Below, piece by piece: positions 1 to 33,567 of a stretch of DNA of 33,567 nt. Made by a program: the position numbers and the translations under genes. Source of the stretch: a virus. Position 1 is the first letter of the stretch; each line of letters starts with the position of its first letter. The notes under the pieces are model-generated. The model saw only the letters and a list, made by a program, of their open reading frames with translations, was not told where the DNA came from and did no database searches. The DNA lies in the IMG/VR virus record IMGVR_UViG_3300027805_000050, positions 1-33,567 of that record; one strand, written 5' to 3'.

Positions 1-126
1 TACACCAACCCGAGCGGGCCCCTGGTGGACAAGGACGGCGATCCGACTCGGCTGGCCCTGGCAGCCAATGCCTGGGGCGAGCCGGTGCCACGCACTGCCG
101 GCGCTGCTGCAAGGCTGGCCGCCAAG
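1..126 (+). repeat. left copy of 126-bp exact terminal direct repeat
   Basis: Bases 1-126 are identical to 33438-33563. The repeat is coding sequence of one gene, not a recognisable packaging site. Its length is that of an assembler k-mer overlap, so it most simply shows that the molecule is circular or circularly permuted, with a unit of about 33437 bp. Confidence 0.95.
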
Positions 127-168
127 GGCAGGAACCTGCTTGAGAAGTACAAGATGGACAAGGACTAG
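1..168 (+). CDS. DUF6321-like small phage protein, C-terminal part (5' part at 33282-33567)
   Basis: The frame is open from base 1 and ends at TAG 166-168. It encodes 55 residues that are the second half of a 107-residue protein starting at 33282; the two parts join in phase through the exact 126-bp terminal repeat. The protein is rich in Gly, Ala, Arg and Lys, ends in a Lys/Asp-rich tail, and resembles the small DUF6321 proteins found beside head genes of many podoviruses. Function is unknown. Its stop lies three bases before the portal start, so the two are probably co-transcribed. There is no start codon here because the contig was cut inside the gene. Confidence 0.8.
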   Translation, partial: YTNPSGPLVDKDGDPTRLALAANAWGEPVPRTAGAAARLAAKGRNLLEKYKMDKD

Positions 169-171
169 ATC

Positions 172-1779
172 ATGGAATACGACAAGACCACACCGGGCGG
201 CATGCGCCTGACCCCTGAGCAGATCCTCAAGCGGCAGGCTGCAGCTCAGTCCAAGAAGGACGAGTTCCAGCAGCTCTACCAGGACGCCTACGAGTTCGCC
301 CTGCCCCAGCGCCAGCTCTACGGCATCTGGGAGGGTGGCGCGACCGGCAGCAAGAAGATGATGCGGGTCTTCGACTCGACCGCGATCAACAGCACCCAGC
401 GCTTTGCCAATCGGCTGCAGTCTGTTGTCTTCCCGCCACAGCGCAAGTGGGCCAAGCTGGAGGCCGGCTCGGACATCCCGCCTGATCGCCGGCAGCAGGC
501 GCAGGCCGTGCTGGAGGTCTACCAGGAAAAGATGTTCACCATGCTGAACCAGTCCAACTTTGACATCGCCATGGGCGAGTTCTTGCTGGATCTGGCGGTC
601 GGCACCGCGTGCATGATGGTGCAGCCCGGCGACGATGTGTCTCCGCTCAACTTCATCCCCGTGCCGCTCTTCCTGGTGAGCTATGAGGAGGGAGCCAACG
701 GTCAGGTGGACAACGTCTACCGGCGCATGCGCATGAAGGGCGAGAGCATCCAGCGCCAGTGGCCCGATGCCAATATCCCCGACGACTTGGCCCGCAAGAT
801 CGCCGACAAGCCGACCGATGACATCGAGCTGCTTGAGGCCACCATCTACGACCACAAGCGCGGCGACTACTGCTACCACGTTATCGACAAGCTGTCCAAG
901 CAGGAGCTGGTCTACCGCCGCCGCAAGATGAGCCCCTGGGTGATCAGCCGCTACATGAAGGTAGCCGGCGAGATCTACGGTCGCGGCCCCTTGATGACCG
1001 CTCTGCCCGACATCAAGACGCTGAACAAGACCATCGAGCTGCTGCTCAAGAACGCATCGCTGGCTGTGGCTGGGGTCTACACCGCTGCCGACGATGGGGT
1101 GCTCAATCCCAACACGGTCAAGATCGTGCCGGGTGCCATCATCCCTGTGGCTCGCAATGGCGGCTCACAAGGCCCGGCCCTGCTGCCCTTGCCACGCAGC
1201 GGTGACTTCAACGTCAGCCAGTTGGTGATTAACGATTTGCGCTCCAACGTTAAGCGCATCCTGCTGGACGAGTCGCTGCCACCCGACAACATGAGCGCCC
1301 GCTCGGCCACCGAGATCGTTGAGCGCATGAAGGAGCTGGCCCAGAACCTGGGCTCTGCCTTTGGCCGGCTGATCAACGAGACCATGATCCCGGTCACCGC
1401 CAAGATCCTGGAGGTCATGGACGAGCGCGGCCTGATCGACATGCCCCTGCGCGTCAACGGCCTGGAGGTCAAGGTCACCCCGGTGGCCCCGCTGGCCATG
1501 GCCCAGAACATGGAGGAGGTCAACGCGATCATGCAGTACATGCAGATCAGCCAGAGCCTGGGCACCGATGGCCAGCTCGCCATCAAGACCGACATGCTGG
1601 TGGACTACTTGGCCGACAAGCTGGGCGTGCCTGCCGCCGTGCGCAACACCGCCGCCGAGCGTGCCGTGCTCATGGAGGAGATGAAGAACCAGCAGCAGCA
1701 GCAAGCCCTGGCACAGGCCATGGCCATGCAGGCCCAGGCCGGCGCGGCCATGCAAGCACCTGAAGGGATGCCGGCATGA
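172..1779 (+). CDS. portal (head-to-tail connector) protein
   Basis: This 535-residue protein matches the T7 gp8-type head-to-tail connector family in length and layout. The dodecameric portal occupies one capsid vertex, docks the terminase during packaging and later holds the tail. The N-terminal part (about residues 20-110) has the family pattern of a YEFALP segment, then an RVFDSTA segment and a PPQRKW segment. A central region contains GRGPLMTALPDIKTLN, and the C-terminus is a Gln/Ala/Met-rich tail typical of podovirus portals. It follows the DUF6321-like gene by three bases and overlaps the next gene by four (ATGA). Long antisense frames inside it are GC-driven shadows. Confidence 0.95.
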   Translation: MEYDKTTPGGMRLTPEQILKRQAAAQSKKDEFQQLYQDAYEFALPQRQLYGIWEGGATGSKKMMRVFDSTAINSTQRFANRLQSVVFPPQRKWAKLEAGSDIPPDRRQQAQAVLEVYQEKMFTMLNQSNFDIAMGEFLLDLAVGTACMMVQPGDDVSPLNFIPVPLFLVSYEEGANGQVDNVYRRMRMKGESIQRQWPDANIPDDLARKIADKPTDDIELLEATIYDHKRGDYCYHVIDKLSKQELVYRRRKMSPWVISRYMKVAGEIYGRGPLMTALPDIKTLNKTIELLLKNASLAVAGVYTAADDGVLNPNTVKIVPGAIIPVARNGGSQGPALLPLPRSGDFNVSQLVINDLRSNVKRILLDESLPPDNMSARSATEIVERMKELAQNLGSAFGRLINETMIPVTAKILEVMDERGLIDMPLRVNGLEVKVTPVAPLAMAQNMEEVNAIMQYMQISQSLGTDGQLAIKTDMLVDYLADKLGVPAAVRNTAAERAVLMEEMKNQQQQQALAQAMAMQAQAGAAMQAPEGMPA

Positions 1780-2039
1780 GCTGGGAAGAAATCGAGGCCA
1801 TTGGCCAAGCCACCGACATCCGCGAAGTCGAGCAAAAGCGCGAGGACTTGGCCAAGCTGACCCTGCGGGTGTTCGGCTCCGAGGATGGCCAGAAGCTGCT
1901 GCACTGGCTGCGCGACATGTATGTGAATGTGCCCATCGCCGTGCCGGGCACAGATCCCTCGCACGCCTACTTTGCCGAGGGGCAGAGGACGGTGGTGAGG
2001 GATATTGAGGTACGGATCAACACCGCAAGGAAACTATGA
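1776..2039 (+). CDS. Bbp19-like small head protein
   Basis: An 87-residue protein whose second half carries a hydrophobic LLHWLRDMY segment and an EGQRTVVRDIE motif. These are characteristic of the small family named after Bordetella phage BPP-1 protein Bbp19, which is regularly encoded between portal and scaffold. The role is not established; a minor virion or head-assembly protein is the usual assumption. The start overlaps the portal stop (ATGA) and the stop overlaps the scaffold start (ATGA), so translation is probably coupled across all three. Confidence 0.75.
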   Translation: MSWEEIEAIGQATDIREVEQKREDLAKLTLRVFGSEDGQKLLHWLRDMYVNVPIAVPGTDPSHAYFAEGQRTVVRDIEVRINTARKL

Positions 2040-2815
2040 GCGACACAGCAACCGTCGAGCCCGGTGCAGCCGGCCTACTTGACAACGTGCAAGTGACTGA
2101 CGACACCGTTAAGACAGACAATCCACAAGCGACTGAAATCAGCCACAAGGCTGCAGCCCCAGGCGCACCAGAGCCCGACGAGCCCCTTGAGCGCCCGGAC
2201 TTCTGGCCTGAGAACTTCTGGAAGAAGGACTCCAACGAGCCCGACCTGGAAGGCATCGCCAAGAGCTGGTCAGATCTGCGCAAGCAAATCAGCCAGGGCA
2301 AGCACAAAGCCCCGGCAGACGGCAAGTACGACCTCAAGGCCTTTGGTGAGGAGGCCGACACCAACCCCATCGCCTCGACCCTGTCAAGCTGGGCCAAGGA
2401 GAACAGCCTGTCCCAGGCCGCCTTTGACGACTTGGTGACCAACCTGCAGACCCAGGCCAAAGAGCTTATGCAGGGCGACATGGTTGACCCGGCAGCCGAG
2501 ATGAAGCAGCTCGGCCCCAACGGCAACGCAATTGTCAGCGGCATGGTGGACTGGGCCCGCGGCTTGGTCAACAAGGGCGTCTGGAGCAAGGACGACTTTG
2601 AGGAGTTCAAGATCATGGGCGGCACCGCCCGCGGGATCACCGCGCTGATGAAGGTGCGCGAAGCCTACGAAGGCCGGGTGCCGACTCAAAGCGCCCCGAT
2701 TGAAGGCACGCCCAGCAAGGAGGAGCTCTACGCCATGGTCGGCGATCCGAAGTACAAGACGGATGCTGCATACCGGCAAAAGGTTGAGCGCATGTTCAAC
2801 ATGTTTGCCAAATAA
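2036..2815 (+). CDS. capsid assembly scaffolding protein
   Basis: A 259-residue acidic protein between portal and major capsid genes, the normal place for a T7 gp9-type scaffold. The N-terminus is low in complexity and rich in Thr, Asp, Pro and Ala. The middle contains PDFWPENFW followed by a DLRKQIS segment, a pattern I recognise from podovirus scaffold proteins. The C-terminus is helical and charged, as expected for the segment that binds the coat protein. It starts by ATGA overlap with an AAGGAA ribosome site and is followed by a strong terminator, so it closes the portal transcription unit. Confidence 0.85.
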   Translation: MSDTATVEPGAAGLLDNVQVTDDTVKTDNPQATEISHKAAAPGAPEPDEPLERPDFWPENFWKKDSNEPDLEGIAKSWSDLRKQISQGKHKAPADGKYDLKAFGEEADTNPIASTLSSWAKENSLSQAAFDDLVTNLQTQAKELMQGDMVDPAAEMKQLGPNGNAIVSGMVDWARGLVNKGVWSKDDFEEFKIMGGTARGITALMKVREAYEGRVPTQSAPIEGTPSKEELYAMVGDPKYKTDAAYRQKVERMFNMFAK

Positions 2816-2857
2816 ATCGGGGCTCTCCACCCCGTCTGCCGGAAGGCAGTTGCCCTT

Positions 2858-2883
2858 GACCCAGCTCCGGCTGGGTCTTTTTT
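2858..2883 (+). terminator. Rho-independent terminator after scaffold gene
   Basis: An 8-bp perfect stem (GACCCAGC/GCTGGGTC, 2858-2865 and 2870-2877) closes a TCCG tetraloop of the stable C(UNCG)G type and is followed directly by six T. It lies 42 bases past the scaffold stop and separates portal-scaffold transcription from the capsid gene. A second small hairpin, CTGCC-GGAA-GGCAG, sits just upstream at 2836-2849. Confidence 0.9.
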
Positions 2884-2918
2884 GTCCACCAGTCAATCCC
2901 CCCTGTTGCGTGGTGGAC
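2884..2918. promoter_or_regulatory. inverted repeat overlapping the capsid promoter -35
   Basis: Perfect 8-bp arms GTCCACCA (2884-2891) and TGGTGGAC (2911-2918) flank a 19-base spacer. The right arm shares its first base with the -35 hexamer and continues into the promoter spacer, so a protein bound here could control initiation. It may instead be an RNA hairpin in readthrough transcripts. No binding protein can be named. Confidence 0.4.
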
Positions 2919-2933
2919 GAAAAGCCATACAAT
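2906..2933 (+). promoter_or_regulatory. sigma-70-like promoter for major capsid gene
   Basis: TTGCGT (2906-2911) and TACAAT (2928-2933) are separated by 16 bases. The element stands immediately after the terminator and ahead of a leader of about 130 bases before the capsid start. The same architecture, TTGCRT-N16-TASAATCGC, recurs ahead of the cupin gene at 31224-31254. The assignment is by sequence pattern only. Confidence 0.6.
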
Positions 2934-3072
2934 CGCGCCAAGGCCCATCGGGAAACCGACCCCCAACCGCAGCGGATGCTGACGACTGGCTGCCGCAAGC
3001 AGCAAGCACAGGCCCGGCTTACCGGCTCACCGAGCGACAAACCCTGATCAATCAACCGAATGAGGTATCCAA

Positions 3073-3927
3073 ATGAGCGTTTCTCTCTCGAACGCCTTTG
3101 TGACGCTGTTCGATGCTGAGGTCAAACAGGCTTACCAGGGCAAAGCAATGCTGGTGGGCGCTGTGCGTCAGCGTCGAGGTGTCGAAGGCTCCACTGTCAA
3201 GTTCCCCAAAGTCGGTCGCGGCGTAGCTACTGCTCGCGTCACCCAGACCGATGTCACCCCGATGAATGTCGGGTTCAGCACTGTCACTTGCACGCTGAGT
3301 GACTTCAACGCCGCCGAGTACTCGGATGTGTTCTCGCAACAGAAGGTCAACTTTGACGAGCGCTCTGAGCTTGTCCAAGTGGTCGGCAATGCAATTGGCC
3401 GCCGCCAGGATCAGTTGATCCTCGACGCGCTGAACGCTGCATCTGGCACTGGCACTGTGGCGAATTCTATTGGTGGTGCAAACACCAACATGAACATCTC
3501 CAAGCTGCGCGAAGCTGCCAAGATCCTGAACGCGAAGAACGTGCCCTCCGATGGTCGCAACATCATCATCCACGCCAACTCCCTGGCCGCGATGCTGGAG
3601 CAGACCTCGGTGACCAGCTCTGACTTCAACACCGTCAAGGCTCTGGTGCAAGGCGAGATCAACCAGTACATGGGCTTCACGTTCCACGTTCTGGGCGACC
3701 GCACCGAAGGTGGCCTGCCCATCGACGGTTCCAGCGACCGCACGCTGTACGCATTCCACAAGGATGCAATCGGCTACGCAGAAGGCATCGCCCCCAAGAC
3801 CGAGATCAACTACATCCCCGAGAAGACCAGCTGGCTTGTCAATGCCCTGTTCTCTGCCGGTGCTGTGGCTATCGACGCCGAGGGTATCGTCAAAATCACC
3901 GCCCGCGACACTGCGGCTGCGGCTTAA
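3073..3927 (+). CDS. major capsid protein
   Basis: A 284-residue protein in the position of the coat gene, downstream of the scaffold. It resembles the HK97-fold capsid proteins of environmental podoviruses. The N-terminal helix (SLSNAFVTLFDAEVKQAYQG) is followed by a region with matched beta segments (about 40-95), a helical segment with GRRQDQLILDAL (about 108-120) and an LREAAKILNAKNVP helix. A final part, with DAIGYAEG and TEINYIPEKTSWLV, looks like the P-domain and A-domain end. There is no obvious N-terminal delta domain, in keeping with a separate scaffold. A GAGG ribosome site lies seven bases upstream, and the gene has its own predicted promoter, as expected for the most abundant virion protein. 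Confidence 0.9.
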   Translation: MSVSLSNAFVTLFDAEVKQAYQGKAMLVGAVRQRRGVEGSTVKFPKVGRGVATARVTQTDVTPMNVGFSTVTCTLSDFNAAEYSDVFSQQKVNFDERSELVQVVGNAIGRRQDQLILDALNAASGTGTVANSIGGANTNMNISKLREAAKILNAKNVPSDGRNIIIHANSLAAMLEQTSVTSSDFNTVKALVQGEINQYMGFTFHVLGDRTEGGLPIDGSSDRTLYAFHKDAIGYAEGIAPKTEINYIPEKTSWLVNALFSAGAVAIDAEGIVKITARDTAAAA

Positions 3928-3942
3928 AGGAGGGTCTGAAAC

Positions 3943-4221
3943 ATGGCTTACTCTGCAGACGGCTTTACCGCCTACAGCGCTTCCAAGCGCGGCAACGCCC
4001 CGTCGATGTACGGTTACAAAACGACCGATGCCATCGCGGATGTCAACACCAGCGGCTATTTCAACGCGCTGGCCAATAGCCTTGAAGTGGGCGATGTCAT
4101 TCACTGCGTGACCTCCACCGGCACCACCGCCGTGGTCACCCTGGTGTATGTGGTGTCCAACGCTTCTGGCGTGGTGGATGTGACCGATGGCACCACACTG
4201 TCGGCAACTGACGGCGATTAA
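3943..4221 (+). CDS. small head/decoration-like protein
   Basis: A 92-residue protein directly after the coat gene, behind a very strong AAAGGAGGG ribosome site, which suggests it is made in large amounts. It resembles a common family of small phage proteins with the layout YKTTDAIADVNTSGYFN, then VGDVI, then a C-terminal SNASGVVDVTDGT segment. These are usually encoded next to the capsid gene and are presumed decoration or head-fibre components. The stem-loop at 4240-4272 follows it. Confidence 0.7.
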   Translation: MAYSADGFTAYSASKRGNAPSMYGYKTTDAIADVNTSGYFNALANSLEVGDVIHCVTSTGTTAVVTLVYVVSNASGVVDVTDGTTLSATDGD

Positions 4222-4239
4222 TCGCTGTCGGTAGCAACC

Positions 4240-4272
4240 GGGCCAACTTCTGCCAAAAGCGGAGGTTGGCCC
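4240..4272 (+). terminator. long stem-loop after the capsid pair, possible attenuator
   Basis: A 14-bp stem (4240-4253 with 4259-4272, two G-T wobbles) closes a CAAAA loop. The following bases, TTCTCGCATT, are only moderately T-rich. It may therefore act as a partial terminator that sets capsid expression above the tail genes, or as a 3' stabilising hairpin. The structure is clear in the sequence; its function is inferred. Confidence 0.65.
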
Positions 4273-4293
4273 TTCTCGCATTAAGAGGTTCAC

Positions 4294-4908
4294 ATGGCTG
4301 CTGGCGACACTGGTGTATCGATCTGCTCTGATGCCTTGCTGCTGATCGGGGCCAGGGCAATATCGTCTTTCAATGACGGCACAGACGAGTCGAGCGTGTG
4401 CGACCGCCTCTACCCCGACATCAGGGACTCGACCTTGATGATGTACCCGTGGACGTTCAGCATGAAGAAGGCGCAGCTCGCGCAACTGCTGACCACCCCC
4501 ACAAGCGTCTGGCGCTATCAGTACCAATTGCCGGGTGACCGCTTGGCCTCGCCCAGGCTGGTTGTCCAGAGCTCCGCACAGGGCTCGCCGATCCAGAAGG
4601 ACTGGGAGATCCAGGGTGACGTACTGCTCACCAACCTGCCCAGCGTGTTCATCGACTACCAGTACAGCGTGCCTGAGTACGCCATGCCCAAGTACTTCGT
4701 GCAACTGCTCAAGTATCAGGTGGCTTGGCACATTGCCGAGACCGTGACCGAGCAGCAGGACAAGGCCACCAAGTGGCAGCGCGTGGCCACTGGCGACATC
4801 TCTGAGAACGGGCGCGGCGGCTACTTCCGCACCGCGACCCAGATCGATGGCCAGAACAACCCCGTGCCGGTGATCGAAGACTACAGCCTGATCGCAGTGA
4901 GGAACTGA
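4294..4908 (+). CDS. tail tubular protein A (T7 gp11-like gatekeeper)
   Basis: A 204-residue protein of the T7 gp11 family, whose ring sits under the portal and links it to the nozzle. The family signature is visible at the N-terminus: CSDALLLIGARAISSF, then CDRLYPDIRDSTLMMYPWTF. The middle holds LPGDRLASPRLV, and the second half has the helix with LKYQVAWHIAETVTEQQ. A GAGG-type ribosome site (AAGAGG) precedes the ATG. The stop overlaps the start of the nozzle gene (TGATG), the usual arrangement for this pair. Confidence 0.92.
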   Translation: MAAGDTGVSICSDALLLIGARAISSFNDGTDESSVCDRLYPDIRDSTLMMYPWTFSMKKAQLAQLLTTPTSVWRYQYQLPGDRLASPRLVVQSSAQGSPIQKDWEIQGDVLLTNLPSVFIDYQYSVPEYAMPKYFVQLLKYQVAWHIAETVTEQQDKATKWQRVATGDISENGRGGYFRTATQIDGQNNPVPVIEDYSLIAVRN

Positions 4909-7130
4909 TGCCGCGCTTTGTCGAGTTCACCACCAACTTTGCAACGGGCGAGCTCGACCCTTTGCTGCGTGCGCGGGTTGATCTGCAGGCCTACAACAAC
5001 GCCCTGGCCAAGGCCACCAACGTGCTGATCCAGCCCCAGGGCGGCCTGCGCCGCCGGCCCGGCACCAAGCACATCTTTGAGCTGCCCAACGCCTCTGCCG
5101 GTGCAAGCAACACCGCCAACGGCGTGCGGCTTGTGCCTTTCCAGTTTTCGGTGTCCGACAGCTACATGCTGTGCTTCACCCACAACCGCATGCATGTCAT
5201 CAAGAATGGCGCGGTGGTGGCCAACATCAATGGCAGCGGCAACAGTTACCTGACCACCACCATCAGCAGCGACATCGTTGACGACATGTGCTGGACTCAG
5301 TCTGCCGACACCTTGATCGTGGTGCATCCCGACCTGCAGCCTGTGCGCATCACCCGCACCAGCGACAGCGCTTGGACGGCCACATCCATCACGTTTGACA
5401 GCACCCCGAAGTACGCATTCAACATCGACTTCCACACAAACATTGGCTCGACGCTGACCCCATCTGCAGTGTCCGGGAATGTGACTCTGACAGCATCGGC
5501 GACAAACCATGACAGCGGCGGGGCTCAGGCTGGAACCAGCACCACCATCACGCTCAAATCAACGGCCAGCGCCACCGACGACATCTACAACGGCATGTAT
5601 GTCACCATCACCGGCGGCACTGGGGCTGGACAAGTGCGCATCATTGATGACTATGTCGGTAGCACCAAGGTGGCGACCGTTGATGTCCCATTCTCTCCAG
5701 CGCCAGACAACACCAGCAACTACTTGGTAACCACCTGGACGACCCAATCGGTCAACCAGTACGTCAACGTGCAGCCACAAGGCCGCGCCAGGATCTTGCG
5801 CTATGTCTCGGCCACCGTGGTCGAGGCGGTGACTGAGTACCCGTTCTTCAACACGAATGCCATTGATGCCGGACGCTGGGAGCTGGAGCACAACTACGAG
5901 GATGTCTGGTCAAGCGCCAAGGGTTGGCCGCGCACGGTCACATTCCATGAGGGCCGCTTGTACTTTGGCGGCAGCAAGTCGCGGCCATCGACCGTGTGGG
6001 GCTCCAAGATCGGCCTGTTCTTCGACTTCGTGCCGACCGAGTCGCTGGACGACGATGCGGTCGAGGCCACCCTGGATACCAACGACCTCAACGTCATCAC
6101 CGACATCATCTCTGGCCGGGACTTCCAGGTGTTCACCACTGGCGGCGAGTTCTTCATCCCGCAGCAAGGGTCTGACCCGGTCACCCCGCTGACCTTCACG
6201 TTCAAGAACGTGAGCCGCAACGGCATCAAGCCGGGCACCCGCGTGCAATCGGTGGAGTCGGGCTCGATCTACATTCAGCGCCAGGGCAAGTCGCTCAACG
6301 AGTTCATCTTCAACGACACCCAGCTGACTTACATCACCCAGCGCATCTCGCTGCTGTCTGGCCACCTGCTCAAGGGGCCACAGCGCATTGCCCTGCGCCG
6401 AGCGTCGAGCACTGAGGAGGCCGATCTCCTGCTGATGACCAACACCGATGACGGCAGCATGGCGGCCTTCAGCATCATGCGCAGCCAGCAGGTGACCAGC
6501 CCGTCTGAGTTCACGACCGATGGCTTCTTCATCGATGTGGGCGTGGATGTCAACTCGATCTATGTGGTGACATGGCGCAGCTTCAACGGTGTCAATCGGT
6601 ATTTCATCGAGCTGTTTGGCTACGAGTACTTCACCGACTGCGCCTTCGTGGGCGGCTCTGCTGGCGGTGTTGGGTCTGGCCTGCCTCACATTGGCAAGTC
6701 GCTCAACGTGATCTGTGACGGATCGCCACAGGGCAACGAGACCGTGAGCGGCGGCGGCGCGGTGACCTTTGACCGCGAGTCGGTGACCAGCTACGAGGTG
6801 GGCCTGCCCATCAACGTCTACGTCAAGACCATGCCTGCCGAGGTCAAGCTGCAGACCGGCAGCCGGGTGTCGTTCAAGAAGCGGATTGTGGAGATCAGCG
6901 CAATCGTCAACAAGACCCAGAACATGATCATCAACAACCAGCCGGTCGCGTTTCGCCTGCTGGATAACCCGTTGCTGGACGACCCGATACCGGAGTTCAC
7001 CGGCATCAAGCGGGTCAACGGCGTGCTGGGCTACAGCCGCGAGCAGTCCATCGAGGTGTCTCAGAACCTGCCGGTCAAGATGAATCTGCTGGGCCTGGAC
7101 TACCGCGTGGCCGTTTTCTCAGGGACATGA
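4908..7130 (+). CDS. tail tubular protein B (T7 gp12-like nozzle)
   Basis: A 740-residue protein recognisable as the tail nozzle from its start: FTTNFATGELDPLLRARVDL, then QPQGGLRRRPGTKHI. A hexamer of this protein forms the distal tail tube and part of the exit channel. A Thr/Ser-rich beta segment around residues 180-280, with repeated ITLKSTASATDD and GTGAGQVRII features, looks like an inserted immunoglobulin-like or carbohydrate-binding domain. The core resumes at WELEHNYEDVWSSAKGWPRTV (about 325), with the conserved FHEGRLYFGGSKSRPSTVWGS motif. It overlaps the previous gene by one base. Confidence 0.92.
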   Translation: MPRFVEFTTNFATGELDPLLRARVDLQAYNNALAKATNVLIQPQGGLRRRPGTKHIFELPNASAGASNTANGVRLVPFQFSVSDSYMLCFTHNRMHVIKNGAVVANINGSGNSYLTTTISSDIVDDMCWTQSADTLIVVHPDLQPVRITRTSDSAWTATSITFDSTPKYAFNIDFHTNIGSTLTPSAVSGNVTLTASATNHDSGGAQAGTSTTITLKSTASATDDIYNGMYVTITGGTGAGQVRIIDDYVGSTKVATVDVPFSPAPDNTSNYLVTTWTTQSVNQYVNVQPQGRARILRYVSATVVEAVTEYPFFNTNAIDAGRWELEHNYEDVWSSAKGWPRTVTFHEGRLYFGGSKSRPSTVWGSKIGLFFDFVPTESLDDDAVEATLDTNDLNVITDIISGRDFQVFTTGGEFFIPQQGSDPVTPLTFTFKNVSRNGIKPGTRVQSVESGSIYIQRQGKSLNEFIFNDTQLTYITQRISLLSGHLLKGPQRIALRRASSTEEADLLLMTNTDDGSMAAFSIMRSQQVTSPSEFTTDGFFIDVGVDVNSIYVVTWRSFNGVNRYFIELFGYEYFTDCAFVGGSAGGVGSGLPHIGKSLNVICDGSPQGNETVSGGGAVTFDRESVTSYEVGLPINVYVKTMPAEVKLQTGSRVSFKKRIVEISAIVNKTQNMIINNQPVAFRLLDNPLLDDPIPEFTGIKRVNGVLGYSREQSIEVSQNLPVKMNLLGLDYRVAVFSGT

Positions 7131-7131
7131 C

Positions 7132-7725
7132 ATGGCACTCACCCAAGGACAACAAGTTGGAATCGCGGGGTTAATTGGTGCCTATGGCGAGTCCCAGGCT
7201 CAGAAGGCCGCTGCCATCAACCAGCAGACCAGCTATCTGCTGCAGGCCCGTGACACCCTGGCGGTGGCCGAGGTGCGTGCCGACATGGCCGAGCAGTACG
7301 CCACCATCCAGGCTGGCCGCACCATCAAGAAGGCCGAGATCGAGGCGCAGAACTACCAGATCGCCGGCAACACCCTGCTCAAGAACATGCGTGCCACCAA
7401 CGCTGCTGTGCGTGCCAGGGCCGCTGCCAGCGGCGTGGTACTGGGTGAGGGATCTGTCCAGGCTGTGCAGCGCGAAAACGTGGCCGCGACCATGCGCGAT
7501 GTGGGCATCGCCGACCTCAATGCGCTGACTGCGCGGGTGCTGGGTTTTGAGGATGCCACCGCCATGCTGCAGTCCACCGATTACCAGAACACGCTCAACC
7601 TGTACAGCGCCCGCAGCCAAGCCGGCCAGCTCACTGCTGCCGGCACTGCGGCTCGCAGAAGTGGCGGCATCCTTGCCGGCGCAACGCTGGCCAAGGCCGG
7701 GGTTGAATACTTGAAGGTGAGATAA
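7132..7725 (+). CDS. internal virion protein, gp14-like
   Basis: A 197-residue protein directly after the nozzle gene, where T7-like phages encode the smallest ejected core protein. It has a short hydrophobic start (QQVGIAGLIGAYG) and a long alanine-rich helical region (about 20-130) containing the motif RARAAASGVVLGEGSVQAV. That motif is shared with podovirus internal proteins. A Gly/Ala-rich, weakly hydrophobic C-terminus (GGILAGATLAKAGVEYL) could insert into the host membrane as the trans-envelope channel forms. Assignment rests on position, size and this motif. Confidence 0.8.
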   Translation: MALTQGQQVGIAGLIGAYGESQAQKAAAINQQTSYLLQARDTLAVAEVRADMAEQYATIQAGRTIKKAEIEAQNYQIAGNTLLKNMRATNAAVRARAAASGVVLGEGSVQAVQRENVAATMRDVGIADLNALTARVLGFEDATAMLQSTDYQNTLNLYSARSQAGQLTAAGTAARRSGGILAGATLAKAGVEYLKVR

Positions 7726-7727
7726 GC

Positions 7728-9929
7728 ATGGCCACACAACGAATCGAGTCAGGTCAGATGCAAGTGCGCTCGGTGGGCGGCGTGCCCATGACCCAGGTGC
7801 AGCAGCAGGGTGTGGACTACATCGCGCCGCGAGTGGCGGCACAAGGCGCAGGTCAACTGGCCCAGATCCTCGACCGCATGAGCGCGAGCGCTTTCCAGAT
7901 GGCTGGCGTCATGCGCCAACAGGAAGGCTTGGAGTTTGCCGCGCAGAACCCGCTGACCCCTGAGCAACTGCAGATGGCCAAGGACGGCGTGCCGTTGGGC
8001 TTTGGCAAGACCACCTCGCTGAACTTCTTCGACCAAGCGGTGGCCAAGGCTCGCAGCCTGGAGCTGGCCGGGCACTTTGAGATCGAGGGCCGCAACGAGC
8101 TGGTCAAGCTGCTGTCAGACGTAGAGGCCGGCAATGCCACCTCAGATCAGGTGAGCGCCAAGATCAAGACCATGTCGGACGGTTATTCAAAATCGCTGGC
8201 CAGCATCGACCCAGAAGCATCGATCAAGTTTCGCGCCACCATGGCCACGCACGGCAACACCGTGCTCAATGCCGCCTACAAGGCCGAGCTCGACCGGGCC
8301 AAGAACCAGCGCATCGCCAAGTTCGACTCTGACTTTGACAGCAGCATCCGCTTGCTGGAGGCCACGGTCTCGCAGGGCAGCTGGACTGATGCCAACGGCC
8401 AGCAGCGATCCATTGACGAGCTGGCCGATGTGTTCCGCAAGAACGTGCTCACCCAGTCCTTGCTGCTGGGCGACAAGGCGCTGCAGACCCAATACAGCAC
8501 CAAGTTTGAGACAGCGCTGCGCACCGCCAAGATCAACTCTGTGACCAAGGCTTTGATGGCCGATGAGAACATGGCCGACCCAGAGCGCACACTGCAAAAG
8601 CTCAGGGCAGGCGACCTGGGCAACATGAGCCCGGTGCTGCAATCCATGATCACCAACGACTTTGACGCTGTGGCCAAGGTGACCGCCAACTTCATGGTGG
8701 CCGTCAACAACCGCAAGTCAATCGCTGACGCCAAGGCCGCAGAGGTCAAGAGGCAGGGCGAGGCCCAGGCCATCAACCTGTTGGAGCAGATCTACCCGCT
8801 GCCAGATGGCAGCCCGAAGAAGAAGCAGCTCATCGCCCAGCTCACCGCCCTGCCAGAAGGCTCGGTGCCCATTGGCACGCTCAAGGATTTGCTCGAGCCC
8901 AAGCAGCCAGAGACCAACCAAGCCGTCTACTTCAACCTGCTCAATGGCATCTACAACAACACGATCACCGACCCTAAGCAAATCTGGGGGCTGGTTGGCA
9001 AGGGGATCGACGGCAAGGACGCAGTGGCTGCGCTCAAGATCTTGCAGGCCGATGACCGGCGCGACAGCGCAGACCTTGATCGCGGCATCTCCCAGCTCGC
9101 CGGCATCCCTGTGATCCCTGGCAGCGTGGTGGTGATCGACCCCAAGGGCGCGGAGTTCCAGCGCCGCAACGAGCTCAAGGCCCAGGCGCTGCAGATCCAG
9201 TCAGCGGCAGCGGCTCAGGGAAAGACTCTCACAACGCGGGAAATCCTGACCCAGTTGGAGACAGGAGTTTCTGCACGCCGGTCTACCGAGGAGGCCAAGG
9301 CGGCACGGGCGCGGCTTGAAGGATTCGCCCGCCGGCCAGATGGCAGCGCTGTGCCTGGGCGCGATTGGATCACTGGCCCAGTGACCTTGGAAAATCTGCC
9401 CGCGCTGAGACAGAAAGCTGGCAATGACCCCAACAAATTGCGACAGATCACAGAGATCGAAAAGCTGCTCAAGCTGGCCGATGGAGAAACTGTGCCAGCG
9501 CCATCAATGCCACCGCCATCTGCGCCAGCCGCACCGGCACCTGTAACACCGCCAGCTGCCACCGCGCCTGCGCGTCCAGCCCCGGCAAGTAGTCAGGCTG
9601 CACCCGCTGCAACGCCCACTGCTGCGCAGACAAGACAGCAACGTATTTCAGCAGAAGCCGCAGCCGCAGTCGGCGCAACCCAGACCCGGCCTCTAGCTGC
9701 GCGGCCAGAAGCGCAACCGCCAGCAGATATTCAGACATTGACGCGGCAGCTTGAGAATGTGGTCAAGCGAACGCTGAACGACACGCGACTTCCATCCGCG
9801 CTCCGGGAGCAGTTGGAAATTGGAGTCAAAAACATTTCAAGCGATCTCAAAGCCCTTGGCATGACCAACGAGCAGATCGAGGAAATCATTGATCGCGCCA
9901 GCAAAGACAAAACGACTTACAAAAGGTAA
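7728..9929 (+). CDS. internal virion (ejection) protein, gp15-like
   Basis: A 733-residue, mostly helical protein in the place of T7 gp15. The N-terminus has a QMQVRSVGGVPM segment typical of this position, followed by long charged helices to about residue 580. Residues about 585-665 are a Pro/Ala-rich linker that joins the helical body to a short C-terminal helical domain (LTRQLENVVKRTLNDTRLP, then EIIDRASKDKTTYKR). The linker is unusual for the family and may mark a fusion. The predicted role is part of the DNA-ejection conduit across the host envelope. Identification is by position and architecture, not by a strong motif. Confidence 0.7.
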   Translation: MATQRIESGQMQVRSVGGVPMTQVQQQGVDYIAPRVAAQGAGQLAQILDRMSASAFQMAGVMRQQEGLEFAAQNPLTPEQLQMAKDGVPLGFGKTTSLNFFDQAVAKARSLELAGHFEIEGRNELVKLLSDVEAGNATSDQVSAKIKTMSDGYSKSLASIDPEASIKFRATMATHGNTVLNAAYKAELDRAKNQRIAKFDSDFDSSIRLLEATVSQGSWTDANGQQRSIDELADVFRKNVLTQSLLLGDKALQTQYSTKFETALRTAKINSVTKALMADENMADPERTLQKLRAGDLGNMSPVLQSMITNDFDAVAKVTANFMVAVNNRKSIADAKAAEVKRQGEAQAINLLEQIYPLPDGSPKKKQLIAQLTALPEGSVPIGTLKDLLEPKQPETNQAVYFNLLNGIYNNTITDPKQIWGLVGKGIDGKDAVAALKILQADDRRDSADLDRGISQLAGIPVIPGSVVVIDPKGAEFQRRNELKAQALQIQSAAAAQGKTLTTREILTQLETGVSARRSTEEAKAARARLEGFARRPDGSAVPGRDWITGPVTLENLPALRQKAGNDPNKLRQITEIEKLLKLADGETVPAPSMPPPSAPAAPAPVTPPAATAPARPAPASSQAAPAATPTAAQTRQQRISAEAAAAVGATQTRPLAARPEAQPPADIQTLTRQLENVVKRTLNDTRLPSALREQLEIGVKNISSDLKALGMTNEQIEEIIDRASKDKTTYKR

Positions 9930-9932
9930 GAC

Positions 9933-12194
9933 ATGGCCTACAGCGCAATCGAAAACAAGTACCTATCGGCACTGGCCTCTTATCAGTTCCCAGACCCGCC
10001 GGCTGCGCCAGAGATGCCAGAGATGGCTGCGCCTGATCAGCCGCCAGAAGATGTGCTGCTAGCTGCCGGCCCGAGCGGCACCATGACCGATGCAGGCGGC
10101 GGCATGCCTACCATTAGAGCCATTGAGCCCACGCGCTTTGAGCGGGCGCTGGAGGCCACTGGCCTGACGCTGGAACAGGCTGGCCGATTCCTCGACAGCC
10201 TGGGGCAGGTTGATGTGCCCCTGCTTGGCAAGATCAGCTTGGCCGACTTCGTGCCGTTTGTGGGCACGGCCAAGGCTGGCACCCGTAGTGTGCTGGGCCC
10301 ACCTGAATGGCAGGGCACGCCGATGGCGATGCAGCAGGCCGGCACTGGCCAATCACTGACCCGTGGCACCGGCTTTGCGCGGCAGCTCACAGAGGATGCA
10401 TCCCTGGCCGCCATGGATGTCGGTCTCAACATTGTGCCCGTGGGCAAAGCTGTGGCTGCAGGCGGCAGGGCTTTGGCCCCGACAGCCGGGCGCATGGCCG
10501 GCGAGATGCTGCAGCGCCAAGGGCTGGTTATGCCGGCGGTGCCGCTGGAGAAGTTTGGACAAGTCACCACCAAGTCGGCGGCAAAGGTGAAGGGTGGTGC
10601 TGTCAAGCTATCGACCAAGGTGGCCAGCGGTCAAAACTTGCAGCTCGCGCCAGAGTACCGTGTCAAGGTGGAAGGGGCATACACACCAGAGGGCAATGGT
10701 CAAAACATCACCAACGTGGTGAACCCAGGCAACTACACCGATGTTGCCACCCGCCTGGACGATCTGGCCACTGCATTTCCTGATCCGCTCGCGTCGAATG
10801 AATCCTTCTCGACAATGCTGGCCAATGTCTACAACTCCACCGAAGTGCCAATCCCACCGCGCTGGATGGTGGACAACGTCAACGACATGCCCAAGTGGTC
10901 GCAATGGTTTGGCAGCATGACGAAGGGACAGCTCGACGAGGCATCCAGAGGCTTTGCTGTGGTGGACAAGTTCAAGGGTGCATACCAAAGCGGCGCGGCT
11001 CAAGCAGATACCACTGGCACGCTTATGTTCTGGGCGATGCTGTCTCGCCGTGCATCCGCTTACCCGCATGAGTCTGGCTTCCTCGACTTGGCCGAGGCCA
11101 TGCAGCCAATCATTCAGAAGGCAGTGCGCGGTGAATACACCCAGGCAGACGTTGACGCTGGCCTGGAGATGATCAAGAAGACCATCCCTGCCGGCAGCCC
11201 CGGCAACATGGTCACCAGTAACGCCAACGACTACCTGCGCGTATTTCTGCCAAAGATGAGCGAGAAGCTGCCAGACGGCCGCACGAAGCTGCAGGCGCTG
11301 CACGACATGATCGCCAACCCGCAAATGACCGGCCCCATGATTCGACGCGAGTTCTATGGGCTGGCTGAGAATGTTGGCATCAAGAACAAGGTGCTTTCCT
11401 TCGCCTTGCTGGTGTCTGGCCGCGACGATGTGATGGTGCTAGATCGCATTCAGATCAACCGCCTGTTTGCAGGCGGCGAGAAGATCTACGACGATGTGGC
11501 TCACCTGTTTGATGGCGGCCCTGGCCTTGCCATTTATGAGGGCTTGGAGCGTTCATTGGGCGCTAGGGTCAAGGATCTCTACACCATGGTTGGCCGAGGC
11601 AATGAGGCCAGTCTTGGCCGCTACCACTGGGAAAGCTGGGTGCTGTCATCTGGCCAGGAGGTCGCGCACCCGACCCTGGAGACCATCGTCAAGAAGGCCG
11701 AAGGCGGGGCCACACCGTTTGCCAACGTGCCGGTCAAAGAAGGACGCATGCATGAGCGTGCCTTTGGTGTGACGTATGAGCGCACTCCTGGTGGCGGCAA
11801 TCGCTTTGTGTACCCAACGGCTGGCGGCGGTCAGTACGCCATGACTAAGGCAGACCTGGATGAGCTGTTCAACCATGTCATGGAAAAGAAAAACGGCATC
11901 ATCCCTGACAATTTTCCAGGGGTAAAATACTTCTCCAAGGACACGCTGGAAAACGGCAGTCCTAATCCATACTTTGGCAAGCCGTGGTACTCATGGCCAG
12001 GAGTGAACCGTGGACTCATCGATGACTTCGCAGCAGCCATTGGCTCCCCAATCCAACCCGCTGGATCTGTTCCGCGAGCTGGCACAGGTAACGCTGCCAA
12101 TGGATCCGAGCGAACCAAAACAAGAGCTGCTGCAGGAAGACAGCAGACAAGCGTAAACCAGGGCGATGCGGCCTTGCGACAAGGAGCTAAGTGA
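9933..12194 (+). CDS. large internal virion protein with possible glycosylase-like domain
   Basis: A 753-residue protein inside the ejection-protein block. The first 100 residues are Pro/Ala/Met-rich. A Gly-rich, moderately hydrophobic region follows (about 100-200), and then a well-folded region (about 260-620). Around residues 480-520 the sequence KNKVLSFALLVSGRDDVMVL-DR resembles the core of helix-hairpin-helix DNA glycosylases or the related polyvalent phage domains. I cannot confirm catalytic residues. The last part (640-710) has the aromatic-rich KPWYSWPGVNRGLIDDFAAA segment. The stop overlaps the next gene. Delivery into the host together with phage DNA is an inference from position. 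Confidence 0.6.
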   Translation: MAYSAIENKYLSALASYQFPDPPAAPEMPEMAAPDQPPEDVLLAAGPSGTMTDAGGGMPTIRAIEPTRFERALEATGLTLEQAGRFLDSLGQVDVPLLGKISLADFVPFVGTAKAGTRSVLGPPEWQGTPMAMQQAGTGQSLTRGTGFARQLTEDASLAAMDVGLNIVPVGKAVAAGGRALAPTAGRMAGEMLQRQGLVMPAVPLEKFGQVTTKSAAKVKGGAVKLSTKVASGQNLQLAPEYRVKVEGAYTPEGNGQNITNVVNPGNYTDVATRLDDLATAFPDPLASNESFSTMLANVYNSTEVPIPPRWMVDNVNDMPKWSQWFGSMTKGQLDEASRGFAVVDKFKGAYQSGAAQADTTGTLMFWAMLSRRASAYPHESGFLDLAEAMQPIIQKAVRGEYTQADVDAGLEMIKKTIPAGSPGNMVTSNANDYLRVFLPKMSEKLPDGRTKLQALHDMIANPQMTGPMIRREFYGLAENVGIKNKVLSFALLVSGRDDVMVLDRIQINRLFAGGEKIYDDVAHLFDGGPGLAIYEGLERSLGARVKDLYTMVGRGNEASLGRYHWESWVLSSGQEVAHPTLETIVKKAEGGATPFANVPVKEGRMHERAFGVTYERTPGGGNRFVYPTAGGGQYAMTKADLDELFNHVMEKKNGIIPDNFPGVKYFSKDTLENGSPNPYFGKPWYSWPGVNRGLIDDFAAAIGSPIQPAGSVPRAGTGNAANGSERTKTRAAAGRQQTSVNQGDAALRQGAK

Positions 12195-15043
12195 TGGCCA
12201 TCCCTCAACAGCCCCTTGAGCAGCGCCTGGGACAGATCCTGCCGGGCGCTGCAGCCGGCACCCCCGCCGATCAGATCCCCCTGGAGCCCATGCCCGGCGC
12301 GGCCCAGGACATGATGGCCGAGCCACCGCTGGATGGCGAGACCGGCACCCCCACCATGGAGGAAGGCATCCAGGTTGCTGGCCTTGCAGATGCCGCAATT
12401 CGCCGGCTGGTCACCCGGCAGGCCACCAAGGCCGAGCGCAATCTGGTGCCAGATGCTGCCCGTGCCCCTGTTGGCGAGCTGCCCGATGCAGCCAAGGCTG
12501 GCCGGTTCAAACTGATCCCCGAGGCTGACCAACCCTTGACCGAGACAGTCGAGCGTGCGGTCAGCCGCCGGCAGACATTCGGCATCACCCAGGGCAAGCC
12601 CGGCGGCACACCTGACGAGCCGTTCAACCTGTCGCGCTACCAGACCGAGGATGCTGCAGCCATTGTGGGCGGCGTGGCTGACGCGCTGAACATCCGCACC
12701 AAGGCGGTGACCTTTGACGAGATCAAGGCCAAGGCCGCCGAGTCGGGTATCAATGAGGCCTTCCTGTCCAGGCTGATCGGCAGCGATGGCAAGATGATGG
12801 CCAACGCCGTCGAGACCTACAAAGCGCTGGAGGTGCTGGAGTCCAGCGCCAACGAGCTCGACCGCCTGTTCAAGCTGGTCAACTCTGGCCAAGCCACCGA
12901 TGTGGATAAGCTGGTGCTGCGCCAGCAGATCGCCTTTCATGGCCTGATCCAGCGCGGCGTGAAGGGCATCCAGACCGAGACCGCCAGATCGCTGGCTGTG
13001 TTCCGCATCCCCCGCGATGGCAACGCTGCCATTGTGCGGCAGGTCATCGACGAGTACGGCGGCGATGATGCCCTGTCCGATCTGGCCAAGTCCTACCTGA
13101 CGCTGGAGTCGCGGGCAGCTCAGAACGCCCTGGTCGAAAAGTCCATGATGTCTGGCATCAAGGATGTCTGGTTCACGACCTACATCAACGGCCTGCTGTC
13201 CAGCCCCGTGTCGCACGCCAAGAACATTGTGTCGAACACCATGTTCGGCCTGTACCAGATCCCCGAGCGGTTGGTAGCCGCCTTCTACAGCAATGTGTTG
13301 CCGCCCGGCGTGCGCTCTTGGAAGGCGCTGGTGCCCGGCAGCGAGGCTGAGAAGGTCGGCTACGACGAAGCGCTGACCATGATCCAGTCGCTGCGCAACG
13401 GTCTGGTGGAAGGCCTTGATCTGGCCACCACTGCGTTCAAGAAGAACCAGCCCAACGACCTGATGAGCAAGGTCGAGGCGCAGCGCGGCAGCACGCTGCC
13501 GTCGATCAGCTCGGCGGCCTTTGGCATCGAGCAGGACAAGTGGCTGGCCAAGGCCATCGACTACTACGGCACCGCCGTTACCCTGCCCGGCAGGATGCTG
13601 ATGGCCGAGGACGAGTTCTTCAAGGGCGTGCTCTACCGCATGGAGCTCAACGCCCAGATCACCCGGCGCGGCAAGACGGTCTACCGCGAGGCGCTGGACG
13701 CTGGCATGACAGAAGCAGACGCCCTGGCCAAAACCCAGGCCGAAGTGGTCAGCCTGTTCCAGAACCCTCCCCGCGACCTGGATGAGGCCGCTGTGCTGTT
13801 CTCCCAGAAGGGCACCTTCACCGCCGACCTGCCGCCGGCTCTCAAGAGCCTGCAGCAAACCTTCAACCACCCGGCCCTCAAGATCGTGGTGCCGTTCTTC
13901 AAGACCCCGGCCAACATTGGTTTGCAGGTCATCGAGCGCACCCCGTTCGCACCGCTGTCCTCGCAGTGGCGCGAGGAGATCGCCAAGGGCGGCGTGTACC
14001 GCGACATGGCCCTGGCCAAGGTGACCTTGGGCTCTGCCGTGCTGGCCACCTTTGGTGCCCTAGCCGCCGAGGGCAACATCACCGGGCGCGGCCCGGCTCG
14101 CAAGGCTGACCGCGATGCGCTGCTGCGTGACGGCTGGCAGCCCTACTCGCTCAAGATCGGCGACAAGTACTACAGCTATAGCGGCATGGAGCCGATCTCC
14201 GCGCTGCTGGCTGTGGCCGCTGACTATGCCGAATACGCCAAGCATGAGACCGATGCCAGCAAGATCGAGGAGGTCTTCCTGGGCGGCACCTATGGCCTGT
14301 ACGAATACCTCAAGGAGCAGCCCTATCTGCAGGGCGTGGCCGAGGTGGCCAAGCTGGTGGGCACCAACCAGCAGGGGCAAGTGGACGGCAAGAAGATCGT
14401 GGACGGGTTGGTCAAGCAGTTTGGTGGCTTCGTGATCGGTGGCTCGCCTGCCGGTGCCTACGGCTCGCTGCTGGCCGGCATCGAGCGCCTATCCGACCCG
14501 GCCAACCGGGATACCCGTGCCAGCCCCGAGCTGCCGATGGGCGTGCGCGGGTTTGTCGAGGCCTTCAACAAGTACAAGTCGCGGCTGCCCTACTTCAGCG
14601 CCGATCTGCCCGAAGCGCTCAACCTGTGGGGCGAGCCGACCAAGTCAGGCACGGGCGCGGCCTACGAGCTGGTGTTGCCCACCCGCGTGACCCCGCAGCA
14701 GTTCTCCGAGGTGGACGATGCTCTGGTGCGCCTGGGCTCGCCCATCGGTATGCCAGAACGCAAGATCGACGGGGTCGAGATGGATGCCTTCCAGTACAAC
14801 CGGCTGCTGACCATCTACGGCAAGGAGCTGCCGGCCAAGCAGGAGATCCTGAACATCATGCAGACCCCAGGCTTTGACCTGCTGTCGCTGGACGACCAGC
14901 AAAAGACCGTGCAGCGCGTGCATTCCAAGTTCATGGATGTGGCCCGGCAACAGCTCAAGTCAGAAGAGCCCAGTTTGCAGGCCAGGATCGACGAGCTCAA
15001 GGAGCTGCGCAAGGCCAACGGGCTCTATTACAAGCCAGACTAA
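12194..15043 (+). CDS. large polyvalent/internal virion protein (gp16-position, LPD38-like)
   Basis: A protein of 949 residues from ATG 12194; an in-frame GTG lies one codon earlier. AAGGAG at 12181-12186 gives seven bases of spacing to the ATG, so I prefer the ATG. It occupies the place of T7 gp16, the largest ejected protein. The middle (about 320-380) holds WFTTYINGLLSSPVSHAKN followed by a membrane-like helix. That is the hallmark of the large polyvalent-protein-associated LPD38 region. Further hydrophobic segments lie around 620-640 and 670-690. No transglycosylase motif is obvious. The C-terminus is a charged helix with LQARIDELKELRKANGLYYK. Confidence 0.7.
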   Translation: MAIPQQPLEQRLGQILPGAAAGTPADQIPLEPMPGAAQDMMAEPPLDGETGTPTMEEGIQVAGLADAAIRRLVTRQATKAERNLVPDAARAPVGELPDAAKAGRFKLIPEADQPLTETVERAVSRRQTFGITQGKPGGTPDEPFNLSRYQTEDAAAIVGGVADALNIRTKAVTFDEIKAKAAESGINEAFLSRLIGSDGKMMANAVETYKALEVLESSANELDRLFKLVNSGQATDVDKLVLRQQIAFHGLIQRGVKGIQTETARSLAVFRIPRDGNAAIVRQVIDEYGGDDALSDLAKSYLTLESRAAQNALVEKSMMSGIKDVWFTTYINGLLSSPVSHAKNIVSNTMFGLYQIPERLVAAFYSNVLPPGVRSWKALVPGSEAEKVGYDEALTMIQSLRNGLVEGLDLATTAFKKNQPNDLMSKVEAQRGSTLPSISSAAFGIEQDKWLAKAIDYYGTAVTLPGRMLMAEDEFFKGVLYRMELNAQITRRGKTVYREALDAGMTEADALAKTQAEVVSLFQNPPRDLDEAAVLFSQKGTFTADLPPALKSLQQTFNHPALKIVVPFFKTPANIGLQVIERTPFAPLSSQWREEIAKGGVYRDMALAKVTLGSAVLATFGALAAEGNITGRGPARKADRDALLRDGWQPYSLKIGDKYYSYSGMEPISALLAVAADYAEYAKHETDASKIEEVFLGGTYGLYEYLKEQPYLQGVAEVAKLVGTNQQGQVDGKKIVDGLVKQFGGFVIGGSPAGAYGSLLAGIERLSDPANRDTRASPELPMGVRGFVEAFNKYKSRLPYFSADLPEALNLWGEPTKSGTGAAYELVLPTRVTPQQFSEVDDALVRLGSPIGMPERKIDGVEMDAFQYNRLLTIYGKELPAKQEILNIMQTPGFDLLSLDDQQKTVQRVHSKFMDVARQQLKSEEPSLQARIDELKELRKANGLYYKPD

Positions 15044-15076
15044 AACCGTACAATTCTCAATCGGAAGGAATGCATC

Positions 15077-17698
15077 ATGGCAGTGCCAATCAGTAACGTC
15101 ACCCGCAGGCAAGTCTACGCCCCCAGTGGCGCTGGCGGCGCTGGGCCTTATGCCTTCACGTTTGAGATCCTGGCCAACACCGACATCGCGGTTTACAAAG
15201 ACGATGTCCTGCTGACGCTGACCACCCACTACACGGTGACCATCAACGCCAACGGCACCGGCTCGGTGACCATCACGGCGACCGGCTTGGCGCTGGCCCC
15301 AACCAGCCCGACCCAGTACGCCATTGTCGGCAACCGCACCATCTCCAGGACGACTGACTTCACCACGGGCGGTGACTTCTTCGCCAACACGCTGAACGAC
15401 GAGCTCGACCAGCAGACCATCTTCAACCAGCAGAATGCCGAGGGTTTGCAGCGTGCCCTGGCCGCGCCGCAGACCGACCCGACCAGCATCAACATGACGC
15501 TGCCGCGAGCAGCGCTGCGTGCCAACAAGGCGCTGGGTTTCGATGCCAACGGCAACCCGGTCATCTCCGACACGCTGGGCACCAACCGTGGCAATTGGTC
15601 AGCCGGCGTGCTGTACTACGCCCGAGACATTGTCAAGGACACGACCAACAACAACATCTGGCAGTGTCTTGTCCAACACACCTCAAGCGGCTCGCAGCCG
15701 ATCAACACAAACGCCGACAGCGCCAAGTGGTCGCTGTTGGTGGACGCGGCCTCGGCCACCACAAGCGCCTCCAACGCAGCCTCATCTGCATCCGCTGCGT
15801 CTACCAGCGCCAGCAACGCATCGACCTCGGCCAGCAACGCATCAACGTCTGCGAGCAATGCCAGCACATCGGCCAGCAATGCAGCCAGCAGCGCCTCTGC
15901 CGCCTCCACCAGCGCGTCTAACGCAGCGGCTAGCTACGACTCTTTCGATGACCGATACCTGGGGTCAAAGAGCTCGGCCCCGTCGGTGGACAACGACGGC
16001 AACAGCCTGCTGACGGGTGCCCTGTACTGGGACACTGTGGCCAACCAGATGCGCGTCTGGAGCGGCACGGCCTGGGTCAACGTCAACGCCTCGGCCTCCA
16101 ACACGCGTACGGCAATCACCGCGACAGCAGGCCAGACAGTGCTGACTGTCGCAACTTACACGCCGGGCACCAACACCATGGTGGTGTACGTCAACGGCGT
16201 GAAGCTCAACGCCAGCGAGTACACCGAGACCAACTCCACCACAGTCACGGTGACCACCGGCCTTGCGCTCAACGACGAGGTCGAGGTGTTCAGCTACAGA
16301 GTCAATGAGATTGGCACACTGGGTGCAAGCTCTGTGACCATTGCCGACACTGGCAACTACTACGCCGGCGGCAATGTGGAGACCGCACTGCAGGAGGCCG
16401 CGCAGGCATCCACAACGAAGTTCATCGCAGCAGGCACCGGTGCAGTCACGCGCACGACGCAGGACAAGATGCGCGAAGTGGTGAGCGCGAACGACTATTC
16501 GGGCGCATCGGTCACTGCAAAACTGAATGCAGCATTGACTGCTGCTGGCGAGAACCCCGTGCTAGTCCCTGCTGATGTCGGCCCAGGAGAGCCAACTTGG
16601 AACAACACCAAAGTTTTATGGGACATGCGGGGGGCCAATGCACTTGGTGCTGGCAGGAAACTGGCAATCAACCTCGCTGATGCGAACGGACAAAATCTAC
16701 TTACTTTGATAAATGACTTGACGAGTTACCCGCTTTCGGCTGCCGCCAATCTCTCATTGGCAAGAGCAACTGGAACGCTACCCAACAACCGCAACATTGA
16801 AGGTATACAGGCTGCCGCATACACGATTGGCTCAGTCAGTGGCGGCGGTCTTGGATTTATCGTCTCGGCTGGTGAGTTCGGCGCTTCTGTCGAGTCAACA
16901 GGTGGTGATGTTGGCTATGTGTGGGGTCTTCACAGCTACGCAACTGTAGGCGCCTCTGCAACAACCGCTGTGGATGAAGTCGCTGGCATTCGTGTCACCG
17001 GAGTCAGGAACTACTCTGCCACGCTAAATCCGTCTGTCATGTATGGGCTGATCGTAGACGATGTGGTTGGCAACGCGACCGCAAAAGGTGCTGCGTGGTT
17101 TAAAGGCAAGACTCGAATCGACGGCGATATTTATGTTGGCGTAAATAGCGCAACACACAACACCATCAAAAAGACTGCTGGAGGTGGGTATGTATTGACC
17201 ATCGAGAATGGTGCGAATACATCCGGCGACCTAAACCTGCGCCTGCTCAGTGGTTCAAATACAAATGCTGCAACTTCTTATCCGTTAGTGGTCAGTGCTG
17301 GTACAACCGATGTTCTCTACATCCGTGGTAACGGTAACGTCATCAACGCGAACAACAGTTATGGTGCGATCTCTGACATCAAGGTCAAAGAGAACATTAC
17401 GGATGTCACGCCAAAGCTCGACAAGCTGAAGCGGGTTCGAATTGTCAATTTCAACATGATTGGGCAAGAGCAAAAGCAACTTGGAGTAATCGCGCAAGAG
17501 CTTGAGCAAATCTTTCCCGGCATGATTGATGAGTCGCCTGACCGCGATGCAGAAGGCAACAATCTTGGCACCACTACAAAGTCAGTGAAGTACAGCGTCT
17601 TCGTGCCCATGCTCATCAAAGGATTGCAAGAGCAGCAGGCTCTGATTGAGGATTTAACCACCCGCATCCAGGTGCTAGAGGCCAACAGCAAGGAATAA
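15077..17698 (+). CDS. tail fibre with gp17-like N-terminus and S74 self-cleaving chaperone
   Basis: An 873-residue adhesion protein. Residues about 1-125 match the T7 gp17-type attachment domain (Y-FTF-I, then DIAVYKDDVLLT, then GNRTISRTTDF). Residues 229-284 are eight Ala/Ser heptads forming a coiled shaft. A region near 290-335 (YLGSKSSAPSVDNDG, LYWDT, MRVWSGTAW) is a known phage fibre module. The receptor-binding part covers about 440-760. The last 108 residues are an S74 (endosialidase-type) intramolecular chaperone, with SDIKVKENI at 766-774, predicted cleavage before Ser766 and Ser766/Lys771 as the dyad. Base composition falls in the 3' third, suggesting exchange. A strong GGAAGGAA ribosome site precedes the ATG. 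Confidence 0.92.
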   Translation: MAVPISNVTRRQVYAPSGAGGAGPYAFTFEILANTDIAVYKDDVLLTLTTHYTVTINANGTGSVTITATGLALAPTSPTQYAIVGNRTISRTTDFTTGGDFFANTLNDELDQQTIFNQQNAEGLQRALAAPQTDPTSINMTLPRAALRANKALGFDANGNPVISDTLGTNRGNWSAGVLYYARDIVKDTTNNNIWQCLVQHTSSGSQPINTNADSAKWSLLVDAASATTSASNAASSASAASTSASNASTSASNASTSASNASTSASNAASSASAASTSASNAAASYDSFDDRYLGSKSSAPSVDNDGNSLLTGALYWDTVANQMRVWSGTAWVNVNASASNTRTAITATAGQTVLTVATYTPGTNTMVVYVNGVKLNASEYTETNSTTVTVTTGLALNDEVEVFSYRVNEIGTLGASSVTIADTGNYYAGGNVETALQEAAQASTTKFIAAGTGAVTRTTQDKMREVVSANDYSGASVTAKLNAALTAAGENPVLVPADVGPGEPTWNNTKVLWDMRGANALGAGRKLAINLADANGQNLLTLINDLTSYPLSAAANLSLARATGTLPNNRNIEGIQAAAYTIGSVSGGGLGFIVSAGEFGASVESTGGDVGYVWGLHSYATVGASATTAVDEVAGIRVTGVRNYSATLNPSVMYGLIVDDVVGNATAKGAAWFKGKTRIDGDIYVGVNSATHNTIKKTAGGGYVLTIENGANTSGDLNLRLLSGSNTNAATSYPLVVSAGTTDVLYIRGNGNVINANNSYGAISDIKVKENITDVTPKLDKLKRVRIVNFNMIGQEQKQLGVIAQELEQIFPGMIDESPDRDAEGNNLGTTTKSVKYSVFVPMLIKGLQEQQALIEDLTTRIQVLEANSKE
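15761..15928 (+). repeat. eight 21-bp repeats coding Ala/Ser heptads in tail fibre
   Basis: Eight consecutive 21-base units encode seven-residue blocks of the type TSASNAS, TSASNAA or SSASAAS. Read by type (TSASNAA, SSASAAS, then TSASNAS three times, then TSASNAA, SSASAAS, TSASNAA) the array is nearly mirror-symmetric. The units differ at synonymous positions, so this is an established protein repeat and not a recent tandem expansion. It probably forms a trimeric coiled shaft whose length can change by recombination. Confidence 0.85.
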
Positions 17699-17712
17699 GT
17701 ACAGCAACCAGT

Positions 17713-17734
17713 AGGCCCACTTGGGCCTTCTTTC
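17713..17734 (+). terminator. hairpin terminator after tail fibre gene
   Basis: A 6-bp perfect stem AGGCCC/GGGCCT (17713-17718 and 17723-17728) with an ACTT loop is followed by a T-rich TTCTTTC run. It lies 15 bases past the fibre stop and just ahead of the ribosome site of the next gene. It is short, so readthrough into the lysis genes is likely. Confidence 0.6.
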
Positions 17735-17756
17735 AGAATATCGAAAGGAGCCCCAG

Positions 17757-18173
17757 ATGGGCAAGTCAAGAGAAGTCGCAATGTACGAGCGCGGTGCCTA
17801 CACGCCGACCTGGACGGGGTCTACAACCAACCCGGCCATTGGCAACGGCACCATCACTGGCCGCTACATGCGACACGGCAAGACGGTCACCGCGACCATC
17901 AACATTGCCGCTGGAAGCACCACCACCTTCGGCAGCGGAAACTGGATCTTTACCCTGCCGTTCACTGCTGACACCACGGTCAGCCCCATCGGCTCTGTGC
18001 AGATCTTCGACGCGAGTACCGGCACTGTCTACGTTGGCCTTGTCGTCAACATCACCAGCACGACCATGGTGCTCTACAGCCACAACACCACAGCAGCAGT
18101 AGGAGCTGCTGTTCCGATGACCTGGGCGACCAGCGATGCCATGCGGTTGACCTTTACCTATGAGGCCGCGTGA
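17757..18173 (+). CDS. putative tail adhesin (beta-rich lectin-like domain)
   Basis: I choose ATG 17757 because AAGGAG ends six bases upstream; an in-frame TTG at 17721 would add 12 residues inside the terminator hairpin. The product is 138 residues. After a short charged start it has a beta-rich pattern: RGAYTPTWTGSTTNPAIGNG, then GRYMRHGKTVTATINIAAGS, then a WIFTLPF segment. I recognise this pattern from the C-terminal domains of phage tail fibres and host-specificity proteins. Placed directly after the main fibre, it is probably a second receptor-binding or fibre-tip protein. It could also be a free adhesion-modulating protein. The stop overlaps the next start (TGATG). Confidence 0.6.
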   Translation: MGKSREVAMYERGAYTPTWTGSTTNPAIGNGTITGRYMRHGKTVTATINIAAGSTTTFGSGNWIFTLPFTADTTVSPIGSVQIFDASTGTVYVGLVVNITSTTMVLYSHNTTAAVGAAVPMTWATSDAMRLTFTYEAA

Positions 18174-18352
18174 TGGCGACAGTAGACGCAACAGACGCAC
18201 GCCTGAGCACGCATGAAGAAGTCTGTGCTCTGCGTTATGAGCAGATCAATGCGCGGCTCAAGCGCATCGAGACCATCCTGATGAAGACAGTAGGGGTCAT
18301 GCTGGTCAGCATGGCCGGGACTATTTTTGCAGCGATCTGGATCACAAAATGA
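18173..18352 (+). CDS. small one-helix membrane protein, holin-like
   Basis: A 59-residue protein from ATG 18173; an in-frame GTG at 18170 is an alternative. The first 36 residues form a charged amphipathic helix (ARLKRIETILMK), followed by one transmembrane segment (about 36-56) and a Lys end. This is the layout of XhlA-type hemolysin/holin-associated proteins. It begins a chain of overlapping small membrane proteins ahead of the lysozyme, so a lysis role is likely but not proven. Confidence 0.55.
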   Translation: MATVDATDARLSTHEEVCALRYEQINARLKRIETILMKTVGVMLVSMAGTIFAAIWITK

Positions 18353-18588
18353 TTCCCAAAGACAAGCTGCAACATCTGGCTATGGGGGGTGGCTCGACCG
18401 TAGTTCTGGGCGCAATTCACTTCTTGCCTGTGGGCGTGGCCGTTGCCATTGGTGGAATTGTTTTTGGCGTGTTCTACGAATTCCAGCAGTGGTATCGCAA
18501 AGAGGGCCAGCCCGATGTTTGGGATGCAATTGCAACATCTCTCCCTGGCGTTGTAGCTGGGGTAGCACTGGAGTTGTTCAAATCATGA
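18349..18588 (+). CDS. small membrane protein of the lysis region (DKLQH family)
   Basis: A 79-residue protein with the N-terminal pattern MIPKDKLQHLAMGGG. This pattern is shared by a common group of small phage membrane proteins encoded near lysis genes. Two hydrophobic segments (about 17-40 and 60-77) flank a charged loop with EFQQWYRKEGQPDVWDA. It overlaps its neighbours by four bases on both sides. The biochemical function of the group is unknown to me; a holin or lysis-regulating role is inferred from position. Confidence 0.55.
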   Translation: MIPKDKLQHLAMGGGSTVVLGAIHFLPVGVAVAIGGIVFGVFYEFQQWYRKEGQPDVWDAIATSLPGVVAGVALELFKS

Positions 18589-19058
18589 TCGACCCAGTCA
18601 CCGCCCTTGCTGCCATATCGTCGGCAGTCCAGCTTGTCAAGAAGGTCTCAAAGACCGTTGACGATGTGGCATCGCTTGGGCCGGTGTTGGGCAAGTACTT
18701 TGACGCCAAAGAGCAGGCCATCGAGGTGGTCAAGCAGGCCAAGTCGGGTGGCTTTAAAGGATCTTCACTAGGTAAGGCGCTTGAGCTGGAGCTTGCTCTG
18801 GAGCAGGCCAGGGACTTCGAAGAATCCGTCAAGATGCTCTTTTTCCAGAGCAATAAAATGGACGTGTGGGCCCGCATCACCGCACGCGCCAAGCAGATGG
18901 AGATCGACGCGGCTCACGATGCGCGGCGCAAGAAGGAAGCGGCCAAGCGGCGTGAGGAGGAGATCGAGGAGACCATCATCCTTGTGCTTGGTCTAGTTGT
19001 TGGTGGTGCCGCAATCGCTGTGACCATCTGGGCTGTGATAACTGGGTTCAACTGGTAA
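18585..19058 (+). CDS. coiled-coil protein with C-terminal membrane anchor
   Basis: A 157-residue protein; ATG 18585 is chosen because it overlaps the previous stop by four bases, although the frame is open further upstream. The N-terminus begins MIDPVTALAAISSAV, typical of a widespread but uncharacterised phage family. A helical body follows, then a highly charged Lys/Arg/Glu stretch (about 115-130) and one transmembrane helix near the C-terminus (about 132-152). A positive segment before the membrane helix suggests a cytoplasmic body. It belongs to the lysis block, and function is unknown. Confidence 0.6.
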   Translation: MIDPVTALAAISSAVQLVKKVSKTVDDVASLGPVLGKYFDAKEQAIEVVKQAKSGGFKGSSLGKALELELALEQARDFEESVKMLFFQSNKMDVWARITARAKQMEIDAAHDARRKKEAAKRREEEIEETIILVLGLVVGGAAIAVTIWAVITGFNW

Positions 19059-19510
19059 TGACTAGATCCGAGCTTGAGATCATCATCAAGAAACGCGCCG
19101 CCATCACAGTGACGATCTTTGCCGCGCTGCTGGCCATCAACACCATGCTGGGCAACAGCAACAGCTCCAAGGTGTTGAGCAACACGATCCAGTCAAACAA
19201 CATGTGGGCGTGGTATCAGGCCAAGAACGTGCGCTCTGTGGTCTATGACGTAGCTGGCCGCGCAGACGCCGCTGCTCGCATGAAGATGGACATGGAAGAC
19301 ATCATGGAAAAGGCGCACGCGCTTGAGGAAGAGCGCGACCATGCCAAGAAGCGCAGCCCCTACTTCACCTTTGCCGGCTCGGCCCTGCAGATCGGCATCG
19401 TGCTTTCGACTGCGGCCATCCTGGCCGTGACCATGCCAATGTTTTGGGCCAGCGTTGCAGTGGGATCTGCTGGTGCTGCCCTGATGGCCTTTGCTTTGTA
19501 CGGAGTCTGA
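19058..19510 (+). CDS. DUF4337-like three-helix membrane protein
   Basis: A 150-residue protein with one hydrophobic segment near the N-terminus (about 13-31), a soluble middle with MWAWYQAKNVRS, and two C-terminal membrane helices (about 100-145). The WxWYQAK motif followed by paired membrane helices matches DUF4337 proteins as I know them. Its molecular role is unknown. It starts by TAATG overlap with the previous gene and lies two genes before the lysozyme, so participation in lysis or membrane takeover is plausible. Confidence 0.6.
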   Translation: MTRSELEIIIKKRAAITVTIFAALLAINTMLGNSNSSKVLSNTIQSNNMWAWYQAKNVRSVVYDVAGRADAAARMKMDMEDIMEKAHALEEERDHAKKRSPYFTFAGSALQIGIVLSTAAILAVTMPMFWASVAVGSAGAALMAFALYGV

Positions 19511-19511
19511 C

Positions 19512-20027
19512 ATGCTGACCCTTCTCTCGACTGTCGTTTCGTTCCTGATGGGTGGCCTGCCCAAGATCCTGGACTTCTTCCAGGACAAGTCCGACAAGAA
19601 GCATGAGCTTGAGCTGGCCAAGATGCAGACCGAGCGCGAGCTGCAGATGCTGGAGCGCGGGTATGCCGCCCAGGCCAGGGTCGAGGAGATCAGGCTAGAC
19701 CAGATCCAGGCGCAGTCTGAGATGCAGACGCAGCAGACGCTGATCCAGGCGCAGCAGGCTGAGATGCAGGCCATCTACGCGCACGACATGAGCCTGAACG
19801 AAGGCACCAGCACCTGGATGAAGAACCTGCGTGCCAGCGTCAGGCCGGTGATCACCTACGGGTTCTTCTTCCTGCTGGTGTTCATTGACGCTGGCCTGTT
19901 CTGGTATGGCTGGACGCGAGGCGTGGACTTCGCCACCCTGGCCGACATGCTGTGGGATGCTGAGACCGCCACGCTGTTTGCCAGCATCATCGCCTTCCAC
20001 TTTGGTGGCCGCGCATTCGGCAAATGA
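19512..20027 (+). CDS. putative holin (3TM-type, coiled-coil N-terminus)
   Basis: A 171-residue protein from ATG 19512. A hydrophobic N-terminal stretch (about 1-20) is followed by a long Gln/Glu/Met-rich coiled coil (about 30-95). The motif MKNLRASVRPVITYGFFFLL leads into two membrane helices (about 110-130 and 145-165) and an FHFGGRAFGK end. The xxLRASVRP-helix-helix-FGGR layout is that of the three-helix holin group found in gene transfer agents and podoviruses. The stop overlaps the lysozyme start (ATGA), the classical holin-endolysin pairing, making this the best holin candidate of the block. Confidence 0.65.
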   Translation: MLTLLSTVVSFLMGGLPKILDFFQDKSDKKHELELAKMQTERELQMLERGYAAQARVEEIRLDQIQAQSEMQTQQTLIQAQQAEMQAIYAHDMSLNEGTSTWMKNLRASVRPVITYGFFFLLVFIDAGLFWYGWTRGVDFATLADMLWDAETATLFASIIAFHFGGRAFGK

Positions 20028-20524
20028 AGGTCTCTGCCAAACTAATCCAGATGATCAAGCACGACGAGGGCGTGCGGGTCAAACCCTACCGCTGCCCTGC
20101 CCTGCTGTGGACTGTTGGCGTGGGCCATGTCATCGATCAGACCCACATCCGGGTGCCGATGGAGGAGCGCAAGAACCTGCCCATCCCGGCTGGCTGGGAT
20201 CGCACCCTGACCATGGAGGAAGTCAATGCCATCCTGGCAAAAGACCTTGAGAACTTTGAGCGCGGTGTACTGCGACTTGCTCCTAATCTTGCTGGTCATC
20301 AAAGTCGGTTCGACGCTTGCGTCAGCTTCAGCTTTAACGTAGGCCTGGGCAACTTCCAGCGCTCGACCATCCGCATGAAGATCCAGCGGGAGGAGTGGGA
20401 CGCTGCAGCCGATGCATTCCTCATGTGGACAAAGGCCGGGGGCAAAGAGCTCCCCGGCCTTGTGAAACGCAGGAAGGGCGAGCGTGCCCTGTTCCTGTCT
20501 ACTGCGCCGCTCCCAGTGCATTGA
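20024..20524 (+). CDS. endolysin, GH24-type lysozyme
   Basis: A 166-residue T4-type lysozyme that cleaves the glycan strands of peptidoglycan. The active-site block is visible as HDEGVRVKPYRCPALLWTVG: Glu15 matches T4 Glu11, Thr30 matches T4 Thr26, and Cys24 stands where T4 has Asp20. Other phage lysozymes of the YxCPAG type share such a Cys. A GVGH motif follows (33-36), and a C-terminal GLVKRRKGERALF segment is typical of the family. There is no signal peptide or SAR helix, so export depends on a holin. Its 3' end overlaps the convergent recT gene by 26 bp. Confidence 0.92.
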   Translation: MKVSAKLIQMIKHDEGVRVKPYRCPALLWTVGVGHVIDQTHIRVPMEERKNLPIPAGWDRTLTMEEVNAILAKDLENFERGVLRLAPNLAGHQSRFDACVSFSFNVGLGNFQRSTIRMKIQREEWDAAADAFLMWTKAGGKELPGLVKRRKGERALFLSTAPLPVH

Positions 20525-21545
20525 GCCGCTTGCTGTAGGCGGCGGTGTGCCTGATCCGCTTGACCAGATCCACGCGCTGCAGCGTTGGCTCATTGACCTC
20601 GCGCAGCTCCCTGATCAGGGTCATGCGCTCGCGTGCTAGCCGCTTGCCTGCCTTGGCTGTCTTGTCGGCCAGATCTTCGTAGGCATCCTGCCATTCGTCC
20701 AGACTCTGGTGGACTGAGAACGGCTCGGTCTTACCGGGCACCATCAGTGGAAAGCCGATCACCTGGGTTGGTTCATCAGGCAGTGGCTGCAGCTCGACAT
20801 GCTCGACCTCGGCGGGCGCTTCCTCCGCGTGCGGGATCACGGCCAGCACCTCGACCGGCTCGGGATCAACGGTGTCGGCCATCGCGGCCTCGATGATGGC
20901 TCTGTCGTTGGTCTCATGCGGGATGGCCACCGGCTCAGGCCGGGCCACCATGTCCAGCGGGTTGCGTGGCTTTGGTATTTTCTCTTTGGGCTGCTCCATG
21001 TTTTCGTCTTCGTGCAGTGGCGTGTTGTCCCACGCTTCCTCGACCGTCATCAAACCCTTTAGCACATCTGCAAACGCATCGCGCAGGGCAAAGCCTCGGG
21101 CACGCATCTGCATCATGCGCTTGGGGTACGCCTGCCATGGGCCGGTCTTGCCCCACAGGCCAGCTCGCTTGGCGTCCTCGACAGAGAACTTGGCGGTGAC
21201 AGGCTTGCGGTTCTTGCGGTGGGCCACGCACACGGCCACAGGGTTGACGGTGCCCTCCCCCTCGAAGAACTCTTCGATGCCCTCGCAGACGCTGCTGGCC
21301 TGCACCAGGGCCATGGCTGCGTCACCGTAGACCGAGGGCTTGCCGTTGATCACGGCGATGTTCTGCAGCGCCTGCATGGGTGCCAGCCCCATCTCATAGC
21401 CCCACTGCACGCAGACCAGGATGTCCTGGGGCTTGCCCTGGTAGGCCTTGGGCACCATGCTGGAGCTGGCCAGCATGTCGGAGAACTGGATCGCCTCGGT
21501 GAGGGTGGCTGGGGCAAAGCCCCGGTTAGTGGTGGTCAACTGCAT
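20499..21545 (-). CDS. recT: RecT-family single-strand annealing protein
   Basis: A 348-residue protein. Residues about 10-175 carry the RecT core: FAPATLTEAIQFSDMLA, then GKPQDILVCVQWGYEMGL, then PMQALQNIAVINGKPSVYGD. They continue to KRAGLWGKTGPWQAYPKRM and the MRARGFALRDAFADVLKGL motif. The C-terminal half is an acidic Pro/Glu/Val-rich linker followed by a charged helical domain (about 265-345), longer than usual for the family. It anneals resected DNA ends and would work with the exonuclease encoded upstream. It is last in the minus-strand operon and converges on the lysozyme gene with a 26-bp overlap. Confidence 0.92.
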   Translation of the reverse strand: MQLTTTNRGFAPATLTEAIQFSDMLASSSMVPKAYQGKPQDILVCVQWGYEMGLAPMQALQNIAVINGKPSVYGDAAMALVQASSVCEGIEEFFEGEGTVNPVAVCVAHRKNRKPVTAKFSVEDAKRAGLWGKTGPWQAYPKRMMQMRARGFALRDAFADVLKGLMTVEEAWDNTPLHEDENMEQPKEKIPKPRNPLDMVARPEPVAIPHETNDRAIIEAAMADTVDPEPVEVLAVIPHAEEAPAEVEHVELQPLPDEPTQVIGFPLMVPGKTEPFSVHQSLDEWQDAYEDLADKTAKAGKRLARERMTLIRELREVNEPTLQRVDLVKRIRHTAAYSKRLNALGAAQ

Positions 21546-21711
21546 TTGATTCTTTCTCGGACAGGTAGGTTTGCATGGTGGTGAAGATCAGGTCGGCCAT
21601 CGCGTCAACGAAGACCTCGGCCTCTTCCTCGGTTGCGTTTGTTGCGTTTAGCAGGGCCACAACGGCCTGCTCATACGCATGCCTGATGGCCGGCTTGTCG
21701 GGCAGGTTCAT
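21526..21711 (-). CDS. small acidic hypothetical protein between exonuclease and recT
   Basis: A 61-residue acidic helical protein I do not recognise. It starts by ATGA overlap with the exonuclease stop, with an AAGGAG ribosome site inside the exonuclease gene, and its 3' end overlaps the recT start by 20 bases. The tight coupling on both sides suggests it is expressed with the recombination pair. Motif-free apart from a run of Thr/Glu/Ala residues in the middle and a His pair at the end. Confidence 0.6.
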   Translation of the reverse strand: MNLPDKPAIRHAYEQAVVALLNATNATEEEAEVFVDAMADLIFTTMQTYLSEKESNAVDHH

Positions 21712-22667
21712 GGCTGCAGCTCCTTGATCGACAGCGTGGACTGGCGCACCGAGTAGGGCTCCTTGGCAGGGATCAAGCGCTCCGCTTGGGCTTTGTAGTT
21801 GCGCATGGGCCAGTTGATCAGGTACTGCCCTGCCCGGCCACGCTCGGCCTGCCCGAGCTGCGCCTTGATCAGCTTCTCTGCATCCTCGATGCTGGCCTCG
21901 GCTGCCCTGATGGCGGCCTTGTTTTCCAGGATGCCCTTGGCCAGATCCCCCACGCTGGGCGGCAGCTCGACCTCTTCCTTGCTGGCGACCATGGGGTAGA
22001 TACGATCCAGCTCCTTGCTGCTCGCGGGTGGATACCAGTCGATGGCCCCGCTGTCCCGGTAGGACTGCAGCTTGTTCTCAAACACCAGCACCGCCTTGAT
22101 GATCTCCTTCTGGGTGTCGTAGTGCGGCGCGAACAGGAACACCCGCAGCTCGATGCCCTGGTAGAGCACGCAGACCGCGCCCCAGCGGTGGCCGGTGACC
22201 AGCATCTGGCCCTGGAGCTGGATCGGGCCGCGAGCAAGGTGCGGTGTCTCCTCGGGCATGCTCTTGGTGAGCTTGGCCTCCAGCACGCCGGGCCCGTTGA
22301 GGATGATGGAGTCCTGGCCGACCACATACAGCCCCTTGTCTGGGTCGGTGAAGATCTCCTGGCCAATGCCGTAGCCCACCCCGTCCAGGCTGCAGGACAG
22401 CGCGAAGCTGCGGTGCGTGTAGGCCTTCCCGATCTGGGTGTCGAACTGCTCGATGCCCAGCCGCTTGGCCGCCTCGGTCAGGATCACCGGCTCCAGGGTG
22501 TTGCCCCAGCCCATCGCCTCATTGCCGATGTCCGGGCGCTCCTTGCCGTCGATGGCGTTGATCGAGAACTGCAGCTCATCGTTGGGGCTGCTGTATTTGC
22601 TGAAGCCCATCAAGCCGGGCAGCCGGCTCGCGCTCATCTCTCTGTCATCTGTCAGTTTGCCTGCCAT
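21708..22667 (-). CDS. YqaJ-type viral recombinase exonuclease
   Basis: A 319-residue nuclease. The start is set by ATG 22667 with AAGGAG seven bases upstream; the longer open frame beyond it is low in complexity and overlaps the previous gene. PD-(D/E)xK motifs are visible: SASRLPGLMGFSKYSSP (12-28), GNEAMGWGNTLEPVI with Glu59, Asp95 in CSLDGVG, Glu130-x-Lys132 in GVLEAKL, and Gln152 in IQLQGQM. The C-terminal part (about 230-300) is helical. It degrades one strand from DNA ends to feed the RecT protein encoded downstream, a two-component system like lambda exo/beta. Confidence 0.9.
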   Translation of the reverse strand: MAGKLTDDREMSASRLPGLMGFSKYSSPNDELQFSINAIDGKERPDIGNEAMGWGNTLEPVILTEAAKRLGIEQFDTQIGKAYTHRSFALSCSLDGVGYGIGQEIFTDPDKGLYVVGQDSIILNGPGVLEAKLTKSMPEETPHLARGPIQLQGQMLVTGHRWGAVCVLYQGIELRVFLFAPHYDTQKEIIKAVLVFENKLQSYRDSGAIDWYPPASSKELDRIYPMVASKEEVELPPSVGDLAKGILENKAAIRAAEASIEDAEKLIKAQLGQAERGRAGQYLINWPMRNYKAQAERLIPAKEPYSVRQSTLSIKELQP

Positions 22668-22671
22668 TTGT

Positions 22672-22980
22672 TCACTCCTTGTTGGTGGCCAGGGAATAGA
22701 CGCGCACCACTCTGGCGTGCGCCTGGGGATGGGCGGCCTCGGTATAGCCAACCCGCACGAACTGCTTGGTGCGGAAGACCGCGCCCAGCACCGATGGATG
22801 GACACCCGGCGGCACATCGATGATGACCCGGATGTCGTTGATGGAGACCTGCCCTTGCTGCTTGCAGATGAGCACTGCCAGCGCCCGGCAGCGCTCCAGG
22901 AACTGGTGGTCGCGCTGCTCAAAGATGTCGAGCTGGCGCTCGCGCATGTCGCGGCCAGCGGCGAGGTTAGGAGCCAGCAT
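22672..22980 (-). CDS. hypothetical protein, winged-helix-like
   Basis: A 102-residue protein with AAGGAG seven bases before its ATG. The second half has a pattern seen in many small phage proteins: a helix with a SINDIRVII segment, PPGVHPSVLGAVFRTKQFV, and a final HARVVRVYSL beta pair. This looks like a winged helix that may bind nucleic acid. Function is unknown. It lies immediately upstream of the exonuclease and is probably in the same transcript. Confidence 0.65.
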   Translation of the reverse strand: MLAPNLAAGRDMRERQLDIFEQRDHQFLERCRALAVLICKQQGQVSINDIRVIIDVPPGVHPSVLGAVFRTKQFVRVGYTEAAHPQAHARVVRVYSLATNKE

Positions 22981-23158
22981 CGTTGCGCTCCTTGGCCTTC
23001 ATCCGCTTGACTGTCTGCTGGGTCTTGAGCTCGGCCTCGCGCTCTGCCTTTGGCAGCCAGCCAAACTTGCGCCAAGTGCGCTCGATGTCGGTGCTGGCCG
23101 CGTTGATGTACTCAGCGCCCTGCAGCAGGGACTTGGTCGGGGTGGCGGCCTTGGTCAT
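22967..23158 (-). CDS. small basic hypothetical protein
   Basis: A 63-residue Lys/Arg/Glu-rich protein with the segment IERTWRKFGWLPKAERE, which I do not recognise as a named domain. It starts by a four-base overlap with the 28-codon membrane peptide upstream and overlaps the next gene by 14 bases. The strong positive charge would suit nucleic-acid binding or membrane-surface association, but neither can be shown from the sequence. Confidence 0.55.
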   Translation of the reverse strand: MTKAATPTKSLLQGAEYINAASTDIERTWRKFGWLPKAEREAELKTQQTVKRMKAKERNDAGS

Positions 23159-23241
23159 ACCGGCATCCAGATGAGCAGGACAACGCAGGTCACGAACAGG
23201 ATGGACACGGCGATCTTTTCGCCGAGGGTTTCTTCATGCAT
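23155..23241 (-). CDS. 28-residue single-pass membrane peptide
   Basis: A very short frame with a charged N-terminus (MHEETLGEK) and a continuous hydrophobic helix (IAVSILFVTCVVLLIWM) ending in Pro-Val. A GGAG ribosome site sits seven bases upstream. The start overlaps the recombinase stop, and the stop overlaps the next start as ATGA. These features support translation in spite of its size. Such peptides in phages often modulate host membrane proteins or prevent superinfection; here the role is unknown. Confidence 0.55.
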   Translation of the reverse strand: MHEETLGEKIAVSILFVTCVVLLIWMPV

Positions 23242-23905
23242 GGCTGATCTCCAGGTTGAGGCGTTTCAGAAGGTTGGAGGCCTGAGTCGGCCCCCAGGTC
23301 ACATTGCCACGGGGTGTGGCCACACCGCGAGCCTCAAGGGCTGCAGCAATGTCTCTCAGGGTGCTGGCACCAGACCGGGCCAGGATGTCGCGCACGATAG
23401 GGCCAACGCGGTCAGCGTACTTGTCGGCCTTAGCGATCACAGACTGCACGCCGATGGCCGAGCCGATCTCTGGTGTGGGGCAGCCAAGTGTGCGGCCCTG
23501 GGCCTTGACCTGGGCCAGGGCGGCCTTGGTGCGCTCGCTGATCTTGCGTGCTTCCCACTCAGCGAACACGGCCATCATCTGCAAGAAGGTGCGGTCTGCC
23601 TCGGGCATGTCGGCGCAGACGAACGGCACGCCAGACTCCAGCAGGCCAGAGACAAAATGCACATTGCGCGCAAGGCGGTCGAGCTTGGCGATGACCAAGG
23701 TGGCCTTGGCCTTCTTGGCGGTGGCCAGGGCAGCCGCGAGCTGCTCGCGGTCATTCTTGCGGCCCGACTCGACCTCGGTGAACTCAGCCACCAGCTCGGC
23801 AGCGCCGATGTGCTTGATGACGGCGGCACGCTGGGCATCGAGGCCAAGGCCTGACTGGCCCTGACGGTCGGTGGAGACGCGGAAGTAAGCGACGAACTTG
23901 GTCAT
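23234..23905 (-). CDS. serine recombinase (resolvase/invertase type)
   Basis: A 223-residue protein of the small serine recombinase family. The catalytic domain shows AYFRVSTDRQ with nucleophile Ser11 and Arg9, the KLDRLARN motif (75-82), and the EWEARKISERTKAAL helix (117-131). A C-terminal region (about 170-220) looks like a helix-turn-helix DNA-binding domain. It catalyses site-specific recombination between short crossover sites, and could resolve genome dimers, invert a segment or integrate. I see no attachment site or invertible segment beside it. It sits upstream of the exonuclease and RecT genes in one operon. Confidence 0.9.
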   Translation of the reverse strand: MTKFVAYFRVSTDRQGQSGLGLDAQRAAVIKHIGAAELVAEFTEVESGRKNDREQLAAALATAKKAKATLVIAKLDRLARNVHFVSGLLESGVPFVCADMPEADRTFLQMMAVFAEWEARKISERTKAALAQVKAQGRTLGCPTPEIGSAIGVQSVIAKADKYADRVGPIVRDILARSGASTLRDIAAALEARGVATPRGNVTWGPTQASNLLKRLNLEISHA

Positions 23906-23907
23906 GA

Positions 23908-24123
23908 TCAGATCCCCGATTTTTTGGCAGCCTGACGCTGCAGGAAGGCAAACAGTTTGCTGCTGGCGCAGCGCTCGCAGCGCAACTCAGGAGCCAGGGC
24001 CAAGAACTCAGCAGCCGGCAGCGTGATGTGCTCGCCGCGCAGGCTGCCGCCAGAGCGGCCAGACTTGCATGTGGGGCCGTAGTGAACGGTGTGCTGAAGG
24101 TGTTCTTTGCGGTAGGTGGTCAT
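23908..24123 (-). CDS. small hypothetical protein with CxxC, first of minus operon
   Basis: A 71-residue basic protein with a CERC pair near residue 51 and an isolated Cys at 19, possibly metal-binding. An AAGGAG ribosome site precedes the ATG by eight bases. It is the first gene of the minus-strand operon, two bases before the recombinase, which is a typical position for an immediate-early takeover protein. I do not recognise the family. Confidence 0.6.
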   Translation of the reverse strand: MTTYRKEHLQHTVHYGPTCKSGRSGGSLRGEHITLPAAEFLALAPELRCERCASSKLFAFLQRQAAKKSGI

Positions 24124-24167
24124 GTTTGCAACTCCTTGCGCTTCATCTGCGCGTTGAACATGTAGGG

Positions 24168-24198
24168 ATTATGGCACGGCTTGTATATCGCTGTACAA
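24168..24198 (-). promoter_or_regulatory. possible minus-operon promoter covered by a dyad
   Basis: On the minus strand CATAAT (24168-24173) could serve as -10 and TTGTAC (24193-24198) as -35, with a long spacer of 19 bases. The dyad TTGTATATCGCTGTACAA (24181-24198) covers the -35 and most of the spacer, so a bound protein would block this promoter. The promoter call is weak; the dyad itself is plain. Confidence 0.35.
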
Positions 24199-24200
24199 CC
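24181..24200. promoter_or_regulatory. dyad TTGTA-N8-TACAA containing the shared 10-mer
   Basis: Perfect 5-bp arms are separated by eight bases. The right arm lies in CTGTACAACC (24191-24200), a 10-mer found also at 27892-27901 (opposite strand, in the iteron region) and 28231-28240 (gap after the initiator). It is a candidate binding site for the initiator or another early regulator. Confidence 0.5.
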
Positions 24201-24219
24201 CCCAAAAGCTGACCCAGAC

Positions 24220-24234
24220 TAGGGACTTACCCTA
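24220..24234. promoter_or_regulatory. dyad TAGGG-N5-CCCTA
   Basis: A 15-bp inverted repeat in the middle of the divergent intergenic region, between the two other dyads. It is short enough to be chance, but its central place and the lack of coding capacity make an operator or hairpin reasonable. Confidence 0.3.
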
Positions 24235-24271
24235 ATCCAGCCAGAAATCAGTGACTTGGGCGGTTTGTGCA

Positions 24272-24286
24272 ATATCTGTGAGATAT
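24272..24286. promoter_or_regulatory. operator-like palindrome ATATCT-GTG-AGATAT
   Basis: A perfect 6-3-6 palindrome ends 11 bases before the start codon of the ribbon-helix-helix gene and overlaps a possible -10 (TATACA, 24284-24289). Ribbon-helix-helix repressors usually autoregulate through such short palindromes, so self-repression is a reasonable inference. Confidence 0.5.
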
Positions 24287-24297
24287 ACACTTGGGGG

Positions 24298-24498
24298 ATG
24301 GACACACCTACACCCAAGCTAAAACCCTTCCTGATGCGCTTGCACCCGCACACCCGGCAACTGCTGGACAAGGCGGCTGCTGACCAGCACCGCAGCGTGT
24401 CATCCATCATTGACCAGTGCGTGCGAGACCAGCTGCAGCCCCGCTACGGCGAGCTCCAGCCCAGGCTGCAGCGCTTCCTGTCGGGGGTCAAGCAGTGA
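24298..24498 (+). CDS. ribbon-helix-helix transcription regulator
   Basis: A 66-residue protein. Residues about 8-16 form the DNA-contacting beta strand (LKPFLMRLHP), followed by helix one (TRQLLDKAAADQ) and helix two (SVSSIIDQCVRDQL), the Arc/MetJ pattern. The C-terminal tail is basic. It is the first gene of the plus-strand early operon and faces the minus operon across a control region with three dyads, one almost touching its start codon. It probably regulates itself and perhaps both operons. Upstream of ATG there is only GGGGG, and a predicted start point a few bases away would make the message nearly leaderless. Confidence 0.75.
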   Translation: MDTPTPKLKPFLMRLHPHTRQLLDKAAADQHRSVSSIIDQCVRDQLQPRYGELQPRLQRFLSGVKQ

Positions 24499-25010
24499 GC
24501 CCTCCCCGCGTCATTCACACCGTCGAGAGCCTGCAGGCTCGCACCATCGAAGAGGGCGACTGCTGGCTGTGGCAGGGCTACATGCAGAACGGCACGCCCC
24601 AGGTCATGCACTACCCTGGCGGCAAGCGCCGCATGTACAGCGTGCGCCGGCTGTTTCGTGAGCTGCAAACCGGCAGGAACATGCCCGATGGCCACTACAG
24701 CAACACCTGCGGCAACCCGCAATGCGTGAACCCCGACCATACCCTCTGGAAGACCGTCAAGACCCACATGCGGGACTTGTCGAGCAAACGCACGCACACC
24801 GTGCTGGACAGCCTGAGAAAAAGGCAGGTGCGCATTGACCGCGGTCTGACCAAGCTGGACATGGACAAGGCCCAGGCCATCAGGATCAGCACTGAGCCCA
24901 GCCGGGTGCTGGCCGAGCAGTACGGCGTCAACCAGAGCCTGATCAAGCGCATCCGCAATGGCGAGGTATGGCGCGTGCTGTCGGGCCCATTCGCGGGGTT
25001 GTTCAAATGA
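24495..25010 (+). CDS. HNH-like protein with degenerate active site and C-terminal HTH
   Basis: A 171-residue protein starting at GTG 24495, which overlaps the previous stop (GTGA). Residues about 23-82 follow the HNH_3 layout: CWLWQG, a basic RRMYSVRRLFREL segment, then TCGNPQCVNPDH with a zinc-type Cys pair and the final Asn and His. The first catalytic His, usual two residues before the first Cys, is Asn here (SNTC), so nuclease activity is doubtful. The C-terminus (about 125-165) has a helix-turn-helix-like RVLAEQYGVNQSLIKRIRNG segment. It may act as a DNA-binding protein and not as a homing nuclease. Confidence 0.75.
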   Translation: MSPPRVIHTVESLQARTIEEGDCWLWQGYMQNGTPQVMHYPGGKRRMYSVRRLFRELQTGRNMPDGHYSNTCGNPQCVNPDHTLWKTVKTHMRDLSSKRTHTVLDSLRKRQVRIDRGLTKLDMDKAQAIRISTEPSRVLAEQYGVNQSLIKRIRNGEVWRVLSGPFAGLFK

Positions 25011-25183
25011 CATACGCTGATGCGATCAAGCTGCTCGACCGGGTCAAGGACGGCGTGCAGTTCCCCGACGAGGTGGTGGCTGAAGCCCTGGCCATGGCCG
25101 GCGACCAGCACCATGCCACCCAGGTGCCCTGCCCGGAGATCGAGGAGTTCGTCCAGGCGCTGAGAGAGGCTGGCCAGCTATGA
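25007..25183 (+). CDS. small acidic hypothetical protein
   Basis: A 58-residue helical protein with ATGA overlaps at both ends. ATG 25007 is preferred over upstream in-frame codons because of the overlap with the previous stop. It begins MTYADAIKLLDRV and ends EEFVQALREAGQL. Small helical proteins of this kind are common ahead of RuvC in early phage operons, but I know no function. Confidence 0.6.
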   Translation: MTYADAIKLLDRVKDGVQFPDEVVAEALAMAGDQHHATQVPCPEIEEFVQALREAGQL

Positions 25184-25644
25184 CCGAGTCCATCCTGGCG
25201 CTCGACCTGGGCACCACCACCGGCTGGGCCTGCCGGCCGCTGGACAACACCATCGTGCATGGCTGGGCCAGCTTCAAGCCGGGCCGGTATGAGGGCGGCG
25301 GCATGCGCTACCTGCGCTTCAAGCAGTGGCTGTCCGAGCTCAAGGGCACCCTGGGCGGTGAGCTGCAGGCGGTCTACTTCGAGGAGGTGCGCCGGCATGC
25401 CAGCACCGACTCTGCGCATGTCTACGGCGGCCTGATGGCCACCCTCACCGCTTGGTGCGAGCACCACCAGATCCCGTACCAGGGCGTGCCGGTGGGCACC
25501 ATTAAGAAGCACGCCACCGGCAAGGGCAACGCCGACAAGCACTCAATGATCGAGGCCATGCAACTGCGTGGCCATCCCGTCACAGACGACAACGAAGCAG
25601 ACGCGCTGGCGCTGCTGCACTGGGCATTGGAGGCCGACAGATGA
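25180..25644 (+). CDS. RuvC-like Holliday junction resolvase
   Basis: A 154-residue protein with the RNase H-fold signature of phage RuvC proteins. Asp9 lies in ILALDLGTTTGWA, acidic residues Glu68/Glu69 in VYFEEVRRH, and an acidic DDNEADALALL motif near residues 136-146. A basic GTIKKHATGKGNADK loop (about 107-121) is typical of the family. It would resolve branched DNA generated by RecT-dependent recombination and replication before packaging. The gene is coupled to both neighbours by four-base overlaps. Confidence 0.88.
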   Translation: MTESILALDLGTTTGWACRPLDNTIVHGWASFKPGRYEGGGMRYLRFKQWLSELKGTLGGELQAVYFEEVRRHASTDSAHVYGGLMATLTAWCEHHQIPYQGVPVGTIKKHATGKGNADKHSMIEAMQLRGHPVTDDNEADALALLHWALEADR

Positions 25645-25886
25645 ACAGAGAAGACATCACCCGCATGGCGCTGGAAGCTGGATTCTTTCCTGATTGGAAT
25701 TGGGATCGTACAAATTGGCACGCGGCAGGATTTAGTGATTCGTTTGAACGCTTCGCCGCCCTTGTCCGTGCTGCCGAGCGTAAGCGCATCATTGCCCAGA
25801 ACGTGCCGGAGATTGAGAAGATTAACGCGCACATCAAGAGGCTTGAGAAAGCTGGAGAGGACATCAGAGCAAGGGGGCAAGCATGA
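25641..25886 (+). CDS. small hypothetical phage protein (ERFAALVRAAER type)
   Basis: An 81-residue protein of a type common in Burkholderiales phages: a start with MNREDITRMALEAGF, a Trp-rich middle, then ERFAALVRAAERKR and a charged C-terminal helix. Function is unknown. Its first 100 bases are more AT-rich than the surrounding genes (gattctttcctgattgg and following), which hints at separate origin. It overlaps both neighbours by four bases. Confidence 0.65.
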   Translation: MNREDITRMALEAGFFPDWNWDRTNWHAAGFSDSFERFAALVRAAERKRIIAQNVPEIEKINAHIKRLEKAGEDIRARGQA

Positions 25887-26191
25887 CTGACCGCGAACTG
25901 ATGCAGCAGGCGTTTGACGCCATGAGCTACGGCAACACCGACGAGCGTGAGGCAGCTCGACTTGCCCTGCGCGAGAGGCTGGCGCAGACAGAGCCACCGA
26001 CAGAGTGCAAGACCGAGGAAGAGAAGACCGCGTTTGCATTCGGCTGGTGGAAGGCGGTGGAGGCGCAGCGGCTGGCGCAGCCAGACCCGATGCCACTGTT
26101 TGACGACTGGCCTGGGGGCTGGGGCAAGTGCCCGCCATGCAACCAGCGCTGTGAGCAGGGCCGCGCCTGCCCGGCAAGGGGCAAGCCATGA
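25883..26191 (+). CDS. hypothetical protein with C-terminal cysteine cluster
   Basis: A 102-residue protein. The N-terminal half is helical (MTDRELMQQAFDAMSYG, a start often seen in phages of Burkholderiales). The middle has AFAFGWWKAVEAQRLA. The C-terminus has four Cys in CPPCNQRCEQGRAC, which could bind zinc. The acidic-helix and cysteine arrangement suggests a small regulatory or adaptor protein, but I know no function. ATGA overlaps link it to both neighbours. Confidence 0.65.
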   Translation: MTDRELMQQAFDAMSYGNTDEREAARLALRERLAQTEPPTECKTEEEKTAFAFGWWKAVEAQRLAQPDPMPLFDDWPGGWGKCPPCNQRCEQGRACPARGKP

Positions 26192-26625
26192 CCGCGGCCA
26201 ACATGAGTCGGGGAAGGGGAACTCCCTGGTACGGCAAGCTGATGACAGACACGCTGCCCAGCGAGGTCAAGGCGATCTGGTACAGCCGGGATGAGGAGCT
26301 GCCAGAGCTGCCCCAGCACAAGTGGTCATGGGAGCTGCAGGATGACCTGGAGCATGTCGAGCACCGCGAGCTGCTGACCAAGATCCTGGCTGACGCACCA
26401 CTGACAGACCGGCAGTGGCTAGTGGTCGAGCTGGTGGTCATCGAGGAGCTCACGCTCAGAGAAGTCGGTCAACGCCTTGACATCACGCAAGAGCGGGTTC
26501 GTCAGATCTATCTGCAGGCCATGCGCAAGCTGCGCCAGCGTCAGTTTCTGGTCACCGGCACCCAGGCCTACAAGCTCGACTGCGAGGTGACAACTTGGAG
26601 ACAGTGGAAGTGGGGCAAGGCATGA
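26188..26625 (+). CDS. sigma-70 region 4-like transcription regulator
   Basis: A 145-residue protein. Residues about 72-119 match sigma factor region 4: LTDRQWLVVELVVIEELTL, then the helix-turn-helix REVGQRLDITQERVRQIYLQ and the closing AMRKLRQRQ. In sigma factors this domain reads the -35 element and binds the RNA polymerase beta flap. There is no region 2, so it cannot melt a -10 by itself. It more likely acts as an activator, anti-sigma-like decoy or late-gene regulator. The N-terminal 70 residues are not recognised. It sits mid-operon with four-base overlaps, upstream of the initiator. Confidence 0.8.
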   Translation: MTAANMSRGRGTPWYGKLMTDTLPSEVKAIWYSRDEELPELPQHKWSWELQDDLEHVEHRELLTKILADAPLTDRQWLVVELVVIEELTLREVGQRLDITQERVRQIYLQAMRKLRQRQFLVTGTQAYKLDCEVTTWRQWKWGKA

Positions 26626-26846
26626 CCATCAACTACATCAAGCAGTTCAGGGACGAAGAGACCGGCGAGGTCACCCATGAGCAGATCGCTGACAGCGAGA
26701 TCCGCTGCATGAACAACCAGATCCAGATGCTCAAGGCAGCGCTGGAGAGCGAGACGCAGGCGGTGGCCGACCTGCGCGAGCTGCTCGACGCCGTGCGCAA
26801 GATCGCGTTCGACATCAACGAGCAGCTACTCAAGGGCGGCCACTGA
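26622..26846 (+). CDS. small coiled-coil hypothetical protein
   Basis: A 74-residue acidic protein, mostly one long helix with heptad-like hydrophobic spacing (CMNNQIQMLKAALESETQAV), so a coiled-coil dimer is likely. ATG 26622 overlaps the previous stop by four bases, and the last base overlaps the next start. It lies between the sigma-like protein and a zinc-ribbon protein and may be a partner of either. Function unknown. Confidence 0.6.
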   Translation: MTINYIKQFRDEETGEVTHEQIADSEIRCMNNQIQMLKAALESETQAVADLRELLDAVRKIAFDINEQLLKGGH

Positions 26847-27070
26847 TGCAGTGCCCCGTCTGCAAGGCCTGGGTGCTTGTCAAGGAAAGCCGGCCACGAC
26901 CTGATAACACCATCTATCGGCGCTTGGAGTGCGCCAATGGCCACCGCTTCGTGACCGAGGAGCGGGTGGTCAGAGTCATCAAACCAAAGGGCAAGCATGA
27001 AGGACATGTGGCGCTTCAGGAAGATCGAGCGAACGTATCCACGCGGGCCGGGCGACACCAAGATGCTTGA
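26846..27070 (+). CDS. zinc-ribbon protein
   Basis: A 74-residue protein whose first 40 residues form a treble-clef or zinc-ribbon module: CPVC at 3-6, then a second pair as C29 with a later H33 (ECANGHRF). This is similar to the N-terminal domain of NrdR and of Ogr-type phage activators. It may bind DNA or RNA polymerase. The final 25 residues overlap the next gene in another frame over 74 bp, and this tail is low in complexity. The functional part is therefore probably the N-terminal ribbon. Confidence 0.65.
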   Translation: MQCPVCKAWVLVKESRPRPDNTIYRRLECANGHRFVTEERVVRVIKPKGKHEGHVALQEDRANVSTRAGRHQDA

Positions 27071-27233
27071 GATGGCCGAGGCACGCGAGCTGCTCACCAC
27101 CTGGGAAGTGACCCGGAACAAGGACGCGGTGGACAAGATGCTGGCCAGAACCAACCGCATCTACGGCAAGGGCGCGGAGGAGCGCATCCGCAGCTACATG
27201 AGATGGATTGCAAAGCATGAGCGCCTTGTCTGA
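26997..27233 (+). CDS. hypothetical early protein (ARELLTTWEVTR type)
   Basis: A 78-residue basic helical protein with the conserved-looking segment AEARELLTTWEVTRNKDAVD and IRSYMRWIAKHERL near the end. I have seen similar small proteins next to replication initiators in phages of Betaproteobacteria, but no role is known to me. It overlaps the zinc-ribbon gene by 74 bp and the initiator by 17 bp. The unusually long overlap upstream suggests one of the two starts or stops has shifted in evolution. Confidence 0.6.
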   Translation: MKDMWRFRKIERTYPRGPGDTKMLEMAEARELLTTWEVTRNKDAVDKMLARTNRIYGKGAEERIRSYMRWIAKHERLV

Positions 27234-28119
27234 GGTCATCCCCTTCACGCTGCCCAAGAAGCCGCGCATCAAGGAGCAGGAGCCGTTGCCAGACCAGCGC
27301 AAGGTGGCCGTCATCCCAATCCGCGCCTGCACAGATCCGCAGCTCACTCACGGCATGATCCGCGCCCTGCTGCTCATCTGCAGCTATGCCAACCGATCAG
27401 GCATCACCTGGGTCAGCCAACACAAGCTCGCCGAGCAGATGGGCATCACCCAGCAGGCCGTCAGCAAGCACTTGGTCAGGCTCACCAAAGCCGGCTACCT
27501 GGAGGTCATGAAGCGGCCAATCCCAGGCCAGAAGCACACCACCTGGAGGGTCATCTTCGACCCGTCCATCAAGGCCGAGGACGCCATCAGCCTGACCAGC
27601 AGCATCGAAGACACCAGACCACCGTACATGAAACAAGAGCAAACAATGCAGTCCCAAGCACCAGATCCAGCCGGTCAGGCACGCATCGCCAGCCTGATCG
27701 CCAAAGCACTCAAGTCACCCACCACCAAGAAGGAGAGAACCATGCCCAAATCAGGCGAGACCGTTACAACCAAGAAGATGAAGGAGGAGATCGCACAGGC
27801 CAAAGCCAAGCGATCCAAAGGCACTCACGCACAACCTCTGGAGGTTGTATGCGTGGCACAACCTTTTGAGCCTCATGGCACAACCTCAAGAGGTTGTACA
27901 GAACTAAGGGAACAGAGTATTAAGAGAGATTCTTTTAAAGACTTAAAGACTGTTCTGCACAACTCCGAAGTTGAAGAATTAATTGCGCACGGCCTGACCA
28001 TCGAGCAGATCGCCGACAGCCTGGACACCCTGCTGCCGCTGTACGCAGCCGAGGGCATCACACCCTCAAGCGCAGTCCTGGCCGAGGGCATCCGACAACT
28101 GCAGGCTGATGCCAGATGA
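27217..28119 (+). CDS. replication initiator, winged-helix (lambda O-like arrangement)
   Basis: A 300-residue protein from ATG 27217. Residues about 45-115 form a winged helix: a GMIRALLLICSYANRSGITW helix, the recognition part KLAEQMGITQQAVSKHLVRL, and the wing GYLEVMKRP. This domain is typical of phage initiators such as lambda O-type and DnaD-like proteins. The Lys-rich middle is a linker, and its coding DNA from 27829 onward carries palindromic iterons and an AT-rich segment. The C-terminal 60 residues could bind a host helicase loader. It is the only replication protein recognised here, so the host replisome must be recruited. Confidence 0.75.
   Translation: MSALSEVIPFTLPKKPRIKEQEPLPDQRKVAVIPIRACTDPQLTHGMIRALLLICSYANRSGITWVSQHKLAEQMGITQQAVSKHLVRLTKAGYLEVMKRPIPGQKHTTWRVIFDPSIKAEDAISLTSSIEDTRPPYMKQEQTMQSQAPDPAGQARIASLIAKALKSPTTKKERTMPKSGETVTTKKMKEEIAQAKAKRSKGTHAQPLEVVCVAQPFEPHGTTSRGCTELREQSIKRDSFKDLKTVLHNSEVEELIAHGLTIEQIADSLDTLLPLYAAEGITPSSAVLAEGIRQLQADAR
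27829..27901. repeat. palindromic iterons of the putative origin
   Basis: Two perfect 8-2-8 palindromes, ACAACCTCTGGAGGTTGT (27831-27848) and ACAACCTCAAGAGGTTGT (27880-27897), have centres 49 bp apart. A single half-site GCACAACCTT (27856-27865) lies between them. All three left half-sites are preceded by GC. The cluster is inside the initiator gene, beyond the winged-helix coding part, as in lambda where O binds iterons in its own gene. Confidence 0.75.
27901..27990. other. AT-rich putative unwinding element with tandem TTAAAGAC
   Basis: Counted by hand, 33 of 90 bases are G or C (16 of the first 50), far below the surrounding genes. It contains two directly adjacent copies of TTAAAGAC (27935-27950). 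It abuts the iterons and completes the iteron plus AT-rich layout of a theta-type phage origin. It is also coding sequence of the initiator. Confidence 0.65.
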
Positions 28120-28400
28120 GCCGATGCCCCGCCAAGGCCATCAGATGGGCCTACAGCACGCGATCAGGGACTGGTTGGCACATGGGTAGCGCCCAAGCCT
28201 TCCAGCGCCTTGTAGGCCGTTTAAATCGATCTGTACAACCGCCAGACGAACGTATGGGTTTTGTACAGGCCCAGGTGGCCAGAGGGTGTCCAGCTCCCAG
28301 GCGGCCAGGGTCGGCCTATATGCGCCAGCGCGGGTGCAGGCGATCCGCGCCCGACGACACGCGCAGAACGCGACCCCTTGCCCCCCACCCCACACCGTAG
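28116..28400 (+). CDS. doubtful frame after the initiator
   Basis: This 94-codon frame starts by ATGA overlap with the initiator stop, which is the only argument for it. The product is Arg/Pro-rich without recognisable structure, and the frame runs through the inverted repeat at 28231-28268. A 21-codon frame at 28124-28189 in another phase is an equally weak alternative. I regard the region as mainly regulatory. Confidence 0.2.
   Translation: MSRCPAKAIRWAYSTRSGTGWHMGSAQAFQRLVGRLNRSVQPPDERMGFVQAQVARGCPAPRRPGSAYMRQRGCRRSAPDDTRRTRPLAPHPTP
28231..28268. promoter_or_regulatory. inverted repeat CTGTACAA-N22-TTGTACAG with shared 10-mer
   Basis: Perfect 8-bp arms at 28231-28238 and 28261-28268 flank a 22-base spacer. 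The left arm extends to CTGTACAACC, identical to sites at 24191-24200 and, reversed, 27892-27901. Two half-sites about 30 bp apart (three helical turns) suit cooperative binding or looping. A weak promoter TTGTAG-N16-TGTACA (28210-28237) would overlap the left arm. Confidence 0.5.
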
Positions 28401-28405
28401 CGTCC

Positions 28406-28437
28406 GGGGACTTCGCTGAAATTTTCCCCCCTTTTTT
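28406..28437 (+). terminator. possible terminator before the zinc-finger gene
   Basis: GGGGA (28406-28410) can pair with TCCCC (28425-28429), with an inner TTC/GAA pairing, and is followed by a CCTTTTTTCC run with six T. The stem is short and interrupted, so efficiency is uncertain. It would end the early operon transcript. Confidence 0.4.
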
Positions 28438-28454
28438 CCTACAGGAGTTTTGAC

Positions 28455-28724
28455 ATGAAACTGACAGGTGACCGCAACCAGTGTCAAGGTTGCAAGACGT
28501 ACTTCAACAGCACTGCGGCTTTTGACAAGCACCGCAGCGGGCAGCACGGTGTTGACCGCCGCTGCCTGACTGAGCCTGAGATGCTGGCCAAGGGCATGGC
28601 CAAGAACGCTGCTGGGTTCTGGGTAGGGTCACCAATGCTGAACGCAGGTACTCAGTACTGGCAAAACAGCGACGATCAGGCCTCTGGTGATACCGAGGTA
28701 GCCACTGAGCATGAGAGCGCCTAA
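28455..28724 (+). CDS. C2H2 zinc-finger phage protein
   Basis: An 89-residue protein with a classical finger, C10-x2-C13-x12-H26-x4-H31, inside CQGCKTYFNSTAAFDKHRSG. After it comes the family pattern RRCLTEPEML, then KGMAKNAAGFWVGS. I recognise this as a common small phage family, present in many podoviruses and siphoviruses of Proteobacteria, without a proven role. DNA or RNA binding is inferred from the finger. AGGAG lies seven bases before the ATG. It is the first gene after the non-coding gap. Confidence 0.75.
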   Translation: MKLTGDRNQCQGCKTYFNSTAAFDKHRSGQHGVDRRCLTEPEMLAKGMAKNAAGFWVGSPMLNAGTQYWQNSDDQASGDTEVATEHESA

Positions 28725-28774
28725 AACCGCGTTACAGAAAATTCAATGACAATCAACCAAAAGGAGCAATTGAG

Positions 28775-29017
28775 ATGGCTTACGAAATGAGACCTGGAAG
28801 TGGTTCGTTGTTCAAGAACGACAAGAGGACTGAGGAGAAGCACCCGAATGCAAAGGGCAAGATCATGCTGCCCAACGGTGAGGTGCGCTGGATCAGTGCC
28901 TGGACAAAGACGACCAGTGCTGGCGAGAAGTGGCAGTCGCTGTCAATTGGTGAGCTGGTGGAGGGTGGCCAGCCCAAGCCGGCTGTGGTGCAGTCTGACG
29001 ACGATGTACCGTTCTGA
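28775..29017 (+). CDS. SSB-like protein with DDDVPF C-terminal tip
   Basis: An 80-residue protein with a small beta-rich body: MRPGSGSLFKNDKRTEEKHP, then an NGEVRWISAWTKTTSAGEKW pair, then SLSIGELVEG. A flexible Pro/Gly segment follows, and the acidic end DDDVPF closely matches the DDDIPF tip of bacterial SSB, which binds many replication and repair enzymes. It probably coats single-stranded DNA and recruits host factors to phage replication or to the RecT/exonuclease pair. The start has AAGGAG eight bases upstream. Confidence 0.75.
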   Translation: MAYEMRPGSGSLFKNDKRTEEKHPNAKGKIMLPNGEVRWISAWTKTTSAGEKWQSLSIGELVEGGQPKPAVVQSDDDVPF

Positions 29018-29026
29018 GGTGCTGGC

Positions 29027-29245
29027 ATGAAAGACACCAACACAGGCGGGACAGCGTTTCCCAACGAGGGTTTTAACGGCTGGGGCAAGCCGCAGGAAGG
29101 CATGACCCTGCGCGACTACTTTGCGGCGAAGGCGATGCATGCCGACATGTCAGACGGCCTTTTTGAAGATGATTTTGCTTGGTGTGCAGACCGCGCTTAC
29201 AAGATGGCAGACGCGATGCTGAAAGCCCGTGATGGCCAGACCTAA
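29027..29245 (+). CDS. small conserved phage protein (GMTLRDYFAAKAM type)
   Basis: A 72-residue protein of a very widespread phage type with GGTAFPNEG near the start, GMTLRDYFAAKAMHAD in the middle and an AYKMADAMLKARDG helix at the end. No activity is known to me. It lies between the SSB-like and terminase genes and overlaps the terminase small subunit gene by 14 bases. Confidence 0.75.
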   Translation: MKDTNTGGTAFPNEGFNGWGKPQEGMTLRDYFAAKAMHADMSDGLFEDDFAWCADRAYKMADAMLKARDGQT

Positions 29246-29651
29246 GCAGTCCACTGTCATCCCTCCCCTGACCAACTGGGGCGGGGTGAGGTCGGTGCAG
29301 CGCAGGCTGGAGCGCTCATCGACCATTGTGGCCAACAAGGAGGCGGTGGCCTATGCGCTGCTGTCCATGGCCAACACCAAGCTGACTGACATCATGGAGT
29401 GGGATGATCGCGGCAATGTGACTGTGAAGAGATCGGACAAGATCCCTGAGCACGCGCTGCACGCGATCAAGAACATCAAGGTCAGGACTGACAAGGACGG
29501 GGTCAGCACGCTGGAGATCGAGCTCTACGACAAGGTCGGGGTGCTGCGGCTGCTGGCCAAGGCATCTGGCTTGCTGGACAACCCTGATGACGACAACAAG
29601 CCCAGCGTGATTGACATCAACGTGGTGGCACCAAGGGGCAATGATGGCTAG
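29232..29651 (+). CDS. terS: terminase small subunit
   Basis: A 139-residue protein directly before the terminase large subunit, with ATG 29232 (an in-frame GTG one codon earlier is possible). The N-terminal half is basic and helical with WGGVRSVQRRLERS, suited to DNA binding. The middle (KVRTDKDGVSTLEIELYDKV) is a beta segment that may mediate ring assembly. The acidic C-terminal tail may contact TerL. The expected role is recognition of the packaging site. Assignment is by position and composition, as small subunits diverge strongly. Confidence 0.75.
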   Translation: MARPKQSTVIPPLTNWGGVRSVQRRLERSSTIVANKEAVAYALLSMANTKLTDIMEWDDRGNVTVKRSDKIPEHALHAIKNIKVRTDKDGVSTLEIELYDKVGVLRLLAKASGLLDNPDDDNKPSVIDINVVAPRGNDG

Positions 29652-31197
29652 AACCAAGGAAACCTCGGACAAGTCGGTGCCGGTGGCTGGGCTGAATCTG
29701 GACTTCAGCAGCTCCCCGGTGATCTATGACTTCATCCAGAGCAAGAACTTTGTGCAGGGCATCATGGGCCCGGTGGGGTCTGGCAAGAGCTACGGGTGCG
29801 CGAGCAAGATCTTCATCAAGGCGGTGCAGCAAAAGCCCAGCCCGGTGGACAACATCCGGTATTCGCGCTGGGCGGTGGTCAGGAACAGCTACCCGATGCT
29901 CAAGACCACCACCATCAAGACATGGCTCGACCTGTTCCCGGAGGCCACCTTTGGCCCGATGCTGTGGACACCGCCCATCACCCACCACATCAGGCTGCCG
30001 GCCCGTGGTGACGCGGCTGGGATCGACTGCGAGGTCATCTTCCTGGCCCTTGACCAGCCCAAGGATGTCCGAAAACTGCTCTCCCTGGAGCTGACCGGGG
30101 CTTGGGTCAACGAGGCCCGTGAGCTGCCCAAGGCGGTGATCGATGGATTGACCCACCGGGTGGGTCGATACCCCACCAAGCGCGATGGCGGGGCCACATG
30201 GCACGGCATCTGGATGGATACCAACCCAATGGACGACGACCATTGGTGGCACCGCATGGCCGAGAAGGAGAAGATGACCGGCCAGTACGCCTGGAAGTTC
30301 TGGAAACAGCCCGGCGGCGTGGTGCCGGTGGCAGTTGAAGACCTGCCCGAGATGCCCGAGGCCAACGACCACATCTTTGCCAGCGGCAAGTGGTGGAAGG
30401 TCAACCCGATGGCTGAGAATGTCCACAACTTACCCCCAGGTTACTACCAGCAGATGCTGCTGGGCAAGAATCTGGACTGGATTCGCTGCTATGCCGGGGG
30501 CGAGTACACCTATGTCCAGGAAGGCCGGCCTGTCTGGCCCGAATATGAGGACTCGACCATGTCTGGCGACACCGAGATCGACCCCACGGTGCCGATTCAG
30601 GTGGGGCTGGACTTTGGTCTGACCCCGGCGGCCACCATTGGCCAGCGGCTGCCCAATGGCCGGTGGCTGATCCACCAGGAGATCGTGACTTTTGACATGG
30701 GCCTAGAGCGCTTTGGCCACCAACTGCTGGGCGAGCTCAACCAGCGCTACCCCAACCACCAAGTGATGATCTGGGGCGACCCGGCGGGCATGGCCAGGGA
30801 CGCGATCTACGAGGTCACCGCGTTCGATCACCTGAAGACCTTGGGCCTGCGTGCCCAGCCCACGGCCAGCAACGACTTCAAGGTGCGCCGCGAGGCATCT
30901 GCAGCCCCCATGCAGCGCCTGATCGCCGGCAAGCCTGGGCTCATCGTCAACCGCGAGTGCAAGCTGCTGCGCAAGGCGCTGGCCGGCGGCTACCACTTCA
31001 AGCGGGTGGCGGTCGGGGCTGGTCAGGAGCGCTTCCGGGATGCGCCCAACAAGAACGAGCACTCCCACATTGGCGACAGCTTTGGCTACCTGATGCTGGG
31101 CGGCGGCGAGTACAACCGGATGACCCGCACCCACCAGCTCGGCGGCAGACCCATGGGCCAGTCCAGCGCCAGCACCGACTTCGATGTGTTTGCGTGA
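29644..31197 (+). CDS. terL: terminase large subunit
   Basis: A 517-residue packaging motor and nuclease. ATG 29644 is best spaced from AAGGGG (29633-29638); ATG 29641 is just before it. The ATPase domain has Walker A GPVGSGKS (42-49) and the catalytic Glu157 in GAWVNEAREL. The RNase H-like nuclease domain has Asp323 in VGLDFGLTP, Asp379 in WGDPAG and Asp478 in HIGDSFGY. It cuts concatemers and pumps DNA through the portal. The start overlaps the end of the small subunit gene. No cos or pac site could be identified by reading. Confidence 0.95.
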   Translation: MARTKETSDKSVPVAGLNLDFSSSPVIYDFIQSKNFVQGIMGPVGSGKSYGCASKIFIKAVQQKPSPVDNIRYSRWAVVRNSYPMLKTTTIKTWLDLFPEATFGPMLWTPPITHHIRLPARGDAAGIDCEVIFLALDQPKDVRKLLSLELTGAWVNEARELPKAVIDGLTHRVGRYPTKRDGGATWHGIWMDTNPMDDDHWWHRMAEKEKMTGQYAWKFWKQPGGVVPVAVEDLPEMPEANDHIFASGKWWKVNPMAENVHNLPPGYYQQMLLGKNLDWIRCYAGGEYTYVQEGRPVWPEYEDSTMSGDTEIDPTVPIQVGLDFGLTPAATIGQRLPNGRWLIHQEIVTFDMGLERFGHQLLGELNQRYPNHQVMIWGDPAGMARDAIYEVTAFDHLKTLGLRAQPTASNDFKVRREASAAPMQRLIAGKPGLIVNRECKLLRKALAGGYHFKRVAVGAGQERFRDAPNKNEHSHIGDSFGYLMLGGGEYNRMTRTHQLGGRPMGQSSASTDFDVFA

Positions 31198-31223
31198 GCG
31201 CTATCACAAGGATATACAGGCCA

Positions 31224-31254
31224 TTGCATAGCGTCCAAAGCCCAATAGAATCGC
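31224..31254 (+). promoter_or_regulatory. sigma-70-like promoter ahead of cupin gene
   Basis: TTGCAT (31224-31229) and TAGAAT (31246-31251) with a 16-base spacer, continuing CGC. It matches the capsid promoter at 2906-2936 in both boxes, spacer length and the bases after the -10. A 6-bp inverted repeat, CGCTAT (31199-31204)/ATAGCG (31228-31233), touches the -35. Transcription would begin about two bases before ATG 31260. Confidence 0.6.
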
Positions 31255-31259
31255 TTGGT

Positions 31260-31739
31260 ATGAGCACCGCCATCATTGAACTGCCACAGGCAAATCTGCC
31301 TGCGCCGATAGCGCGGCAGAAGATCATGGACATCCAGCGGGTGTGTCAGGCGCTGCCCGATGGCCAGCGTATTGACCCAGACGATGCCCCGCTCAAGCAC
31401 TGGCTTGCCCCTGGCATCTATGCCAGAGAGATCCACCTGTCTGCTGGCACCGTAGTGGTCGGCAGGATTCACCGGCACCGCCACTTCAACATCATTAGTA
31501 AGGGCAGTATCACCTGCTACACCGAGTTTGGGTTGGAGACTCACACCGCGCCTGCTTCGTTCATCTCAGAGCCGGGCACCAAGCGGGTGGTCTACACGCA
31601 TGAAGATGCGATCTGGACGACGATTCACTCAAACCCGACCGACGAGACAGACATCCCAACCCTTGAAGACATGTTCACCGCGCTTGAATACGCCGAGCTG
31701 GGCATGGAAGTTTTTGAACCTATGGAGGTAATCCGATGA
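31260..31739 (+). CDS. cupin-fold protein
   Basis: A 159-residue protein from ATG 31260; an in-frame GTG at 31194 overlapping the terL stop (GTGA) would add 22 residues. The middle shows a single-domain cupin pattern: a GIYAREIHLSAGTVVVGRIH strand pair with HRHRHFN as metal-ligand region, ISKGSITCYTE, and FISEPGTKRVVYTHEDAIW. The HxH pair suggests metal binding. Cupins in this place are common in podovirus late regions, but their role (virion part or small-molecule enzyme) is unknown. No ribosome site precedes the ATG, consistent with leaderless translation from the predicted promoter. Confidence 0.75.
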   Translation: MSTAIIELPQANLPAPIARQKIMDIQRVCQALPDGQRIDPDDAPLKHWLAPGIYAREIHLSAGTVVVGRIHRHRHFNIISKGSITCYTEFGLETHTAPASFISEPGTKRVVYTHEDAIWTTIHSNPTDETDIPTLEDMFTALEYAELGMEVFEPMEVIR

Positions 31740-32185
31740 GTTATGTGATCTCTGGTGCCGTCATCTTTTACACCGCAGTCAACGCCAACCAAGCACGGAA
31801 ATCCCGGCAACAGGCCGAGAACGACCAGCGCACCCTGCTGGCGCAGCAGGCCTCCGATCAGGCCGCCATGCGCACCGAGCTGGCCAAGCAGACGGCTGAG
31901 TACGCCAAGCAGGGTTCTGCCCTGGAGCAGCAGGCCCAGACCGCCCGGCAGCAGTTTGAGCAGTCGCAGCTCACCTACCAGACCAACAAGCTGGAGATGG
32001 AGCGCAAGGCCAAGGAGGTGCAGGCCGCTGCCGACGAGGAGCGCCGCAAGGCCGCCGCAGCCGAGGCCTCCTCGCTCAGGGCTCGCACCCGTGGTGGCCG
32101 CCGCTCGCTGCTGTCTGGTGAGCGCATGGACGCCGAGCTGGGCGTTGCAATGGATCTGGGCAGCGGCGGCATGAGGATTCAGTAA
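31736..32185 (+). CDS. coiled-coil protein with N-terminal hydrophobic segment
   Basis: A 149-residue protein behind a strong GGAGGT ribosome site and ATGA overlap. A short hydrophobic start (YVISGAVIFYTAVNA) leads into a long Gln/Ala/Glu/Lys-rich coiled coil (about 20-110). The C-terminus has RGGRRSLLSGERMDAELG, resembling the end of small podovirus internal or head-tail proteins. It may be a virion or ejection protein. Function is not established. Confidence 0.65.
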   Translation: MSYVISGAVIFYTAVNANQARKSRQQAENDQRTLLAQQASDQAAMRTELAKQTAEYAKQGSALEQQAQTARQQFEQSQLTYQTNKLEMERKAKEVQAAADEERRKAAAAEASSLRARTRGGRRSLLSGERMDAELGVAMDLGSGGMRIQ

Positions 32186-32790
32186 TGGCCACCCTGCCCC
32201 AATTCAAGCAGCGCCAGATCGCCCGGCGCAGCACCTCTGACATCGACCGGCTGGCCAAGCAGTACAAGGCCAACATCGATGCGCTGACAGGCGAGTATCA
32301 GACCGCCTTCACCGGCTACCAAGCCGGCGTGGCCGAGAAGATGAAGCCGTTTGAGGCGCAGATGGCGACCTACAAGGAGTCGCTGTTGCCGACCTATGAG
32401 GCCCAGAAGGCTGCCTACCAGCAGAAGCTGGAGGACTACAACAAGCTGCTGGCCGACATCGAGGCCAACCCGGTGACTGAGGAAATCGGTGTCCGAGAGT
32501 ACAAGGTGCCGAGATGGGGTCTGTTTGGTTTGGCCGGATACGAGACCAAGCGCGAACAATTCACCTATTACGCGCCCAAGGAAATCCCGAAGTTCACCGA
32601 GACAGCCCCGGCCCTACCTGAAGCACCGACTGCGCCAACCATCGAGGAGTTCGATTCCTCGCAGTTTGGGGCCAAGAAGGCCGAGGCAGAGAGTGTGTTC
32701 AAGCGCGAGGTCGGCGAGCGCCGCGCCGCCAAGATCGGAGCTGTGTCTCGCAAGGTCACAAGACCCCTACTTTCAGGAGAGCAAGGATGA
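32185..32790 (+). CDS. coiled-coil structural-type protein
   Basis: A 201-residue protein with a helical, Gln/Tyr/Lys-rich first half (about 15-95), an aromatic segment (KVPRWGLFGLAGYETKREQF), a Pro/Ala linker (about 130-160) and a charged end closing in TRPLLSGEQ. The LLSG element recurs in the protein encoded just upstream (SLLSGERM), suggesting that the two proteins are related or share a binding site. It is placed in the head/packaging region. Role unknown. Confidence 0.65.
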   Translation: MATLPQFKQRQIARRSTSDIDRLAKQYKANIDALTGEYQTAFTGYQAGVAEKMKPFEAQMATYKESLLPTYEAQKAAYQQKLEDYNKLLADIEANPVTEEIGVREYKVPRWGLFGLAGYETKREQFTYYAPKEIPKFTETAPALPEAPTAPTIEEFDSSQFGAKKAEAESVFKREVGERRAAKIGAVSRKVTRPLLSGEQG

Positions 32791-32951
32791 AAGACATGAA
32801 GGCCAAGATGCAAGAAAAGGTTGCCAAGGTCATGCGCGAGTACAAGGCCGGCAAGCTCAAGAGCTCCAGCGGCCAGAAGGTGGCCAGCCGTGATCAGGCC
32901 GTGGCCATCGCCATGAGCGAGGCCGAGCAGATGAAGAAAGGCAAGAAATGA
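32787..32951 (+). CDS. small basic DUF6496-like protein
   Basis: A 54-residue Lys-rich protein with the pattern VMREYKAGKLKSSSGQKV followed by QAVAIAMSEAE, which matches small DUF6496 phage proteins as I know them. ATGA overlaps occur at both ends. Function is unknown; the high positive charge is compatible with nucleic acid or capsid binding. Confidence 0.75.
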   Translation: MKDMKAKMQEKVAKVMREYKAGKLKSSSGQKVASRDQAVAIAMSEAEQMKKGKK

Positions 32952-33106
32952 AGGAAGTCTGGGACAAACCTAGGCCCAAGGATCTGGGCAAGCCCAAGGA
33001 GTTGTCGTCTGCCGAGAAGCGGATGGCCATGCGCCGGGCCGCCAAAGCTGGCCGGCCATACCCCAATCTGGTGGACAACATGGCCGCCGCAGGAGGCAAG
33101 AAATGA
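32948..33106 (+). CDS. small basic protein with AGRPYPNLVDN motif
   Basis: A 52-residue protein: RPKDLGKPKELS, a basic helix and an AGRPYPNLVDNMAA end that I recognise from small proteins in the head region of environmental phages. It is coupled by ATGA overlaps on both sides. Function is unknown. It is too short for most gene callers at default settings but has a recognisable motif. Confidence 0.7.
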   Translation: MKEVWDKPRPKDLGKPKELSSAEKRMAMRRAAKAGRPYPNLVDNMAAAGGKK

Positions 33107-33282
33107 AAGTCGAGATCGAGATCGAAAACGAAATGGAGGACAAGGTCGAGCTCTCCAAGCTGCCGCCTGCCCTGCGCAAGAAGATCGAGAAGTACATGGC
33201 CGCCAAGAAGCCTGAAGCGCCCATGAAAAGCCTCAAGCAGATGATGCATGAAGCCAAACTGGAAGAAGAGGACGAGGACTGA
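33103..33282 (+). CDS. small acidic-ended hypothetical protein
   Basis: A 59-residue protein with an acidic start (VEIEIENEMEDKVELSKLP), a basic helical middle (LRKKIEKYMAAKK) and an acidic end (EEEDED). It follows two strongly basic tiny proteins with a four-base overlap and overlaps the next start by one base (TGATG). The charge alternation suggests possible complex formation. No family recognised. Confidence 0.65.
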   Translation: MKVEIEIENEMEDKVELSKLPPALRKKIEKYMAAKKPEAPMKSLKQMMHEAKLEEEDED

Positions 33283-33567
33283 TGTCTCGCCTGCGCGATC
33301 CAGATGGTGGTCTGACCGAGGCTGGCCGGCGTAAGTTTGAGCGCTCAGGCGAGAGCAAGAACCTGCAGCCTGGGGTCAAGGACGCCAGCCCAATTGGTGA
33401 GCGTGCTCGGCGTAAGGGCTCATTCCTGACCCGCTTCTACACCAACCCGAGCGGGCCCCTGGTGGACAAGGACGGCGATCCGACTCGGCTGGCCCTGGCA
33501 GCCAATGCCTGGGGCGAGCCGGTGCCACGCACTGCCGGCGCTGCTGCAAGGCTGGCCGCCAAGATCG
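33282..33567 (+). CDS. DUF6321-like small phage protein, N-terminal part (continues at 1-168)
   Basis: ATG 33282 overlaps the previous stop. The frame runs off the window end; it matches in phase the frame at 1-168, giving a 107-residue protein starting MSRLRDPDGGLTEAGRRKF, followed by LQPGVKDASP and FYTNPSGPLVD. This pattern fits DUF6321 phage proteins. The last four bases of the window (atcg) disagree with the equivalent place at 127-130 (ggca), so the final codon shown here is unreliable. Function is unknown. Confidence 0.8.
   Translation, partial: MSRLRDPDGGLTEAGRRKFERSGESKNLQPGVKDASPIGERARRKGSFLTRFYTNPSGPLVDKDGDPTRLALAANAWGEPVPRTAGAAARLAAKI
33438..33563 (+). repeat. right copy of 126-bp exact terminal direct repeat
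   Basis: Identical to 1-126. The four bases after it (33564-33567) do not match 127-130, which marks the end of agreement. Confidence 0.95.

Follow-up and report, generated by a model that had tools for sequence, protein, structure and literature searches.

A probable theta-type replication origin inside the initiator gene of a phage, with palindromic sites that follow the initiator's recognition helix

What is the function of two identical palindromes in the middle of a phage gene? The window considered here is the whole of one IMG/VR phage record, 33,567 bp long, which carries a terminal direct repeat of 126 bp (1-126 and 33438-33567, with 4 end bases not matching), a feature that a circular or complete contig should show. 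The palindromes reside in a gene for a replication initiator of 300 amino acids (27217-28119, plus strand, ATG at 27217, with an alternative TTG start at 27208), and comparison with related phages makes it very likely that this locus is a theta-type replication origin of the phage, located within the gene that encodes the cognate initiator. Other genes in this part of the window include one ahead of the initiator gene that encodes a sigma-70 region 4 domain (26188-26625, plus strand), and those for a RuvC-like Holliday junction resolvase that is recognized by PHROG and has no Pfam match (25180-25644, plus strand), and a RecT-like annealing protein adjoining a YqaJ/RecE-like exonuclease (20499-23075, minus strand). 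There is also a small serine recombinase that has a resolvase domain and matches the Recombinase domain only below threshold (23234-23905, minus strand), and a similar gene has been reported in the Methylophilales phage MEP301.

The two palindromic iterons, ACAACCTC-TG-GAGGTTGT at 27831-27848 and ACAACCTC-AA-GAGGTTGT at 27880-27897, are both perfect and lie 49 bp apart, with the half-site ACAACCT (27858-27864, plus strand) between them, in agreement with an earlier note on this DNA that was made from the sequence alone; L048 and L053, two close relatives, have this half-site as well. By itself, one perfect 8+2+8 palindrome would not be rare: random sequence with the length and dinucleotide composition of the window is expected to contain 0.95, and the window has 3. 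What exceeds chance is that identical 16 bases recur at a distance of 49 bp, and that these bases are conserved. The 90-bp stretch with only 33 G/C that the note described is found at 27901-27990, and the AT profile of the whole window places its AT-richest 90 bp slightly upstream, at 27894-27983 (30 G/C), which is the probable DNA unwinding element. Past most of this tract is a distal half-site, ACAAC (27959-27963, plus strand). A few bases before it, the GTT codon at 27952-27954 is almost invariant at the equivalent position across all iteron classes, yet GTT is a rare valine codon in the initiator family. The tandem TTAAAGAC pair is also present, as TTAAAGACTTAAAGAC at 27935-27950; found in only 1 of 82 relatives, it is private to the window and is rejected as a conserved element.

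According to the Pfam matches and an AlphaFold2 model, the initiator consists of an N-terminal winged helix (HTH_36), a disordered linker and a C-terminal three-helix bundle. The recognition helix spans residues 79-92 (27451-27492) and starts with Q79 (27451-27453); this residue and K84 (27466-27468) are the putative specificity residues, being among the columns most informative on iteron class. The linker, residues 201-235 (27817-27921, pLDDT <50), is encoded by the iteron DNA. The HTH_36 profile (PF13730) matches the window initiator at E=1e-7, with 32 bits against a gathering cut-off of 25, and matches 65 of 65 initiator relatives at E<=0.01, whereas PF04492 (Phage_rep_O) is absent from the matches of the window initiator and is not among the 25 most frequent Pfam families of the 65 members. 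The best PHROG matches (678, 391 and 345) are all described as "replication initiation O-like" and, together with the HTH_36 match, bear out the description of the gene around the palindromes as that of a winged-helix initiator. The N-terminal domain resembles the RepA_N domains 4pql, 4pt7 and 5kbj (Z 8.9, 8.7 and 7.9, respectively; 84 residues; rmsd 2.5-2.7); other winged helices score similarly, and the RepA_N profile PF06970 does not match the window initiator, so that the likeness is one of fold only. Functional assignment from matches to MarR, LexA and similar folds was dropped because their scores are at the level of any winged helix.

The relatives examined comprise 82 non-redundant IMG/VR initiators from uncultured phages; protein-only searches add hundreds more. 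The window palindrome itself occurs in 44 IMG/VR contigs, in about 40 of these inside a homologous initiator gene. By comparison, 84,980 bacterial and archaeal genomes yield 52 matches, approximately the chance level and none of them inside a homologous initiator gene, and no bacterial relative of the initiator was confirmed by protein search. A search with ACAACCTCGAGGTTGT as a possible link to other initiators retrieved 13 IMG/VR contigs, none with the match in a homologous initiator, and was abandoned. A palindrome is found in 81 of the 82 relatives, with two or three in 79, and eight long relatives (32-34 kb) carry 1-3 clustered sites apiece. Altogether, 145 perfect palindromes lie inside initiator genes, against none in the 462 kb of DNA around them. 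In more distant relatives, the layout is retained with a changed palindrome sequence.

The conservation operates on the DNA. The first palindrome is translated as QP.EVV and the last as TT[SP].GC (TTSRGC in the window), in two different reading frames, and in both the codons are nearly fixed: GTT in 28/28 and CCT in 25/28 sites for the former (background elsewhere 7% and 3%), GGT and TGT each in 22/22 for the latter (background 10% and 7%). In the two closest relatives, all differences within 27829-27897 are confined to the N2 spacers and the arms are unchanged, so the synonymous variation that could have destroyed the palindromes, the outcome named by the note as contrary to its proposal, spares them. 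The AT-rich tract likewise keeps its place. Measured from the last palindrome, since half-site clusters are blurred by stray half-sites, the AT-richest 90 bp of the gene starts at a median of 2 bp past it (interquartile range -7 to +10; 81 relatives), and the 90 bp that follow this palindrome have a GC content of 0.32 versus 0.54 for the gene. The distal half-site matches the iteron class, being ACAAC in 50 of 51 genes of the ACAACC class and GCAAC in 13 of 14 of the GCAACC class (9.9 of 10 independent pairs); in the GGACAC class it is degenerate, with an exact GACAC in 3 of 16. On the evidence of these comparisons, the sites are initiator-specific, confined to the gene, under selection at the nucleotide level and positioned beside an AT-rich tract.

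The sequence of the sites follows the recognition helix. When half-sites were counted blind to the protein and the helix was read afterwards, initiators with Q79 had ACAACC half-sites in 80/80 cases, those with R79 and K/R84 had GCAACC in 16/17, and those with R79 and N84 had GGACAC in 24/24. In L092, the one unassigned initiator, half-sites of all classes stay below the threshold, and its repeats contain a degenerate GGCAACATCCAGAGGTAGC with the expected outer G. Taken together, the Gln/Arg rule at position 79 and the Lys/Asn rule at position 84 account for 120 of 121 initiators; because this number includes closely related sequences, the figure to quote is that for independent pairs, in which residue 79 follows the class in 9/9 and residue 84 in 8/8. 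On a tree built by a quick search from this mosaic protein with the helix and iteron columns removed, the source of these pairs, the iteron class changes 17 times. A further 34 initiators were held out, sharing less than 95% identity with the ones already used. The rule gave a prediction for 24 of them, and all 24 were right; the other 10 carry Lys79 and represent a fourth class, G[T/A]CAACC, described after the fact rather than predicted. In the relative L003 (helix RQAVQKQ), one palindrome is of the GCAACC type and one of the ACAACC type, possibly an intermediate between specificity classes.

The same correspondence is seen in individual palindrome arms, scored on the core alone: next to the core stands A in 248/248 arms with Q79, G in 64/68 with R79 and G in 43/44 with R79 and N84, and K79 arms have G at -2 in 36/36. 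Among the 289 columns tested, iterons excluded, those most informative on iteron class are residues 79, 84 and 83. The apparent rule is that Q, R and K at position 79 specify A, G and G[T/A], respectively, outside the core, and that K/R at position 84 specifies the core CAACC and N the core GACAC. That the winged helix reads the palindromes via its recognition helix, with residue 79 setting the outermost base or bases and residue 84 the core, is well supported by this covariation. With two initiator residues predicting the letters of the site, origin specificity appears to be readable from sequence.

Would helix and iterons co-vary in this manner without contact, simply because gene blocks recombine as units and the two travel together? 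The family is mosaic and the tree has 17 class changes, which favours such hitch-hiking, but class information is concentrated in helix 79-92 and the iterons, and residues 121-199 between them carry almost none, which argues against simple linkage. Furthermore, the pairs of residue and base are the canonical side-chain contacts, Gln with adenine and Arg with guanine (PMC4934765), R79 retains its G beside two different cores, and the rule predicts held-out cases; we therefore regard hitch-hiking as extremely improbable. Less credible still are sites for packaging or partition (pac-like or parS-like) to which a different phage protein, for example TerS, would bind. The terminase genes are indeed nearby (29229-31197), with TerS encoded 1.1 kb downstream, but the site sequence tracks the helix residues of the initiator itself in every independent pair, and no ParA/ParB-type gene was detected among the ORFs searched.

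Covariation by itself speaks only for binding of the sites by the protein, and this would also fit a MarR-like regulator for which the palindromes are operators, controlling its own gene or those downstream; MarR-type regulators are indeed among the nearest matches to the N-terminal domain in sequence and fold. The location of the sites speaks against such a role. In the 462 kb, no perfect site lies outside the coding region, hence none at promoters, and the sites are some 600 bp inside the gene, with an AT-rich tract at a fixed distance and a further half-site bracketing it. Since, moreover, replication initiators provide the best PHROG matches, we consider regulation very unlikely, although somewhat less so than the preceding two explanations.

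As a replication origin, the locus can be compared directly with ori-lambda in gene O (J02459; PMC7466680). In both phages, the origin is inside the initiator gene with an AT-rich tract directly downstream, the iterons are themselves inverted repeats of about 18-19 bp, and PHROG families 678, 391 and 345 match both proteins. In the earlier note, the palindromy of the iterons was seen as setting them apart from lambda, a view that fails on the lambda sequence and the published description: all four lambda iterons are inverted repeats (PMC7466680), and the palindromy seen here is accordingly not unusual. The differences lie elsewhere. Lambda has four iterons, whereas the phages here have two or three palindromes plus half-sites, with an unrelated iteron sequence; unlike lambda, they have a class-matched half-site past the AT-rich tract, no P-like loader recognized among the scanned ORFs, and a T7-like virion. 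The note was correct on the virion, but its combination with this origin is hardly the unusual mix proposed, being common to a large uncultured phage group with the virion type of MEP301. Lambda O itself matches PF04492 at 6e-36, and a direct profile comparison between the two initiators, a weak one with a single sequence on one side, gave no match. The best reading is of an origin that appears lambda-O-like in layout and lies outside Pfam Phage_rep_O; the lambda-O-type layout suggested in the note is strongly supported by the conservation, the covariation with the helix, the confinement of the sites to the gene and the constant placement of the AT-rich tract.

By analogy with lambda O and the RepA_N plasmid initiators, dimers of the initiator would occupy the two or three palindromes, which are supplemented by half-sites in the intervals and by another past the AT-rich tract. 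The resulting complex would open the 90-bp tract, and the C-terminal helical domain, on its floppy iteron-encoded linker, might recruit a helicase or primase of the host. The phage ORFs scanned, which are part of the full set, include no recognizable helicase, loader, primase or polymerase, in line with the reported absence of DNA and RNA polymerases in MEP301 (PMC8024684). GC skew, in the window and six relatives, has no consistent turn at the site and supports neither side. Further observations count against the origin as we describe it. The spacing of half-sites is 16 bp with the helix QQAVAKQ, 17 bp with QQAIGKQ and mostly 18 bp otherwise, so that relatives with either of the first two helices (e.g., L181 and L118) have palindromes of 16 or 17 bp instead of 18; a 2-bp change in spacing should alter the geometry of the dimer and is not obviously allowed by a rigid one. 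Also, the homologous initiator of MEP301 is short and lacks these palindromes.

MEP301 (MW452941; PMC8024684) is the closest cultured phage found, with 74% identity in TerL and 72% in the portal protein. It shares the virion type, the lack of a polymerase and a homologous initiator, annotated as hypothetical, that differs in its length of 201 amino acids and is 36% identical over the N-terminal part. Beyond phages, the RepA_N initiators, such as that of pSK41 (PMC5703833), share the winged-helix N-terminal domain, the mid-gene origin that encodes a linker, and a separate C-terminal domain, which in pSK41 contacts host replication proteins (DnaG); they differ in belonging to another Pfam family, with another kind of Rep boxes, in Gram-positive plasmids rather than phages. 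In pPR9, an N-terminal domain of pfam13730 (HTH_36), exchanged together with the origin, replaces the corresponding parts of pSK41, which makes the plasmid compatible with a pSK41 mini-replicon (PMC5703833). This chimera is a precedent for the modular exchange of the HTH_36 domain type, although it represents one plasmid exchange, with a C-terminal domain of the pSK41 type, and the review formulates no residue-to-base rule. In ParB/Noc (PMC7383237), as in the phages here, a few recognition residues decide the choice of binding site within a natural family; those proteins are unrelated, serve chromosome maintenance, and their specificity was determined experimentally whereas ours is deduced by comparison.

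Intragenic origins are thus already known, from lambda and the RepA_N plasmids; what is new is that the palindrome sequence follows the recognition helix of the initiator. In the open-access literature searched, we found no natural specificity code across a phage family like the one deduced here from about 150 pairs of initiator and origin. A large group of uncultured phages, whose initiator is annotated as hypothetical even in the cultured relative, gains a candidate origin, the sequence of which can be predicted from the protein by the residue-to-base rule. Why initiator and origin would co-diversify by such a natural code, with about 17 switches among 82 initiators, can be answered only tentatively: possibly, although we would not bet on it, a new specificity escapes replication interference, and we can only guess that this would come from relatives infecting the same cell, from satellites or from defence that targets origins. 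With two single-residue changes, one can now directly test how initiator and origin are matched, how this specificity switches and whether replicons are incompatible.
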